A stretch of DNA of 64,000 nt from Pseudomonas bijieensis (lineage in GTDB: Bacteria > Pseudomonadota > Gammaproteobacteria > Pseudomonadales > Pseudomonadaceae). Below the pieces are notes generated by a model. It was not told the origin of the DNA, ran no database searches, and worked only from the letters and a program-made list of their open reading frames with translations. Shown piece after piece: positions 1 to 64,000 of the stretch; position 1 is the first letter of the stretch, and each line of letters opens with the position of its first letter. The stretch is from contig NZ_CP048810.1 of NCBI RefSeq assembly GCF_013347965.1, forward strand, positions 1,736,001-1,800,000. The letters are read 5' to 3'. Both the position numbers and the translations under genes were made by a program.

Positions 1-126
1 GCGGATATTGTGCTCCAATGCCTGGCGATGCAACACCAGCGCCGGCAGGCTGACGTCCCGTAGCAAATGTGCACCGACGGTGGCGGCACCTTTCTCGACG
101 CTGGCATTAGGAATGGCGGATGACAT
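1..126 (-). CDS. amino acid deaminase (D-serine deaminase-like), 5' part only
   Basis: Only the first 42 codons lie in the window; the gene runs off the left edge. The N-terminus ends in PALVLHRQALEHNIR, which matches the start of the PLP-dependent alanine-racemase-N/D-threonine-aldolase fold (DSD1-like D-amino acid deaminases of Pseudomonas). These enzymes act on D-serine or D-threonine type substrates. The ATG is at 126, 40 bases after the end of the IclR gene on the same strand. The neighbouring RidA and amino acid importer fit an amino acid catabolic role. The family call rests on a short N-terminal stretch, and the substrate is unknown. Confidence 0.6.
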   Translation of the reverse strand, partial: MSSAIPNASVEKGAATVGAHLLRDVSLPALVLHRQALEHNIR

Positions 127-166
127 GTTCGAACTCCTCGCACACGGCCGCTAGTGCCGTGGCTGT

Positions 167-946
167 CTATTCATTGATGCGCCTGGCCAGGTTGTTGGCG
201 CTTTCGATCAGCACCCGGCGGTAGTCGGCGTAATTGTTCTTGGCGTCGGCCCGTGGGGCGACGATGCACAGGGTTGCGATGGCCACGCCATTGGGGTCTT
301 TGACCGGTGCGGCGAAGCAATGAGTGAAGGTGTCGGCGACACTGTCGAAAGAGAAAAATCCATCGAGGCCGGCCTGGCGGATTTCCTTGAGGAATTGCTC
401 CAGGGGCAGGCGCTCGCCATCCGGCAGGATGAAGTCGTCGGGGTCGATCAGGTCGACGATCTGCTGGTCACTCAAATGCGCCAGCAGCAGGCGTCCGGAC
501 GCCGTCCACGGGATCGGCGCGTTCTCACCGATGTCCGATGAAATGCGGAAATGCCGCTCGCCTTCCTTCATCAGCGCGACGGTGTATTTGCGCCCGTTGA
601 GCAGGCACATCTGCGCCGTTTCCCGGGTCTGGCGCACGATCTCCTGCAACGCCTGGTCAGCCTCGCGGCTCAAATCGAAATGCCGCAGGTGTGCCTGCCC
701 GAGAAAATACAACTGGCGGCCCAGGTAGACGTGGCCGTCCTTGCCCACGGGTTCGAGGATGCGTCGCTCCAGCAGCGACGCCACCAGTTCATAGACCGTG
801 GACTTGGGGCTGCCGATGCCACTGGCAATATCATTCGGGCGCAGCGGCTGGCCGATTTCCTTGAGGAAGTCGAGGATATCGAACGCCCGATCCAATCCCC
901 GGGCCCGGCGTTTGATGGTGTCTTCGGTCATGTTTTCGGTTCCCAT
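167..946 (-). CDS. IclR-family transcriptional regulator
   Basis: This 259-residue protein has the IclR layout. An N-terminal winged helix (about residues 15-75) contains RAFDILDFLKEIGQPLRPND and a recognition segment SPKSTVYELVASLLERRIL. The C-terminal IclR effector domain (about 85-255) includes ASGRLLLAHLSDQQIVDLI. IclR proteins usually control adjacent catabolic or transport operons, with a small metabolite as ligand. It lies between the deaminase and ridA, all on the minus strand, so it probably regulates this D-amino acid/ABC cluster. The start is ambiguous: ATG at 946 or an internal ATG at 931 (MTEDTIKRR) are both possible, and neither has a strong ribosome site. Confidence 0.85.
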   Translation of the reverse strand: MGTENMTEDTIKRRARGLDRAFDILDFLKEIGQPLRPNDIASGIGSPKSTVYELVASLLERRILEPVGKDGHVYLGRQLYFLGQAHLRHFDLSREADQALQEIVRQTRETAQMCLLNGRKYTVALMKEGERHFRISSDIGENAPIPWTASGRLLLAHLSDQQIVDLIDPDDFILPDGERLPLEQFLKEIRQAGLDGFFSFDSVADTFTHCFAAPVKDPNGVAIATLCIVAPRADAKNNYADYRRVLIESANNLARRINE

Positions 947-991
947 TCAATTGGCCGGGAGTTTAACCAGACTGCTGCGCCGCCTGATAGA

Positions 992-1063
992 TCGCTATCG
1001 CGGGCAAGCCATGCTCCCACAGAAGAATGTGTTCCCTTGTGGGAGCAAGGCTTGCCCGCGATG
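992..1063. repeat. REP doublet (GGGCAAGCCTTGCTCCCACA type)
   Basis: Two inverted REP arms, CGCGGGCAAGCCATGCTCCCACA and its near complement TGTGGGAGCAAGGCTTGCCCGCG read in the other orientation, surround a short spacer between the IclR gene and ridA. It is the same REP class as the elements near 54.4 and 56.6 kb. Confidence 0.8.
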
Positions 1064-1076
1064 AGGCCCCCGTAGT

Positions 1077-1466
1077 TCAGGCCTTTTTCTTGTAGGCAAT
1101 GCAATCGATCTCGACCTTGCAATCGACCATCATGCTGGCCTGCACGCAGGCCCGGGCCGGGGCGTGTTCCGGACTGAAGTACTCGCCGAACACCTTGTTG
1201 AAACTCCAGAAGTCCCGCGGATCTTCCAGCCACACGCCACAACGCACCACGTCCTTGAGCTCGTAACCGGCCTCTTCGAGAATGGCGACCAGGTTCTTCA
1301 TGGTCTGGTGGGTCTGCTCGACGATCCCGCCGACAATGATCTCGCCGTTCACCGCCGGCACCTGACCGGACACGTGCAGCCAGCCATCGGCCTCGACGGC
1401 GCGGGCGAATGGCCGTGGCTGGCCGCCGCCTGCGGTGCTGCCGGTGCCGTATCGGGTAATGCTCAT
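1077..1466 (-). CDS. RidA-family enamine/imine deaminase
   Basis: At 129 aa this has normal RidA (YjgF/YER057c/UK114) length. The conserved pocket includes the arginine in HAPARACVQA near residue 107 and the C-terminal VEIDCIAY. RidA proteins hydrolyse reactive 2-aminoacrylate and related imines made by PLP enzymes acting on serine, threonine or cysteine. That fits its place beside a D-amino acid deaminase: it would clear the enamine product. The start at 1466 has an AAGGAG site eight bases upstream. It is separated from the ABC ATPase by only 26 bases, so the two are probably co-transcribed. The precise RidA subgroup cannot be set by eye. Confidence 0.85.
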   Translation of the reverse strand: MSITRYGTGSTAGGGQPRPFARAVEADGWLHVSGQVPAVNGEIIVGGIVEQTHQTMKNLVAILEEAGYELKDVVRCGVWLEDPRDFWSFNKVFGEYFSPEHAPARACVQASMMVDCKVEIDCIAYKKKA

Positions 1467-1492
1467 GGGTTATCTCCTTATTGAATGGAAAG

Positions 1493-2299
1493 TTAAAAAC
1501 GCGTGTTCTTGAGAAATTCCGCCAGACGCGGCGATTGCGGCCGCTCGAACAGTTCTTTGGGTGGCCCTTGCTCTTCGATCCGGCCCTGGTTCATGAACAC
1601 GATCTTGTCGGAGACCTCGAAGGCAAAGCGCATTTCGTGGGTCACCAGCAGCATGGTCATGCCGTCTTCGGCCAGGCCCTTGATCACGTTGAGCACCTCG
1701 CCGACCAGTTCCGGATCCAGGGCCGAAGTGACTTCGTCGAACAGCATCAGGCTGGGGTTCATGGCGATCGCACGGGCAATGGCCACACGCTGTTGCTGGC
1801 CACCGGACAACTGGCCGGGAAAATGATTGCGTCGCTCCAACAGGCCAACCCGCTCCAGCCATTTCTCGGCCAGGGCCACCGCTTCGTCCTTGGGCAGCTT
1901 TTTCACTTTGAGCAGGCCCAGGGTAACGTTCTGCAACGCGGTCAAATGCGGGAACAGGTTGAATTGCTGGAAGGCCATGCCGGTCATGGCGCGGTGCCGG
2001 GCGATGACTTTCTCGGGGTGACGCACGCGCTTGCCGTCGATGTCGTCATAGCCGATGGACTCACCGTCGAGCATGATCTGCCCACCCTGGAATTCTTCGA
2101 GCATGTTGACGCAGCGCAGCAGCGTGGTCTTGCCCGAGCCGCTGGAGCCGATCAGCGTGACCACGTTGCCGCGCTGCATGCTCAGGTCCACGCCCTTGAG
2201 CACTTCCAACGGGCCGTATTGTTTGCGCAGACCGCGAATGTCCAGCAGCGGCTGGGTGTTGGAGAGCTCCGTATTGGAGAGATTCGAAACGTCAGTCAT
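1493..2299 (-). CDS. polar amino acid ABC importer, ATP-binding protein
   Basis: This 268-residue ATPase belongs to the GlnQ/HisP group. Walker A is [13 protein letters not shown] (about residue 51), the Q-loop follows, the signature is [14 protein letters not shown], and Walker B is [14 protein letters not shown], followed by the H-loop histidine in VTHEM. It energises import of an amino acid through the two permeases encoded immediately upstream. Its ATG at 2299 overlaps the permease stop by four bases (ATGA), indicating translational coupling. The substrate is not determined. The context of deaminase, RidA and IclR suggests a D- or hydroxy-amino acid. Confidence 0.9.
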
Positions 2300-2958
2300 G
2301 GCAAGGCCACCCGCTTTTCAATGTGCCGCCCGAGCAATTCGATGGCGTAATTGATGATGAAAAAGAGAAAACCGGCGAACAGATAGAACTCCAGGGTCAT
2401 GAAGGTCCGGGCGATGATCTGTTGGGTGCTGAGCAGCAGTTCGGCGACGCCGATCACCGATAGCAGGGTCGAGGCCTTGACGATCTCGGTGGAGGAATTG
2501 ACCCAGGTCGGCAAGATCTGCCGCAACGCCTGGGGCAACAGCACATAGCCCAGCGACTGATAGAACGTCAGGCCGATGGCCTGGCTCGCCTCCATCTGCC
2601 CACGGGGCAATGCCTGCAAGGCGCCGCGCACGATCTCGGCGACGTGGGAGCCACAAAACAGCGTCAGACCCAGGACACCGGCCTGGAACGCGCCGATCTG
2701 CCAACCCAGCGCCGGGGCCATGTAGAAACAGGCCAGCACCAGCACGAACACCGGCGTGCCGCGGATCAGGTCGACGTAGAAGCGAAATGGCGCACGCATC
2801 CAGGTTCGCCCGTAAGTCAGCACCAGCCCGGCGACCAGGCCGATCAAGGTGCCCAACAAAATCGCCAGCACCGAGCACTGCACACTGGTCAGGAAACCGG
2901 CCCACAGGGTGTCCCGGGCGACCCACAACTCATGCAACCAACTGGGGGATTCGTACAT
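2296..2958 (-). CDS. amino acid ABC importer, permease subunit
   Basis: This 220-residue inner-membrane protein of the HisM/GlnP type has about five hydrophobic segments. The coupling-loop region contains [20 protein letters not shown] and [20 protein letters not shown], the classic EAA-type sequence of polar amino acid permeases. An AGGAG site precedes the ATG at 2958. It follows the partner permease by nine bases and overlaps the ATPase gene, so this is one operon. It pairs with the 2968-3630 permease as a heterodimer. Confidence 0.9.
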
Positions 2959-2967
2959 GGAACACTC

Positions 2968-3630
2968 CTAACGGCGGATCGCCAGGCGCTGCTCGAAATA
3001 CCGCAGCACCATGGCAATGAGGTAACAGGCCGCGACATACAGCGCTGTGGTCACCAGCCAGGTTTCGATCACCCGGTAACTTTCCACGTTGATCTTGCGG
3101 GCGTAATAGGTCAGCTCCGGCACGGCAATCGCCGCCGCCAGGGAGGTGTCCTTGAACAGCGAGATGAAGTTGTTCGACAAGGCTGGCAACACGTTGCGCA
3201 GCATCACCGGCACGGTGACGTAGGCCTTCACCTGCCACTCGCCCAGGCCGATGGCCAGCCCCGCTTCCCGCTGGCCCTTGTGAATGCTCAGCAGCCCGCC
3301 ACGGAACACTTCGGTCAGGTACGCACCGGCGTACAGCGACAGGGTGATGACGAACGACGGCAGCTTGTCCAGGCGAATGCCCAGGCTCGGCAAGGCGAAG
3401 TAGATCAACAGGATCAGCACCAGGATCGGCGTATTGCGGATCACCGTGACATACACCGACGCCAGCACCCGCAACAGCCGATGCTTGCTCAGCAGCGCGA
3501 ACGCCATCGCCAGGCCGATCACGCAACCGATGGCGATCGACACCAGCGCCAGGGACAGCCCCAGGCCGAGCCCCGCCAGCAAGGTGTCGAAATCGCGCCA
3601 GACGGCGGCAAAGTTCAACTGATAATTCAT
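2968..3630 (-). CDS. amino acid ABC importer, second permease subunit
   Basis: A 220-residue HisQ/GltK-type permease. It has a TM-rich sequence and the EAA loop GGLLSIHKGQREAGLAIGL followed by VPVMLRNVLPALSNNFISLF. I chose ATG 3630 (MNYQLNFAAVW), preceded by a GAAGG motif, rather than the upstream TTG at 3648. It lies between the binding protein and the other permease on the minus strand. It forms the transmembrane channel with that permease. Confidence 0.88.
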   Translation of the reverse strand: MNYQLNFAAVWRDFDTLLAGLGLGLSLALVSIAIGCVIGLAMAFALLSKHRLLRVLASVYVTVIRNTPILVLILLIYFALPSLGIRLDKLPSFVITLSLYAGAYLTEVFRGGLLSIHKGQREAGLAIGLGEWQVKAYVTVPVMLRNVLPALSNNFISLFKDTSLAAAIAVPELTYYARKINVESYRVIETWLVTTALYVAACYLIAMVLRYFEQRLAIRR

Positions 3631-3684
3631 GGTCGACAGTACCTTCAACGGGGCGCCCGAAAGTGGCGCCCCGGGCTCACAGGG

Positions 3685-4533
3685 TCATTTGAATTCGACA
3701 GGGAAACCGATCGCTGGCGATGGCAGCTCGACGCCGAACCACTGTTTGAACGACGCCGCGTATGTCGGGAACTCCACGCCGGTCATGGCTTCATGCAAGG
3801 TGGTGTTGACGAAGTTCAGCCAGTCCTGGTCGCCGCGCTTGACCGCGCAAGCATAGGTTTGCGGGCTCCAGGCGTAGGCCGGGCTGCGATAGCGACCAGG
3901 GTTCTGCACCATCAGGTACTTGACCGAGGATTGGTCGGTGGCAGCGGCATCGGCACGGCCGGAGTTCACCGCCTGATACATCAGGTCGACGCTGTCGTAC
4001 TGGTCGACCTTGGCCTTGGGCAGCGCCTGATGCACCAGTTCTTCGGCGTAGACGTTCTGCAGCACCGCCACGGTGACGCCGTCGCCGGCGGCCTTGAGGT
4101 CTTCGATTTCCTTGTACTTGCTGTTGGCCGGCAGCAGCAGGCCCACGCCTTCGCGGTAGTACGGCAAGGTAAACGCCACTTGCTGGGCACGGCTGGCGGT
4201 GACGGTGATGAACTGGCAACTCATGTCGACCTTGTCGGTCAGCAGGTTGGGAATGCGCGCATCGGAAGACTGCACCACGAACTCGACTTTTTCCGGGTCA
4301 TTGAACAAGCCCTTGGCGACCATCCGTGCGATGTCGATATCAAAGCCCTGCAACTTGCCATCCGCTCCCTGGAAGTGCCACGGCGCATTGGTACTGCCCG
4401 TGCCCACGATCAATTTCCCGCGCTGCAGCACGCTGTCCAGCTTGCTGTCGGCCGCCTGGGCGACACCCACGGCGGCCGTCGTGGCCGCGAAGAGAAAAAC
4501 ACACGCTTTGAACAAGGAAGGTCGGCGTTGCAT
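3685..4533 (-). CDS. amino acid ABC transporter periplasmic binding protein
   Basis: About 282 aa. An N-terminal signal peptide (MQRRPSLFKACVFLFAATTA, cleavage near GVAQAADS) is followed by an SBP family 3 domain. Hallmarks are RGKLIVGTGSTNAPWHF, GFDIDIARMVAK and DMSCQFITVTASRAQQVAF. These proteins bind polar amino acids in the periplasm. ATG 4533 has GGAG eight bases upstream and is preferred to the GTG at 4542. It is the first gene of the minus-strand import operon that continues through permeases, ATPase and ridA. The ligand is not predictable from sequence alone. Confidence 0.9.
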   Translation of the reverse strand: MQRRPSLFKACVFLFAATTAAVGVAQAADSKLDSVLQRGKLIVGTGSTNAPWHFQGADGKLQGFDIDIARMVAKGLFNDPEKVEFVVQSSDARIPNLLTDKVDMSCQFITVTASRAQQVAFTLPYYREGVGLLLPANSKYKEIEDLKAAGDGVTVAVLQNVYAEELVHQALPKAKVDQYDSVDLMYQAVNSGRADAAATDQSSVKYLMVQNPGRYRSPAYAWSPQTYACAVKRGDQDWLNFVNTTLHEAMTGVEFPTYAASFKQWFGVELPSPAIGFPVEFK

Positions 4534-4805
4534 GGCAAGCACTCCAGAGTGAGTTTATTCCGCTATACCGGAACATGGTATGTAACAACGGAATAGACAG
4601 CAGAAAGTGTGCCACAGGTTTGATACCCATGGGGGGAAGAAATGGAAAGCGAATGAAATCAGAGGGATGGGAAAACGCAGGGAATAACGACGCCCGAAGG
4701 CCGAGGCTTGATTGCTACCATTGGCCACCGCGTGCGGGTAGCAAGGCCCCAAACCGGGGCTGGCGCACCGAAACGGCGCCGTTGTGGAATTGTAAATACA
4801 TACCC

Positions 4806-4895
4806 TGTGGGAGCGAGCCTGCTCGCGATAGCGGTGTATCAGTCAATAATGCCGCTGACTGACCAGACGCCATCGCGAGCAGGCTCGCTCCCACA
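4806..4895. repeat. REPIN (GCGAGCCTGCTCGCGA class)
   Basis: Two inverted arms, TGTGGGAGCGAGCCTGCTCG and its complement, flank a spacer of about 40 bases. It overlaps the frameshifted tail of the YdcA-like gene. The rest of the gap (4543-4805) shows nothing I can identify. Confidence 0.85.
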
Positions 4896-4917
4896 ATGGT
4901 TCAGTGGTGTTCCTGGG

Positions 4918-5261
4918 CTATTTGCGCTTGTAGCTCTTGCTGCCACCAGGCGTGAGGCAATAGACCCCACCCCGCGGGGGCCGACGCAGTAATTGCCGCT
5001 GCCGCATTGGCAACCGTCGGCGGACTTGAGCAACGACTGCGGACGGGCCTCGTTCCGAAGCCCCAGCACAGCGGAACAGGACCTCTTCGAAGCACTGATG
5101 GAGCCGTCGTTGCACAGAAAGGTATCGCCGTCACACCCGGCAATCCCGCCCTTGCGCCCCGAGCACGGTTGATTGCCGGCGATGGCCGAAGAACACAGGG
5201 CCAACAACAGAACCGCAACACTGGTGCGAAGTAAAGCAGACGGTCCGTGACAGAGATTCAT
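4918..5261 (-). pseudogene. YdcA-like small secreted Cys-rich protein with an apparent frameshift
   Basis: The reading frame from 5261 starts with a signal peptide (about 28 aa) and then NQPCSGRKGGIAGCDGDTFL and CNDGSISASKRSC, the pattern of Enterobacteria YdcA-type small proteins. Past CQCGSGNYCVGPRG the frame runs into a nonsense tail that ends inside the REPIN. Another minus-strand frame at the same place reads PRGGVYCLTPGGSKSYKRK and stops at 4918, the expected C-terminus. The join is at a run of five C on the minus strand (4976-4980), with a net two extra bases or one missing. This is either a genuine inactivating mutation or a base-calling error in a homopolymer. The function of the family is unknown. 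Confidence 0.6.
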
Positions 5262-5316
5262 GGCAGCTTCCAGGCTGATAGATGGCTCTATGCTAGCACC
5301 GCATCATCCACCGCGC

Positions 5317-6963
5317 CTAACGCCCGCAAAACCTCACCCTGGACAGCATCCGCAGATCCCCCTCGCGGTAATAGTCATCGCTCCAGCTGTCATCCACCGC
5401 CAGCGGCTTGACCTGCTTGAGGGCGAGTTTTTTCGCGAAGTAGCGAAAACGGTAATGCTCATAGAAACGCAGTAGCTCCAGCCCGTAGCGGTCGGCCAGG
5501 TCGGTATTGCCCTGAATGATCAGGTAATTCTCGTCGTTGCCGCTGCTGGCCGCGGCGCTCAGGTTATGGCTGCCGCTGAGGATGGTCGGCGTGTCGCTAG
5601 TGAAGTCGGTGACGATGGCTTTGGTGTGCACCAGCAGGTTGCCCTTCTGGCCTTTCATGGTTTCCTTGAGCCAACCTTCCAGGCCGGTGTTGAGCAGCGC
5701 GGTGGCGGCGAATTCGGCGGTGCGGTCGGCGTGAAAGCCGGTGATGCGGCTCTTGGTGTTTTGCAGCCCGTAGCGCAACACGTCGTCATTGGGTGCGCCG
5801 AGCAAGGCGTCGAGAATGCGGTCGGGCAACACAAAGGCAGTGACGAACAACAGGTCCTTTCGCGCCCCTTTGATGATGTCGACGAAGCGATCCAGATCGC
5901 CCTCCCCGGTGCGCGGCGAGAACCCGGCGAACAACGCCTCTTGCGGGGCCATGGCATTGTTTTGGGTCAGCCACTGGCGAGTGGCATCGACGTCCTGGGG
6001 CGCGGCCCAGATTTGCTCGAATACCTTAAGGTAGCTGCTGCTCACCCGAGGGTCGTCCAGCACATGAACCACGTTGGCCTGGCGGTAGACACCGTTGGCG
6101 GTGAAGTTGGTGCTGCCGCACAGCACGGCTTCGGGTTGTCGTGAACCGCTGCCCTCCACCTTGCTCAGCACGATGAACTTGTTGTGGAAAATGTTATGGG
6201 TGACTCGTCCGCGCTTGTTGGCTGCTGGCATTTTCTCGAGGCTGGCTTCGTTGCGCGCCGTGGTGTCGTCCCCCGGCTCGGCGTGGTACAGCACTCGCAC
6301 CTGGGCGCCGCGAGCGTGAGCGGCGGTCACCGCGTCGACGATCACCGGCAGTTCGTATTCATAGATGGCGACATCCAGCGCCCAGTTGGCATCCAGCGCC
6401 CGATCGATAAAACCGGTCAGGCGCCCCAGTAAGCCATTTTCCAACCAGCGACGCGGCGCGTCGGGCCAGTCATCGATGGACAGGTGCTTGTTGGCGCCGA
6501 TCAGCGCGTCCACTTCAGGAAACTTGCGCTGGAACGCCTGGCTGGCGGCCACGGCACGATTGAAGATCACCCGCTGATTGGCCGGCTGCCCGTCGTCACT
6601 GGTGACCGTGACTTCCAGGGACTCGCCCAACTGCGGTGCATCGGGGCTGCCGTAGGCCAGGTGCACGCGGTAGTGGATCGTCACGCCGGGGTTGACGGCG
6701 TAGTCGGCCCAGCGAAATTTCTGCAACGGTGCCTTGTCGCTGGGAGTGGCGTGGAACTGGGGGAAGGTGTGGGCCTTGTCAGGAAAGGTCAGGCTGTTGA
6801 ACAGGAACAGCCAGGGTTTGTCGCCCTGCTGCTTCTCGATGGCAAAACCCAGCAAGCCCTTGCGCCGGGGTTCGGCCAGGTCCATGGCGAGCAGCACACC
6901 GTTGGTGCCGGCATAGGCCTTGACCCGAAAATCGTCCTGGGCGTTGGTGACGAGTACGCGCAT
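5317..6963 (-). CDS. phospholipase D-like domain protein
   Basis: This 548-residue protein has two PLD-type half sites. The first (about residue 256) is HNKFIVLSK followed by CGSTNFTANG. The second (about 452) is HTKAIVTDF followed by GSHNLSAAASSGNDEN. The second keeps the full HxKx4D spacing, while the first has Ser where Asp is expected. No signal peptide is visible. An AGGAG site precedes ATG 6963. The family includes phospholipases, nucleases and cardiolipin synthase-like enzymes. The roughly 150-residue N-terminal part, with no known catalytic motif, does not match a classical phospholipase layout, so the substrate is open. Confidence 0.75.
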   Translation of the reverse strand: MRVLVTNAQDDFRVKAYAGTNGVLLAMDLAEPRRKGLLGFAIEKQQGDKPWLFLFNSLTFPDKAHTFPQFHATPSDKAPLQKFRWADYAVNPGVTIHYRVHLAYGSPDAPQLGESLEVTVTSDDGQPANQRVIFNRAVAASQAFQRKFPEVDALIGANKHLSIDDWPDAPRRWLENGLLGRLTGFIDRALDANWALDVAIYEYELPVIVDAVTAAHARGAQVRVLYHAEPGDDTTARNEASLEKMPAANKRGRVTHNIFHNKFIVLSKVEGSGSRQPEAVLCGSTNFTANGVYRQANVVHVLDDPRVSSSYLKVFEQIWAAPQDVDATRQWLTQNNAMAPQEALFAGFSPRTGEGDLDRFVDIIKGARKDLLFVTAFVLPDRILDALLGAPNDDVLRYGLQNTKSRITGFHADRTAEFAATALLNTGLEGWLKETMKGQKGNLLVHTKAIVTDFTSDTPTILSGSHNLSAAASSGNDENYLIIQGNTDLADRYGLELLRFYEHYRFRYFAKKLALKQVKPLAVDDSWSDDYYREGDLRMLSRVRFCGR

Positions 6964-7044
6964 GGTTCACTCCTGTGAGGGGGCCGCCTGAGCATAGTGC
7001 AGTGATGCGGGTTAAGGGGGCAGATCCGGGATCGAGGTGACGCT

Positions 7045-7140
7045 CATCGCGAGCAGGCTCGCTCCCACAAGGGGCCATTGGTGGTAAGTCGTCATGTGTT
7101 CAAAACACAATCCATGTGGGAGCGAGCCTGCTCGCGATGA
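7045..7140. repeat. REPIN (GCGAGCCTGCTCGCGA class)
   Basis: Inverted arms CATCGCGAGCAGGCTCGCTC and TGTGGGAGCGAGCCTGCTCG lie around a 45-base spacer between the PLD-like gene and the end of chlD. The arm order is reversed compared with the 4806 copy. Confidence 0.85.
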
Positions 7141-7163
7141 GGCTCGATCCAACACCGTAAATC

Positions 7164-7835
7164 TCAGCTAGATAGCCCTTCATCGATATGCCGATACTCC
7201 GCCCCCAACTGCCCCGCCAGTTGCCGGGCCCGACCCAGGCGAATCGGGCCGCGCTCGATGTCGATCAACAGGCACGGGCAATCCAGGCATGGCAGTGCCA
7301 GCCCTTCTTTCACTCGCCCATCCGTCATCACCAACACCCGCTGCTGCTCCGCAGGGAAACGCTTGCGTCGCGCCGTCAACCACCGCCCGGCCTCGTTCAG
7401 CGCCGCCAGCAACGGCGTACCGCCACCGGCGCCCAGGCCATCGAGCCAGTTGCGCAGGCCGGCGGAGGCCTTGAGCCCTTGCACCCGCCAGTTCGGCGCA
7501 GTGCCGCTGGCCGTCAGCAGGGCCAAGCGGGCGCGTTGTCGGTAGGCGTCGTCGAACAGTTGCGCCAGCAAGCCTTTGCCATCGCTGAGGGCTCGATGCC
7601 GACGGGTCGAGGCCGAGGCATCGACGATGACCAGCCACAGCTCATGGGCCGAGCGGTGGCGACCGTGAAAACGCAGGTCTTCATGCAGGCGTGGACGGCC
7701 ATTGAGTAACGTGCCCGGCCAGTTCACCACACCACTGGTCGTCGCTTTGCTCCGGCCCTGGCGCCCCTGGTCGAGCCGTCCGGCACGGGGTCTGGCATTC
7801 GCCCCCGCCGGTGAACGGGGGCGAATGCCTAGGGC
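7164..7835 (-). CDS. chlD: ChlD C-terminal half: von Willebrand A domain reached by -1 frameshift
   Basis: This frame carries a basic linker (RPRAGRLDQGRQGRSKA) and a VWA domain with the MIDAS motif DASAST, the threonine segment GGGTPLLAAL and VMTDGRV. It is open only from a TGA near 7857 and has no ATG or well-placed start before a GTG at 7730. That GTG would discard the conserved linker. It overlaps the end of the ATPase frame and is entered at codon GCC (7835) after a -1 slip on A_AAA_AAG. Joined to residues 1-332 of the ATPase frame it gives a 555-residue protein of normal ChlD size. In the cobalt chelatase the VWA half bridges the AAA+ ring and the CobN subunit. Independent initiation at a CTG inside the overlap is the main alternative. 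Confidence 0.85.
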   Translation of the reverse strand, partial: ALGIRPRSPAGANARPRAGRLDQGRQGRSKATTSGVVNWPGTLLNGRPRLHEDLRFHGRHRSAHELWLVIVDASASTRRHRALSDGKGLLAQLFDDAYRQRARLALLTASGTAPNWRVQGLKASAGLRNWLDGLGAGGGTPLLAALNEAGRWLTARRKRFPAEQQRVLVMTDGRVKEGLALPCLDCPCLLIDIERGPIRLGRARQLAGQLGAEYRHIDEGLSS

Positions 7836-7841
7836 TTTTTT
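7794..7841 (-). promoter_or_regulatory. -1 programmed ribosomal frameshift signal (slippery site plus hairpin)
   Basis: On the minus strand the zero frame reads CCA AAA AAG CCC TAG. The heptamer A_AAA_AAG (7841 down to 7835) is the strongest known bacterial -1 slippery sequence, as used in E. coli dnaX. Five bases later a perfect 14-bp stem begins: GGCATTCGCCCCCG (7829-7816) pairs with CGGGGGCGAATGCC (7807-7794) around an 8-base loop. The zero-frame stop lies in the spacer and first stem base. The -1 frame continues into the VWA domain. The hairpin has no U-run after it, so it is not a terminator. Confidence 0.88.
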
Positions 7842-8830
7842 GGCCAGCTCGGCACTTCACGCCGGGCACCCGTCGGCAATGCCTGGGCCGGCAAATCACC
7901 CCACTGGCCCTGGCCTTCGCTGGGCTGAGCCGTTGCATTGACAGGTGTTTGCGGCGCCTGGGACGGTGTCGGTGCCGAATGCCCGCGTCGACGGTGACGC
8001 AAGGCAAACTCGGCGACAGCATCGATGTCTTCAGCGGCGATGACATCCGCTCCACGCCAAGCGGCATGGGCCCGGGCAGCCCTTAGCCAGACCAGATCGG
8101 CGCGCAAGCCATCGACCCCGGCGGCAAAGCAGCGCTCGGTAATCTGCGCCAGCGCCGCGTCATCCAGGGCAATCGCGGCCAAGCGGTTGCGCGCCTGCTG
8201 GCAACGTTCGCGCAGCTGCTGCTGGGCCATCTCCCATTCCGCGCAGAACCCCGCCGGATCACTGTCGAAATCCAAGCGGCGCCGAATGATCTGCCCGCGC
8301 TCGGCGGGTGCGGTGTGACCGTCGAGAGCCACGTTCAGGCCGAAACGGTCGAGCAATTGCGGACGCAGTTCGCCCTCTTCCGGGTTCATGGTGCCGATCA
8401 ACACAAAACGCGCCGGGTGTCGGTGGGAAATTCCGTCGCGTTCGATCAGGTTGGTGCCGCTGGCGGCCACATCGAGCAGCAGATCCACCAAGTGATCGGG
8501 CAGCAGGTTCACTTCATCGACGTACAACACGCCGCCGTCGGCCTTGGCCAGCACGCCGGGAGAGAACTGCGCGCGCCCTTCTCCTAAAGCTGCGTCCAGA
8601 TCGAGGGTCCCCACCAGCCGCTCTTCAGTGGCACCGAGGGGCAAGGTGACGAACTGACCACTGGCCAGCAGATCCGCCAGGCCTCGGGCCAACGTGGACT
8701 TGGCCATGCCTCGCGGGCCTTCGATCAGCACGCCACCGATTTTCGGATCGATGGCGGCCAGGCACAGGGCGAGCTTCAAGTCATCGGCGCCGACCACAGC
8801 GGAGAGCGGGAAATGGGGGGTGTCGGTCAT
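7829..8830 (-). CDS. chlD: AAA+ ATPase: ChlI-like small subunit and N-terminal half of ChlD (cobalt chelatase)
   Basis: This 333-residue zero-frame product is a magnesium/cobalt-chelatase-type AAA+ motor. Walker A is IEGPRGMAKSTLARG (about residue 38), Walker B is GGVLYVDEVNLLPDHL, sensor 1 is the asparagine in IGTMNPEEG, and the arginine finger region is LLDRFGLNV. It ends in a Pro-rich linker and stops at TAG (7829-7831) just after the slippery site. The start at 8830 (MTDTPHF) is chosen because the upstream extension runs through the REP repeat. It powers cobalt insertion into hydrogenobyrinic acid a,c-diamide with CobN. It lies 174 bases downstream of cobN on the same strand. Confidence 0.88.
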   Translation of the reverse strand: MTDTPHFPLSAVVGADDLKLALCLAAIDPKIGGVLIEGPRGMAKSTLARGLADLLASGQFVTLPLGATEERLVGTLDLDAALGEGRAQFSPGVLAKADGGVLYVDEVNLLPDHLVDLLLDVAASGTNLIERDGISHRHPARFVLIGTMNPEEGELRPQLLDRFGLNVALDGHTAPAERGQIIRRRLDFDSDPAGFCAEWEMAQQQLRERCQQARNRLAAIALDDAALAQITERCFAAGVDGLRADLVWLRAARAHAAWRGADVIAAEDIDAVAEFALRHRRRGHSAPTPSQAPQTPVNATAQPSEGQGQWGDLPAQALPTGARREVPSWPKKP

Positions 8831-8861
8831 ATTGAATGTCTCATGAAATGTGCGAGGTTCC

Positions 8862-8982
8862 CTGTGGCGAGGGAGCTTGCTCCCGCTGGGGCGCGAAGCG
8901 GCCCCCAGAATCTGAGGTCCCAGTGCTGTTTCAGAATGACGACTGCTGCGCAGCCGAGCGGGAGCAAGCTCCCTCGCCACAA
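8862..8982. repeat. REP-type inverted repeat (GGCGAGGGAGCTTGCTCCC class)
   Basis: Arms TGTGGCGAGGGAGCTTGCTC (8864 on) and its complement GAGCAAGCTCCCTCGCCACA (ending at 8982) are separated by about 80 bases. The spacer itself has inner inverted arms (CCCGCTGGGGCGC / GCGCAGCCGAGCGGG). The element occupies the cobN-chlD gap. Confidence 0.75.
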
Positions 8983-9004
8983 ATGCGCGCCTGTCATCCT
9001 CATG

Positions 9005-12000
9005 TCAGTTCTCTTCTTCTATGTCCAACAACAAACTCTCCAGCGCCTGGCGATACTCGCCCGGCTCCTGCCACATCCCCCGCTGCTGCGCTTCGAGCAT
9101 GCGCTCGGTCATGTCCCGCAGGGCATCGGGGTTGTGCTGGCGGACGAAATCCCGGGTGTCCGGGTCGAGCAGGTAGGCATCGGCCAGCAAGGCGTACTGG
9201 TGATCGTCGATCAATTGCGTGGTGGCGTCGAACGCGAACAGGTTGTCCACCGTCGCCGCCAGTTCGAACGCACCTTTATAGCCGTGACGCTTCACGCCGT
9301 CGATCCACTTCGGATTCGCCGCGCGGGAGCGGATGACGCGGTTGAGTTCTTCCTTCAGGGTGCGGATCTTTGGCAAATCCGGCTGGCTGTGATCGCCATG
9401 GTAGCTGGCCGCCACGTCGCCACTGAGGGTCTCCACCGCGGCCAGCATGCCTCCCTGGAACTGGTAGTAATCGTTGGAATCGAGCAGGTCGTGCTCGCGG
9501 TTGTCCTGGTTCTGCAACACCGCCTGCACCTGGCTCAAGCGCCGGGAGAACTGCTCCCGGGCGACAGTGCCTTCATCGCTGGTGCCGTAGGCGTAGCCGC
9601 CCCAGTTCAGGTACACCTCGGCCAGGTCTTCGCGGCTCTGCCACAAGCGCCCGTCGATCGCGCCCTGCACGCCCGCGCCATAGGCACCAGGCTTGGCGCC
9701 GAAGATCCGCCAACCGGCCTGGCGAGCCGCAACCTCTGGTTCGAGCCCCGAGGCCAGCAGGGCTTCGCGCTCGCCACGCACCTTGGCCGCCAAGGGGTTC
9801 ATGTCGTCCGGCTCATCGAGGGCGGCGACAGCCTGCACCGCCGCATCGAACAGGCGGATCAGGTTGGCGAAGGCGTCACGAAAAAAACCTGACACCCGCA
9901 GCGTCACATCGACCCGCGGTCGGTCCAACAGGCTCAACGGCAGAATCTCGAAATCATCGACCCGCTGACTGCCGGTGGCCCACACCGGACGCACGCCCAT
10001 CAGCGCCATGGCCTGGGCGATGTCGTCGCCGCCGGTGCGCATGGTGGCGGTGCCCCACACCGAGAGGCCGAGCTGACGCAAGTGGTCACCATGATCCTGC
10101 AAGTGCCGCTCAAGGATCAGGTTCGCCGATTGGAAACCGATACGCCACGCCGTGGTGGTGGGCAGGTTACGCACGTCCACGGAGAAGAAGTTGCGCCCGG
10201 TGGGCAACACATCCAGGCGGCCACGACTCGGCGCGCCGCTGGGGCCGGCCGGGACGAAGCGCCCGTCCAGGGCGTCGAGCAAGCCGCGCATTTCCGCCGG
10301 GCCGCAGGCGTCCAGGCGTGGGGCCACGACGGATCGCAGGTTTTCAATGATGCTGCTGACCGCCTCCCAACCCGAGACATTCAATTGTTCGACCGCGCCA
10401 TCCAGGGCCTGCTCGATCAACTGCGCAGCGAACAACTCCAGGCGCTCTCGGGTATCGCCAGCGGTGCGCCAAGGCTCGGCGCTGACCCGGCGCAACGCCT
10501 CGGGACAGTCGCCAGTCCAGGGCTCGGCCAAGGCACAATCCAGCGGATCGAAACCCAGCCCGAACGCCTTGGCCAGCGCTCGCAGCAGGCTCGACTGCGC
10601 GCCCTTGCCATCGCCACGGGGTATGCGCAGCAACGCCAGCAGCGTGTCGATACGCAGGCGACCGCTGGGCGACTCACCAAAAATATGCAGGCCATCGCGG
10701 ATCTGCGATTCCTTCAAATCACACAGATAGGTGTCCAGGCGCGGCAGCCAGATCGCTGCGTCGGCATCGCTGTCGAGCGCGGCATCGAGTTGCAGCTCGC
10801 GGTCGATGTGCGTCTCACGCACCAGGTTCAGGATGTCCCGTTGCAGTTCCCGGGCGCGGCGCGGATCGAGCAATTGCGCTTCGTAGTATTCGTCGGCCAA
10901 CAGCTCAAGGTTACGCAATGGACCGTAGGTTTCGGCGCGGGTCAGCGGCGGCATCAAGTGGTCGATGATCACCGCTTGAGTACGACGCTTGGCCTGAGCG
11001 CCCTCACCCGGGTCGTTGACGATGAATGGATAGATATTCGGCAGCGGTCCCAACAATGCATCGGGCCAGCAACTCTCCGACAGCCCGACGCCCTTGCCCG
11101 GCAGCCATTCGAGATTGCCGTGCTTGCCGACGTGGATAACCCCGTGGACGCCGTAGGTGTGGCGCAACCAGAAATAAAACGCCAGGTAACCGTGGGGTGG
11201 CACCAGGTCAGGATCGTGGTACACCGCGCTTGGATCGACCTGATAACCCCGGGCCGGCTGGATGCCGACGAAGGTCAGGCCCAGGCGCAGACCGGCGACC
11301 ATCAGGCGCCCGTCGCGGAACATCGGATCCTGCTCGGGCGAGCCCCAACGCTCCAGCACCGCCTGGCGGTTGGCCTCGGGCAATGCCTCGAACAGGGCCT
11401 GGTAAGCGTCGAGGGCCAGGCTCTGGTGACACGGGCGCAAGTCGAGGCTGTCCAGGTCGTTGCTGACGCCACCGAGCAATTGCTGGATCAGCGCGGTACC
11501 GCTGGTTGGCAGTTCGCCCGGCAATGGATAACCCTCGGCCTGCATGGCGCGCAGGATATTCAGCGCCGCCGCCGGGGTATCCAGGCCGACACCGTTGCCG
11601 ATTCGCCCGTCCCGGGTCGGGTAGTTGGCAAGGATCAGCGCCACGCGCTTTTCGGCGTTGGGCAGGCGCGCCAGGGTGGTCCAGCGCCGGGCCAGTTCGG
11701 CGACAAAATCCATGCGTTCGGGCACGGCCCGGTAACAGACCACATCGCTCTGGCTGCGCTCGCTGCGCCAGGCCAGGTCCTTGAAACTGATGGGGCGGCT
11801 GATGATCCGTCCGTCCAACTCCGGCAAGGCAATGTGCATCGCCAGGTCCCGCGGGCCCAGGCCCTGTTCGCTGGCGCGCCAGCCGGGTTCGTTGTCCTGG
11901 GCACAGATCGCCTGGATCACCGGGATGTTGCGGCGAAACGGCCGCAGGTGCGGCGCTTCAGGGCTGGATTGGGCGAAACCGGTGGTGTTGAGAATCACGC

Positions 12001-12778
12001 CGGCTTCGACCTCATCCAGCCAATCTTCCACCAGCGCGAGGCAACCGGGTTCCTTGAGGCTGGCCACGGCAATCGGCAACGGATTGAGCCCCGCCCCTTG
12101 CAGGCGCTGGCAGAACACGTCGATGAACGCGGTGTTAGCCGCTTGCAGGTGGGAGCGATAGAACAGCACCGCCGCCACCGGTAGATCGGCCTGCCAGTCG
12201 GCTTGCCAATCGCCGAGGCTGGCGTTGGTGTTTGCGGGGTGATAGATCGCCGTGCGCGGCAGGGTTTGCGGTTCCCCCCACGGATAATCGCGGCCGAACC
12301 ATAGGCTGCCCAGGTTGTGAAACAGGTCCAGGGCATTGCCCAACCCGCCCTGGCGCAAGAACTGCCAGAGCCGGTCGCGATCCTCGATGGGCACGTTGCT
12401 CAGGTCGCTGAGTTCCGGGTCCGGGCGATCGTCCCCCGGTACCAGGATCAGCTTCACCCCACGCCCGGCCAGCTCCATCAGGCGCTCGATGCCGTAGCGC
12501 CAATAGCCGATACCGCCGTGCAGCGACAACAGGATGACCTTGGCGTGGCGCAGTACATCCTCGAAGTACAGGTCCACCGAGGCGTGGTTCTGCACCTGCA
12601 TCGGGTTGGCGAGACGAAACTCCGGGTAATCGTCCGGCAATTGCCTGGCCGCCTCGGCCAGCAGCGCCAGGCTGGAGTCGCCGCTGCACAGGATCACCAG
12701 TTCAGCGGGGGTTTGCCCCAGGTCGGCAATGTTGTCGTCCGATACAAAGCCGCCGGGCTGGGTCCTGAGCAGGTGCAT
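9005..12778 (-). CDS. cobN: cobaltochelatase large subunit CobN
   Basis: This 1257-residue protein has full CobN/BchH-family length. Characteristic blocks are LSLHGGIGYWRYG near residue 85, YGVHGVIHVGKHGNLEWLPG near 550 (the conserved HGxxEWxPG region) and RTGGDDIAQAMALMGVRP near 920. It binds the corrin ring and inserts Co2+ in the aerobic B12 pathway, driven by the AAA+/VWA subunits. Its ATG (12778) lies three bases after the cobW stop, so it shares the cobW transcript and the cobalamin riboswitch. Downstream comes chlD, which supplies the remaining subunits. Recognition is strong over the whole length. Confidence 0.97.
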   Translation of the reverse strand: MHLLRTQPGGFVSDDNIADLGQTPAELVILCSGDSSLALLAEAARQLPDDYPEFRLANPMQVQNHASVDLYFEDVLRHAKVILLSLHGGIGYWRYGIERLMELAGRGVKLILVPGDDRPDPELSDLSNVPIEDRDRLWQFLRQGGLGNALDLFHNLGSLWFGRDYPWGEPQTLPRTAIYHPANTNASLGDWQADWQADLPVAAVLFYRSHLQAANTAFIDVFCQRLQGAGLNPLPIAVASLKEPGCLALVEDWLDEVEAGVILNTTGFAQSSPEAPHLRPFRRNIPVIQAICAQDNEPGWRASEQGLGPRDLAMHIALPELDGRIISRPISFKDLAWRSERSQSDVVCYRAVPERMDFVAELARRWTTLARLPNAEKRVALILANYPTRDGRIGNGVGLDTPAAALNILRAMQAEGYPLPGELPTSGTALIQQLLGGVSNDLDSLDLRPCHQSLALDAYQALFEALPEANRQAVLERWGSPEQDPMFRDGRLMVAGLRLGLTFVGIQPARGYQVDPSAVYHDPDLVPPHGYLAFYFWLRHTYGVHGVIHVGKHGNLEWLPGKGVGLSESCWPDALLGPLPNIYPFIVNDPGEGAQAKRRTQAVIIDHLMPPLTRAETYGPLRNLELLADEYYEAQLLDPRRARELQRDILNLVRETHIDRELQLDAALDSDADAAIWLPRLDTYLCDLKESQIRDGLHIFGESPSGRLRIDTLLALLRIPRGDGKGAQSSLLRALAKAFGLGFDPLDCALAEPWTGDCPEALRRVSAEPWRTAGDTRERLELFAAQLIEQALDGAVEQLNVSGWEAVSSIIENLRSVVAPRLDACGPAEMRGLLDALDGRFVPAGPSGAPSRGRLDVLPTGRNFFSVDVRNLPTTTAWRIGFQSANLILERHLQDHGDHLRQLGLSVWGTATMRTGGDDIAQAMALMGVRPVWATGSQRVDDFEILPLSLLDRPRVDVTLRVSGFFRDAFANLIRLFDAAVQAVAALDEPDDMNPLAAKVRGEREALLASGLEPEVAARQAGWRIFGAKPGAYGAGVQGAIDGRLWQSREDLAEVYLNWGGYAYGTSDEGTVAREQFSRRLSQVQAVLQNQDNREHDLLDSNDYYQFQGGMLAAVETLSGDVAASYHGDHSQPDLPKIRTLKEELNRVIRSRAANPKWIDGVKRHGYKGAFELAATVDNLFAFDATTQLIDDHQYALLADAYLLDPDTRDFVRQHNPDALRDMTERMLEAQQRGMWQEPGEYRQALESLLLDIEEEN

Positions 12779-12781
12779 GGC

Positions 12782-13846
12782 TTAGGCGCTGAGGGCGGCG
12801 CGCAACTGCGCTTCAAGCAGCGCGGCATCGAGCGCCTGGCCGATCAGCACCAGCCGGGTGACCCGCGCTTCGTCGGCGCCCCACTGGCGGTCGAAATGCT
12901 TGTCGAACCGCGTACCAACGCCTTGGATCAGCAAGCGCATCGGCTTGTTCGGGATCGCCGCGAAACCCTTGACCCGCAGCACGCCGTGCTGGACCACCAG
13001 TTGCGTCAGCGCGTCCAGCAACAGGCTTTCGTCGGCCTGGGGCAACTCGATGGAAATGGAATCGAAGGCGTCATGATCATGGTCGTCATCGTCACCATCG
13101 TGGTGATGGTCGTGATGGCTGTGGCGGCCGTCGATGTGCTCTTCGGAACCGGCGCCCAGGCCGATCAGCACGTCCAGCGGCAGGCGACCGCTGCTGGCTT
13201 CGATGACCTTGACCGCCGGCGGCAGCTCTTCGGCCACTTCCAGGCGGACTTTGGCCAGGTCTTCCGGACTGATCAGGTCGGCTTTGTTGAGGATCACCAG
13301 GTCGGCGCTGGCCAGTTGATCGGCGAACAGCTCGTGCAACGGTGATTCGTGGTCCAGGTTCGGATCGAGTTTGCGCTGGGCATCGACCTGGTCAGGGAAG
13401 GCAGCGAAGGTACCAGCGGCCACGGCCGGGCTGTCGACCACCGTGATTACCGCATCGACGGTGCAAGCGCTGCGGATTTCCGGCCATTGAAAGGCCTGGA
13501 CCAACGGCTTGGGCAGGGCCAGGCCGGAGGTTTCGATGAGGATGTGGTCGAGATCGCCGCGCCGGGCCACAAGTTCGCGCATCACCGGGAAGAACTCTTC
13601 CTGCACGGTGCAGCACAGGCAGCCGTTGGCCAGTTCGTAAACGCGGCCGTTGGCTTCTTCTTCGGTGCAACCGATGGAGCACTGCTTGAGGATCTCGCCG
13701 TCGATGCCCAGCTCGCCGAACTCGTTGACGATCACAGCGATGCGGCGGCCCTGGGCGTTGTCGAGCATGTGCCGCAGCAAGGTGGTTTTGCCCGAGCCGA
13801 GGAAACCGGTGACGATGGTGACGGGAAGTTTGGCCAGTGTTTTCAT
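12782..13846 (-). CDS. cobW: CobW-type GTPase/cobalt chaperone
   Basis: A 354-residue COG0523 G3E GTPase. The P-loop is [13 protein letters not shown] (about residue 14), then VIVNEFGELGIDG, the metal site NGCLCC (about 79) and the NKAD guanine motif (about 190). A His/Asp-rich stretch (HHDHHHDGDDDDHDHD, about residues 245-270) is a probable metal-binding loop. CobW is thought to deliver Co2+ to the chelatase. ATG 13846 has an AAGGGG site; a longer in-frame version would start inside the riboswitch and is rejected. It is the first gene of the riboswitch-controlled cobW-cobN-chlD operon. Confidence 0.95.
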   Translation of the reverse strand: MKTLAKLPVTIVTGFLGSGKTTLLRHMLDNAQGRRIAVIVNEFGELGIDGEILKQCSIGCTEEEANGRVYELANGCLCCTVQEEFFPVMRELVARRGDLDHILIETSGLALPKPLVQAFQWPEIRSACTVDAVITVVDSPAVAAGTFAAFPDQVDAQRKLDPNLDHESPLHELFADQLASADLVILNKADLISPEDLAKVRLEVAEELPPAVKVIEASSGRLPLDVLIGLGAGSEEHIDGRHSHHDHHHDGDDDDHDHDAFDSISIELPQADESLLLDALTQLVVQHGVLRVKGFAAIPNKPMRLLIQGVGTRFDKHFDRQWGADEARVTRLVLIGQALDAALLEAQLRAALSA

Positions 13847-13956
13847 CCGATGCCCCTTGGCAAAGTGGCGGGCAAACGGGACGACAACCGCAGGCAAGGC
13901 ACGCGCGGAAGATTTCGCCACCGGATCACCCCGCCCGGTTGTAGTGAGAATCTGTG

Positions 13957-14142
13957 TCGAGGCAGGTCTCCTGGCTGACGGCGGGCCAGTCATTGACTGG
14001 CGATTGCTGCGCCTTCCCGTGCGCCTGTTGTAATGGGCATGCACAGTGGCCTTGCAGAAACAGCACCGTTCACAGTTGCGGGGGCAGCCGCGGCTTGGAC
14101 CGCGTTCCCTTCTTAGCTTCGGCACAGGCCGAAGAACCTCGA
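13957..14142 (-). promoter_or_regulatory. cobalamin riboswitch upstream of cobW
   Basis: On the minus strand the closing stem pairs TCGAGG (14142-14137) with CCTCGA (13962-13957). Inside are the conserved core GCTGCCCCCGCAACTGTGAA, the peripheral GGGAACGCGGT segment and the B12-box-like 3' end GCCAGGAGACCTGCC. It ends about 110 bases before the cobW start. Adenosylcobalamin binding would reduce expression of cobW-cobN-chlD. Confidence 0.92.
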
Positions 14143-14213
14143 AGGCGCAAGGCTACGCAGGGTGTGGGGGGCGGGTCAATCTCCAGAGCGTTCTGCGGTG
14201 CATGGGCTGCCGT

Positions 14214-14308
14214 CATCGCGAGCAGGCTCGCTCCCACAGTTGATCTTTGTTGAACATAACTGTTGTGTCCGACGCGATTCATTGTGGGAGCGAGCCTGCT
14301 CGCGATGG
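14214..14308. repeat. REPIN between the two riboswitches
   Basis: Inverted arms CATCGCGAGCAGGCTCGCTC and TGTGGGAGCGAGCCTGCTCG, with a 45-base spacer, lie in the divergent region between cobW and cbtB. Promoters for both arms must lie next to or within this stretch, but I could not assign -10/-35 boxes with confidence. Confidence 0.85.
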
Positions 14309-14384
14309 GTTCAACTCGATGTCAATCTGGAAACCCCTGCCAATTGACGCCCCGCCCCCGCCCATGCTCTCCTGTGCGCCTAGT

Positions 14385-14580
14385 TTTGGGTGCCCTTCAC
14401 AGGGTGAAACGGGAAACCGGTGAATCGTGTGCTTTACTTCAAAGCCACGTCAGTCCGGTGCTGCCCCCGCAACGGTAAGCGAGCGAAGCGTCTGAACCAC
14501 TGTGTCTTTCGACATGGGAAGGTGACGCTTGCAGGCCAGGCACAAGCCCGGCCCCTCGCAAGCCCGGAGACCGGCCCATG
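14385..14580 (+). promoter_or_regulatory. cobalamin riboswitch upstream of cbtB
   Basis: The plus strand shows GGTGCCCTTCACAGGGTGAA and ACGGGAAACCGGTGAATC, the core GGTGCTGCCCCCGCAACGGT, and the 3' conserved end AAGCCCGGAGACCGGCC. It ends about 115 bases before cbtB. B12 would repress the cobalt transporter and the cobE/cobM arm. Confidence 0.93.
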
Positions 14581-14694
14581 ACTCATGCATCAACAAACCC
14601 GCGGTGGGCGGGCGCTGTTCGAACCTTGGCGGGCTTTCGCCCGGGGTTTCATTGCGCTCGTATCACCCACTGAACAAGAACAGAGGGAAGCGCC

Positions 14695-14883
14695 ATGTCG
14701 ACTATCAGCAGCACCGCCCGCACCGCCAGCAGCACCACCACCCTGAGCCAACGCCTGAGCGCTGCGATCTTCGCCTCGATCCTGGGTGCCGGCCTGGTCT
14801 ATTTCGCCGGTTTCTCCCACATCGAAGCGGTGCACAACGCGGCCCACGACACCCGCCACAGCGCCGCCTTCCCGTGCCATTGA
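14695..14883 (+). CDS. cbtB: cobalt transporter subunit CbtB
   Basis: This 62-residue protein has one transmembrane segment (AAIFASILGAGLVYFAGFSH) and a His-rich tail (HIEAVHNAAHDTRH, ending PCH), the CbtB signature. CbtB works with CbtA in B12-regulated cobalt uptake. A GAGGGAAG site lies six bases before the ATG. It follows the riboswitch directly and is 11 bases upstream of cbtA. Confidence 0.93.
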   Translation: MSTISSTARTASSTTTLSQRLSAAIFASILGAGLVYFAGFSHIEAVHNAAHDTRHSAAFPCH

Positions 14884-14894
14884 GAACCGACGAC

Positions 14895-15590
14895 ATGATC
14901 AAGCGTATCGCGCAGACCGCCGGTTTCAGCGGCTTGCTGGCCGCCCTGCTGCTGACCCTGCTGCAAAGTTTCTGGGTATCGCCGCTGATTCTCCAGGCGG
15001 AAACCTTCGAGAAGGCCCCGGCGACCGAGGTCCATGAACACGCCGACGGCGTGGCTCACACCCATGATGCCGAGGCCTGGGAACCGGAAGATGGCTGGCA
15101 GCGCGTGCTGTCCACCACCGGCGGCAACCTGGTGGTCGCGGTGGGTTTTGCCCTGATGCTGGCGGGCCTGTACACCTTGCGCGCCCCGACTCGCACCTCC
15201 CAGGGCCTGCTCTGGGGCCTGGCCGGTTATGCCACCTTTGTCCTCGCGCCGACCCTCGGCCTGCCGCCGGAACTGCCTGGTACGGCGGCGGCCGATTTGG
15301 CCAAGCGGCAGATGTGGTGGATCGGCACCGCGGCGTCCACGGCGGTGGGCATTGCCTTGGTCGCCTTCGGTCGGCATTGGCTGCTCAAGGTGCTGGGGGT
15401 GGCGACGTTGCTGGTGCCCCACGTCATTGGTGCGCCGCAGCCCGAAGTCCACTCGATGCTGGCGCCCGAAGCGCTTGAGAGCCAGTTCAAGATTGCCTCG
15501 CAGTTGACCAACGTCGCGTTCTGGCTGGCCCTGGGCCTGATCAGCGCCTGGCTGTTTCGCCGCGATAGCCAAGCCCACCACGACGCATGA
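14895..15590 (+). CDS. cbtA: cobalt transporter subunit CbtA
   Basis: A 231-residue inner-membrane protein with about five TM segments and a metal-binding-like loop HEHADGVAHTHD near residue 50. This matches the CbtA family of predicted cobalt transporters found under cobalamin riboswitches. ATG 14895 (MIKRIAQTAGF) is preferred over longer in-frame starts that would overlap cbtB. The stop overlaps the cobE start (ATGA), so the two genes are translationally coupled. Confidence 0.93.
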   Translation: MIKRIAQTAGFSGLLAALLLTLLQSFWVSPLILQAETFEKAPATEVHEHADGVAHTHDAEAWEPEDGWQRVLSTTGGNLVVAVGFALMLAGLYTLRAPTRTSQGLLWGLAGYATFVLAPTLGLPPELPGTAAADLAKRQMWWIGTAASTAVGIALVAFGRHWLLKVLGVATLLVPHVIGAPQPEVHSMLAPEALESQFKIASQLTNVAFWLALGLISAWLFRRDSQAHHDA

Positions 15591-15991
15591 CCACCGCGCC
15601 GATCCTGGTGATCGGCCTGGGCTGCCAGCGCGGCTGCCCGGCCAGTACGCTGCGGGCCTTGCTCGATGAGGCGTTGCTGGCCCACGGCATCGCACTTGAT
15701 CAAGTGCAGGCCCTGGCGAGTATCGACCTCAAGCGTGACGAACCGGGCCTACTGGAACTGGCCGGGCAACTGGCACTGCCACTGACGTGCTTCAGCGCCG
15801 AGCAGTTGGCCGGTTACCAGGGGCGACTCAGTCACCGCTCGGAGATCGCCTTCGAGCGGACCGGTTGCTACGGCATCGCTGAAAGCGCCGCCCTGGCCCT
15901 GGCCGACCAATTGGGCGCCACGTCCGCAACGCTGCTGATCGCTCGCCAAAAAGGCCCCAAGAGCACGTTGGCATTGGCGGTTGTGGAGTAA
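15587..15991 (+). CDS. cobE: cobalamin biosynthesis protein CobE
   Basis: This 134-residue protein matches the CobE/CbiG C-terminal domain, with VIGLGCQRGCPASTLRALL at the N-terminus and SGxAES-like GCYGIAESAALALA near residue 95. The domain is required in cobalamin synthesis; in fused CbiG proteins it sits behind the hydrolase domain that opens the delta-lactone. The gene starts inside the cbtA stop codon. It is followed after 77 bases by cobM. Confidence 0.88.
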   Translation: MTTAPILVIGLGCQRGCPASTLRALLDEALLAHGIALDQVQALASIDLKRDEPGLLELAGQLALPLTCFSAEQLAGYQGRLSHRSEIAFERTGCYGIAESAALALADQLGATSATLLIARQKGPKSTLALAVVE

Positions 15992-16068
15992 ATCCCGATA
16001 ATCCGCCCCCAGGATCATGAGCGATTTTCATCTGGGCAACGCTCACCCACCTTCTACAGGAGCCGGTC

Positions 16069-16815
16069 ATGACCGTTTACTTCATCGGCGCCGGCCCCGG
16101 CGACCCGGACCTCATCACAGTCAAAGGCCAACGACTGATCCGCAACTGCGCGGTGATCATCTACGCCGGCTCCCTGGTGCCGACGGCCGTGCTCGAAGGT
16201 CATTGTGCAGAACAGGTGATCAACAGCGCCGAGCTGCACCTGGAACAGATCATCGAATTGATCAAGAGCGCCCATCTCAAGGGCCAGGACGTGGCCCGGG
16301 TGCATTCCGGCGATCCGAGCCTGTACGGCGCCATCGGTGAGCAGATTCGTTGCCTGCGGGAACTGGACATCCCTTTCGAGATCATCCCTGGCGTCACCGC
16401 GACCTCAGCCTGCGCCGCCCTGCTGGGCGCCGAACTGACCTTGCCGGACATCTCCCAAAGCCTGATCCTCACCCGCTACGCAGACAAAAGCCCGATGCCT
16501 GCTGGGGAAGAACTCAGCAGCCTGGCGCAGCACGGGGCGACCATGGCGATTCACCTGGGGGTCAATCATCTGGAAAAGATCGTCAGTGAACTGCTGCCCC
16601 ACTACGGCGCCGATTGTCCAATCGCGGTGATTCACCGGGCCACTTGGCCGGATCAGGATTGGGTGCTGGGGACGCTGGCCGATATCGCCGAGAAGGTTCA
16701 GGCCAAGGGTTTTCGCCGTACGGCGCTGATTCTGGTGGGGCGCGTGCTGGGTAATGAGGTGTTCAGCGAATCGTCGCTGTACCGCGCCGGACATGCGCAT
16801 CTCTACAGGCCCTGA
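16069..16815 (+). CDS. cobM: precorrin-4 C(11)-methyltransferase
   Basis: A 248-residue SAM-dependent uroporphyrin-III-type methyltransferase. The N-terminal signature VYFIGAGPGDPDLITVKG is followed by VARVHSGDPSLYGAIGEQ and EIIPGVTATSACAALLG. CobM methylates C-11 of precorrin-4 in the oxygen-dependent pathway. An AGGAG site precedes the ATG. It is the last gene of the plus-strand arm and is followed by a REPIN and a bidirectional terminator. Confidence 0.96.
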   Translation: MTVYFIGAGPGDPDLITVKGQRLIRNCAVIIYAGSLVPTAVLEGHCAEQVINSAELHLEQIIELIKSAHLKGQDVARVHSGDPSLYGAIGEQIRCLRELDIPFEIIPGVTATSACAALLGAELTLPDISQSLILTRYADKSPMPAGEELSSLAQHGATMAIHLGVNHLEKIVSELLPHYGADCPIAVIHRATWPDQDWVLGTLADIAEKVQAKGFRRTALILVGRVLGNEVFSESSLYRAGHAHLYRP

Positions 16816-16845
16816 CTCGATCAGCAAGAGCCAACCGGGATCCCC

Positions 16846-16935
16846 TGTGGGAGCGAGCTTGCTCGCGATAGCGGTGGATCAGCCAGCAGCGATGTTGAAT
16901 GTGCCGACGCCTTCGCGAGCAAGCTCGCTCCCACA
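16846..16935. repeat. REPIN (GCGAGCTTGCTCGCGA variant)
   Basis: Inverted arms TGTGGGAGCGAGCTTGCTCG and its complement surround a 45-base spacer after cobM. Confidence 0.85.
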
Positions 16936-16965
16936 GGGATTGGCGGCGGTCGGATCTGCGCCCAT

Positions 16966-16996
16966 AAAAAAACGGTGCTCACGGGCACCGTTTTTT
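16966..16996. terminator. bidirectional rho-independent terminator between cobM and nfuA
   Basis: An 8-bp stem AACGGTGC/GCACCGTT with a 6-base loop (TCACGG) is flanked by an A-run on the left and a T-run on the right. It can end both converging transcripts. Confidence 0.9.
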
Positions 16997-17016
16997 ATAT
17001 CCGCAGCGAACACCTA

Positions 17017-20009
<2,993 letters not shown>

Positions 20010-20165
20010 GTCTCGGGTCCCTAAGAGATAGTCCGGCGATTCTACCGGGCCAGCATCGCCTTGCAAACATGAGCGATATTCATGCAAAACCCCATCATGA
20101 TCAAATCCTGCACAGGTTTGCTATCATCCCGGCCTTCGTAATGGTCTTTTTTTCCAGGTAGTCCT

Positions 20166-23876
<3,711 letters not shown>

Positions 23877-23893
23877 GTCCGCAGCAATTGACT

Positions 23894-23929
23894 ATGCTCT
23901 CCACATACGACCTTGTGTATGGAGAGCAT
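23894..23929 (+). promoter_or_regulatory. hairpin that sequesters the ribosome site of the DUF2970 gene
   Basis: ATGCTCTCC (23894-23902) pairs with GGAGAGCAT (23921-23929). Six further inner positions pair except for one C-A mismatch and one G-U, around the loop GACCTT. GGAGAG is the likely Shine-Dalgarno of the next gene and the stem ends one base before its ATG. Confidence 0.55.
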
Positions 23930-23930
23930 C

Positions 23931-24149
23931 ATGGACGAACCGACCGAAAATAAGGCGCCCACCCTCTGGCAAATGCTGCACAGCGTGGGAGCTGCGGCCT
24001 TTGGCGTGCAAAGCGGGAAAAACCGCGCCCGCGACTTCACCCATGGCAAGCCGAGCCACTTCATCATCCTCGGCATCCTGTTTACGGTGATTTTCGGGTT
24101 GACGTTGTATGGGATCGTCAATCTGGTGTTGTACTTTGCGGGCGTATAG
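23931..24149 (+). CDS. DUF2970 small membrane protein
   Basis: A 72-residue protein with AFGVQSGKNRARDFTHGKPS and a single C-terminal TM segment (FIILGILFTVIFGLTLYGIV), the DUF2970 pattern common in Pseudomonas. The function is unknown. ATG 23931 follows a GGAGAG site locked in a hairpin. It lies 54 bases after metH and may be read from the metH transcript. Confidence 0.85.
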   Translation: MDEPTENKAPTLWQMLHSVGAAAFGVQSGKNRARDFTHGKPSHFIILGILFTVIFGLTLYGIVNLVLYFAGV

Positions 24150-24236
24150 AACGTATCTGCACAGTATGGAACCAGATCTCTCTTTCGAACCGAAACAGTC
24201 ATATTCCCCGTCTCGCCAGCCTCGATCTGAGCCGCT

Positions 24237-25376
24237 CTAGCGCCGCCCCAGCGCATCGAGCGAAAAGGCATAGCGCTCGCCATCCGGGTGGGACACCAGG
24301 CTGAAGCGCTTGAAGTCCAGGCGGTAGTCCTTGGCAGGATTCATGTTCAGCCACGCGCGGGCGCGGGCCGGATCGAGCGATTGCATCAGGTCGAGCTGCT
24401 GGTTGTAGCCGCCATGACGCGCGAGATCGACGCCCTGGGCATGATCATGGAGCATGACCATGGCCCAGCCGCCCAGGCTGAAATGCCCGGTGAACAGGAC
24501 GCTCAAGCGCCCGTCGATACGAGCCTGGAGCGCCGCCCTGGAGCTGTTCATCGCGCTGAACAACACGTCCTTGCCTGGCTGGCGACCGGCCTCCTCGAAT
24601 GCCTGCATGGCGCCCAGGGCCATTTCATCGTTGGCCGACCAGACCAGCGCGGTCTGTGGATAACGCTTGACCAACTGGCTCGCCTGCTCATAAGCCCGCT
24701 CGCGATTCCACTCGCCATAGACCAACTGGCGCAGATGCACTTGCGGGTGCTCGGCCAGCGCCCGCTGCAAGCCTTTCTCGCGCAGTTGCGCCGAAGGGGT
24801 GAGTTTCTTCCCGGAAAATGCCAGCAAGTCGAGGGTCTGCCCAGGCGCCAGCGGCCCGTACTGACGCAACAGCTCCTTGAGCATCAGGTAGCCGCTGCGC
24901 TCATCGTTGGGCACCAGGCTGCCGAGCAACTCGGCAGGCAGGGTACCGCCCTCCGCCAACAGGCGACTCTGATCGCTGGTCAACGTGTTGTTCACCAGAA
25001 ACAGCTTGACCCCACTGCCCTGCGCCAATTGCAGGATTCGCGGGGCGACATACTGTTCGTTGACCAGCACCAGATAATCCGGACGGTCTTGCGCCGTAAT
25101 AACCTCGCGCGCCTGGCGAATCATGAGCTGGGGGTCGCGTTCGGCATATTCCACACGCAGCCGCAAGCCCAGTCCGCTGGCCGCCGCTTGCATGAATTCG
25201 GTATAGCTGACCCAGAAGGTTTCGGTGGAATGCCCCGGGTTAAGGAATACGACTGAAGGAGCCGCCGGCCTGGCAGCCACAGCCTCGATCGAAGAAGACG
25301 CCGCATTGGCGGCTTGGGCGTGCGCCCAGAATGACAGGCATAACAGCCCCAGTAGCCTGCAGATAAACTTCGACAT
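24237..25376 (-). CDS. periplasmic sugar-binding-protein-like (LacI/RbsB fold)
   Basis: This 379-residue protein has a signal peptide (MSKFICRLLGLLCLSFWAHA) and a type I periplasmic binding fold. Examples are VVFLNPGHSTETFWVSYTEF at the start of the first lobe and TALVWSANDEMALGAMQAFE near residue 240. No ABC permease or ATPase lies beside it. It may therefore be a sensory or orphan binding protein rather than part of an importer. ATG 25376 is chosen for the signal peptide. Confidence 0.75.
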   Translation of the reverse strand: MSKFICRLLGLLCLSFWAHAQAANAASSSIEAVAARPAAPSVVFLNPGHSTETFWVSYTEFMQAAASGLGLRLRVEYAERDPQLMIRQAREVITAQDRPDYLVLVNEQYVAPRILQLAQGSGVKLFLVNNTLTSDQSRLLAEGGTLPAELLGSLVPNDERSGYLMLKELLRQYGPLAPGQTLDLLAFSGKKLTPSAQLREKGLQRALAEHPQVHLRQLVYGEWNRERAYEQASQLVKRYPQTALVWSANDEMALGAMQAFEEAGRQPGKDVLFSAMNSSRAALQARIDGRLSVLFTGHFSLGGWAMVMLHDHAQGVDLARHGGYNQQLDLMQSLDPARARAWLNMNPAKDYRLDFKRFSLVSHPDGERYAFSLDALGRR

Positions 25377-25474
25377 CCCGCCCGCCCCAAACAATACGCC
25401 ACCCAGTATAACGACCCGGGTGGCGAACGGGCACATGCACGCGAGACCTTCATGTAGCCTGCAACGACTCGAAC

Positions 25475-25588
25475 TTATTGATGACTGACCCAGAACACTG
25501 CGGTGCCCACCACCAGGATAATCAGGAACAGAATGGCCCAGGCATCAACGGTACTGTCGCTTTTCCTTGCTTTGGTCGGATTGCTCAT
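25475..25588 (-). CDS. 37-residue single-pass membrane protein
   Basis: The short frame begins MSNPTKARKSDSTVDAW, continues with a hydrophobic helix (AILFLIILVVGTAVFWV) and ends SHQ. AAGAGGCG precedes the ATG. A basic N-terminus followed by one helix is typical of small conserved Pseudomonas membrane proteins. It stands alone between the binding protein and cysI. I do not recognise a function. Confidence 0.6.
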   Translation of the reverse strand: MSNPTKARKSDSTVDAWAILFLIILVVGTAVFWVSHQ

Positions 25589-25879
25589 TGCATCGCCTCT
25601 TGTCGGTTTTGTAGGTGATTGCATAGGGACTCGTCCACAGTTAAGACGATGATTGCCCGCACGACAAATGTGGGTTAGGCAATAATCAATCTCATTAGTC
25701 GATTTGGTTCTTTACATATACTCAAACATCACTTTTGCGCATAACTCAAAACAGGTATCGTGCACCGGCTCCTCTAGGAGTGCGCGGCCGTGCGCGCAGA
25801 ATTGCCGAGGCAGAACCCGATTCCAGCGAGCCAACATGCAGCTGTTTCTGATCGGCCCAAGCCTGAGACCGAGACTTAT

Positions 25880-27538
25880 ATGTACGTATATGACGAGTAC
25901 GATCAGCGGATCATCGAGGACCGCGTCAAGCAGTTCCGTGATCAGACCCGACGCTATCTGGCAGGCGAGCTGAGCGAAGAAGAATTCCGCCCTCTGCGCT
26001 TGCAGAATGGCCTGTATATCCAGCGCTTCGCCCCGATGCTGCGGGTGGCCGTGCCTTATGGCCAACTGACCTCGCGTCAGGTGCGCAAGCTGGCGCAAAT
26101 CGCCCGCGACTACGACAAGGGCTATGCCCACATCAGTACCCGGCAGAACGTCCAGTACAACTGGCCTGCCCTGGAAGACGTGCCGCAAATCCTGGCCGAG
26201 CTGGCGACCGTGCAGATGCACGCAATCCAGACTAGCGGCAACTGCCTGCGCAACGTCACCACTGACCAGTTCGCCGGTGTCGCCGCCGATGAACTGATCG
26301 ATCCGCGCCCGTGGTGCGAGATCGTCCGCCAGTGGACCACGTTCCACCCGGAATTCGCCTACCTGCCGCGCAAGTTCAAGATCGCCATCAACGGCTCGAG
26401 CTCGGACCGTGCGGCCATCGAAGTCCACGACATCGGCCTGGAGACGGTCTACAACGCGGCCGGTGAGCTGGGTTTCCGTGTGCTGGTGGGCGGCGGCCTG
26501 GGGCGTACGCCGGTGGTCGGCGCGTTCATCAACGAGTTCTTGCCGTGGCAGGACCTGCTGAGCTATCTCGACGCCATCCTGCGGGTGTACAACCGCTACG
26601 GCCGTCGCGACAACAAATACAAGGCGCGGATCAAGATCCTGGTCAAGGCCCTGACGCCTGAAGTGTTCGCCGAGAAGGTCGAAGCCGAGATGGCTCACCT
26701 GCGTGGCGGCCAGACCACCCTGACCGAAGCCGAAGTGCATCGCGTCGCCAAGCATTTCGTCGACCCGCAGTACAAAGCGCTGGGCAACCAGGACGCGGAA
26801 CTGGCAGCCCTCGACAAAGAACATCCCGGCTTCGCCCGCTGGCGTACCCGCAACACCCTGGCCCACAAGAAGCCGGGCTACGTTGCCGTGACGCTGTCGC
26901 TGAAACCGACCGGCGTCGCGCCGGGCGATATCACCGACAAGCAACTGGACGCCGTGGCCGACCTGGCCGAGCGCTATAGTTTCGGGCAACTGCGCACCTC
27001 CCACGAGCAGAACATCATCCTGGCGGACGTTGAACAGAGCCAGTTGTTCACCCTGTGGGGCGAGCTGCGCGAGCAAGGTTTCGCTACGCCGAACATCGGC
27101 CTGCTGACTGATATCATCTGCTGCCCTGGCGGTGACTTCTGCTCGCTGGCCAACGCCAAATCGATCCCTATCGCCGAATCGATCCAGCGTCGCTTCGACG
27201 ACCTGGACTACCTGTTCGACATCGGCGAGCTGGACCTGAACATTTCCGGCTGCATGAACGCCTGTGGTCACCACCACGTCGGCCACATCGGCATCCTGGG
27301 CGTGGACAAGAAAGGCGAAGAGTTCTACCAGGTCTCCCTGGGCGGTAGCGGTAGCCGCGACGCCAGCCTGGGCAAGATCCTCGGCCCGTCGTTTGCCCAG
27401 GAAGACATGCCTGACGTGATCGAGAAGCTGATCGACGTGTACATCGAACAACGTACCGAAGACGAGCGTTTCATCGACACCTACCAACGTATTGGCATCG
27501 ACCTCTTCAAGGAACGCGTCTATGCAGCGAATCATTAA
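25880..27538 (+). CDS. cysI: assimilatory sulfite reductase hemoprotein (nitrite/sulfite reductase family)
   Basis: A 552-residue siroheme/[4Fe-4S] reductase. Cluster ligands are CCPGGDFCSLANAK (C-x5-C) and NISGCMNACGHHHVGHIG (C-x3-C) near residues 415-470. Siroheme-contacting segments include HISTRQNVQYNW and TSGNCLRNVTTDQFAG. It reduces sulfite to sulfide for cysteine synthesis. ATG 25880 (MYVYDEYDQR) is the family start. The 290-base leader (25589-25879) is AT-rich around 25690-25740 and likely holds the promoter, but no CysB site can be asserted by eye. Confidence 0.95.
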   Translation: MYVYDEYDQRIIEDRVKQFRDQTRRYLAGELSEEEFRPLRLQNGLYIQRFAPMLRVAVPYGQLTSRQVRKLAQIARDYDKGYAHISTRQNVQYNWPALEDVPQILAELATVQMHAIQTSGNCLRNVTTDQFAGVAADELIDPRPWCEIVRQWTTFHPEFAYLPRKFKIAINGSSSDRAAIEVHDIGLETVYNAAGELGFRVLVGGGLGRTPVVGAFINEFLPWQDLLSYLDAILRVYNRYGRRDNKYKARIKILVKALTPEVFAEKVEAEMAHLRGGQTTLTEAEVHRVAKHFVDPQYKALGNQDAELAALDKEHPGFARWRTRNTLAHKKPGYVAVTLSLKPTGVAPGDITDKQLDAVADLAERYSFGQLRTSHEQNIILADVEQSQLFTLWGELREQGFATPNIGLLTDIICCPGGDFCSLANAKSIPIAESIQRRFDDLDYLFDIGELDLNISGCMNACGHHHVGHIGILGVDKKGEEFYQVSLGGSGSRDASLGKILGPSFAQEDMPDVIEKLIDVYIEQRTEDERFIDTYQRIGIDLFKERVYAANH

Positions 27539-28016
27539 GAACAACGAGGTCATCGACGAAACCTGGCACCTGCTGCCCAAGGACGCGACCCTCGATGGCA
27601 TCTCCAATTGTGACGACCTGATCGTGCCCCTGGCCCTGTGGCGCGATCATGCCCACGCCCTCAAGGCCCGCGACGGCGGCCTGGGCGTGTGGCTGGACGC
27701 CGACGAGGAAGCCGAGGAAATTGGCGAGGATGCCAACCAGTTGCAGGTCATCGCCCTGAACTTCCCGGCCTTCACCGACGGGCGCAGCTACTCCAACGCC
27801 CGCCTGCTGCGTGACCGTTATGGTTTCAAGGGTGAATTGCGGGCAATTGGCGACGTCCTGCGCGACCAGCTGTTCTACATGCGCCGCTGCGGCTTCGACG
27901 CCTTTGCCTTGCGCGCTGACAAAGACCCTTACGAAGCCCTCGAAAGCCTCAAGGATTTTTCGGTGACCTACCAGGCCGCCACTGACGAGCCGCTGCCGCT
28001 GTTCCGTCGTCGCTGA
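27522..28016 (+). CDS. DUF934 protein, partner of sulfite reductase
   Basis: A 164-residue DUF934 family protein, with FPAFTDGRSYSNARLLRDRY and FYMRRCGFDAFAL as the usual signatures. It overlaps the end of cysI by 17 bases, so the two are translationally coupled. Members are consistently found behind cysI-type genes and are annotated as accessory to sulfite reduction, but the biochemical role is not established. A strong terminator follows. Confidence 0.88.
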   Translation: MQRIIKNNEVIDETWHLLPKDATLDGISNCDDLIVPLALWRDHAHALKARDGGLGVWLDADEEAEEIGEDANQLQVIALNFPAFTDGRSYSNARLLRDRYGFKGELRAIGDVLRDQLFYMRRCGFDAFALRADKDPYEALESLKDFSVTYQAATDEPLPLFRRR

Positions 28017-28029
28017 CACCTGAGACATG

Positions 28030-28070
28030 AAAAAGCCCTGACCCGGGTTGTACCGGTTCAGGGCTTTTTT
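28030..28070. terminator. rho-independent terminator after cysI operon
   Basis: AAAAAGCCCTGA (28030-28041) pairs with TCAGGGCTTTTT near 28058-28069 and a T6 run follows. The A-run on the left makes it potentially bidirectional. Confidence 0.9.
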
Positions 28071-28148
28071 GTTTCCGATGACTTGAACCCACCTCGCTCC
28101 CACAAAGGGATGGCGGTGACTCGGAGCTTCAGCCCACCTCAGAACCAC

Positions 28149-28234
28149 TGTGGGAGCCTGCTCGCGATAGCGGTGGGCCAGCTTGCATCTATGTTGAATG
28201 TGTCGCCGCTATCGCGAGCAGGCTCGCTCCCACA
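28149..28234. repeat. REPIN with a shortened left arm
   Basis: The left arm TGTGGGAGCCTGCTCGCGA lacks the internal GAGC block present in the right arm TCGCGAGCAGGCTCGCTCC. Spacer is about 40 bases. Confidence 0.8.
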
Positions 28235-28261
28235 GGGGTTAGCGGTGAACCCGCTCCCGAA

Positions 28262-29293
28262 TTACCAGAAACGCTGCTGGGTAAGGCGGCTCCACCAACT
28301 CAGCAGCACCCGATCAACAGATCCGCTGGCCGCCATACCGATGCGTTCCTGCAGGCTTTTGCGTTCGGCGTAGTGCAGGTGGTACAGCTCGGCACTCTTG
28401 GCCCGCTCGGCCAGGTATTCATCGCTGGTTTTCAGCTCGTCCACCAAGCCCTTGCCCTGCGCCGCGACACCCAGCCAGACTTCACCGGTCGCCACTTCAT
28501 CGATAGCCAGTTGCGGGCGGTAGCTGGACACGAAGTTCTTGAACAGTTCATGGGTGATGTCCAGGTCTTCCTGGAATTTCTCCCGGCCCTTCTCGGTATT
28601 TTCGCCGAACACCGTCAACGTGCGTTTGTATTCGCCAGCGGTCAACACTTCGAAATCGATGTCGTGTTTCTTCAACAGGCGGTTGACGTTGGGCAATTGC
28701 GCGACGACGCCGATGGAGCCCAGGACCGCGAAGGGAGCGCTGATGATCTTCTCGCCGATGCACGCCATCATGTAGCCGCCGCTGGCCGCCACCTTGTCGA
28801 TGCACACGGTCAGCGGCACGCCGGCCTGGCGGATCCGCGCCAGTTGCGAAGAAGCCAGGCCGTAGCTGTGGACCATGCCGCCGCCACTTTCCAGGCGCAG
28901 CACCACTTCATCCTTCGGCGTCGCCAGGGTCAGCAGCGCGGTGATTTCATGACGCAGGCTCTCGGTGGCCGAAGCCTTGATGTCACCGTCGAAATCCAAC
29001 ACGAACACCCGCGGCTTGGCCGCCGACTTGTCCTTGTGCTTCTTCCCGGCCTTTTCAGCCTTGCCTTCGGCCTTGCGCAAGGCCTTGAGCTGATCCTTGT
29101 CGAGCAACGTCTGTTCCAGGCGCTCGCGCAGCCCCTTGTAGAAATCGTTGAGCTTGCTCACCTGCAACTGGCCGGCCGACTTGCGCCGCCCCTTGCTGCG
29201 CAACGCAGCAAAACTGGCCAGCACCACCAGGATGGCGATCACCAACGTCACGGTCTTGGCCAGGAAACCGGCGTATTCGATGAAAAACTCCAC
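28262..29293 (-). CDS. sohB: inner-membrane serine protease SohB
   Basis: A 343-residue S49-family protease with an N-terminal TM helix (TVTLVIAILVVLASFAAL). The catalytic serine is in DKVAASGGYMMAC (about residue 180) and the general-base lysine in AGEYKRTLTVFGE (about 230). A Lys-rich stretch (about residues 70-90) precedes the protease domain. It faces the periplasm and cleaves membrane-associated peptides. It runs opposite to cysI and to the phosphatase gene. Confidence 0.94.
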   Translation of the reverse strand: MEFFIEYAGFLAKTVTLVIAILVVLASFAALRSKGRRKSAGQLQVSKLNDFYKGLRERLEQTLLDKDQLKALRKAEGKAEKAGKKHKDKSAAKPRVFVLDFDGDIKASATESLRHEITALLTLATPKDEVVLRLESGGGMVHSYGLASSQLARIRQAGVPLTVCIDKVAASGGYMMACIGEKIISAPFAVLGSIGVVAQLPNVNRLLKKHDIDFEVLTAGEYKRTLTVFGENTEKGREKFQEDLDITHELFKNFVSSYRPQLAIDEVATGEVWLGVAAQGKGLVDELKTSDEYLAERAKSAELYHLHYAERKSLQERIGMAASGSVDRVLLSWWSRLTQQRFW

Positions 29294-29519
29294 AGCAACT
29301 CCTTAAATGCAATGCGCCACTGAACGCAGGCGCGTAACGGCCCCAGCATACCCATGCGTCTGCGCCGCGACCAGCCAAGAAACCTGTGGTTACCTTGATG
29401 CGAGCGAGACGGGGCAAGGCTGCAACGGGCATTTCAAACAAGCGTATGTTTTTTCATTGACAGCTCACCGCCATCCCCATAACCTCGCCAAACCTTCAAC
29501 GTACCGGGATGACGCGGAC

Positions 29520-30230
29520 GTGGGCAGTATCTATCTGATTCGACATGGCCAGGCCTCCTTTGGTGCGGACGACTACGATGTCCTTTCGCCCAATGGCGTA
29601 CGCCAGGCGCAAGTGCTTGGCGGCCACCTCGCAGAACTCGGTGTCGTATTCGATCGCTGCCTCTCGGGTGACCTGCGTCGTCAACAGGATACCGCCATCG
29701 GTGCGCTGGGCCAGATGTCCGCCGCCGGATTGCCGGTTCCCGGGCTGGAAATCGACGCCGCGTTCAATGAGTTCGACGCTGACGCGGTCATTCGGGCCCT
29801 GCTGCCGGACATGCTCCCCCAGGAGCCCGAGGCGCTGAATATCCTGCGCAACGCCGCGCAGAATCGCGCCGAATTCCAGCGCATCTTCGCATTGATCGTC
29901 GAGCGCTGGCTCAGCGGTCGATATGACCCGCCAGGGCTCGAAAGCTGGCTGGGTTTCGTCGAGCGGGTCCAGGCGGGCCTGCAGCGCATCCTGGAGCAAG
30001 CCGACAACAGCCATAAGATCGCCGTGTTCACCTCCGGCGGCACCATCACTGCCCTGCTCCACCTGATCACCCAGATACCGGCCCGACAGGCCTTCGAACT
30101 GAACTGGCAAATCGTCAACACCTCGCTCAACCACCTGAAATTCAGGGGCCGCGAGGTGGCCCTGGCTTCCTTCAACAGCCATGCCCACCTGCAACTGCTG
30201 AAGGCCCCGGACCTCATCACCTTTCGCTGA
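29520..30230 (+). CDS. histidine phosphatase (phosphoglycerate mutase-like)
   Basis: A 236-residue protein with the RHG catalytic motif right at the start (GSIYLIRHGQASF) and the second histidine region TSGGTITALLHL near residue 175. The family holds phosphatases and mutases with many substrates; this one cannot be assigned. I place the start at GTG 29520, because longer in-frame versions add residues with no family match. No strong ribosome site is seen. The SCP2 gene follows after 51 bases. Confidence 0.82.
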   Translation: MGSIYLIRHGQASFGADDYDVLSPNGVRQAQVLGGHLAELGVVFDRCLSGDLRRQQDTAIGALGQMSAAGLPVPGLEIDAAFNEFDADAVIRALLPDMLPQEPEALNILRNAAQNRAEFQRIFALIVERWLSGRYDPPGLESWLGFVERVQAGLQRILEQADNSHKIAVFTSGGTITALLHLITQIPARQAFELNWQIVNTSLNHLKFRGREVALASFNSHAHLQLLKAPDLITFR

Positions 30231-30281
30231 GTCCGGATTACTGTAGACCCTTGCTGTACCACCCAAATAAGGATCGAAACC

Positions 30282-30596
30282 ATGACCTCCGTAGCCGACG
30301 CCGTACAAGCCATGAAAGCCAAGTTCAACCCAGCCGCCGCTGCCGGCCTGGACCTGGTATTCGGTTTCCGCATCGACGATACCAAGAATTTCTCGCTGAT
30401 CGTCAAGGACAGCACCTGCGAACTGCAGGAAGGGGAGAACCCGGACGCCCAGGTGACCCTGGTGATGGACGGCGAAACCCTTGAGGGCATCGTCAGCGGT
30501 GAAACCGACGGCATGCAAGCGTTCATGGGCGGCAAGCTGCGCGCCGAAGGCGACATGATGCTGGCCATGAAACTGTCCGAGCTGTTCCCAAGCTGA
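30282..30596 (+). CDS. SCP2 sterol-binding-domain protein
   Basis: A 104-residue single SCP2 domain. Typical segments are MKAKFNPAAAAGLDLVFGF, VTLVMDGETLEGIVSGE and LRAEGDMMLAMKLSELF. SCP2 domains bind lipids or acyl-CoA in a hydrophobic tunnel. AAGGA precedes the ATG. It probably shares a transcript with the upstream phosphatase, and hairpins that look like terminators follow. Confidence 0.9.
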   Translation: MTSVADAVQAMKAKFNPAAAAGLDLVFGFRIDDTKNFSLIVKDSTCELQEGENPDAQVTLVMDGETLEGIVSGETDGMQAFMGGKLRAEGDMMLAMKLSELFPS

Positions 30597-30636
30597 GACT
30601 GCGCTCGCGTCTTCGCGGGCCTTTTTGGCTGCAAAC

Positions 30637-30667
30637 GAATCCCGCCCCGTGGCGGGATTCGTGTTTT
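30637..30667. terminator. rho-independent terminator after the SCP2 gene
   Basis: GAATCCCGCC (30637-30646) pairs with GGCGGGATTC (30651-30660) across a CCGT loop, followed by GTGTTTTTG. A weaker hairpin (GCTCGCG/CGCGGGC plus CTTTTT) lies just before it at 30603-30626. Confidence 0.85.
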
Positions 30668-30813
30668 TGCCCTCCGATGATTCCGCGCAACACACGCAAC
30701 CTTGACCCTCGTCAGTAGCCACTCGCCCCACAACCGCTAATTTAGCGCTTCCATCAAAGCCAGGGACGGCTCATCGGGAGCCTGCGTCCGTTCATCTCAA
30801 GGAAGAGAATTTC

Positions 30814-32532
30814 ATGCCCGCACTGAAGATCATTCTGCTATCGACCGCGTTCAATGGTCTGACCCAACGCGCCTGGCTGGACCTGCGCAAGGCCGGCTAT
30901 CACCCCAGCGTGGTGCTGTTCACCGACCCGGCCTCGGTCTGCCGACAAATCGAAGAAAGCCGCGCCGACCTGGTGATCTGCCCGTTCCTCAAGGACCGCG
31001 TACCCGAGCAGTTGTGGCGCAATCCACGGCGCCCGGTGGTGATCATTCATCCCGGAATTGTCGGCGATCGCGGCGCCAGCGCCCTGGACTGGGCCATCAC
31101 CCGACAACCCGAGCGCTGGGGCGTCACGGCATTGCAGGCGGTGGAGGAAATGGACGCCGGGCCCGTGTGGGCCACCTGCGAGTTCAACCTGCCCGAAGGC
31201 CTGCGCAAATCGGAGCTGTATAACGGCCCGGTCAGTGACGCGGCCATTCGTTGCATTCGCGAAGTGGTGGACAAATTCCGTGCCGGCTTCGTCCCGGTGC
31301 CGCTGGATTACAGCCGTCACGAGGTGATCGGGCGCCTGCAGCCGAACATGACTCAGGACGACCGCACCTTCAGCTGGCACGACAGCACCGGGTTCATCAA
31401 GCGCCGCATCGACGCCGCCGACGGTCAACCTGGTGTGCTCGCGAGCCTGGCCGGTGAACAGTTTTACCTGTACGACGCCCATCCAGACGTTCGCCGCGGC
31501 CTGCCCGGCGAACTGCTGGCCGTACGCGACGATGCGGTGCTGGTGGCGACAGGGGATGCAAGCCTGTGGATCGGCGCCCTGCGCCGCAAGCCGCAGCCCG
31601 GCGAACAGACCTTCAAGCGACCGGCACGCCATGTGCTCTCGCAGCTCCTTGACGGAATCCCGGTGCTCGACAGCTCCCTGGCCCGCCAACCGTTCAGCGA
31701 TGAGGCCTATCAGCCCATTCGCTATCGGGAATGCGGCCATGTGGGGGAACTGACGTTCGAGTTCTATAACGGCGCGATGAGCACCGAACAGTGCCAGCGC
31801 CTGGTACAGGCGCTGCGCTGGGCCAAGTCCCGGGACACCCAGGTGCTGTTGATTCGCGGTGGACGCGGCAGCTTTTCCAACGGCGTACACCTGAACGTGA
31901 TCCAGGCCGCCACCGATCCCGGCCTGGAAGCCTGGGCCAACATCCAGGCCATCGATGACGTCTGTCTGGAGTTGTTCCGCGCCCGGCAACTGGTAGTCAG
32001 TGGCCTGACGGGCAACGCCGGGGCTGGCGGTGTCATGCTGGCCCTGGCAGCCGATATCGTGCTGGCACGCAGTGACATCGTGCTCAACCCCCATTACGCA
32101 ACCATGGGCCTGTATGGCTCCGAGTACTGGACCTACAGCCTGCCCCGGGCGGTCGGCCCGGACCAGGCCTGGAAACTCACCCAAGACTGCCTGCCCATCA
32201 GCGCCCTGCAAGCGTTGCGCTACGGCATGGTCCAGGAAATCGGACCACGGTGCCCCGACGAGTTCAGCCTATGGCTGTTGCAACGGGCCAACAGTGCGCT
32301 GCTCGATCCAGCCTATGAAACCCTGCGAGTTCGCAAGACCGAACGCAGCCTGCCGGCGATCCAGGCGTGTCGCGACGGCGAACTCGCGCAGATGCGCCGC
32401 GACATGGTGGACAATCGCCATGGCTTCGCCGAGAAGTGCCGCAGCTTCGTGCTCAAGCACAAGGCCTGCCGCACACCCGAACGCCTGATCGCCCCTTGGG
32501 CGCGAATGGCGGAGGCGCAAGCCATTCCATGA
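30814..32532 (+). CDS. hypX: HypX/HoxX-like formyltransferase-crotonase fusion
   Basis: This 572-residue protein is a fusion. Residues 1-180 resemble formyl-THF-dependent transferases (VVIIHPGIVGDRGAS). Residues about 300-540 form an enoyl-CoA-hydratase-like domain with GGRGSFSNGVHLNVI, GNAGAGGVMLALAAD and LNPHYATMGLYGSEYWTYSL. That arrangement defines HypX, which in hydrogenase-producing bacteria takes a formyl group from formyl-THF and releases CO for the NiFe site. No hydrogenase or hyp genes are in the window, so a different use is possible. An AGGAAG site precedes the ATG. LysR follows after 63 bases. Confidence 0.85.
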   Translation: MPALKIILLSTAFNGLTQRAWLDLRKAGYHPSVVLFTDPASVCRQIEESRADLVICPFLKDRVPEQLWRNPRRPVVIIHPGIVGDRGASALDWAITRQPERWGVTALQAVEEMDAGPVWATCEFNLPEGLRKSELYNGPVSDAAIRCIREVVDKFRAGFVPVPLDYSRHEVIGRLQPNMTQDDRTFSWHDSTGFIKRRIDAADGQPGVLASLAGEQFYLYDAHPDVRRGLPGELLAVRDDAVLVATGDASLWIGALRRKPQPGEQTFKRPARHVLSQLLDGIPVLDSSLARQPFSDEAYQPIRYRECGHVGELTFEFYNGAMSTEQCQRLVQALRWAKSRDTQVLLIRGGRGSFSNGVHLNVIQAATDPGLEAWANIQAIDDVCLELFRARQLVVSGLTGNAGAGGVMLALAADIVLARSDIVLNPHYATMGLYGSEYWTYSLPRAVGPDQAWKLTQDCLPISALQALRYGMVQEIGPRCPDEFSLWLLQRANSALLDPAYETLRVRKTERSLPAIQACRDGELAQMRRDMVDNRHGFAEKCRSFVLKHKACRTPERLIAPWARMAEAQAIP

Positions 32533-32595
32533 TTCCCGGTATCGGGGAGGCGTGGCAGCTCTTACAATGCCCGCTTCCCCCGCATCGGCCTGACC

Positions 32596-33459
32596 ATGGA
32601 CATCGACCTCGCCCGCACCTTCCTGGAAATCGTCCGCCACGGCAGCCTAGCCGCCGCGGCCGACAAGCTGCACGTCACCCAGACAGCGATTACCGCGCGG
32701 GTGCAGAAGCTTGAGAGCCAGCTCGGCTGCGCGCTGTTCGTGCGTAACCGTGCCGGTGCGCGGTTGACCGCAGATGGCGAGGCCTTTGTGATCTACGCCA
32801 ATCAACTCGTGCAAACCTGGGAAGCGGCCCGCCGGGACCTGCCATTGCCTGAGGGCTATCGCAACGTCCTGCATCTGGGTGGCGAGGTCAGCCTGTGCAA
32901 CCCCTTGATGCTCGCCTGGGCCGGGGAACTGCGGCAGAAGATCCCCGGCCATGCCCTGCGCATGGACATCCGCGACGGTGAAAAGCTGCTGCAACAGCTG
33001 GAACTGGGCTTGCTGGATGCGGCGGTTGTGTACCAGCCCGAATATTGGCCGCGCCTGCAAGTAGAACAACTGTTGGAAGAAAAACTCATCCTGGTACGCC
33101 TGGCCACCTGTCCCGAGCCCTACGTGTACATCGACTGGAGCGCCGACTTCCGTCGCCAGCACGACACCGCCCTACCGGACAAGGCCAAGGCTGCCGTGAC
33201 GTTCAACCTCGGTCCCCTGGCCTTGCAGTACATCCTGGAGAACGGCGGCAGCGGCTACTTTCGCACTCGGGTGGTGCAGAGCTACCTGGACAGCGGCATC
33301 CTGGAACGGGTGCCCAAGGCACCGGAGTTCAACTACCCGACCTACCTGGTCTATTCCCGGGACCGGGATTCGGCGGCGTTGCAGCAGGCGTTCGAAGTGC
33401 TGCGCGAAATCGTCAAGGCCGGCAGCGACTGGTCCCAGCGCTGGGATCCGCTGACCTGA
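32596..33459 (+). CDS. LysR-family transcriptional regulator
   Basis: A 287-residue LysR protein. The N-terminal HTH (residues 1-60) has DIDLARTFLEIVRHGSLAAA and KLHVTQTAITARVQKLE, and a PBP2-like effector domain follows. It reads in the same direction as the HypX-like gene, 63 bases downstream. LysR genes usually stand divergent from their targets, so its target is not obvious here. Confidence 0.88.
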   Translation: MDIDLARTFLEIVRHGSLAAAADKLHVTQTAITARVQKLESQLGCALFVRNRAGARLTADGEAFVIYANQLVQTWEAARRDLPLPEGYRNVLHLGGEVSLCNPLMLAWAGELRQKIPGHALRMDIRDGEKLLQQLELGLLDAAVVYQPEYWPRLQVEQLLEEKLILVRLATCPEPYVYIDWSADFRRQHDTALPDKAKAAVTFNLGPLALQYILENGGSGYFRTRVVQSYLDSGILERVPKAPEFNYPTYLVYSRDRDSAALQQAFEVLREIVKAGSDWSQRWDPLT

Positions 33460-33489
33460 TGGATTTTCGAATGGTGTTGTAAAACCCAT

Positions 33490-33519
33490 TGTGGCGAGGG
33501 CGTTTGCTCCCTCGCCACA
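33490..33519. repeat. short palindromic REP hairpin
   Basis: TGTGGCGAGGGCGTTTGCTC folds back on CCTCGCCACA. It is a single-unit hairpin of the GTGGCGAGGG class between LysR and the DUF465 gene. Confidence 0.7.
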
Positions 33520-33581
33520 GGCTCATCGACATAGTTCAGGGCCCTTCATAAAGGCCCCTCACAAGCAGGCCAGCCTGACGG

Positions 33582-33815
33582 CTACCTCAATTTCTCCGCG
33601 ATCTTATCTTTGACCAACAAGCGTTTCTTCTTGAGTGTCTCCAGGGCATCGTCGGACAGTGCCGCCGATGATGGCTTCTCGGCGTCGACCACCTCGGCAT
33701 CAAGTTGGGAATATTTTTGAAGTAACGAGTCGAGCCTTGGATCCTCGCTGCGTTTTTGCTGGATGTGGTCTTTTGTGCAGTTGAGATCCTGGCACAAATC
33801 GTGGGACACCGGCAT
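33582..33815 (-). CDS. YdcH-like DUF465 protein
   Basis: A 77-residue, largely helical DUF465 family protein. LDSLLQKYSQLDAEVVDAEK and LKKKRLLVKDKIAEKL are the conserved heptad segments. A very strong AAGGAGGTG site precedes the ATG. The function of the family is unknown. The 217-base gap to the next gene on the opposite strand shows nothing further that I recognise. Confidence 0.85.
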   Translation of the reverse strand: MPVSHDLCQDLNCTKDHIQQKRSEDPRLDSLLQKYSQLDAEVVDAEKPSSAALSDDALETLKKKRLLVKDKIAEKLR

Positions 33816-34032
33816 GGAACACCTCCTTCAGTGGGTCGGTGGCAGACGCCTTTACGGCGCTCGTCGATGATCAGGATGGCCTCGTCGACGGGGTTCTGTC
33901 GACCGCCAATCCGACCAGCGGTGACCGTTCGTCGTAACGGGATATCTTCCAATCAAACCTTTGTTGGCGCGCCGCTCTCCATTGAACAGAGACGAAACGA
34001 ATCGCTCTTTCAACCTGTGTGGAGACTTATCA

Positions 34033-34554
34033 ATGGACGGATTTACCTGGCGTCAACTCAGCCTGGCAGTTGCCCTGAGCACCAGCATGGGCTCGGCCTG
34101 GGCCGCGACTTCCAATGACTTCGTCGACAACGCGGCAGCCGGTGGCATCGCGGAAATCGAAACCAGCAAACTGGCCCTGGAAAAAAGCGCCTCGGCGGAC
34201 GTCAAGACCTTCGCCGAGAAGATGATTAGCGATCACACCAAGGCCAATGAAGAGTTGAAAGCACTGGCGAAAAAACACGACATCGAAGTGCCAGACGACA
34301 CTACGCTGGTGAAGAAGGCCAAGGAAAAGATCCTCGACCTGCGGGACGAGTCCTTTGATGCAGCCTATGCCAACAACCAGGTCAAGGCTCACGAAGAAAC
34401 CATCGCCCTGTTCAAGAAAGAAGCCGAGACCGTCACCGACGATAAAAAGGCTGGCAATACCGAACTGAAGGCGTTTGCCCAGAAGATGCTGCCAGACCTG
34501 GAGCATCACCTGGAAGGGGCCAAGAAACTTCAGGCGGCTCACCCAAGCAAGTAA
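34033..34554 (+). CDS. DUF4142 periplasmic protein
   Basis: A 173-residue protein with a signal peptide (cleavage after SAWA, residue 23) and a ferritin-like helical DUF4142 domain. Signatures are AAAGGIAEIETSKLALEKS, FAEKMISDHTKANEELK and AYANNQVKAHEETIALF. The family is widespread in Proteobacteria and often stress-induced, but its function is unknown. GGAG lies nine bases before ATG 34033. Confidence 0.88.
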   Translation: MDGFTWRQLSLAVALSTSMGSAWAATSNDFVDNAAAGGIAEIETSKLALEKSASADVKTFAEKMISDHTKANEELKALAKKHDIEVPDDTTLVKKAKEKILDLRDESFDAAYANNQVKAHEETIALFKKEAETVTDDKKAGNTELKAFAQKMLPDLEHHLEGAKKLQAAHPSK

Positions 34555-34637
34555 TCCTGAAGCATCGAATAAGGCCGTCTCCATGAAGATGGCCTTGTTC
34601 AAGGCCTAAGAACACCTCCAGTCACCCGCATCCGCCG

Positions 34638-34967
34638 ATGCGCCAGCACTCTCGAGTCGCCTGTTTTCGGGTTGAATGGCGGGATGTCTGGCCATGGCTG
34701 CTCTATCCACTGGTCTATTTCATCTATGCCCTGGTGCGGGGGCACTTTATCGGTTCATACCCCTACCCTTTCATCGAAGTGGACACACTGGGTTATCCAC
34801 GGATGTTCATCAACGCGGTGATGGTGCTGCTGGGATTCATGGGGGTGTCACTGGTGCTGGTTGCGCTGGATCGCTGGAAAGGCAAGCGCTGGGGCGCCAC
34901 AGCCGCCGTCCGCCCAGTCACTCATCGCTCTGGGCGGGTCACACTCGATGTTCCACGAATCGGGTAA
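34638..34967 (+). pseudogene. C-terminal remnant of a Pr6Pr-family membrane protein
   Basis: The 109 codons encode DVWPWLLYPLVYFIYALVRG, YPYPFIEVDTLGYPRMFIN and a last TM helix, resembling the C-terminal half of Pr6Pr membrane proteins (normally about 200 aa with six helices). The first four helices are absent, and the 83 bases upstream do not encode them. It is therefore likely a truncated relic, although the open frame could still be expressed. Confidence 0.5.
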
Positions 34968-34970
34968 CGG

Positions 34971-35252
34971 CTAGCCACCGTCGGTGTCGATATCAGCATC
35001 AGTGCTGTCATCGGACTTTGGCCGGTCCGGGTCAGGCTTGAAGCCGGGGCTGAAGGTATTGTCATTGTCTTGATGATGTTGCTTCTGATCGACCTCGCTG
35101 TCGGCGCTCTGGGCCTGGTCCGTCCCGGCGGGGCTGACTGGCTGGGCGCCGGTCGAGGTGGTCGGCACCTGGGGATCGATGGCCGGGTCGTTACGTGGGG
35201 TCGGGTTTTGTGTCTGGCCTTGTTGCTGGGTGGTGGCAGGATCGTCGTTCAT
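34971..35252 (-). CDS. low-complexity acidic hypothetical protein
   Basis: A 93-residue protein rich in Gln, Asp, Pro and Ser, with no hydrophobic segment, predicted disordered. It begins MNDDPATTQQQGQTQNPTP. ATG 35252 is chosen over the GTG at 35258 because GAGGTG lies five bases upstream. I do not recognise a family. It converges with the Pr6Pr relic. Confidence 0.65.
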   Translation of the reverse strand: MNDDPATTQQQGQTQNPTPRNDPAIDPQVPTTSTGAQPVSPAGTDQAQSADSEVDQKQHHQDNDNTFSPGFKPDPDRPKSDDSTDADIDTDGG

Positions 35253-35347
35253 AGGCACCTCGTTCTTGGCAGGGCCGGATGGATGACCGGTCTTGTCATT
35301 CGAAAGTGACGCAACGGCTTCGGTTCCATTTGTTTACGCTGCCGCGC

Positions 35348-37459
35348 TCAGCGCCCCAGCACGGTTCTCACCATCCGGGTCAGCGCGTCCGGGCCGTAGG
35401 GTTTGCTCAGCAAATGAGTGTCGGGGCTCAACTGGTGGTCCCGGGAGATGATGTCCCGGGTGTGGCCCGAGGTGAACAGCACCGGTACCGGTGGTGATTG
35501 CACCTTGGCCCAAGCGGCGAGGTCGGAACTCTTGATCAGCCCGGGCATGACCACATCCGTGAAGATCAGGTCCACCGCGCGCCCCTCCAGCAGCAGTTTC
35601 ATCGCCTCGTCACCATTGGCGGCGGTGAGGGTCCGGTAACCGGACTGCTCCAGCAACTCCACTGACGCACCGCGCACCTCTTCGTTGTCCTCCACCACCA
35701 GAATCATCTCTTGCCCACCCAACTGGAGCAGGTCGTGTTGCGCCTCTTCACCGGCTTCCGGCTGGAGACTGCGGGGGAAATACATCTGCGCCCGCGTGCC
35801 CTCTCCCAGGCTGCTGGAAATCTCGATATGGCCGCCGCTCTGCTTGACGAACCCGAACACCATGCTCAGCCCCAGCCCAGTGCCCTGGCCATCAGTCTTG
35901 GTGGTGAAAAACGGCTCGAATACCTGATTCAAGACATCGGGCGGCATGCCTACGCCGCGATCGATCACCGACAATCGCACATAGTCGCCCGCCGGAATGC
36001 CCTTGCCGACACAGGACGACTCATCGAGCACAATGTTCTCGCCGATCAGGCGAATGGTGCCCTCGCCGTGCATGGCATCGCGCGCATTGATCGCCAGGTT
36101 CAACAGGGCATTTTCCAGTTGATTGCGATCGACGTGGATGCACCAGGGCTCATCGGGCAAAGACACTTCGATCTGGATGGTTTCGCCCAGGGCCCGTTGT
36201 AGCAGTTCACCCATGCCATCGTAGATGCGCCGCGGGTTGTAGACAGCCGGTGACAATGGCTGGCGTCGAGCAAAGGCCAGCAGTTGCGATGACAACTTCG
36301 CACCACGCTCCACGGCTTCAAGGGAGGCACTGACCCGCCGTTGCACGTTGGCATTGTCCCGCTCGTGCCGGGCCAGCAAGTGCAGATTGCCGGCAATCAC
36401 TTGCAGCAGGTTGTTGAAGTCATGAGCCACGCCGCCGGTGAGGCCGCCAATGGCCTCGAGCTTCTGCGACTGACGCAACTGCTCCTCTGCCGTCAGCCGC
36501 GCCTGCACCTCGTTGGCGACGCGCTGTTCCAGGTCGCGGGTGAATTTGAGCAGCGAAGCTTCGGCTGTCTTGCGTTCGTTGATGTCAATCAGTACCCCCG
36601 GGAAACGCAGGGGTTTGCCCGACGCATCGAACTCACACCGTCCGCTGGCCTGTACCCACAGGTAATCACCGCCCAGGCGACGCACCCGATATTCAGCGCT
36701 GTAGGGCGTGCCAGTACGCAAGGTCAATTCGACCCGCTGGTTCACTTCTTCCAGGTCATCCGGATGGATGCTCTGGCGGGCGATCTCGATCGGCAGTGCG
36801 TCCAGTGGAGTGTCAGGCGGGTAATTGAAGGTACGGGCGAAACGCTCATCGCCGGACAGTGTGTCAGTCCGGATATCCCAGACAAACGATCCCAGCAAGG
36901 GCCCGGCCGAGAGGGCCAGCTGGATACGCTCATTGACGGCGCGGTAACTGCGTTCAGCTGTTTGCCGGGCCCGCTCGGTCAGCACATGTTCGGTGGTCTC
37001 CACCACCACCGCCAACACACCCGCCGGGGCCTGGTCATCACCGGGCACCGGGCTGTAATAGAGGTCCATCCAGACATCTTCGGGCTTGCCATTGCGTAGC
37101 AGCACCAGCTCCTTGCTGCGGTAGGACAAGGTGCCACCGGCCAGGCAGACGTCCAGGACATGGCGATTGAACTCGGCCACTTCCGGCCAGCCCAGCTCCA
37201 CGGCGCACCCCAGCAGGTACGGATGACGACCGCCAGCGAACTCGGCATAAGCATCGTTATAGATCATGAAGCCCTGGCGCCCCCACAACATGACCATCGG
37301 CAAGGGCGAAGCCAGCAGCACCTGGACAGCGTTGTGCAAACTGGCGGACCACTGCTCGATAGCGCCCAGTTCGGTCTGGCTCCAATCGAACGCCCGGATA
37401 CGTCCGGCCATCTCACCGCCCCAACCGGGACAGCCGTGATTCTGGGATAAGAACTGCAT
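35348..37459 (-). CDS. hybrid sensor histidine kinase
   Basis: About 703 aa. Two PAS-type sensor regions (about 40-150 and 185-300) precede a HisKA domain with the phospho-accepting histidine in GGVAHDFNNLLQVIAG. The HATPase domain has NLAINARDAM, DRGVGMPPDVLNQVFEPFF and GTGLGLSMVFGF. A C-terminal receiver has acidic pocket VVEDNEEV, phospho-Asp in DLIFTDVVMPG and lysine in SKPYG. No TM segment is seen, so it senses a cytoplasmic or photic signal. No separate response regulator is adjacent. ATG 37459 is preferred over one 16 codons upstream. Confidence 0.9.
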   Translation of the reverse strand: MQFLSQNHGCPGWGGEMAGRIRAFDWSQTELGAIEQWSASLHNAVQVLLASPLPMVMLWGRQGFMIYNDAYAEFAGGRHPYLLGCAVELGWPEVAEFNRHVLDVCLAGGTLSYRSKELVLLRNGKPEDVWMDLYYSPVPGDDQAPAGVLAVVVETTEHVLTERARQTAERSYRAVNERIQLALSAGPLLGSFVWDIRTDTLSGDERFARTFNYPPDTPLDALPIEIARQSIHPDDLEEVNQRVELTLRTGTPYSAEYRVRRLGGDYLWVQASGRCEFDASGKPLRFPGVLIDINERKTAEASLLKFTRDLEQRVANEVQARLTAEEQLRQSQKLEAIGGLTGGVAHDFNNLLQVIAGNLHLLARHERDNANVQRRVSASLEAVERGAKLSSQLLAFARRQPLSPAVYNPRRIYDGMGELLQRALGETIQIEVSLPDEPWCIHVDRNQLENALLNLAINARDAMHGEGTIRLIGENIVLDESSCVGKGIPAGDYVRLSVIDRGVGMPPDVLNQVFEPFFTTKTDGQGTGLGLSMVFGFVKQSGGHIEISSSLGEGTRAQMYFPRSLQPEAGEEAQHDLLQLGGQEMILVVEDNEEVRGASVELLEQSGYRTLTAANGDEAMKLLLEGRAVDLIFTDVVMPGLIKSSDLAAWAKVQSPPVPVLFTSGHTRDIISRDHQLSPDTHLLSKPYGPDALTRMVRTVLGR

Positions 37460-37601
37460 GGGTCGACTCTGAACCTCAAGAATGCTTGCAGGGAACTGGT
37501 ATACCACGAGTGCCTTGCGCTCAGAGCTTCGAGCGTTGGGTTGGCGTTTGGTTTCATGGGGAGATGATGACGACGACCTGTCTGGATCGGGACTGCTTCC
37601 C

Positions 37602-37630
37602 GTGGCGAGGGGATTTATCCCCTCGCCACA
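37602..37630. repeat. short palindromic REP hairpin
   Basis: GTGGCGAGGGGATTTATCCC folds onto CCCCTCGCCAC between the sensor kinase and dnaE2. It could act as a transcription barrier for neither or both; no T-run follows. Confidence 0.7.
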
Positions 37631-37654
37631 GGGGTTGCGGTATGGCTGCCGGCG

Positions 37655-40600
37655 TTAGTGGAAATCGCGACTGCGAACATTGATGCCCGCCAGCAACTCG
37701 GTCAGGTCGCTCAAGCGCCCGGCGATCAAGTGGCGGACCTCGCCGACGCTTTCCCAGCGCCCGTCGACCCTGAGCAATTGCGCGCCCACCAGGGTCTTGC
37801 GCTGGCGCTCGGCCAGGTCGCGCCAGACCACCACGTTGAGGTTGCCGAACTCATCTTCCAGGGTGACGAAGGTCACGCCGCTGGCGGTGCCCGGGCGTTG
37901 GCGGCCGGTGACCAGCCCGGCGACGCTGACGTTGCGGCCATGCTCCACCGCCTGCAATTCCCGTGAGCTGCGGCAGCGCCGGGCGCGCAGTTCGGGACGC
38001 AGCAAGGCCAGCGGATGGGGCCCCAGTGTCGTGCCCAGCATGGTGTAATCGGCAAACAGGTTTTCTCCCACTGTGGGTGTTGGCAGGGCTACGGGCGGTT
38101 CCTCCTGGCTGGGCAGGCCGGCGAACAAACCCAGTTGTTTCTGCACCCCGGCCACTTCCCAGCGGGCCCGATGACGATCGCCAGCCAAGCCCTGCAAGGC
38201 GCCGGCGTCGGCCAGTTGCGCCAGGGCCCGGGCATCGAGTTGCGCGCGCTCGCCCAGGTCGGCCACGTCGCTGAACACTCGCTGCCGGCGGGCCGTTTCG
38301 ATACGTCGGGCATCCTCTTCGCGAAAACCCTTGACCAGTCGCAGGCCCATACGGATCGCCGGTTGCCGGCCTTCCAGGGGTTCGAGGCTGCAATCCCAGT
38401 CGCTGGCGCGCACGTCCACCGGACGGATCTGCAATTGATGTCGGCGAGCGTCCTGGAGGATCTGGTCCGGGCTGTAGAAACCCATGGGCCAGCTGTTGAT
38501 CAGGGCACAGGCGAACGCCGCCGGCTCGTGGCACTTGAGCCAACTGCTGGCGTAAGTCAGCAAGGCAAAACTGGCGGCGTGGGATTCGGGGAAACCGTAA
38601 TTGCCGAAGCCCTTGATCTGTTCGAAGATCTGCGCGGCGAATTCGGCGGTGTAGCCGTTTTTCTTCATCCCCTGGGCCAGGCGTTCCCGATGCGGCTCCA
38701 ACCCACCGTGACGTTTCCAGGCAGCCATGGAGCGCCGCAACTGGTCGGCTTCGCCGGGGGTGTAATCGGCCGCGACGATAGCGATCTGCATGACCTGTTC
38801 CTGGAACAGCGGCACGCCCAAGGTGCGTTCGAGCACTTTTTCCAGCGCTTCAGAGGGATAAGTCACCGCCTCTTCTTTGTTTCTGCGCCGCAGGTACGGA
38901 TGCACCATCCCCCCCTGGATTGGCCCGGGCCGCACGATCGCCACTTCGATGACCAAATCGTAGAACCTCTTGGGTCTGAGCCGAGGCAACATCGACATCT
39001 GCGCCCGGGATTCGATCTGGAATACACCGATGGTGTCGGCGCGACTGATCATTTCGTAGGTCGCCCGATCGTCCTTGGGCAACGACGCCAGGACATAGCG
39101 CTCGCCCCGGTAGCGCTCGATCAAATCGAAACAGCGGCGAATCGCACTGAGCATGCCCAGGGCCAGGATGTCCACCTTGAGCAGCCCGACCGCGTCCAGG
39201 TCGTCCTTGTCCCACTGGATGATGGTGCGCTCGGCCATGGCGGCGTTTTCCACCGGCACCAGGGTGTCCAGGGGTTGTTCGGAAATCACGAAACCGCCAG
39301 GGTGCTGGGACAGATGCCGGGGAAAACCGATCAATTGCTGGGTCAGGCTCAGCACTCGGCGCAACACCGGGCTGTCCGGGTCGAAACCGCCTTCACGCAA
39401 GCGCTCCACCGGCGGCGCCTCGTCACTCCAGCGGCCACAGCAATCGGCCAATGCGTTGACCTGGTCCGGCGGCAGGCCCAGGGCCTTGGCGACATCGCGC
39501 ACCGCCCCGGCGCCGTGGTAGCTGCTGACCACCGCCGTCAATGCCGCACGATGGCGACCATAGCGCTGGAACACGTACTGCAGCACTTCCTCACGACGCT
39601 CATGTTCGAAATCGACATCAATGTCCGGCGGCTCGTTGCGCTCCCGGGACAGGAATCGCTCGAACAGCAGGTTGGTCTGACTCGGGTCGATTTCGGTGAT
39701 GCCCAAGGCGTAGCAAACCGCCGAGTTGGCCGCCGAACCGCGTCCCTGACAAAGGATGTTTCGGCCGCGGGCGAAGTTGACGACGTCCTGCACGGTGAGG
39801 AAATAACTGTCGTAGCCCAGTTCGGCGATCAGCTCCAATTCATCGTTGATTTGCCGCCGGACCTTCTCTTCCACGCCGTCCTCCCAGCGCTCACGCATGC
39901 CGCGCTCGGTCAGTTCCCGCAGCCAGGACGCCGGATCATGGCCGTCAGGCACCAGTTCCCGTGGGTATTGATAACGCAGTTGGCTGAGGTCGAAGGTACA
40001 GCGCCGGGCGATGAGCAGCGTCTCGTCGAGCAAGGCGCGAGGATAGAGATCGGCCAGATCCTTGCGGCTGCGCAGGTGGCGCTCGCCGTTGGGGTGCAGG
40101 CGCTGGCCGGCCTCGGCCACTGTGACATGGTGGCGGATGGCAGTCATGGTGTCCTGCAAGGCACGACGGCCACGCACGTGCATGTGCACATCGCCACTGG
40201 CCACGGTCGGAAGATCCAGGCGCTCGGCCAGCACCAATGAGTCAGCCAACCGGCGGCGGTCGTCCTGCCCGCAGTGCAACTGGACCGTCAGCCACAGGCG
40301 CCCGGCAAAGATCGGCTGGAGCCAACGCCCGTGTTCCTCGGCGTCTTTGCCCTCGGCTACCCACAACGCCAATAGCCCTGGCAAAGGCTGGTCGAAGTCT
40401 TCGCGCACGATGCGGTAGTGGCCCTTCTCGCTGCGACGCCGGGCGCGGGTGATCAGCCGGCACAAGGCTTGGTAACCCTCCAGATCTTGCACCAGCAACA
40501 CCAGTTTCGGACCGTCCTCGACCTGGATTTCGCTGCCGACGATCAGTTGCAGCTCCAGCTCCCTGGCCGCCTGCCAGGCCCGAACGATCCCGGCCAGGGT

Positions 40601-40732
40601 GCATTCGTCGGTGATCGCCAGGGCCTGATAGCCCTGTTGTTTGGCGCGACGGCACAACTCCAGGGCACTGGAGGCGCCGCGCTGGAAGCTGAAGTTCGAC
40701 AGGCAATGCAGCTCGGCATACTCAACGCTCAT
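37655..40732 (-). CDS. dnaE2: error-prone DNA polymerase ImuC/DnaE2
   Basis: This 1025-residue C-family polymerase has an N-terminal PHP domain ([16 protein letters not shown]), the catalytic [13 protein letters not shown] (about residue 360), helix-hairpin-helix repeats and a C-terminal OB domain. It performs translesion synthesis and induced mutagenesis together with ImuA and ImuB. ATG 40732 overlaps the imuB stop by four bases, and the extended upstream frame lies inside imuB. It is the last gene of the lexA2-imuA-imuB-dnaE2 operon. Confidence 0.96.
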
Positions 40733-42150
40733 GCGAACCAGCCCTGCAGCCACAGCAGCCCGCCCTCGCCCGCCGGTCGATAGGCCCAGCCTCGTTGTCC
40801 ACTGCGGGTTTCGATCAGGTAGTAGTCGCGACGCACATCCGCACCGTCCCACCAACCGGACTCGATGCGCTCGGGGCCCATGAGGATTCGAGCCTGGCTT
40901 TCCTGCAATACCTGGGCCTCATTTAGCAGCCAGCCGGGACGCTGCACGCCATCGCGCACCGGGCAGGCCTGGGGCCGGGGCTGGGCTGTCATTTGCCAGG
41001 CGCATTCAGGCCGATGGTCATCGCGAAATCCCAGGCCCTGCACCGCGTCATCCCCCAGCCGGGCCCGCAGGCGTTCACGCAGTTGCTCCCAGGGCAATGA
41101 CTGCTGCGGGCGTTCATCGAACAATTCCAGGCGCTGGGGCACGAAGCTCGGCAGGTCTTCGGCACACAAGCGAAAGCCGCGCACCGGGGCCTCGACCTGC
41201 ACCTGCTCCAAGCGGCCACGGGCCAGTTCGAAGAGCATCGCCGGATCCCGTTCGGCGCTGAGCAGGCCGACCTTGATCAGCGTGTCCGGCAACCCAGCGT
41301 GTTCCAGATGCAGGTCAAAACGCTGCACACCGCTGTCGCGACCGCAGAGGAAGGCCGACAAGTCACCGGTCAAGCGGCGCAACGGGAACAACAGCGCCTG
41401 ATGGGATTGCACGTCATAGTTGAGTTCGATGCGCACATCGAAACGGTCTGGCGGCAGGTAGAACGACAGCGCCAGGGTGCGACTGCCGGTCAGCGCATCG
41501 AGGTGCTTGAGCACCTGGGCCTCGAAGCGCCGTGCCAGGGTCTGCCGAGGCAAGGCCTGGACCTGGCTCAGGCGGCGCAGGCCCATGCGCGACAACGCCG
41601 TGGCGACGTCGGGTTCCAGGCCGATCCGCTCCACGGGCATGTGCCCCAGGTACTGTTGCAAGGTCTCGGCGTCGGGCACCACCAAGGCGTCATAGGCATT
41701 GGCCAACACCCGCGCCGCCACCGGATTGGGCGCTGCGACGATGCGATGCCGAAACCCCAGCTCGGTCAGTTCGGCCCGCAAGCGCGCCTCGAATACCGGC
41801 CAGGGCCCGAACAGGCCCAGGCTCGACTCGATTTCGAACAGCAGCGTACGCGGGTAATGCACGCTGACCTGGGAGCTGAAACGGTAGGCCCAGGCTGCCA
41901 GGAACTGTTGCCAGTGTTCGATCTGCGCCGCATCGTATTCGGCGGTGGCAAAGCCTTTGCTCAAGGCCTGGGCGGCGGTCATGGTCTGACCGGGACGCAA
42001 GCCCAGGGCCCGTGCCGGCGCGTTCACCGCTTGCAGCACCCGGCGCTGGGCCGGACCGCTCAGCAGGGCCAGGGGCTCGTCAGGATCGGGGCGCTGACGC
42101 AGCGCGGCGTCCAGCGCCAATTGCGGAAAAAGAATACACACCCAGCGCAT
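40729..42150 (-). CDS. imuB: ImuB, catalytically inactive Y-family polymerase homologue
   Basis: A 473-residue Y-family-like protein. The N-terminus [17 protein letters not shown] replaces the DxD metal site of active polymerases (no Asp in the first motif), as usual for ImuB. ImuB links the beta clamp, ImuA and DnaE2 through its C-terminal region. ATG 42150 is the family start; the longer frame would overlap imuA. The stop is coupled to dnaE2 (ATGA). Confidence 0.93.
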
Positions 42151-42157
42151 CGCAACC

Positions 42158-42781
42158 TCAATGCCCTGTCTGTGGGGAAAAAGCGATCGGTGCCGAACGG
42201 GCCAGCCCGCCCCGGCACTTGAGCACGCGCAATTGCGCTGGCCGGGTATCGATGGCAATGCGCAAGGCCGCCGGCGACGGGTTGATGGCTTCCTGGATCG
42301 AGCGCCAGGCGAACGCCAGGGTCTGACCGGTTTCCGCCGCCACTTGCAAGCGGCGCAAGGCCCGGTCGTCCGCCTGGCGAGGCCAGCACAGCACCGCGCC
42401 ACAACTGCCCGAACGCAGGCATTGTTCGGTAGCCCACAGGGCCTCGCGTTCATCAGCCTGGATCACCGACATTTGGCGCAGGTCGATACCGGCGCTCTGC
42501 CAGGCCTGGGGATAGGGCACGAACGGTGGCGCCACCAGCACAATCCGCTCCCCCGCCACCGACAGCCGCGCCAGGGTCGGCCACACCAGTTGCAACTCGC
42601 CCACGCCTGGGGCGGCGATGAGCAGCTCCGTCAACGCCGCTTCCGGCCAGCCGCCACTGGGCAATGCCGCGTCCAGAGCAGCATGGCCAGTAGGTTGCGG
42701 GCTGGCGGCCGGCGGCGCAGGCCGGCCCTTCCAGACCTGGCCGCCGTTGAACAGCGTGTCCAGAGCAACGACCGCGCCCAT
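42158..42781 (-). CDS. imuA: ImuA, RecA/SulA-like mutagenesis accessory protein
   Basis: A 207-residue SulA/RecA-like protein. It contains HAALDAALPSGGWPEAALTE near residue 35 and a RecA-fold core ending RVLKCRGGLARSAPIAFSP. Pseudomonas ImuA inhibits RecA or targets the ImuBC complex; its exact role is debated. The ATG at 42781 shares one base with the lexA2 stop (TGATG), and imuB begins seven bases after the imuA stop. Confidence 0.9.
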   Translation of the reverse strand: MGAVVALDTLFNGGQVWKGRPAPPAASPQPTGHAALDAALPSGGWPEAALTELLIAAPGVGELQLVWPTLARLSVAGERIVLVAPPFVPYPQAWQSAGIDLRQMSVIQADEREALWATEQCLRSGSCGAVLCWPRQADDRALRRLQVAAETGQTLAFAWRSIQEAINPSPAALRIAIDTRPAQLRVLKCRGGLARSAPIAFSPQTGH

Positions 42782-43398
42782 CAACCTTGCCTCACCAAGC
42801 CGCAGAACACCCCTTCTATCGCCAGGTCCTGATCGGCCTCGACGATGATCGGATGGTAGGCCGGGTTGCGCGGCAGCAAACGCACTCGCTCGCCGATGCG
42901 CTCGAACCGCTTGATAGTGACTTCACCGTCCAGGCGCGCCACGACGATCTGCCCGTTAGAGGCCTGGGGCGTGCGCTGCACGCCTACCAGGTCACCGTCA
43001 AGAATGCCGTCTTCGATCATCGAGTCGCCCTGGACCCGCAGCAGGTAATCCGGCGCCTTGGTGAAAATCGCCGGGTCCAGCATCAGGCGGCTGTGAACCT
43101 CGGCGTCGGCGCCGATCGGCAGCCCGGCAGCCACTCGCCCCAGCACCGGTACGTCGAGCAACTCGGGCCGTGGCGGCTGGTTCAGCAAGCGAATGCCTCG
43201 AGCCTGGTGCGGATTGACCTCGATGAAACCGGCCTCGGTCAACGCCAGCACATGCTTGCGCGCCACGCTACGGGAAGCAAAACCGAACGCCTCGCTGATT
43301 TCAGCGAGGCTGGGAGGCTGACCCTGATCGGCGATGCGCTCGCGGATGAAGGTCAGGATGGCGGTACGGCGGGGGGTGAGAGTCGTCATGGAGTACAT
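42781..43398 (-). CDS. lexA2: second LexA-type SOS repressor (LexA2)
   Basis: A 205-residue LexA. The winged-helix domain (1-75) has PPSLAEISEAFGFASRSVAR, the autocleavage site is Ala-Gly in LGRVAAGLPIG, the catalytic serine is in GDSMIEDGILDGD and the lysine in EVTIKRFER. It differs from canonical LexA by its recognition helix and controls the imu operon. ATG 43398 has AAAGAG five bases upstream; ATG 43389 (MTTLTPRR) is the alternative. The predicted operator overlaps both starts, implying autorepression. Confidence 0.93.
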   Translation of the reverse strand: MYSMTTLTPRRTAILTFIRERIADQGQPPSLAEISEAFGFASRSVARKHVLALTEAGFIEVNPHQARGIRLLNQPPRPELLDVPVLGRVAAGLPIGADAEVHSRLMLDPAIFTKAPDYLLRVQGDSMIEDGILDGDLVGVQRTPQASNGQIVVARLDGEVTIKRFERIGERVRLLPRNPAYHPIIVEADQDLAIEGVFCGLVRQG

Positions 43399-43406
43399 TT
43401 GTACTC
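43391..43406. promoter_or_regulatory. LexA2 operator candidate
   Basis: GAGTACATTTGTACTC is a palindrome with 7-bp arms and a 2-base centre, containing GTAC-N4-GTAC. It resembles the GTAC-N4-GTGC type box described for LexA2 of P. putida rather than the classical CTG-N10-CAG box. It overlaps the first codons and ribosome site of lexA2. Confidence 0.7.
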
Positions 43407-43528
43407 TTTAAGGATTTTTCTGACAAGCGCCGCCAGTCAGTTCACCGCTCGGGGCCGCTGCGCAGCCCAGCGGGAGCAATCTCTGGCCACAGGTATCAAC
43501 ACTTTTCCTCAAGTGAACGGCATGACCC

Positions 43529-43618
43529 TGTGGGAGCGAGCCTGCTCGCGAAAGCATCAGCCCATTCGACATCCATGCAAGCTGACCCACCGCCATCGCG
43601 AGCAGGCTCGCTCCCACA
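43529..43618. repeat. REPIN (GCGAGCCTGCTCGCGA class)
   Basis: Inverted arms TGTGGGAGCGAGCCTGCTCG and its complement flank a 40-base spacer between lexA2 and the DUF971 gene. A partial REP of the GCGGGAGCAA type lies just upstream near 43455-43485. Confidence 0.85.
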
Positions 43619-43645
43619 AGGGATCTGTGGAGAGTTGGACTTTTG

Positions 43646-43918
43646 CTACAACCCCGCCAGATAAGCCCAGGGAAAAATCCCCCGCTCATGCCCATCACTG
43701 AACACCAATTGCACCCCATACCCCTGGGCATTGACCTCAACCACCCGAACCCGCGTATCAACCTGAACCGTCAGCCCCTGCAAACGAAACGCCCGGCACT
43801 GAGAACAAGGACACTGCCGGCGTAACTGAGCATGATCCAGACGCTGTTCACGCCCATCGGGCCAGTCAAGCCTCAGTTGCCCTGTGCCCTGGGAATTACC
43901 AATCGCCAGCGGACTCAT
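43646..43918 (-). CDS. DUF971 domain protein
   Basis: A 90-residue protein that is essentially one DUF971 domain: LRLDWPDGREQRLDHAQLRR, CPCSQCRAF, and the closing FSDGHERGIFPWAYLAGL. The domain otherwise occurs in ApbC/Mrp Fe-S scaffolds and at the N-terminus of gamma-butyrobetaine hydroxylase, where its Cys/His residues bind metal. Here CPCSQC could do the same. ATG 43918 overlaps the HEAT gene stop by four bases. It is the last gene of the GntR/flavoprotein/ABC operon and may serve Fe-S assembly there. Confidence 0.82.
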   Translation of the reverse strand: MSPLAIGNSQGTGQLRLDWPDGREQRLDHAQLRRQCPCSQCRAFRLQGLTVQVDTRVRVVEVNAQGYGVQLVFSDGHERGIFPWAYLAGL

Positions 43919-44877
43919 TGCAACTGCCCCAGGGCAATGCGCACAGCCTTGCGCACTTCCGGGTCGCCATCGTCCCGCGCTGCCTGCAACGCCGGGATGG
44001 CAGCGTGATCGGTCAATTCGCCCAAGGCCAGGGCCGCCTCCTTGCGCAAATTGCTGATCCGATGGCCCAGGGTCTCGATCAAGGCCGCCAACGCCGGAAC
44101 ATAGCGCAAACGCCCCAGGCTGCGGGTCGCCCGCAAACGCACTTGCCAATAATCATCGGCCAGCGCCTCGACCAGGGCCGGGCCGGCATCGGCGTGACCG
44201 ACCTTGCCCAGGGTGGTGGCGGCTTCTTCGCGCACCGCCCAGGCCGGATCCCGCAGCGCCTGGCGCAGCGCCGGCAAGACCTGTGCGTCCGAAGCCAGGC
44301 CAAGGGCGCCAGTGGCGGCGCGGCGCACCTCGGTGTCTGGATCATCACTGGCCAACCGGGCCAGGGCCGGCAAGGCGTCGAGGTGCTTGAGCCAACCCAG
44401 CACGCCGACCGCCTCGCGCCGCACGCTGGCATCGCCGTCAGCCAGGGCGATGATTGCAGCCGGTGCCGCGTCGAGCAGGCGTAACTCGCGCAAGGCCCTG
44501 AACGCCGCGACGCGCACACCGGCATCCGCATGGGCCGTCCAGGGCAGGATCACCCTTCCTGCCGCCTCACTCTTGAGCAGGCTCAGGCTCTGGGCGGCAG
44601 CGGCCTGCACGCTCGGCGACGGATCCGTCAGGGCCACGCACAGGGCCGCCACCACCGGTGCGTCTTCCCAGGCTTCGAGCAATCGTGCGGCCTCGGCGCG
44701 CACCTCGGCACTGGGGTCCTCGGCCAGGCGATCCACCAGCCACAGCAGGCCTTCAGGTTCCTCAAGGTCGGCCAGCTCGATCAGGGCGATGCGGCGCACG
44801 CCAGGGTCCTCGTCGGTCAGGCGCGGTTGCAGGGCGAGGATGTCGTCGTTATCAGTGTCTTCGAATAGAGAGGTCAT
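43915..44877 (-). CDS. HEAT-repeat protein
   Basis: A 320-residue protein made almost entirely of PBS-lyase/HEAT-type repeats of about 31 residues, for example DPGVRRIALIELADLEEPEG, DPSAEVRAEAARLLEAWED and DPEVRKAVRIALGQL. Such solenoids act as protein scaffolds or assembly factors. It starts inside the stop of the ABC ATPase (4-base overlap) and overlaps the DUF971 gene. It is cytoplasmic, with no signal peptide. A role in maturing or holding the AprAB-like enzyme is my inference. Confidence 0.88.
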   Translation of the reverse strand: MTSLFEDTDNDDILALQPRLTDEDPGVRRIALIELADLEEPEGLLWLVDRLAEDPSAEVRAEAARLLEAWEDAPVVAALCVALTDPSPSVQAAAAQSLSLLKSEAAGRVILPWTAHADAGVRVAAFRALRELRLLDAAPAAIIALADGDASVRREAVGVLGWLKHLDALPALARLASDDPDTEVRRAATGALGLASDAQVLPALRQALRDPAWAVREEAATTLGKVGHADAGPALVEALADDYWQVRLRATRSLGRLRYVPALAALIETLGHRISNLRKEAALALGELTDHAAIPALQAARDDGDPEVRKAVRIALGQLQ

Positions 44878-45722
44878 AGGGCAAATCGCGGCAAGGAGGT
44901 TTCAGGGGGAAGCCCGAGTGGGTTGAGGCGCGGCAACTGCCGGCCGTCTTCATGGCGCAGCAGCTCGAGGCAGTGGCCCTTCAAGCGGGAGAATTCAGGG
45001 CTGGTCACCAGTGCGGTCGTGCGTGGCCGTGGAAAGTCCAGGCGCAGATCCTCGATGATCCGACCGGGACGCGGGCTCATCACCAGCAAGCGGTCGGCCA
45101 GGAACAGCGCTTCGTCGATGTCATGGGTGACGAACACCACGGTGGTACGGATGCGGGTCCAGATGTCCAGTAGCAGCTCCTGCATGTTCAACCGGGTCAA
45201 GGCATCCAGCGCGCCGAAGGGTTCGTCCATCAGCAGCAGCCGTGGACGGTTGACCAGCACCCGGGCGATCTCCACTCGTTGCTGCATGCCCCCGGAGAGT
45301 TGGTCCGGCCAGTGCCCGGCGAAACCTTCCAGGCCCACCAGCGCGAGGATTTCATCGGCGGCCCGGTGCCGTTCGACCTTGCCCAGGCCGCGCATCTTCA
45401 GGCCGAAGGCGACGTTGTCACGCACGGTGCGCCAGGGAAACAGCGTGTGTTGCTGGAACACCATGCCGCGTTGGGGCGACGGGCCACAAACGCTCAAGCC
45501 GTCGACATTCAAGCTGCCGGTGCGCGGTTGCAGATGCCCGGCCAAGGCCCCAAGCAAGGTGGATTTGCCGCAACCGGACGGCCCGAGGACACAGACGAAC
45601 TGGCCCGCCTCGATCTGGCAATCGAGCCCTTGGACCGCTTCGAAGGCCTGGGCGCCCTGGCCCAGGACAATGGACAACTGACGGATATCGATCCGTCCTT
45701 CGGGGGTTTGCATCACGCTCAT
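44874..45722 (-). CDS. sulfonate/nitrate-type ABC importer, ATP-binding protein
   Basis: A 282-residue SsuB/TauB/NrtD-type ATPase. Walker A is GPSGCGKSTLLGAL, the Q-loop MVFQQHTLFPW, the signature LSGGMQQRVEIARVL, Walker B RLLLMDEPFGALD, and the H-loop is in VTHDIDEA. It drives import through the adjacent permease. ATG 45722 (MSVMQTPEG) overlaps the permease stop. The substrate is inferred only from family: taurine, sulfonates, nitrate/cyanate or thiamin precursors. Confidence 0.92.
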   Translation of the reverse strand: MSVMQTPEGRIDIRQLSIVLGQGAQAFEAVQGLDCQIEAGQFVCVLGPSGCGKSTLLGALAGHLQPRTGSLNVDGLSVCGPSPQRGMVFQQHTLFPWRTVRDNVAFGLKMRGLGKVERHRAADEILALVGLEGFAGHWPDQLSGGMQQRVEIARVLVNRPRLLLMDEPFGALDALTRLNMQELLLDIWTRIRTTVVFVTHDIDEALFLADRLLVMSPRPGRIIEDLRLDFPRPRTTALVTSPEFSRLKGHCLELLRHEDGRQLPRLNPLGLPPETSLPRFAL

Positions 45723-46504
45723 CAGGCTTTTCCTCGTGGTCGGTGCCAAGGCGTGAACAGCCCGCCCAGGCGCTTGATCAACAAGCTGCTGCCCATGCCC
45801 AACACACCGATCAGCAACATGCCGACGACGATGTCGGCGTAGTTCTGCACGGTGTAGGAAGCCCAGGTGTAGTAGCCGATGCCGTACTGGCCGGCGATCA
45901 TTTCCGCCGTCACCAGGCAGAACCAGGACGTGCCCATGCCGATGGCCAGGCCGGTGATGATGCTCGGCGCGGCGCCCGGCAGGATCACCTCCAACAGGAT
46001 CGCCCGGCGCCCGGCTCCCAGGCTTTTCGCCGACGCGATCAGCCGCCGGTCCACTCCTTCGACGCCGTGCACGGTGTTGAGCAGGATCGGGAACAGCGCG
46101 CCGGTGAAGGTGATGAACACCATCGATAGCTCCGACGAAGGAAACATCAGGATCGCCAGGGGAATCCAGGCCACCGCCGGGATCGGCCGCAGCACTTCCA
46201 GCGGCGGCAGCAACAGGTCTTCGGCCCATTTCGAACGGCCGATGGCCAGGCCCAGGGCCACGCCGATCAACAACGCCGCGCCGTAACCGGCAAAGACCCG
46301 TCCCAGGCTACTGCCCAGGTGCCGGGGGAGATTGCCGGAGTCCCCCAGACCCAGCGCCGCCTGGACCACCGCCAATGGGGTCGGGACGTTGGCGAAGGTC
46401 ACCAGGCCGAGGTCCCAGTGGCCGTTCGCGGCGAGTTGCCAGAACAGCAGGCAGAGCAACAGGGAAGCGGCTCGCGGGAGCCAGCGTTTGGGTGATGGAT
46501 ACAC
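45722..46504 (-). CDS. sulfonate/nitrate-type ABC importer, permease
   Basis: A 260-residue inner-membrane protein with about six TM segments. The conserved loop SAKSLGAGRRAILLEVILPG followed by AAPSIITGLAIGMGTSWFCL is that of the SsuC/TauC/NrtB family. It probably works as a homodimer with the ATPase encoded downstream. Its gene follows the binding-protein gene after a REPIN (46534-46622). Confidence 0.92.
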   Translation of the reverse strand: MYPSPKRWLPRAASLLLCLLFWQLAANGHWDLGLVTFANVPTPLAVVQAALGLGDSGNLPRHLGSSLGRVFAGYGAALLIGVALGLAIGRSKWAEDLLLPPLEVLRPIPAVAWIPLAILMFPSSELSMVFITFTGALFPILLNTVHGVEGVDRRLIASAKSLGAGRRAILLEVILPGAAPSIITGLAIGMGTSWFCLVTAEMIAGQYGIGYYTWASYTVQNYADIVVGMLLIGVLGMGSSLLIKRLGGLFTPWHRPRGKA

Positions 46505-46533
46505 TGATATCTTCCTCAGTTATGGAGATCCCT

Positions 46534-46622
46534 TGTGGGAGCGAGCCTGCTCGCGATAGCGGTGTGTCAATCACATCAACTTCAACTGATCTGACGCCAT
46601 CGCGAGCAGGCTCGCTCCCACA
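46534..46622. repeat. REPIN inside the ABC operon
   Basis: Arms TGTGGGAGCGAGCCTGCTCG and its complement lie between the binding-protein gene and the permease. A REPIN inside an operon can protect the upstream message from 3' decay and raise binding-protein levels over the membrane subunits. Confidence 0.85.
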
Positions 46623-46646
46623 GGTTTTGCTTTCACTCGAGTCAGG

Positions 46647-48053
46647 TCAGCGGGCAGCAACCGCCTGGATGGTGGCCTCGCTGAAGTCCAAGACCTTGCC
46701 ACCCTGGGCCGTGGCGAACTGCTGGGCCTGGCCCTTGAGCAGGAACGCGCTGAGCTGGCCCTTGGCGTCACTGGCGAACCACGCCTGTTCGGCCAGCAGC
46801 TTGATCCCGCTGTCGCTGGCCTGGGCATAGACGGCGCGGATGCCCTTGCCCTCCTGCTTGAGGCTCGCCAGCGCGGCGAAGGCCGATTGGGCCGAGGCGT
46901 AATGGCGCACTTTCGGCTCGCCGCGTACCCAGATCTCGGCCACGCGACTGAAATCGCTGATGGCTTTGCCGGTCAGGGCATCGGTCGTACTTAGCGGTGT
47001 CTGGGCGTAGTTAGCCAGTTGCGCGGTGTAGTCCAGATTCGACGCCTTGAACGCGGCGCGGATGTACTGGTCATCGATGAAGGTATTGAGGTCCAGGCCA
47101 CGATCGGCTTTCTTCAGCAGCTTGAGGGTATCGATAGCGGTGCCGACCGCTTGGCGGTACTCCGGTTTCCAGGTCAGGTCGCGGGTCTGTACGCCCAACG
47201 GCCCGTGGAACAGGTAATTGACCTCGGCATCCACGCCGGTGACCTTGGCGATCAACTCGCTGTACTTCTCAGGTTCGGCGCTCAGCAACTGATTGGCCTC
47301 GATGCTCGCGCGCAGGTAAGCGACGACGATTTCCGGGTATTTCCTTGCGTAGGCCTGATCCACCAGCGCACCGTGGAACGTCGGCGCGCCGGCCTGGGCA
47401 CCGTCGTAGATCTTGCGGGCGAAACCGCGGCTGGGGAACAGTTCGGCGAACGGCACGAAGTCGGCGTGAGCGTCGATCTTGCCGGCTTGTAACGCGGAGC
47501 CGGCCACTTCCGGCGGCTGGGCGATGATATTGACGTCCTTGAGCGGGTCCCAACCCTGGGCCGCGACGGCACGCAGCAACATGCCGTGGGCGGTGGAGGC
47601 GAACGGCACGGAAATGGTCTTGCCCTTGAGCTCAGCCAACGACTGCACACCCGATGCACTCGGCACCACGATGCCGTTGCCACTGCCCCGGGTGCTGCCC
47701 GACAGCACGCTGATGAACAGGCTGTGCTTGCCGGCGGTTTCGAACGCCACGCCGTTGAACGCCCCGGGGAAATCGGCCATGGCGCCGAAGTCGAGCTTAC
47801 CGGCGACCATCTCGTTGGTCAGCGGCGCGCCGCTGGTGAAGTTTTTCCACTGGATGTCGTACTGGGCGTCCTTGTAGGCGCCGTCGTGGGGCAAGTATTT
47901 ATCCAACAGGCCCAGCTCCCGAATCAGCAACCCGCCGGCGGCGCAGTTGATGGTGGTGTCCTGGGTGCCGATGGCGATACGGATGGTTTCTGCCTGAGCA
48001 GGCAAGGTCAATGAAGCCAGTACCAGACCGGCGAGTGCTGCACGCAATAACAT
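46647..48053 (-). CDS. ABC substrate-binding protein with C-terminal NosL-like domain
   Basis: About 468 aa; SsuA/TauA/AtsR-type proteins are normally 310-340. A signal peptide (MLLRAALAGLVLASLTLPAQ) and SBP domain (IRIAIGTQDTTINCAAGG; GKLDFGAMADFPGAFNG; ELKGKTISVPFASTAHGMLL) occupy residues 20-360. The last 100 residues contain KGIRAVYAQASDS, EQAWFASD and FATAQGGKVLDFSEA. These line up with the NosL fold, whose members contain KGIRVIYV, QAFYVIGS and a FVKEHGGRVVGFDE-like end. NosL is a copper chaperone of nitrous oxide reductase. The copper-ligand Cys region of NosL is not evident. ATG 48053 gives the signal peptide directly. Confidence 0.85.
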   Translation of the reverse strand: MLLRAALAGLVLASLTLPAQAETIRIAIGTQDTTINCAAGGLLIRELGLLDKYLPHDGAYKDAQYDIQWKNFTSGAPLTNEMVAGKLDFGAMADFPGAFNGVAFETAGKHSLFISVLSGSTRGSGNGIVVPSASGVQSLAELKGKTISVPFASTAHGMLLRAVAAQGWDPLKDVNIIAQPPEVAGSALQAGKIDAHADFVPFAELFPSRGFARKIYDGAQAGAPTFHGALVDQAYARKYPEIVVAYLRASIEANQLLSAEPEKYSELIAKVTGVDAEVNYLFHGPLGVQTRDLTWKPEYRQAVGTAIDTLKLLKKADRGLDLNTFIDDQYIRAAFKASNLDYTAQLANYAQTPLSTTDALTGKAISDFSRVAEIWVRGEPKVRHYASAQSAFAALASLKQEGKGIRAVYAQASDSGIKLLAEQAWFASDAKGQLSAFLLKGQAQQFATAQGGKVLDFSEATIQAVAAR

Positions 48054-48184
48054 GGGTGTGTCCCCTCGAATCATTTATTGGATGTTCGTCTCCGCCGCGA
48101 TCAGGGCGCGGTGGGAAACGAGGGGTGTTCTGAATCTGCGTCCGGGGGTGGCCGGATGGCTTTTGTGGTGTTTGGGCTGGCCCT

Positions 48185-48258
48185 ATCGCGAGCAGACTCG
48201 CTCCCACATTTTTTCAGCGTTCACCACAAATCCATTGTGGGAGCGAGCTGCTCGCGAG
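48185..48258. repeat. REP doublet with imperfect arms
   Basis: ATCGCGAGCAGACTCGCTCC and TGTGGGAGCGAGCTGCTCGC, each with one change from the consensus, lie between the ferredoxin and the binding-protein gene. Confidence 0.75.
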
Positions 48259-48271
48259 GGCGTCCTGTCAA

Positions 48272-48517
48272 TCAACGCAGCAAGTACGGAATCTCGACTT
48301 TCACCGCCCCCGTCGGGCAGTCCTTTTCACAGGGCATGCAATACCAGCATTCGTCGAACGCCATGTAGGCCTTCTGGGTCGCCGGGTTGATCGCCAGCAG
48401 GTCCATGGGGCAGACATCGACGCAAACGGTGCAGCCCTTGTGGGCGATGCATTTGTCCTCGTCCACGGTGACGGGGGCATTGGAGCGGAAAAAGATTTCC
48501 TGGGGTTGATAAGCCAT
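48272..48517 (-). CDS. AprB-like 2x[4Fe-4S] ferredoxin
   Basis: This 81-residue ferredoxin has two clusters of cysteines: CIAHKGCTVCVDVCPMDLL and CWYCMPCEKDCPTGAVKV. The insertion in the first motif and the CPxDLL...KAY...CWYC spacing resemble the AprB subunit of adenylylsulfate reductase, without AprB's C-terminal tail. It would pass electrons to or from the flavoprotein encoded 24 bases upstream. It is cytoplasmic. Substrate chemistry is not established. Confidence 0.88.
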   Translation of the reverse strand: MAYQPQEIFFRSNAPVTVDEDKCIAHKGCTVCVDVCPMDLLAINPATQKAYMAFDECWYCMPCEKDCPTGAVKVEIPYLLR

Positions 48518-48541
48518 GGGCGGTCTCTCTGGGTGTAAGGT

Positions 48542-50272
48542 TCACGCCGCGTCAGCGCCGACCCGCAGCCGGTCGTAGGCCTGCAGTTCGTCGGCATCGA
48601 GGGCGATGATGTAGGGCTCGACGGCTTTCTTGAATGAGGTCATCGCGCCGTCTTCGCCCTTCTTCAAGTGGCAATGGCAGAACCAGTCGCTGTCGTTGCG
48701 TTGCGGATGATCGACCCGATAGTGGTACAGGCCCCAACGGCTTTCGGCGCGAAACAGCGAGGCGCGAGCGGCCATTTCGGCGCAGTCGCGGATGACGCTG
48801 ACCTCCATGGCGCGCATCAATTCATGAGGGTTGTGGGCCTTGATCTGGTCCAGGTCGCGCTGGATATCGCTGAAGCGTTGCAGGCCGATCTGCATTTTCT
48901 TGGTGACCTTCGGCGGTTGCAGGTAATCGTTGACGAAGCGTCGCAGCTTGTATTCCACCTGGGCCGGCGGCAGGCCGTGCTCGCGGTCCAGGGGCGCGTA
49001 GACACGAGCCCTCTCCCGCTCGATCTGCCCGGCGTCCAGTGCCGAAAAATCCTTCCCGGCCACGAAGTCCGCAGCATTGTTGCCGGCGAACCAGCCATAG
49101 GTGAACGCACCGAGCATGTAGTTGTGGGGCACGGCGGCCATGTCACCGGCCGAGTACAGGCCCTTGACCGAGGTTTCGGCCCGCTCGTTGACCCACACGC
49201 CCGAGGCCGAGTGACCGCTGCAAAAACCGATTTCGGAGATGTGCATCTCCACCATCTGCGTGCGGTAGTCAGTACCGCGGTTGGCATGGAACTGACCACG
49301 ACTGGGTCGTTCGTTACTGTGCAGGATGTCCTCGATGTTCTGGATGGTTTCCTCGGCCAGGTGATCGAGCTTGAGGAACACCGGACCATTGCCACTTTCG
49401 AGTTCCTGGTGAAACTCCCACATCATCTGCCCGCTCCAGTAGTCGCACTCGATAAAGCGCTCGCCCTTGTTGTTGGCGGTATAGCCGCCCAGGGGACCGG
49501 TGACATAGGCGCACGCCGGGCCGTTGTAATCCTTGATCAGCGGGTTGATCTGGAAGCATTCCAGGTTCGCCAGTTCGGCACCGGCGTGGTAGGCCATGGC
49601 ATAGCCGTCCCCGGCATTGGTGGGGTTCTCATAGGTGCCCATCAGGTAGCCGGAGGCCGGCAACCCCAGGCGTCCCGCCGCACCGCAGCAGAGGATGACC
49701 GCCTTGGCCTTGATCACATGAAAATCGGCGGTACGGCAATCGAAGCCCATCACACCGTTCACCGCGCCCGCTTCGTCAGTCAGCAAACGGGTACAGACCA
49801 GCCGATTGGTGATACTCACCCGCGCCCGTTTCAACTGGCGATACAGGACTTTCTTGATGTCGTGCCCTTCCGGCATCGGCAACACGTAGGCGCCCATGTG
49901 ATGGACCTTTTTCACCGCATAGTCGCCGGTTTCATCCTTCTCGAACTTCACGCCCCAGCGGTCCAGTTGCTCGATCGTTTCGAAGCTGTGGGTCGCGTAG
50001 GCATACACCGCCGTCTGGTTGACGATGCCGTCGTTGGCGATGGTGATTTCCTTGGTGTACTGCTCGGGGGTGGAATGACCGGGGATGATGGCGTTGTTCA
50101 AGCCGTCCATGCCCATGCTGATGGCGCCGCTGCGCTTGACGTTGGCCTTGTCCACCAGCAGCACGCGCAAATCACGGTTGCGCTCCTTGGCCTTGATCGC
50201 CGCCATGGGGCCGGCGGTGCCACCGCCGATGACGACGATGTCGTATTCCTGTTCGAGGGTGCTCCGAGTCAT
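48542..50272 (-). CDS. AprA-like FAD-dependent oxidoreductase
   Basis: A 576-residue flavoprotein of the fumarate reductase/succinate dehydrogenase/AprA superfamily. The FAD motif is EYDIVVIGGGTAGPMAAIKA, followed by RSGAISMGMDGLNNA, which resembles AprA's RSGAVAQGLSAIN. The second FAD contact is VKGLYSAGDMAAVPHNYM near residue 370. A C-terminal helical domain contains CAEMAARASLFRAESRWGLYHY. It has no signal sequence. Together with the ferredoxin it should catalyse a reductive (or oxidative) step on an imported compound. Its ATG overlaps the GntR stop by four bases. Confidence 0.88.
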   Translation of the reverse strand: MTRSTLEQEYDIVVIGGGTAGPMAAIKAKERNRDLRVLLVDKANVKRSGAISMGMDGLNNAIIPGHSTPEQYTKEITIANDGIVNQTAVYAYATHSFETIEQLDRWGVKFEKDETGDYAVKKVHHMGAYVLPMPEGHDIKKVLYRQLKRARVSITNRLVCTRLLTDEAGAVNGVMGFDCRTADFHVIKAKAVILCCGAAGRLGLPASGYLMGTYENPTNAGDGYAMAYHAGAELANLECFQINPLIKDYNGPACAYVTGPLGGYTANNKGERFIECDYWSGQMMWEFHQELESGNGPVFLKLDHLAEETIQNIEDILHSNERPSRGQFHANRGTDYRTQMVEMHISEIGFCSGHSASGVWVNERAETSVKGLYSAGDMAAVPHNYMLGAFTYGWFAGNNAADFVAGKDFSALDAGQIERERARVYAPLDREHGLPPAQVEYKLRRFVNDYLQPPKVTKKMQIGLQRFSDIQRDLDQIKAHNPHELMRAMEVSVIRDCAEMAARASLFRAESRWGLYHYRVDHPQRNDSDWFCHCHLKKGEDGAMTSFKKAVEPYIIALDADELQAYDRLRVGADAA

Positions 50273-51021
50273 GCCTGCGTTCCTTTTTGCCGGTCGATCC
50301 GCAAGCGGTACTGGAAAGCATCGCCACGGTAATAGAGGTGTTCGAAGTCCAGTGGCTGGCCGCTGGCATCATGGGTCAGGCGCTCGATGCGCATGATCGG
50401 CGAACCCGGCTCGACCTCCAGGGCCTGGGTCAGGTCGCTGTCGGCCAGTACCGCATCGATGGCCAGGTCCGCATGGCCCAAGGTCAGGGCACAGTCGTTT
50501 TCCAGGATCAGGAAAATGTCGCGGGTGACCAGATCGGCCTTTTCCAGGCGCTCGCCGAGGGCCTTGGGCAGGTAGGTGATCTCCAGGGAAACCGGCTCGC
50601 GATTGATCAAGCGCACCCGTTTGATCTGCACCACCTCTTCCCCTTCAGTCAATTTCAGGCGCTCGGCCACCAGTTTGTCGGCCGCGATGAACTTGAAACT
50701 GAGCAGGCGGTTGATCACCTCGAAACCGCGCCCGGTCATGGACTCGGCCAGGCCCTGGAGGGTGCTGACATTCTGGAAGGTCTTGGGCTTGGCCACGAAC
50801 GTCCCTTTGCCGTGGATCTTGAAAATCAGCCCTTCCTTTTGCAGGTCACCCAGCGCTTGGCGCACGGTGATACGACTGACACGGAACAGCGCACCGAGCT
50901 CGCTTTCCGAGGGCATCTGGCTGCCTTGGGGGTATTGGCCATCGAGGATGCGCGCACGCAGCACGTCTCGTAGTTGCGTGTGCAGCGGCACGCTGCTGAG
51001 GGGAAGAACGTTGTCGGACAT
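50269..51021 (-). CDS. GntR/HutC-family regulator with UTRA domain
   Basis: About 250 aa. The N-terminal winged helix (LHTQLRDVLRARILDGQYPQ; MPSESELGALFRVSRITVRQ) is followed by a UTRA effector domain (from about residue 90, with DLVTRDIFLILENDCALTLG). It should repress the downstream flavoprotein/ABC operon until an effector binds. ATG 51021 is chosen; ATG 51030 is equally possible, and neither has a strong ribosome site. A perfect palindrome lies immediately upstream. Confidence 0.88.
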   Translation of the reverse strand: MSDNVLPLSSVPLHTQLRDVLRARILDGQYPQGSQMPSESELGALFRVSRITVRQALGDLQKEGLIFKIHGKGTFVAKPKTFQNVSTLQGLAESMTGRGFEVINRLLSFKFIAADKLVAERLKLTEGEEVVQIKRVRLINREPVSLEITYLPKALGERLEKADLVTRDIFLILENDCALTLGHADLAIDAVLADSDLTQALEVEPGSPIMRIERLTHDASGQPLDFEHLYYRGDAFQYRLRIDRQKGTQA

Positions 51022-51035
51022 GGCCTTCATCACTT

Positions 51036-51053
51036 GTCATAACGAGTTATGAC
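51036..51053. promoter_or_regulatory. candidate GntR operator
   Basis: GTCATAACGAGTTATGAC has perfect 8-bp inverted arms with a 2-base centre, 6-15 bases upstream of the gntR start. HutC-type regulators bind such A/T-rich palindromes with flanking GT/AC, so this is a likely autoregulatory site. Confidence 0.65.
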
Positions 51054-51126
51054 GTGATCTTAGAAAACCCGTCCAATGCTTGGGAAATACTCTTTGAGCA
51101 TTAGGTTATGCCCACGAGGGCTCGCT

Positions 51127-52110
51127 TCAGCAGCGCTGGAGAATGCGATCCATCACCCAGTCGGTCTTCAATGCCTGTTCGGCAATGGCCGGATGCTGCG
51201 ACTCACCACGGATATGGGCATTCATGCCGAGTACATGGTGCCACTGGATATGCTCAGGATGATGAGGGATGTCGAGGCTGATGGATGTGTCCGTACACAG
51301 TTGCAGTGGCTCATCATTGAACACCGAGAAGTTGATTCGCCCTTGACTGCCGATCACTTCCACACGGTCCTCACGTCGGTCAGCGACGAAATTCCAACAG
51401 CCCATGCCTGTGGCCCCGCAGGCGAATCGCCAATGGGCCACGACCGCATCTTCTGCCTGATACAAACCGCCCTGGCGAGCGGCGAAACCCGTTACCTCGA
51501 CAATGTCCCCCAACAAGAACTGGAACAGGTCAAGGCCATGGCAGGCCAGATCAGTGAAATAACCTCCGCCTGCAATCGTCGGATCGGTACGCCAATTGAT
51601 CGCTCCGCTGATATCCGCCGATGAGGCGGGCTTGGTGAGCGTCCAGGTCAAATGCCGAATGTCACCGATGCATCCTTGTTCGATCCATTGCCGCACCTTG
51701 CGAAAACGCGGCAGTGAGCGCCGGTAGTACGACACAAACAAATGCACCCCCGCGGCGTCGAATACTCGCTGCATTTCCCGGCTCTGCGTGGCATTGAGGG
51801 ACATGGGTTTCTCAACGCAGCAATGCTTGCCGGCGGCCGCCACCAGCATGCTATAGCTGAAATGACTGTCGGGCGGCGTCGCAATGTAAACCGCATCGAC
51901 TTCAGGATCATCGATCAGTGCCTGCGCGTCAGTGTAGAACCTGGCGATACCGTGGCGTTCAGCATAATCGGACACTGCCTCCGAACGTCGCCCCATCACC
52001 GCTACCAACGCTGAGCCGGGTGCCTTGTAGAAGGCCGGCCCACTCTTGCGTTCCGTCACGCTGCCACAACCGATCATGCCCCAGCGTACCGTTCTCATCG
52101 TTTGACTCAT
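51127..52110 (-). CDS. Gfo/Idh/MocA-family oxidoreductase
   Basis: A 327-residue protein. The N-terminal Rossmann motif is VRWGMIGCGSVTERKSGPAF, the catalytic-lysine region is CCVEKPMSLN (about residue 95), and a C-terminal GFO_IDH_MocA domain has GGGYFTDLACHGLDLFQFLL. The family oxidises or reduces sugars and polyols with NAD(P). No sugar transporter is adjacent, so the substrate is unknown. It stands alone on the minus strand between the GntR operon and the AraC gene. Confidence 0.9.
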   Translation of the reverse strand: MSQTMRTVRWGMIGCGSVTERKSGPAFYKAPGSALVAVMGRRSEAVSDYAERHGIARFYTDAQALIDDPEVDAVYIATPPDSHFSYSMLVAAAGKHCCVEKPMSLNATQSREMQRVFDAAGVHLFVSYYRRSLPRFRKVRQWIEQGCIGDIRHLTWTLTKPASSADISGAINWRTDPTIAGGGYFTDLACHGLDLFQFLLGDIVEVTGFAARQGGLYQAEDAVVAHWRFACGATGMGCWNFVADRREDRVEVIGSQGRINFSVFNDEPLQLCTDTSISLDIPHHPEHIQWHHVLGMNAHIRGESQHPAIAEQALKTDWVMDRILQRC

Positions 52111-52191
52111 GGAATCAAGGCCATCTGGCTCCGCAATGAAGCCCCCTCAAAAAAGACAGGAGTTTAATCAGGCCCAGCCTGAATGTCGTGG

Positions 52192-53229
52192 CTACAACGT
52201 TTGCCCCTCATTGCGAAACGCACTGGGGCTCATACCGGTCCAACGCCGGAACGCCCGGCGAAAACTGCGCACATCGCTGTAGCCGACTTCTTCGGTGATG
52301 CGCTCGATGGACAGCCCGGGGTTGGCCAGCAGGCTCAGGGTTCGACCGCGGCGCACCTGTTCGAGCAAGGCCTCGAAGGTCAGGCCGTGTTCGGTCAGGC
52401 GCCGACGCAGGGTGCGGCTGCTCATGTTGAGGTCGCCAGCGATTTTCTCGATGTGGCTGCCACGGGTCAGGTCCCGGGCAATCGCCCGTTCCACAGCCTG
52501 GATCAGGTCGATCTTCTGGTGGACCTCGGTGACCTCCTGCTCCAGCAAGGCCAAGGCCTGGCGCAAGGCCAACGGGTGGTGATTGGGCAGGCGCATATCC
52601 AGCCAGCGTACATCGATCAGCATGCGATTGTGCCGGCAACCGAAGCGCACATCCGGCCCCAGTATCCGCTGGTATTGCTGGGCATAGGACGGCGCGGCGT
52701 GCATGAACTCCACGGCCTGAGGCTTGAAATCGGCCCCCGCCAGCGCCCGCCCATAGACCATCAGGCTGGCGAAGAACTCCTCCACGGCAAATACCTGGAT
52801 CTCGGCGAAAGGCAGGCGGCAGGTCGCCTCGACCATGATCCGGTCAGTGGCTTCTTCGACACTGGTCACCGCGATGCCACCGGTGGTGTGCTGGTAACGA
52901 ACCCCCAGGGCAAAGGCATCGCGCAGGGTTTCGCACAGCGACAAGACGTGGCCCAACAGGCCGAGGGTGCCGAGCACGTTACGGTCGCCCACCCATAATC
53001 CCAGGCCCTGGTCGGGCAACAGTCTGAGCGCCCGTTGGATCATGACCACCGCCTGACGATAGGAAATGCGCTGGGCGGGATCTTGCAGATCGTCAAGACC
53101 GAACCCCAGGCCGCGACACAGGCTGGCGGCATCGAAGCCCTTGTCAGCCACCACCTCGGCCAGGGTTTGCAGCAGGAATGGCGATACCAGCGCCAACTCA
53201 TAGGTGGGGTCGATGACTTTCATCTGCAT
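52192..53229 (-). CDS. AraC-family regulator (OruR/ArgR-like ligand domain)
   Basis: A 345-residue protein. An N-terminal arabinose-binding-type domain (PF12625 style; about 20-210) precedes a C-terminal AraC HTH (about 240-340). The HTH has SHIEKIAGDLNMSSRTLRRR and ERITEEVGYSDVRSFRRAFR followed by WTGMSPSAFR. It is divergent from the outer-membrane protein gene at 53436. The shared 206-base region is where it probably acts, but no operator could be assigned. Confidence 0.9.
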   Translation of the reverse strand: MQMKVIDPTYELALVSPFLLQTLAEVVADKGFDAASLCRGLGFGLDDLQDPAQRISYRQAVVMIQRALRLLPDQGLGLWVGDRNVLGTLGLLGHVLSLCETLRDAFALGVRYQHTTGGIAVTSVEEATDRIMVEATCRLPFAEIQVFAVEEFFASLMVYGRALAGADFKPQAVEFMHAAPSYAQQYQRILGPDVRFGCRHNRMLIDVRWLDMRLPNHHPLALRQALALLEQEVTEVHQKIDLIQAVERAIARDLTRGSHIEKIAGDLNMSSRTLRRRLTEHGLTFEALLEQVRRGRTLSLLANPGLSIERITEEVGYSDVRSFRRAFRRWTGMSPSAFRNEGQTL

Positions 53230-53435
53230 GGGGCGGGTTCCGGAGCACGTTAGGCGGCGTTTTTGTAACCGGTTATTTCATAAAGTTAGCATGCCCAAGC
53301 GAATCGAGGAGCACAAAAATCTGGCCGCCCAAGTCCCCTGTCTGGCCGCCAATACCCTGCCCTGTCGGCGGCGAACGGCTTATTTCTATGGCTCGGACCT
53401 TCGGTGTATCTCCAACAATAATAATGAGCCCCCAC

Positions 53436-54380
53436 ATGAACCCGATCCGCACGACATTCGCCTTGCAATTGACCCTCGGCCTGGCCGGCGTTTGTGCCCT
53501 GCCCGCGTGGGCTACCGAAACCGGAGTCGATAACATCGGCCCCGGTACCGACGGTTTTTTTGTGTTGCCCTTGGAAGTCGACAGCCTTCCGGACAACATG
53601 GTCGCGTTCAACCTCTACTACAACCACTACAAGGCCCGGAAATTCAACATCAGCTCGTTGGGCGGCGAAGTGCCAAATGTCGAAATAGAATCCACGGCGG
53701 TGGTCCCGCGTATCGATTACCTCAGCCCATTGCGAGTGGCCGGTGGACGCGTGGGGATCTACATCGCCCAACCCTGGATCAAGCAGGAAGTCGCGGTGTT
53801 CGGCCTGAGCGATACCCGCGAGGGCATGGGCGATACCACCATTTCGCCAATCGTGCTGTGGGACATGGGCAAGAACCTGACCCTGGCCGCGGCGGTGGAA
53901 ATCACCGTGCCGACCGGCGAATACAGCAAGGATCGCCTGGCCAACACCAGCACCAATTTCTACACCTACAAGCCGCTGTTCTCCTTCACCTGGCTGCCCA
54001 CGGAAAACACCGAGCTGTCGATGAAAACCACCTACAGCTTCAACCGTGAGAACAAGGACACCGACTACCGTTCAGGGCAGATCTTTCACTTCGATTATTC
54101 CGCCAGCTACCGCCTGACCGACAACCTGCGGCTGGGGCTCAACGGCTACTACCTCAAACAGACCACCGACGACAAACAATACGGCCGCACCGTGCAATTC
54201 GCCGGGCAGGACGTGGACGATGGTGTGCGCGGCCAGGTGTTCGCCATCGGCCCGGCGCTGCATCTCACTTTCCTCAAATACGCCAGCGCCGAAATTCGCT
54301 GGGCCAAGGAATTCGATGTGGAAAACCGCCCCGAAGGGGAGATGCTCTGGGCCAAGATCAGTATTCCGTTTGCGTTCTAA
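53436..54380 (+). CDS. MetA-pathway-type outer-membrane channel/transporter
   Basis: A 314-residue protein with a signal peptide (MNPIRTTFALQLTLGLAGVC, cleavage after AWA). A beta-rich sequence of alternating hydrophobic residues and a terminal Phe (KISIPFAF) are typical of outer-membrane barrels. It fits the MetA-pathway/phenol-degradation family (PF13557), which includes aromatic and hydrophobic substrate channels. It is divergent from the AraC regulator and followed by a REPIN. Confidence 0.8.
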   Translation: MNPIRTTFALQLTLGLAGVCALPAWATETGVDNIGPGTDGFFVLPLEVDSLPDNMVAFNLYYNHYKARKFNISSLGGEVPNVEIESTAVVPRIDYLSPLRVAGGRVGIYIAQPWIKQEVAVFGLSDTREGMGDTTISPIVLWDMGKNLTLAAAVEITVPTGEYSKDRLANTSTNFYTYKPLFSFTWLPTENTELSMKTTYSFNRENKDTDYRSGQIFHFDYSASYRLTDNLRLGLNGYYLKQTTDDKQYGRTVQFAGQDVDDGVRGQVFAIGPALHLTFLKYASAEIRWAKEFDVENRPEGEMLWAKISIPFAF

Positions 54381-54416
54381 TAGCGTTTCACAGCACTTCT
54401 GGAGAGGGGACTTATC

Positions 54417-54503
54417 TGTGGGAGCAAGGCTTGCCCGCGAAGCAAGCGACTCGGTTCCAGATAGACCGTGTGTTCTTCATCGCGGGCAAGCCTTGCTCCC
54501 ACA
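54417..54503. repeat. REPIN (GCAAGGCTTGCCCGCGA class), copy 1
   Basis: Arms TGTGGGAGCAAGGCTTGCCC and its complement flank a spacer containing ACTCGGTTCCAGATAGACCG. A nearly identical copy lies at 56549-56634. Confidence 0.88.
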
Positions 54504-54592
54504 GATAAGTCCCCTCACCACAGGTTTTGTGCCTGACACGAATGCATCAGCTGCAGGCCAGTCAGCGCTCGACCCGCGACGATTGAAGCCAA

Positions 54593-55987
54593 TCAGCTCA
54601 CCCCCAGAATCGACGAAAGATGCCCATTGAGGAACTTGCCACCAGGGTCCAGCGCCTGGCGCACCTGGGTGAATTCAGTCCAGCGCGGGTACAGCGCCTG
54701 GAGCGCCTTGGCGTTCAGGGAATGCAATTTCCCCCAATGCGGACGGCCCTGGTATTTCCAGAAGATCGGTTCGATGGCGGCAAAGAAGTTGTGATGGTCC
54801 ATCTGGTAATGCTGGTGCACCGAGATCGAGCAACTGTCCCGGCCTTCGAACATGCTCAGGGCAATGTCGTCGGCCTTCACGTAGCGGTATTCGATGGGAA
54901 ACCAGGTGCGCAGGTCCTTGTCGCGGATCAGTGCCAGGATTTCCCGCAAGCATGCCGGGCCGTGCTCGGCCGGTACCGAGTACTCCATCTCATTGAAGCG
55001 CACGGTGCGGGCATTGGCGTAGATGTCGTGGGAGTCACCGACCCGGTCATCGAAATCAGCCACCAGCCGCAGGCTGTTGAGCAGCGCTCGACGAATCGCG
55101 GGAAAGTCGCTGCCATACTTGTCGAGGTTTTCGATCAGCGTGACGAATTCGTTGCCGCCCTCCTCCTCGGGGCTGATCGGCGGCGTGGCCGGGTCCGTGG
55201 TTTCGTTCAGGGTAATCGACAACGCATAATCGGAATGGGTGACGACCTGCATTTCCCAATGCTGGTTGTCCCGGGTGTTGGCCTCCACGTCCTCGAGCAA
55301 CTCCTCGGTCTTCGCCACCCACTGGTGCTCGCGCAAGCGATAGGCGACGCGGTTCTGCAGGCGCACACGGGTCACCAGCCCCAACGCGCCAAGGGACACC
55401 CGGCCAGCCTTGAACACTTCAGGATGACGCTGGGCATCGCAATCGAGCACCTCGCCGCTGGCCGTTACCAGTTGCAGGCCGACCACTTGGGACGCGTACG
55501 AGCCGAAAGCCTTGCCGGTGCCGTGGGTCGAGGTGGCGATGGCTCCGGCCAGGGTCTGGTAATCCACGTCGGCCATGTTCGGCAGCGCCTGGCCGATGGA
55601 CTTGAGCGCCGGGCCCATGCGGGACATGGGCGTGCCGCCACCGAACTCGGCTTGCAGGCTGGCCCCGTCGTGATCCAGCAGCCCACTGAAAAAGCTCAGC
55701 GACAACAAGGTGCCGTCGGTGGGCACCAGGGCGCTGAAGGAATGGCCGGAACCCACCGGACGAATCCGCCCTTCAGCGCGGCGCACCACCTGCACCAGCT
55801 CATCGAGGTCCTTGGGGGCCAGGCGCGCCGCTGGCAGGCAGCTCTGCGCGCCCGACCAGTTGCGCCACGGAATCAACCGTGGCGCGCGCATCAGCTCGGC
55901 CAGGGCACCCTGGCTGCCCAGCGCGGTAAAGGCTGCGACAACGCCGGCCTGTTGCAACAAGCGACGCCGTGAGTAGTCCATCGTCAT
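54593..55987 (-). CDS. Tat-exported FAD-linked sugar-lactone oxidase (D-arabinono-1,4-lactone oxidase family)
   Basis: A 464-residue protein. A twin-arginine signal MTMDYSRRRLLQQAGVVAAF suggests export of a folded, FAD-loaded enzyme. The FAD-binding-4 domain has GRIRPVGSGHSFSALVPTDG and AGAIATSTHGTGKAF. The C-terminal ALO domain ends HWGKLHSLNAKALQALYPRW (about residue 430). Related enzymes oxidise aldonolactones or sugar alcohols with O2 or a cytochrome acceptor. A lipoprotein cytochrome c lies directly upstream (20 bases), a plausible electron acceptor. Confidence 0.9.
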   Translation of the reverse strand: MTMDYSRRRLLQQAGVVAAFTALGSQGALAELMRAPRLIPWRNWSGAQSCLPAARLAPKDLDELVQVVRRAEGRIRPVGSGHSFSALVPTDGTLLSLSFFSGLLDHDGASLQAEFGGGTPMSRMGPALKSIGQALPNMADVDYQTLAGAIATSTHGTGKAFGSYASQVVGLQLVTASGEVLDCDAQRHPEVFKAGRVSLGALGLVTRVRLQNRVAYRLREHQWVAKTEELLEDVEANTRDNQHWEMQVVTHSDYALSITLNETTDPATPPISPEEEGGNEFVTLIENLDKYGSDFPAIRRALLNSLRLVADFDDRVGDSHDIYANARTVRFNEMEYSVPAEHGPACLREILALIRDKDLRTWFPIEYRYVKADDIALSMFEGRDSCSISVHQHYQMDHHNFFAAIEPIFWKYQGRPHWGKLHSLNAKALQALYPRWTEFTQVRQALDPGGKFLNGHLSSILGVS

Positions 55988-56006
55988 GCCGTAGTACTCG
56001 TATTTA

Positions 56007-56384
56007 TTATTGGAAATGTTGACCGGACATGAAGGCGATCAGGGCCAGGAACTGCTCTTGGGAACAGTGCATGCACAGGCCCATCGGCGGCATGCCGTTG
56101 TAGCCGTTGATCGCGTGGTCCAGCAGGGTGTCGGCGCCCTGGGCGACCCGCGGGGCCCAGGCGTTCGTGTCGCCGGTCAACGGCGCTCCGGCACCGGGGT
56201 TGGCGTGGCAGAGCTTGCAGCTGCTGTCATAAACCTGGGCCAGCGCCGCATCGCTGGGCATGGCGGTGAACACCGTGGGCGCGGGCGGCTTGCCCTCCTC
56301 GCCGCAGCCTGTGAGCAGGGTGCCGAGCAGGAGGATGAAGGCTGGCTTGAGCCAGATTGAAGTTGAAGGTGTCGTTGCCGGCAT
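56007..56384 (-). CDS. lipoprotein cytochrome c5-like
   Basis: A 125-residue protein with a lipobox (LLLGTLLTGC, Cys near residue 27) and one c-type heme site CKLCH (about residue 56). The distal methionine is probably in NGMPPMGLC. A second cysteine pair, CMHC, in the C-terminal part matches cytochrome c5-type proteins. It is anchored to a periplasm-facing membrane and is likely the electron acceptor for the lactone oxidase encoded next to it, with which it probably forms an operon. Confidence 0.88.
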   Translation of the reverse strand: MPATTPSTSIWLKPAFILLLGTLLTGCGEEGKPPAPTVFTAMPSDAALAQVYDSSCKLCHANPGAGAPLTGDTNAWAPRVAQGADTLLDHAINGYNGMPPMGLCMHCSQEQFLALIAFMSGQHFQ

Positions 56385-56548
56385 AGGGACCTCTTGGCGG
56401 CGCTTTCTTGTTGTGGGTCAACACTAAGGCACGCCAGCGCGTCGACTTGAGGTCATTGGGGGCCATAAAAGGGGGCTTGGGCGGCCAGCTGCTGGCCTAT
56501 CAATGACCTTTGTGGCGAGGGGATTTATCTGTGGGCTCTATGAGTTCT

Positions 56549-56634
56549 GTGGGAGCAAGGCTTGCCCGCGAAGCAGCCGACTCGGTTCCAGATAGACCGT
56601 GTGTTTTTCATCACGGGCAAGCCTTGCTCCCACA
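56549..56634. repeat. REPIN (GCAAGGCTTGCCCGCGA class), copy 2
   Basis: Same arms and same spacer core (ACTCGGTTCCAGATAGACCG) as 54417-54503, with only a few differences. The rest of the gap 56385-56680 has no other recognisable element. Confidence 0.88.
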
Positions 56635-56679
56635 GAGCCTTGTTCCCCCAGAGCGGCTCGCCACACGGGCATTGCGTGC

Positions 56680-57564
56680 TCAGGGGAGTAATAACCCCTG
56701 CTCGCGCTCGCACAACTGCACCACGTAATCCCACAGCACCCGCAGGCGTACGGATTTGTGCAGTTCGCGGCGGGTGCTGATCCAATAGCTGCGGCGGATG
56801 GTTTCGTCCGGCAGCAAGGGCACCAGCGCCGGGTCGCCGTTGGCCATGTAGCAAGGCAGCACGGCGATCCCCAGCCCCGAGCGCGCGGCCTGTTGCTGGG
56901 CGATGACGCTGGTGCTGTGGAACACCACCCGGGGGTTGCGGCAAAAACTGTTGAGGAACATCAGTTCCTGGCTGAACAGCAAGTCATCGACGTAGCCGAT
57001 CCAGGCGTGGCGAGCCAGGTCCTCGCGGCTACGCAGTGCTGGCGAGCGGTCCAGGTAGGCCTGGCTGGCGTACAGCGCCAGGCTGTAGTCGGTGAGCTTG
57101 CGCGTCACCAGCAGGTCGGCCGCTGGACGTTCGAGGTGGATGCTGATTTCCGCCTCGCGGTTGAGGATGCTGACAAACCGCGGCACCGCCACCAGCTCCA
57201 CCTCCAGCCCCGGATAACGCTGGAACAGCCCCTCCATGCGGCTGGCCAGGAACATGATGCCCAGCCCTTCGGTCACCCCCAGGCGGATCTTGCCCAGCGG
57301 TGCGCTGGACTGGGTGATGTCCTCCTGGGCCAGCAACGCCACGTTCTCCATGGCTTCGGCGTGCTTGAGCAGCGTCTCGCCAGCCGGGGTCAGTTCATAA
57401 CCCTGCGCATGCTGGACGAACAGCGCGGTGCCCAGGCTTTTCTCGATGGCCTCGATGTGCCGGGCCACCGTGGCGTGGGTGGTGTTCAACCGCCGTGCAG
57501 CCGTCAGCAAACGCCCGCTGCGTTGCAGCTCCAGGAAATAGCGCAGGTCATTCCAGTCGAACAT
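56680..57564 (-). CDS. LysR-family transcriptional regulator
   Basis: A 294-residue LysR. HTH: MFDWNDLRYFLELQRSGRLL and LNTTHATVARHIEAIEKSLG. The effector domain contains GLGIAVLPCYMANGDP. ATG 57564 is the standard LysR start. It is divergent from the GMC oxidoreductase at 57695 with a 130-base intergenic region, the typical LysR-target arrangement. It therefore probably controls the oxidoreductase and the transporter behind it. Confidence 0.9.
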   Translation of the reverse strand: MFDWNDLRYFLELQRSGRLLTAARRLNTTHATVARHIEAIEKSLGTALFVQHAQGYELTPAGETLLKHAEAMENVALLAQEDITQSSAPLGKIRLGVTEGLGIMFLASRMEGLFQRYPGLEVELVAVPRFVSILNREAEISIHLERPAADLLVTRKLTDYSLALYASQAYLDRSPALRSREDLARHAWIGYVDDLLFSQELMFLNSFCRNPRVVFHSTSVIAQQQAARSGLGIAVLPCYMANGDPALVPLLPDETIRRSYWISTRRELHKSVRLRVLWDYVVQLCEREQGLLLP

Positions 57565-57694
57565 GAGGCGATCCTTGAACACACCTGAAGGCACGACTGT
57601 TTATAAACGCACAGCCGCTGCGCAAAAACTAACATTCTTTTGACGAAAACTAACAACTAGGATGGATCCCACAACAACAAGAATGAGGTCGCGA

Positions 57695-59338
57695 ATGCAA
57701 CCTGTCGTCGATGAATACGATTACGTGATCGTGGGCGCCGGCCCTGCCGGATGCTTGCTGGCCAATCGGCTTTCGGCCAACCCGCAACACCGGGTGCTGC
57801 TGCTCGAAGCCGGCGGGCGCGACAACTATCCGTGGATTCACATCCCGGTCGGCTACCTGTTCTGCATCGGCAACCCACGCACCGACTGGTGCTTCAAGAC
57901 CGAAGCACAACCGGGCCTGCAAGGCCGCGCCCTGAGCTATCCCCGCGGCAAGGTCCTGGGCGGTTGCTCCTCCATCAACGGCATGATCTACATGCGCGGC
58001 CAGGCTGCGGACTATGACGGCTGGACCGCAGAGGGTAACCCTGGCTGGGCCTGGAAGGACGTTCTGCCGCTGTTTCGCCAGAGCGAAAATCACTTTGCCG
58101 GAGCCTCCGAATTCCATGGTGCCGGCGGGGAATGGCGGGTCGAACGCCAGCGCCTGTCATGGCCGATTCTCGATGCCTTCCGCAGCGCCGCCGAGCAGAG
58201 CGGCATCCCCAACGTCGACGATTTCAACAGCGGCGACAATGAAGGCTGCGGCTACTTCCAGGTCAACCAGAAAGCCGGGGTACGCTGGAATGCGGCCAAG
58301 GCCTTTCTCAAGCCGGTTCGCCAGCGTCCCAACCTCACGGTGTTGACTGACGTCGAAGTGGACCGTGTGTTAGTGCGTGATGACCGCGCCCACGCTGTCA
58401 GCGCCCGCTGGCAAGGCAAGGGCATGACCTTCAAGGCCCGTAAGGAAATCGTATTGTGCGCCGGGGCAGTTGGCTCGCCGGGCATCCTGCAACGCTCCGG
58501 GATCGGCCCGCGCAGCCTGCTGCAACGCTTGGGTATCGGCGTGACCCACGAGCTGCCTGGTGTGGGCGGCAACTTGCAGGACCACCTGCAACTGCGACTG
58601 ATCTACCAATTGGAAAATGCCCGCACGCTGAACCAGATCGCCGGCACCCTGTGGGGCAAGATGGGCATGGGCCTGCGCTATCTGTACGACCGCAGCGGCC
58701 CGCTGTCCATGGCCCCCAGCCAACTCGGCGCATTCGCCCGCTCGGGTCCGGAGCAGACCTCGGCCAACCTCGAATACCACGTCCAGCCGTTGTCCCTGGA
58801 ACGCTTCGGCGAACCGCTGCACAGCTTCCCGGCGTTCACCGCGTCGGTCTGCGACCTGCGCCCGCAAAGCCGTGGCCGGGTGGACATTCGTTCGGCCGAC
58901 CCGCACGAAGCGCCGCTGATCCAGCCCAATTACTTGAGCCACCCCGAAGACTTGCGCGTTGCCGCCGACGCCATCCGCCTGACCCGACGCATCGTCGCCG
59001 CCCCGGCCCTGAGCGCGTTCAAACCGGTGGAATACCTGCCGGGCCCCAGTCTGCAAACCGAAGAAGAACTGCACCAGGCCGCCGCCCGGATTGGCACGAC
59101 GATTTTCCACCCGGTCGGCACTTGCCGCATGGGCCAGGACCACGACGCGGTGGTGGATGCGCAACTGCGCGTCCATGGCATCAAGGGCCTGCGCATCGCC
59201 GACGCCTCGATCATGCCGCGCATCACCTCGGGCAACACCTGCTCGCCGACGCTGATGATTGCCGAGAAGGCGGCGCGGATGATGCTCGAGGCAGATACCA
59301 GAATCATCATGCCGCAAAAGGAGCCGGCCACAGCCTGA
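57695..59338 (+). CDS. GMC-family FAD-dependent alcohol dehydrogenase
   Basis: A 547-residue glucose-methanol-choline oxidoreductase. FAD motif YVIVGAGPAGCLLANRLSAN (residue 8), GMC signature 1 GGCSSINGMIYMRGQAADYD and signature 2 GSPGILQRSGIGP. The catalytic histidine is in TIFHPVGTCRMG and the asparagine in TSGNTCSPTLMI. It oxidises an alcohol to an aldehyde; choline is not implied, since no bet genes are near. ATG 57695 has GAGGT upstream. The transporter follows about 200 bases downstream. Confidence 0.92.
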   Translation: MQPVVDEYDYVIVGAGPAGCLLANRLSANPQHRVLLLEAGGRDNYPWIHIPVGYLFCIGNPRTDWCFKTEAQPGLQGRALSYPRGKVLGGCSSINGMIYMRGQAADYDGWTAEGNPGWAWKDVLPLFRQSENHFAGASEFHGAGGEWRVERQRLSWPILDAFRSAAEQSGIPNVDDFNSGDNEGCGYFQVNQKAGVRWNAAKAFLKPVRQRPNLTVLTDVEVDRVLVRDDRAHAVSARWQGKGMTFKARKEIVLCAGAVGSPGILQRSGIGPRSLLQRLGIGVTHELPGVGGNLQDHLQLRLIYQLENARTLNQIAGTLWGKMGMGLRYLYDRSGPLSMAPSQLGAFARSGPEQTSANLEYHVQPLSLERFGEPLHSFPAFTASVCDLRPQSRGRVDIRSADPHEAPLIQPNYLSHPEDLRVAADAIRLTRRIVAAPALSAFKPVEYLPGPSLQTEEELHQAAARIGTTIFHPVGTCRMGQDHDAVVDAQLRVHGIKGLRIADASIMPRITSGNTCSPTLMIAEKAARMMLEADTRIIMPQKEPATA

Positions 59339-59355
59339 AGAACAACAGAATCCCC

Positions 59356-59444
59356 TGTGGGAGCGAGCCTGCTCGCGATAGCGATCTATCTGTCACATAT
59401 GTGTTGAATGTGCAGCCGTCATCGCGAGCAGGCTCGCTCCCACA
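59356..59444. repeat. REPIN (GCGAGCCTGCTCGCGA class)
   Basis: Arms TGTGGGAGCGAGCCTGCTCG and its complement flank a 40-base spacer between the GMC oxidoreductase and the MHS transporter. Confidence 0.85.
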
Positions 59445-59543
59445 AGGGAGATGAGTCGATTCAAGGAAAGTGTGTCAAATCAGGAGACGCCACCCCGGCG
59501 TCGCAGTGGAACAACAAAAACAATCACTGTGAGGGATACCGCT

Positions 59544-61166
59544 ATGTCTGAACATGTTCAGCCCCTGGAAGCCACGCGCAGCGCCGGCACCAGCCAGGAA
59601 ACCCAGAAAGTCATCTTCGCCTCGTCCCTGGGGACGGTGTTCGAGTGGTACGACTTTTTCCTCTATGGCGCCCTGGCGGCGGTGATCAGCAAGCAATTCT
59701 TTGCCGGGGTCAACGACACCACGGCGTTCATCTTCGCCCTGATGGCGTTCGCCGCCGGTTTCATCGTGCGGCCATTCGGTGCGCTGGTGTTCGGCCGGCT
59801 GGGGGACATGATCGGGCGCAAGTACACCTTCCTGGCCACCATCATCCTCATGGGCCTGGCGACGTTCTGCGTCGGCCTGCTGCCCAACTACGCCAGCATC
59901 GGCATCGCCGCGCCGATCATCCTGGTGGTGTTGCGCATGCTCCAGGGCCTGGCCCTGGGCGGTGAATACGGTGGCGCGGCGACCTACGTCGCCGAGCACG
60001 CGCCGATGGGCAAGCGCGGTTTCCATACCAGCTGGATTCAGTCCACCGCCACCCTCGGATTGCTGCTGTCGCTGCTGGTGGTGCTGGGTTGCCGCTACTT
60101 CACCGGCGATCAGTTCGAAGTCTGGGGCTGGCGCATTCCGTTCCTGCTGTCGATCCTGCTGCTGGGCATCTCCACCTGGATTCGCCTGAGCCTGCATGAG
60201 TCACCAGCGTTCTTGAAAATGAAAGAGGAAGGCAAGTGCTGCAAGGCGCCGATCCGCGAGTCGTTCGGCAAATGGGAAAACCTCAAGGTGGTGCTGATCG
60301 CCTTGTTCAGCATCAACGCCGGGCAAGCGGTGACCTTCTACGCCGCGCAGTTCTACGTGCTGTTCTTCCTCACTCAGTTCCTGAAGATGGATCCGGCCCT
60401 GGCCAACAGCCTGCTGATTGTGAGCGTGGTGATCGGCGCACCGTTCTTCATCTTTTTCGGCTGGCTGTCGGACAAGGTCGGGCGCAAACCGGTGCTGATG
60501 ATCGGCCTGCTGCTGGCGACCGCCCTGTACTTCCCGATCTTCAAGACCCTAGCCCATTACGCCAACCCGGCCATCGACCTGGCGAGCCGCCAGGCACCGA
60601 TCACCGTGGTCGCCGACCCGGCCACCTGCACCTTCCAGTTCGACCCGGTGGGCAAGGCGCGTTTCGACAGCCCTTGCGACAAGGTCAAGACCTTCCTGGT
60701 CAAGCAGGGCCTGCCCTACAGCAGCGTCGCGGCCCCAGCCGGAAGCGCGGTGCAGGTCAGTGTCGGTGACGTGAAACTCGAAGGGTACGACGAAGCCGCC
60801 CTGCGCGGTGCGGTGACCCTGGCCGGCTACCCGCAGCAGGCCGATGCGCAGCAGATCAACCGGCCGATGATCGTGGCCTTGATCGTGGCGCTGATCATCA
60901 TCTCGGCGATGTGCTACGGACCGCTGGCGGCGTTGATGGTCGAACTGTTCCCGACTAGGATCCGCTACACCTCCATGTCCCTGCCCTACCACATCGGCAA
61001 CGGCTGGTTTGGCGGTTTCCTGCCCACCGTATCGTTTGCCCTGGTGGTCTACACCGGAGATATCTTCTATGGGCTGTGGTATCCGGTGGTGATTACCGGA
61101 GTGAGCCTGGTGGTGGGCATGCTTTGCCTGCGGGAAACCAGGAACGTGGATCTGGATACCAATTGA
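59544..61166 (+). CDS. MHS-family MFS transporter with a large periplasmic insert
   Basis: A 540-residue 12-TM major-facilitator protein of the metabolite:H+ symporter group. ASSLGTVFEWYDFFLYGALA is the family N-terminus, and RPFGALVFGRLGDMIGRKYT and GLALGGEYGGAATYVAEHAP are family motifs. Between TM 9/10 and the next helix an extra segment of about 100 residues (roughly 350-450, with a C-x17-C pair) is inserted; ordinary MHS proteins have only a short loop there. It imports a carboxylate or polyol, perhaps the substrate of the GMC enzyme upstream. ATG 59544 is preferred. Confidence 0.88.
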   Translation: MSEHVQPLEATRSAGTSQETQKVIFASSLGTVFEWYDFFLYGALAAVISKQFFAGVNDTTAFIFALMAFAAGFIVRPFGALVFGRLGDMIGRKYTFLATIILMGLATFCVGLLPNYASIGIAAPIILVVLRMLQGLALGGEYGGAATYVAEHAPMGKRGFHTSWIQSTATLGLLLSLLVVLGCRYFTGDQFEVWGWRIPFLLSILLLGISTWIRLSLHESPAFLKMKEEGKCCKAPIRESFGKWENLKVVLIALFSINAGQAVTFYAAQFYVLFFLTQFLKMDPALANSLLIVSVVIGAPFFIFFGWLSDKVGRKPVLMIGLLLATALYFPIFKTLAHYANPAIDLASRQAPITVVADPATCTFQFDPVGKARFDSPCDKVKTFLVKQGLPYSSVAAPAGSAVQVSVGDVKLEGYDEAALRGAVTLAGYPQQADAQQINRPMIVALIVALIIISAMCYGPLAALMVELFPTRIRYTSMSLPYHIGNGWFGGFLPTVSFALVVYTGDIFYGLWYPVVITGVSLVVGMLCLRETRNVDLDTN

Positions 61167-61176
61167 GGGCAAAACC

Positions 61177-61204
61177 GTGGCGAGGGCATTGGCGCCCTCG
61201 CCAC
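61177..61204. repeat. short palindromic REP hairpin
   Basis: GTGGCGAGGGCATTGGCGCC with CCTCGCCAC forms a perfect short hairpin between the converging transporter and receptor genes. Confidence 0.7.
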
Positions 61205-61208
61205 CGAC

Positions 61209-63686
61209 TCAGAAGCTCGCCTTCACGGTCATGGTGAAGTTGCGTGGCTCACCGTAATAGTTACCGAAGCTCTCGGTGCCGATGGTGGTGTAGTAGCGCT
61301 TGTCGAACAGGTTGTTGCCATTGAGGGCCACCGACCAGGTGTCATCGATGCGATAGCCCACGCGACCGTTCCACACGGCATAACCGGCCTGGGTGATCTT
61401 CTCGCCGCTAACCGGCGATACGCGGAAATTGTCGCTTTGTGCATTGACCCCGGCACCGACACTGAACCGTTCCAACGCCCCGCCGAGGACATAATCGCCC
61501 CACAGACGCAGCACATGGCGCGGCACGTAGCTGTTGAACGAGCCGCCGTTGAGGCTGGTGTCGATGTCGTCGAGGGTCTTGGTCTGGGTGTAGGTGTAGC
61601 CGGCCAGCAACTGCAGGCGCTCGATGACTTCACCGCTGATCTCCGCTTCGAAACCCTGGGCGCGCACCTTGCCGGCATTCTCATAGCAGAAACCATCCGA
61701 GGACGCACAACTGGAGAAGTAGTCGGTCTGGGCCTGGTCTTTCTGCAGCGTGCGGAACAGGTTGAAAGCGCTGTTCAGGCGTCCGTCGAACCACTCGCCC
61801 TTGATCCCCAGCTCATAACTCTCGCCCACCAGGGGCTTGAGTGCCGAGCCGCTTTCGGAGCGATAGTTGCCCTGGGGCGTGAAGATATCCGAGTAGCTGG
61901 CATAGGCCGTCAGGTGCTCATTGAGGTCCAGCAACACGGCGGCAAACGGCGTGACTTGTCCCGTCTCCGTGCTCTTGGCGTGTTCCGTACCGCCGGTGAG
62001 GAACACCGAGTCGGTCTTGGAGCTGTACCAGCTCACTCGGCTGCCGACGACAAACGTCAACGGGTCCGCCAGTTTCAACCGCAGGGTCGAATACATCCCT
62101 CGCTGCTCGGTAATGGTCTTGACCGGACCACCGCGCGTCGAGTTCTCGATGAAGTAACTGTCGTCCGGTTCGGGAATATGTCGATCCGGCTCGAACACAT
62201 TCTGCTTCTGTGGCAGCAGCGCCACCGAGAAGAAGTCATCCTTGTCCGAGCGGCTGGCGTTGAAACCGACAATCAACTCATGTTGCTGCCCCAGGGCGTC
62301 GAACTTGCCGTCCAGGTAGGCGTCAAGGCCGTAATCGACCTGGTCATAGTCGTACATGCTACCCAGCATGTTGGTGGTCGAGGTGCCGGGCGTTACCGAG
62401 CCCGATGCAAACGCGTATTTGATGTCCTGGGTATTTTTCGTATAGACACTGGCGACCTTTACGGCCCAGTCATCATTGAGCTGATGCTTGAGATCGCCAA
62501 ACACCGTGGTCCGCTGGCTGCGCCAGGTGTTCCACGATGGGTCCAGGCAAGTGGAACGACTGAGTTTCAGATCGCTGCCGTCCCGGTAGCGCGGAAGCCC
62601 GCCCCAGCAGGGGCTTGCATCGACGTCTTCATAGGCAACGCCCACGCCTAGCGTCGTGTCGGGCGACAGATCGAAGTCCAGGGCGCCGTAATAGATCTGG
62701 TCCTTGCGCCGGGCATCGTCGTAGAAATAATGCCGACTCTGCTCGGCGATCACCGCCCTGCCCCGCACGGTGCCCGAATCATTCAGCGGGCCACCGGTAT
62801 CGACCTGCCCGCGGTAATTGTCCCAGGTACCGCCCGAAAGGCTGAGCTCCGTCTGGGCAGTGGCCTGGCCGCGTTTGCGGACGAAATTGACGCCGCCGGA
62901 CGTGCCACCCGCCCCCTTCATCATCCCGGCGGCACCGCGCAGCACTTCGACGCGGTCGTAATAAGCCATGTCACTGCTGAAACTGTCGGCCTGGACATAG
63001 CTGTTGCCCATGTCCAGCGGAACGCCGTCGTATTGATACTGGCCAGACATCCGGAACCCGCGGGAATAGAAATACTTGCCGCCCATGGTCGAGTCGTAGA
63101 CGGTAATGCCAGGGGTCTTTTCCATGACTTGATCGATGGTATTGAGGTTCTGGTCATCGAGCATCTTGCGGGTAATCACCGTCACCGACTGCGGCGTTTC
63201 GCGCAGGGAGTGCTCGCCCTTGCCGATGGTGACCGCGCCCGTCGTGTAGGAATTGCTGTGCTCGGTGGTCGCCCCAAGCCGCTGTGCCTCGATGGTGGTT
63301 GCGTCCAGTTCCAGTGCCGAACCGCTGACCGGCACGGGGCGCAGCACGTACGTGCCGTTGGCCTGGAGGGCGGCTTGCAGGCCGCTACCAGCCAGAATGC
63401 GCGCAAAACCGTCGCCCACGCCGAAAGAGCCGCTCAGGCCGGGTGATCGCAAACCTTCGAGTTGCCGGGCATCGAACGAAATAGCGACACCGGCGGCGCT
63501 GGAGAAACGGGTCAGCACATCCACCAGGCTCGCGGCGCCGATATCGTAGGCCTGCACCGCGCGCTGCTGCGCCGCAGCCGCTGGAACCGGGCTGGCATTC
63601 ACCGCCGTGGCGCCGGCGGTCGTGACCGCCAGCAAACCTATTTTCACTGCAAACACCAGACGGCCCGGCGCGCTCACCCACGTCAT
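61209..63686 (-). CDS. TonB-dependent siderophore receptor with STN signalling domain
   Basis: This 825-residue outer-membrane receptor has a signal peptide (about 1-32), an N-terminal STN domain (about 45-118, with LVDVLTRFSSAAGVAISFDA) and a plug domain (RETPQSVTVITRKMLDDQNL). A 22-strand barrel follows, ending in the terminal Phe (NFTMTVKASF). The STN domain touches a FecR-type anti-sigma factor, encoded just upstream at the window edge. It probably imports a ferric hydroxamate-type siderophore; the ligand is unknown. GGAGGGA precedes the ATG. Confidence 0.94.
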   Translation of the reverse strand: MTWVSAPGRLVFAVKIGLLAVTTAGATAVNASPVPAAAAQQRAVQAYDIGAASLVDVLTRFSSAAGVAISFDARQLEGLRSPGLSGSFGVGDGFARILAGSGLQAALQANGTYVLRPVPVSGSALELDATTIEAQRLGATTEHSNSYTTGAVTIGKGEHSLRETPQSVTVITRKMLDDQNLNTIDQVMEKTPGITVYDSTMGGKYFYSRGFRMSGQYQYDGVPLDMGNSYVQADSFSSDMAYYDRVEVLRGAAGMMKGAGGTSGGVNFVRKRGQATAQTELSLSGGTWDNYRGQVDTGGPLNDSGTVRGRAVIAEQSRHYFYDDARRKDQIYYGALDFDLSPDTTLGVGVAYEDVDASPCWGGLPRYRDGSDLKLSRSTCLDPSWNTWRSQRTTVFGDLKHQLNDDWAVKVASVYTKNTQDIKYAFASGSVTPGTSTTNMLGSMYDYDQVDYGLDAYLDGKFDALGQQHELIVGFNASRSDKDDFFSVALLPQKQNVFEPDRHIPEPDDSYFIENSTRGGPVKTITEQRGMYSTLRLKLADPLTFVVGSRVSWYSSKTDSVFLTGGTEHAKSTETGQVTPFAAVLLDLNEHLTAYASYSDIFTPQGNYRSESGSALKPLVGESYELGIKGEWFDGRLNSAFNLFRTLQKDQAQTDYFSSCASSDGFCYENAGKVRAQGFEAEISGEVIERLQLLAGYTYTQTKTLDDIDTSLNGGSFNSYVPRHVLRLWGDYVLGGALERFSVGAGVNAQSDNFRVSPVSGEKITQAGYAVWNGRVGYRIDDTWSVALNGNNLFDKRYYTTIGTESFGNYYGEPRNFTMTVKASF

Positions 63687-63782
63687 ACTTTCCCTCCCCC
63701 AAACGGTCGATAAAAACTCACTGAGGAAGAGCCGAACGATGAGGATGAAAAGTGCAGGGGCTGGTTTTTTTATTACGCGGCA

Positions 63783-64000
63783 TTAGCGCCGATCGCCACC
63801 GGACACCTGGACCCAGAATCGGCTGTAGCGGGTCACCCGCAGCGAAAAACCGCTTTCCAGCGCCGCCAGGGCAAGATCGGTGTTATCGACGGGAAATACA
63901 CCGGAAACCTTCAAGTCGCCAATCGCCGGGTCCCAGCGCAGCACACCGGGACGGTAGCGCGACAGTTCATCCAGCAGCGCCGCCAGGGGACGGTCAATGG
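63783..64000 (-). CDS. FecR-like anti-sigma factor, 3' part only
   Basis: The last 72 codons lie in the window. ALLDELSRYRPGVLRWDPAI, DLKVSGVFPVDNTDLALAAL and ESGFSLRVTRYSRFWVQV are the C-terminal periplasmic domain of FecR proteins. FecR relays receptor occupancy to an ECF sigma factor in the cytoplasm. It lies about 97 bases upstream of the receptor and in the same direction, the standard sigma-fecR-receptor order. The N-terminal half and the sigma gene lie outside the window. Confidence 0.88.
   Translation of the reverse strand, partial: IDRPLAALLDELSRYRPGVLRWDPAIGDLKVSGVFPVDNTDLALAALESGFSLRVTRYSRFWVQVSGGDRR

Follow-up and report, generated by a model that had tools for sequence, protein, structure and literature searches.

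The window, by which we mean the whole 64,000-nt stretch of DNA that was analysed, comes from Pseudomonas bijieensis (GCF_013347965.1, NZ_CP048810.1, positions 1,736,001-1,800,000 of the forward strand) and carries on its minus strand a chlD gene whose ATPase and VWA parts lie in two different reading frames. The features of the locus, in window coordinates, are the following.

7164-7835, minus strand: -1 frame part, consisting of a basic linker and a VWA domain (translation, VWA_2 match)
7794-7829, minus strand: predicted stimulatory hairpin with a 14-bp stem, an 8-nt loop and a 5-nt spacer (scan, fold, position kept in relatives)
7829-7831, minus strand: zero-frame stop TAG, one codon past the heptamer (sequence)
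7835-7841, minus strand: slippery heptamer A_AAA_AAG, in frame (sequence; intact in 159 of 161 loci)
7857-7859, minus strand: TGA, the nearest upstream stop of the -1 frame (sequence)
7829-8830, minus strand: zero-frame ORF for a ChlI-like AAA+ ATPase of 333 aa, read as the small subunit and ending in PKKP-stop (translation, domain matches)
9005-12778, minus strand: cobN, large cobaltochelatase subunit, just upstream of chlD (TIGR02257, 1726.6 bits)
12782-14029, minus strand: cobW (TIGR02475)

The ATPase frame opens with the ATG at 8830 and ends with the codons CCA AAA AAG CCC TAG (minus strand). The first A of AAAAAAG (7841-7835, minus strand) occupies a third codon position of this frame, and the original prediction that A_AAA_AAG stands in the correct frame is therefore confirmed. 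Joined to the -1 part, the ATPase gives a ChlD-like translation of 555 aa, so that both of the predicted reading frames, of 333 and 555 aa, are borne out. The ATPase part comprises AAA_5, AAA_lid_2 and Mg_chelatase domains; it scores 410.7 bits against TIGR02442 (putative cobaltochelatase), the cut-off of which is 779.45, and 340.1 bits against the BchI-ChlI model, again under that model's cut-off, and the -1 part matches C-terminal portions of TIGR02442 and TIGR02031 (BchD-ChlD). Scores of this kind would be expected for part of a gene or for a distant member. Since the -1 frame is closed upstream by the TGA at 7859-7857, a -1 shift is confined to approximately 25 nt before the TAG, and the heptamer lies inside this interval. 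AAAAAAG occurs five times in the window, both strands and the chlD site included, which puts its chance occurrence in the right frame inside the shift interval at about 3 in 10,000.

Inverted repeats that we read as REP/REPIN-like, a name that rests on this reading, flank chlD at 8863-8981 (the gap between cobN and chlD) and at 7043-7141 (just past chlD), with arms of 37 nt and 30 nt. A search of Rfam over 7000-9100 gave no match on the hairpin; it returned only sub-threshold microRNA models, the matches of which sit on the repeat at 8863-8981, and one weak antisense-RNA model.

Two sets of relatives were compared. The first comprises 80 named Pseudomonas loci, which are the best 80 of 236 encoding a relative and thus lean to close kin, and the second comes from a sample of 148 Pseudomonadaceae genomes, 83 of which have a VWA match; 82 of these were used, the remaining one (G141) being left out because its VWA part lies at a contig end. 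Both gene parts are present in 161 Pseudomonadaceae loci (80 from the first set and 81 from the second); L168, at a contig end of G025, and six class-level loci were left out because the second part is missing. The 161 loci are not independent, since a species may occur in both sets and the gene of the window itself is among them (L095), and they represent 112 distinct sites. An in-frame A_AAA_AAG with the VWA part in the -1 frame was found in 159 of the 161 loci (78 and 81). In all 159, a zero-frame stop (TAG, TGA or TAA) follows one codon past the heptamer and the -1 part is of full length (219-236 codons); the VWA matches of G019 and G001 that were flagged with an internal stop have it at the C-terminal end, at residues 220 and 219. 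The A run is exactly six nucleotides long in 157 of the 159 loci, with one further A in front in the other two, and the closing G is invariant. In both exceptions among the 161, the A run differs by a single base. That of L023 is five A long, and because its reading frame changes once more, at ATPase residue 91, this locus looks damaged or mis-assembled. In L060, which has seven A, chlD reads as an in-frame fusion; a homopolymer difference of one base in a draft assembly may be an error. The comparison had been proposed as a test of the frameshift, with loss of the heptamer while both frames stay intact as the contrary outcome; such loss is absent from 159 of 161 loci, but L060 stands as a candidate case.

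Constraint at synonymous sites was measured on a codon alignment of the 159 fused genes, in 3000 random pairs and 549 seven-codon windows. The expectation for a pair was its codon identity per amino acid, taken along the entire gene; low values therefore do not stem from a low divergence of the gene overall. The six lowest of the 549 windows all fall in codons 325-336, which contain the heptamer and the stop, with ratios of observed to expected synonymous difference of 0.15-0.45. Ranks 7, 9 and 10 (0.47-0.49) correspond to the 3' arm of the stem, in codons 340-348, and rank 8 (0.48) to codons 331-337; the lowest window elsewhere in the fused gene, codons 123-129, has a ratio of 0.54. The heptamer is thus both retained among other Pseudomonas and covered by the synonymous minimum, in agreement with what the original prediction had anticipated for this comparison.

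The perfect 14-bp hairpin with an 8-nt loop predicted 5 nt past the heptamer is indeed present at 7829-7794, with the G of the TAG as the first paired base of its 5' arm. Among stems of at least 11 bp with loops of 3-12 nt, no other perfect hairpin in the window is as long, the next having 12 bp. The RNA of 7780-7850 folds at -38 kcal/mol (z = -3.84), and none of 200 shuffled sequences was as stable. The 5-nt spacer is within the range of 5-8 nt given for stimulatory structures in a passage of PMC4066793. RNAfold predicts 11-18 base pairs in the 47 nt past the heptamer in all 159 loci, with a median energy over +7 to +54 of -28.9 kcal/mol and a weakest value of -15.7 kcal/mol. The site is among the most stable 5% of windows of the gene in 73 of the 112 distinct genes, and among the most stable 1% in 62; in the other 39 it lies outside the most stable 5%, which counts against the frameshift reading. 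The ends of the stem, GCA and TGC, keep their positions in 152 of 159 loci, the stem-loop being 36 nt from end to end; the geometry for counting pairs was anchored on these ends, which are therefore invariant there by construction.

The inner sequence of the stem varies, with some compensatory changes such as C-G to U-A at columns 18/43. Retention of the stem in relatives, which had been named as a source of support, is found in that the hairpin keeps its spacing from the heptamer even where its inner sequence differs, with covariation that is only moderate. In a set of 24 sequences, of which 23 are relatives drawn from the 110 distinct sites with GCA/TGC ends (three pairs are hence invariant by selection) and of which one supplied the structure itself, 77.7% of cells can pair, as compared with 30-49% in slid versions. 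The covariation score is 0.127, whereas the slide by -1 scores higher (0.136), and two-sided changes occur in 10 cells, as against 13 and 14 at slides -1 and +2. Because covariation is moderate and one slid control exceeds it, the case for the hairpin rests instead on its position, its stability and the synonymous constraint. An upstream stimulator resembling a Shine-Dalgarno (SD) element was also considered and rejected: an SD-like 4-mer was found 3-20 nt upstream of the heptamer in just 10 of 159 loci. With no conserved element of this kind, the hairpin would be the main stimulator. A passage of PMC5009743 asks whether the stem-loop is regulatory and suggests a triplex. The purine run that a triplex would use has a median length of 5 in the window's own genus and of 3 in group g6 and other Pseudomonadaceae, and such a short run in other genera speaks against a triplex as the general mechanism. 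It is tempting to speculate that the hairpin is a control element that would tune the ratio of small to medium subunits to a metal, a polyamine or a cobalamin intermediate, an idea that we consider unlikely; the constant GCA and TGC ends of the stem (152 of 159 loci) may leave room for a bound factor.

Other explanations of the divided gene have to be set against these data. The original prediction held that the VWA frame has no ATG of its own before the domain, and this is correct; two neighbouring GTG codons are present, however, and the one at 7730-7728 opens an ORF of 188 aa that contains the VWA domain. A separate VWA gene initiated at this GTG or at some other non-ATG codon would also agree with the TTG that 80 of 159 loci have before the domain, at residue 42 of the -1 part (counted from 0), and only two of the 159 loci are without any ATG, GTG or TTG before the VWA motif. 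On the contrary, of the two alignment columns that hold the GTG pair of the window, one has GTG in only 6 and the other in only 27 of the 159 loci, an ATG precedes the motif in 19 of 159 and in no more than five at any one position, and the TTG of the relatives is TTA in the gene of the window and CTG in 43 others. None of these 80 TTG codons has an SD-like 4-mer in the 12-nt stretch just upstream, and the commonest GTG (126 of 159, residue 68) falls, by our reading of the sequence, inside the first strand of the VWA domain. Internal initiation, with candidate start codons that are not conserved and no SD-like element, was accordingly rejected; it would also leave the conservation of the heptamer and its synonymous constraint unexplained, and we regard it as very improbable. 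The strength and GC-richness of the hairpin could also suit a signal that ends or attenuates transcription and so limits the VWA part, but the coding strand has no T run after the hairpin, and a scan of 7000-9100 on either strand gave no terminator-like site, so little probability being left to this reading that it can be called negligible.

Poly-A runs slip during transcription in some bacteria, and RNA polymerase might add or drop an A at the chlD run, in which case the mRNAs would differ rather than the ribosomes. The longer A runs of distant relatives (10 A in L125, 7 A in L128 and L130) fit this possibility. An exact run of six A in 157 of 159 loci, an invariant G after it and a hairpin kept downstream do not, and the six A are below the length (n > 7) of the known cases of transcriptional slippage at A runs described in part of PMC3711429; there is accordingly very little chance that transcriptional slippage accounts for the gene. 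L023 and L060, with five and seven A, illustrate that indels at the run do occur in databases, as would be required if the frame break were damage, that is, a pseudogene or a sequencing error. This view is refuted by the conservation of the break itself, which is common to 159 of 161 loci with a -1 part of full length in 159 of 159, and its probability is vanishingly small.

We therefore hold it highly probable, from comparative sequence evidence, that chlD carries a programmed -1 ribosomal frameshift, and that the short and the long cobaltochelatase subunit are probably both products of this one gene. Ribosomes that stay in frame terminate at the TAG and release the 333-aa ATPase, a ChlI/CobS-like small subunit, and the sequence places a heptamer, a spacer and a hairpin of the standard kind where the two frames can be joined by a -1 shift. 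In the other ribosomes, the hairpin would cause a stall when AAA occupies the P site and AAG the A site; the two tRNA-Lys(UUU) would then slip back by one base and pair with AAA AAA, after which synthesis would continue across the linker and the VWA domain and yield the ChlD-like medium subunit of 555 aa. Both products would assemble with CobN as the aerobic cobaltochelatase, and the rate of slippage would set their ratio. In E. coli, A_AAA_AAG owes its great slipperiness to the decoding of AAG by a UUU anticodon, and a lone tRNA-Lys(UUU), without tRNA-Lys(CUU), is a feature of slippage at this heptamer. A survey of tRNAs gave 64 matches over the cut-off, and ARAGORN, run on stretches covering them, made 121 calls, one of them without a readable anticodon; four are tRNA-Lys, all with anticodon UUU, and no tRNA-Lys(CUU) is among the calls over these stretches. 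A title cited in PMC4066793 refers to an unstable interaction between tRNA-Lys and the AAG codon.

The gene content of the genome agrees with such an assignment of subunits. The 6.73-Mb genome of P. bijieensis has one ATPase of the ChlI type, the next best match having an E value of 3e-8 and 30% identity, and a search of it for CobT (TIGR01651) gave no match, with a positive Caulobacter control. With chlD beside cobN and cobW, a single ATPase and no CobT, chlD is read as the gene for the small and medium subunits of an aerobic cobaltochelatase, and the enzyme is most likely a cobaltochelatase, partner of CobN, and not the magnesium chelatase of chlorophyll synthesis. In the family sample, the ATPase was found at E <= 1e-40 in 84 of 148 genomes, including that of the window, with one match per genome in all 84 (at most 14 candidates were scored per genome). 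CobN is over its cut-off in 85 of 148, namely, by comparison of the lists by eye, the same 84 and G025, in which chlD is cut by a contig end and a VWA match is present; G004 and G134 lack such an ATPase, and their cobN-like matches stay under the cut-off. Thus, a single gene appears to encode both the small and the medium subunit across the family as sampled. The cobN match of G108 (C1:3035631-3039355) is in two adjacent pieces (1-413 and 414-1225), possibly owing to a frame break or a sequencing error, and the P. bijieensis genome holds a further VWA-type match to TIGR02442 (C1:3991495-3991983, 49.9 bits) in an open frame of 606 aa.

At the level of the class, a match at E <= 1e-60 was found in 17 of 274 genomes, including that of the window, which leaves 16 relatives. 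Ten of these have a VWA match: four are of the -1 type (L125, L128, L130 and L131), five are fused (L127, L129, L132, L134 and L139) and one (L126) gave no clear assignment. The ORF of L133 (575 aa) shows it to be fused, and L135-L138 and L140 come from genomes whose one match exceeds the ChlI cut-off of TIGR02030. No run of six A was found in the linkers of the five fused genes; the linker of L127 has two other slippery-like heptamers, which are out of frame for a -1 shift. Six gammaproteobacterial genomes with cobN over the cut-off have a single fused chlD (G339, G418, G198, G175, G173 and G165), and none of the six has a second BchI-ChlI match at E <= 1e-30. In these six, either a single long product would suffice or the short one would be made in another way, and such fused-only relatives make the need for a short subunit a testable question. 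The original prediction that both products are needed is accordingly not supported. One of them, the very small genome G165 (approximately 0.4 Mb), keeps cobN and the fused 575-aa chlD (L133:658-2385), in whose linker lie A runs of 10 and 11, the longest of that gene; after a -1 slip at these runs, translation would reach a stop only a few codons on and leave a short form of the ATPase. G165 is rich in A runs (86 and 71 matches to A10), and those of L133 are therefore possibly due to chance.

The key 2020 paper on this topic is that of Antonov in Mol. Biol. Evol. Through a frameshift in chlD, a single gene can provide two subunits of the enzyme that inserts cobalt in aerobic B12 synthesis, which also explains why standard gene calling splits or misnames chlD in Pseudomonas. 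Set beside the published accounts described below, the present analysis shows how far the signal is conserved (161 loci), where synonymous difference is lowest, that chlD and cobN occur together in the family sample, that no tRNA-Lys(CUU) was found and that fused-only relatives exist. Earlier work places Pseudomonas among the six genera of a magnesium-chelatase cluster that comprises 23 -1 fs-genes; three cassettes from this cluster gave 63, 40 and 10% frameshifting in E. coli (Antonov et al., 2013, NAR, PMC3711429). The three published cassettes have A runs of 11, 9 and 7 (PMC3711429), so that none had the six-A run of the present chlD, which counts against the frameshift here. In the relevant part of a later review, Pseudomonas is named, A_AAA_AAR is placed under strong purifying selection, and the stem-loop of P. 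protegens is printed, its stem sequence being called not strongly conserved (Atkins et al., 2016, NAR, PMC5009743). Frameshifting in chlD supplies both subunits in B12 producers, according to a further study (Kuznetsov et al., 2022, PMC9227772).

Among known systems, E. coli dnaX (tau/gamma) resembles chlD in having A_AAA_AAG, a downstream hairpin and two products per gene. As excerpts from the literature have it, the shift in dnaX gives the short product and is helped by an upstream SD-like stimulator, whereas in chlD it would give the long product with no conserved stimulator. The CobN-CobS-CobT cobaltochelatase catalyses the same reaction with the same large subunit; its small and medium subunits are separate genes, whereas CobT was not found here. 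The closest likeness is to the chlD genes already known to be frameshifted, with overlapping ATPase and VWA frames, a -1 shift site of the form A_AAA_AAR and a downstream hairpin, all of which are found here, and with cobN present and no separate gene for the small subunit, as in the P. bijieensis genome and the family sample. The P. protegens stem-loop, as printed in part of PMC5009743, opens with GGCAT, as does the one described here. There is no difference in kind: the gene is that of another Pseudomonas, and the cassettes measured in 2013 had longer A runs. The original prediction had said that the principle is not new, and a chlD frameshift signal is already described in the genus Pseudomonas, in publications of 2013 and 2016; the finding is therefore the confirmation of a known phenomenon in another Pseudomonas.
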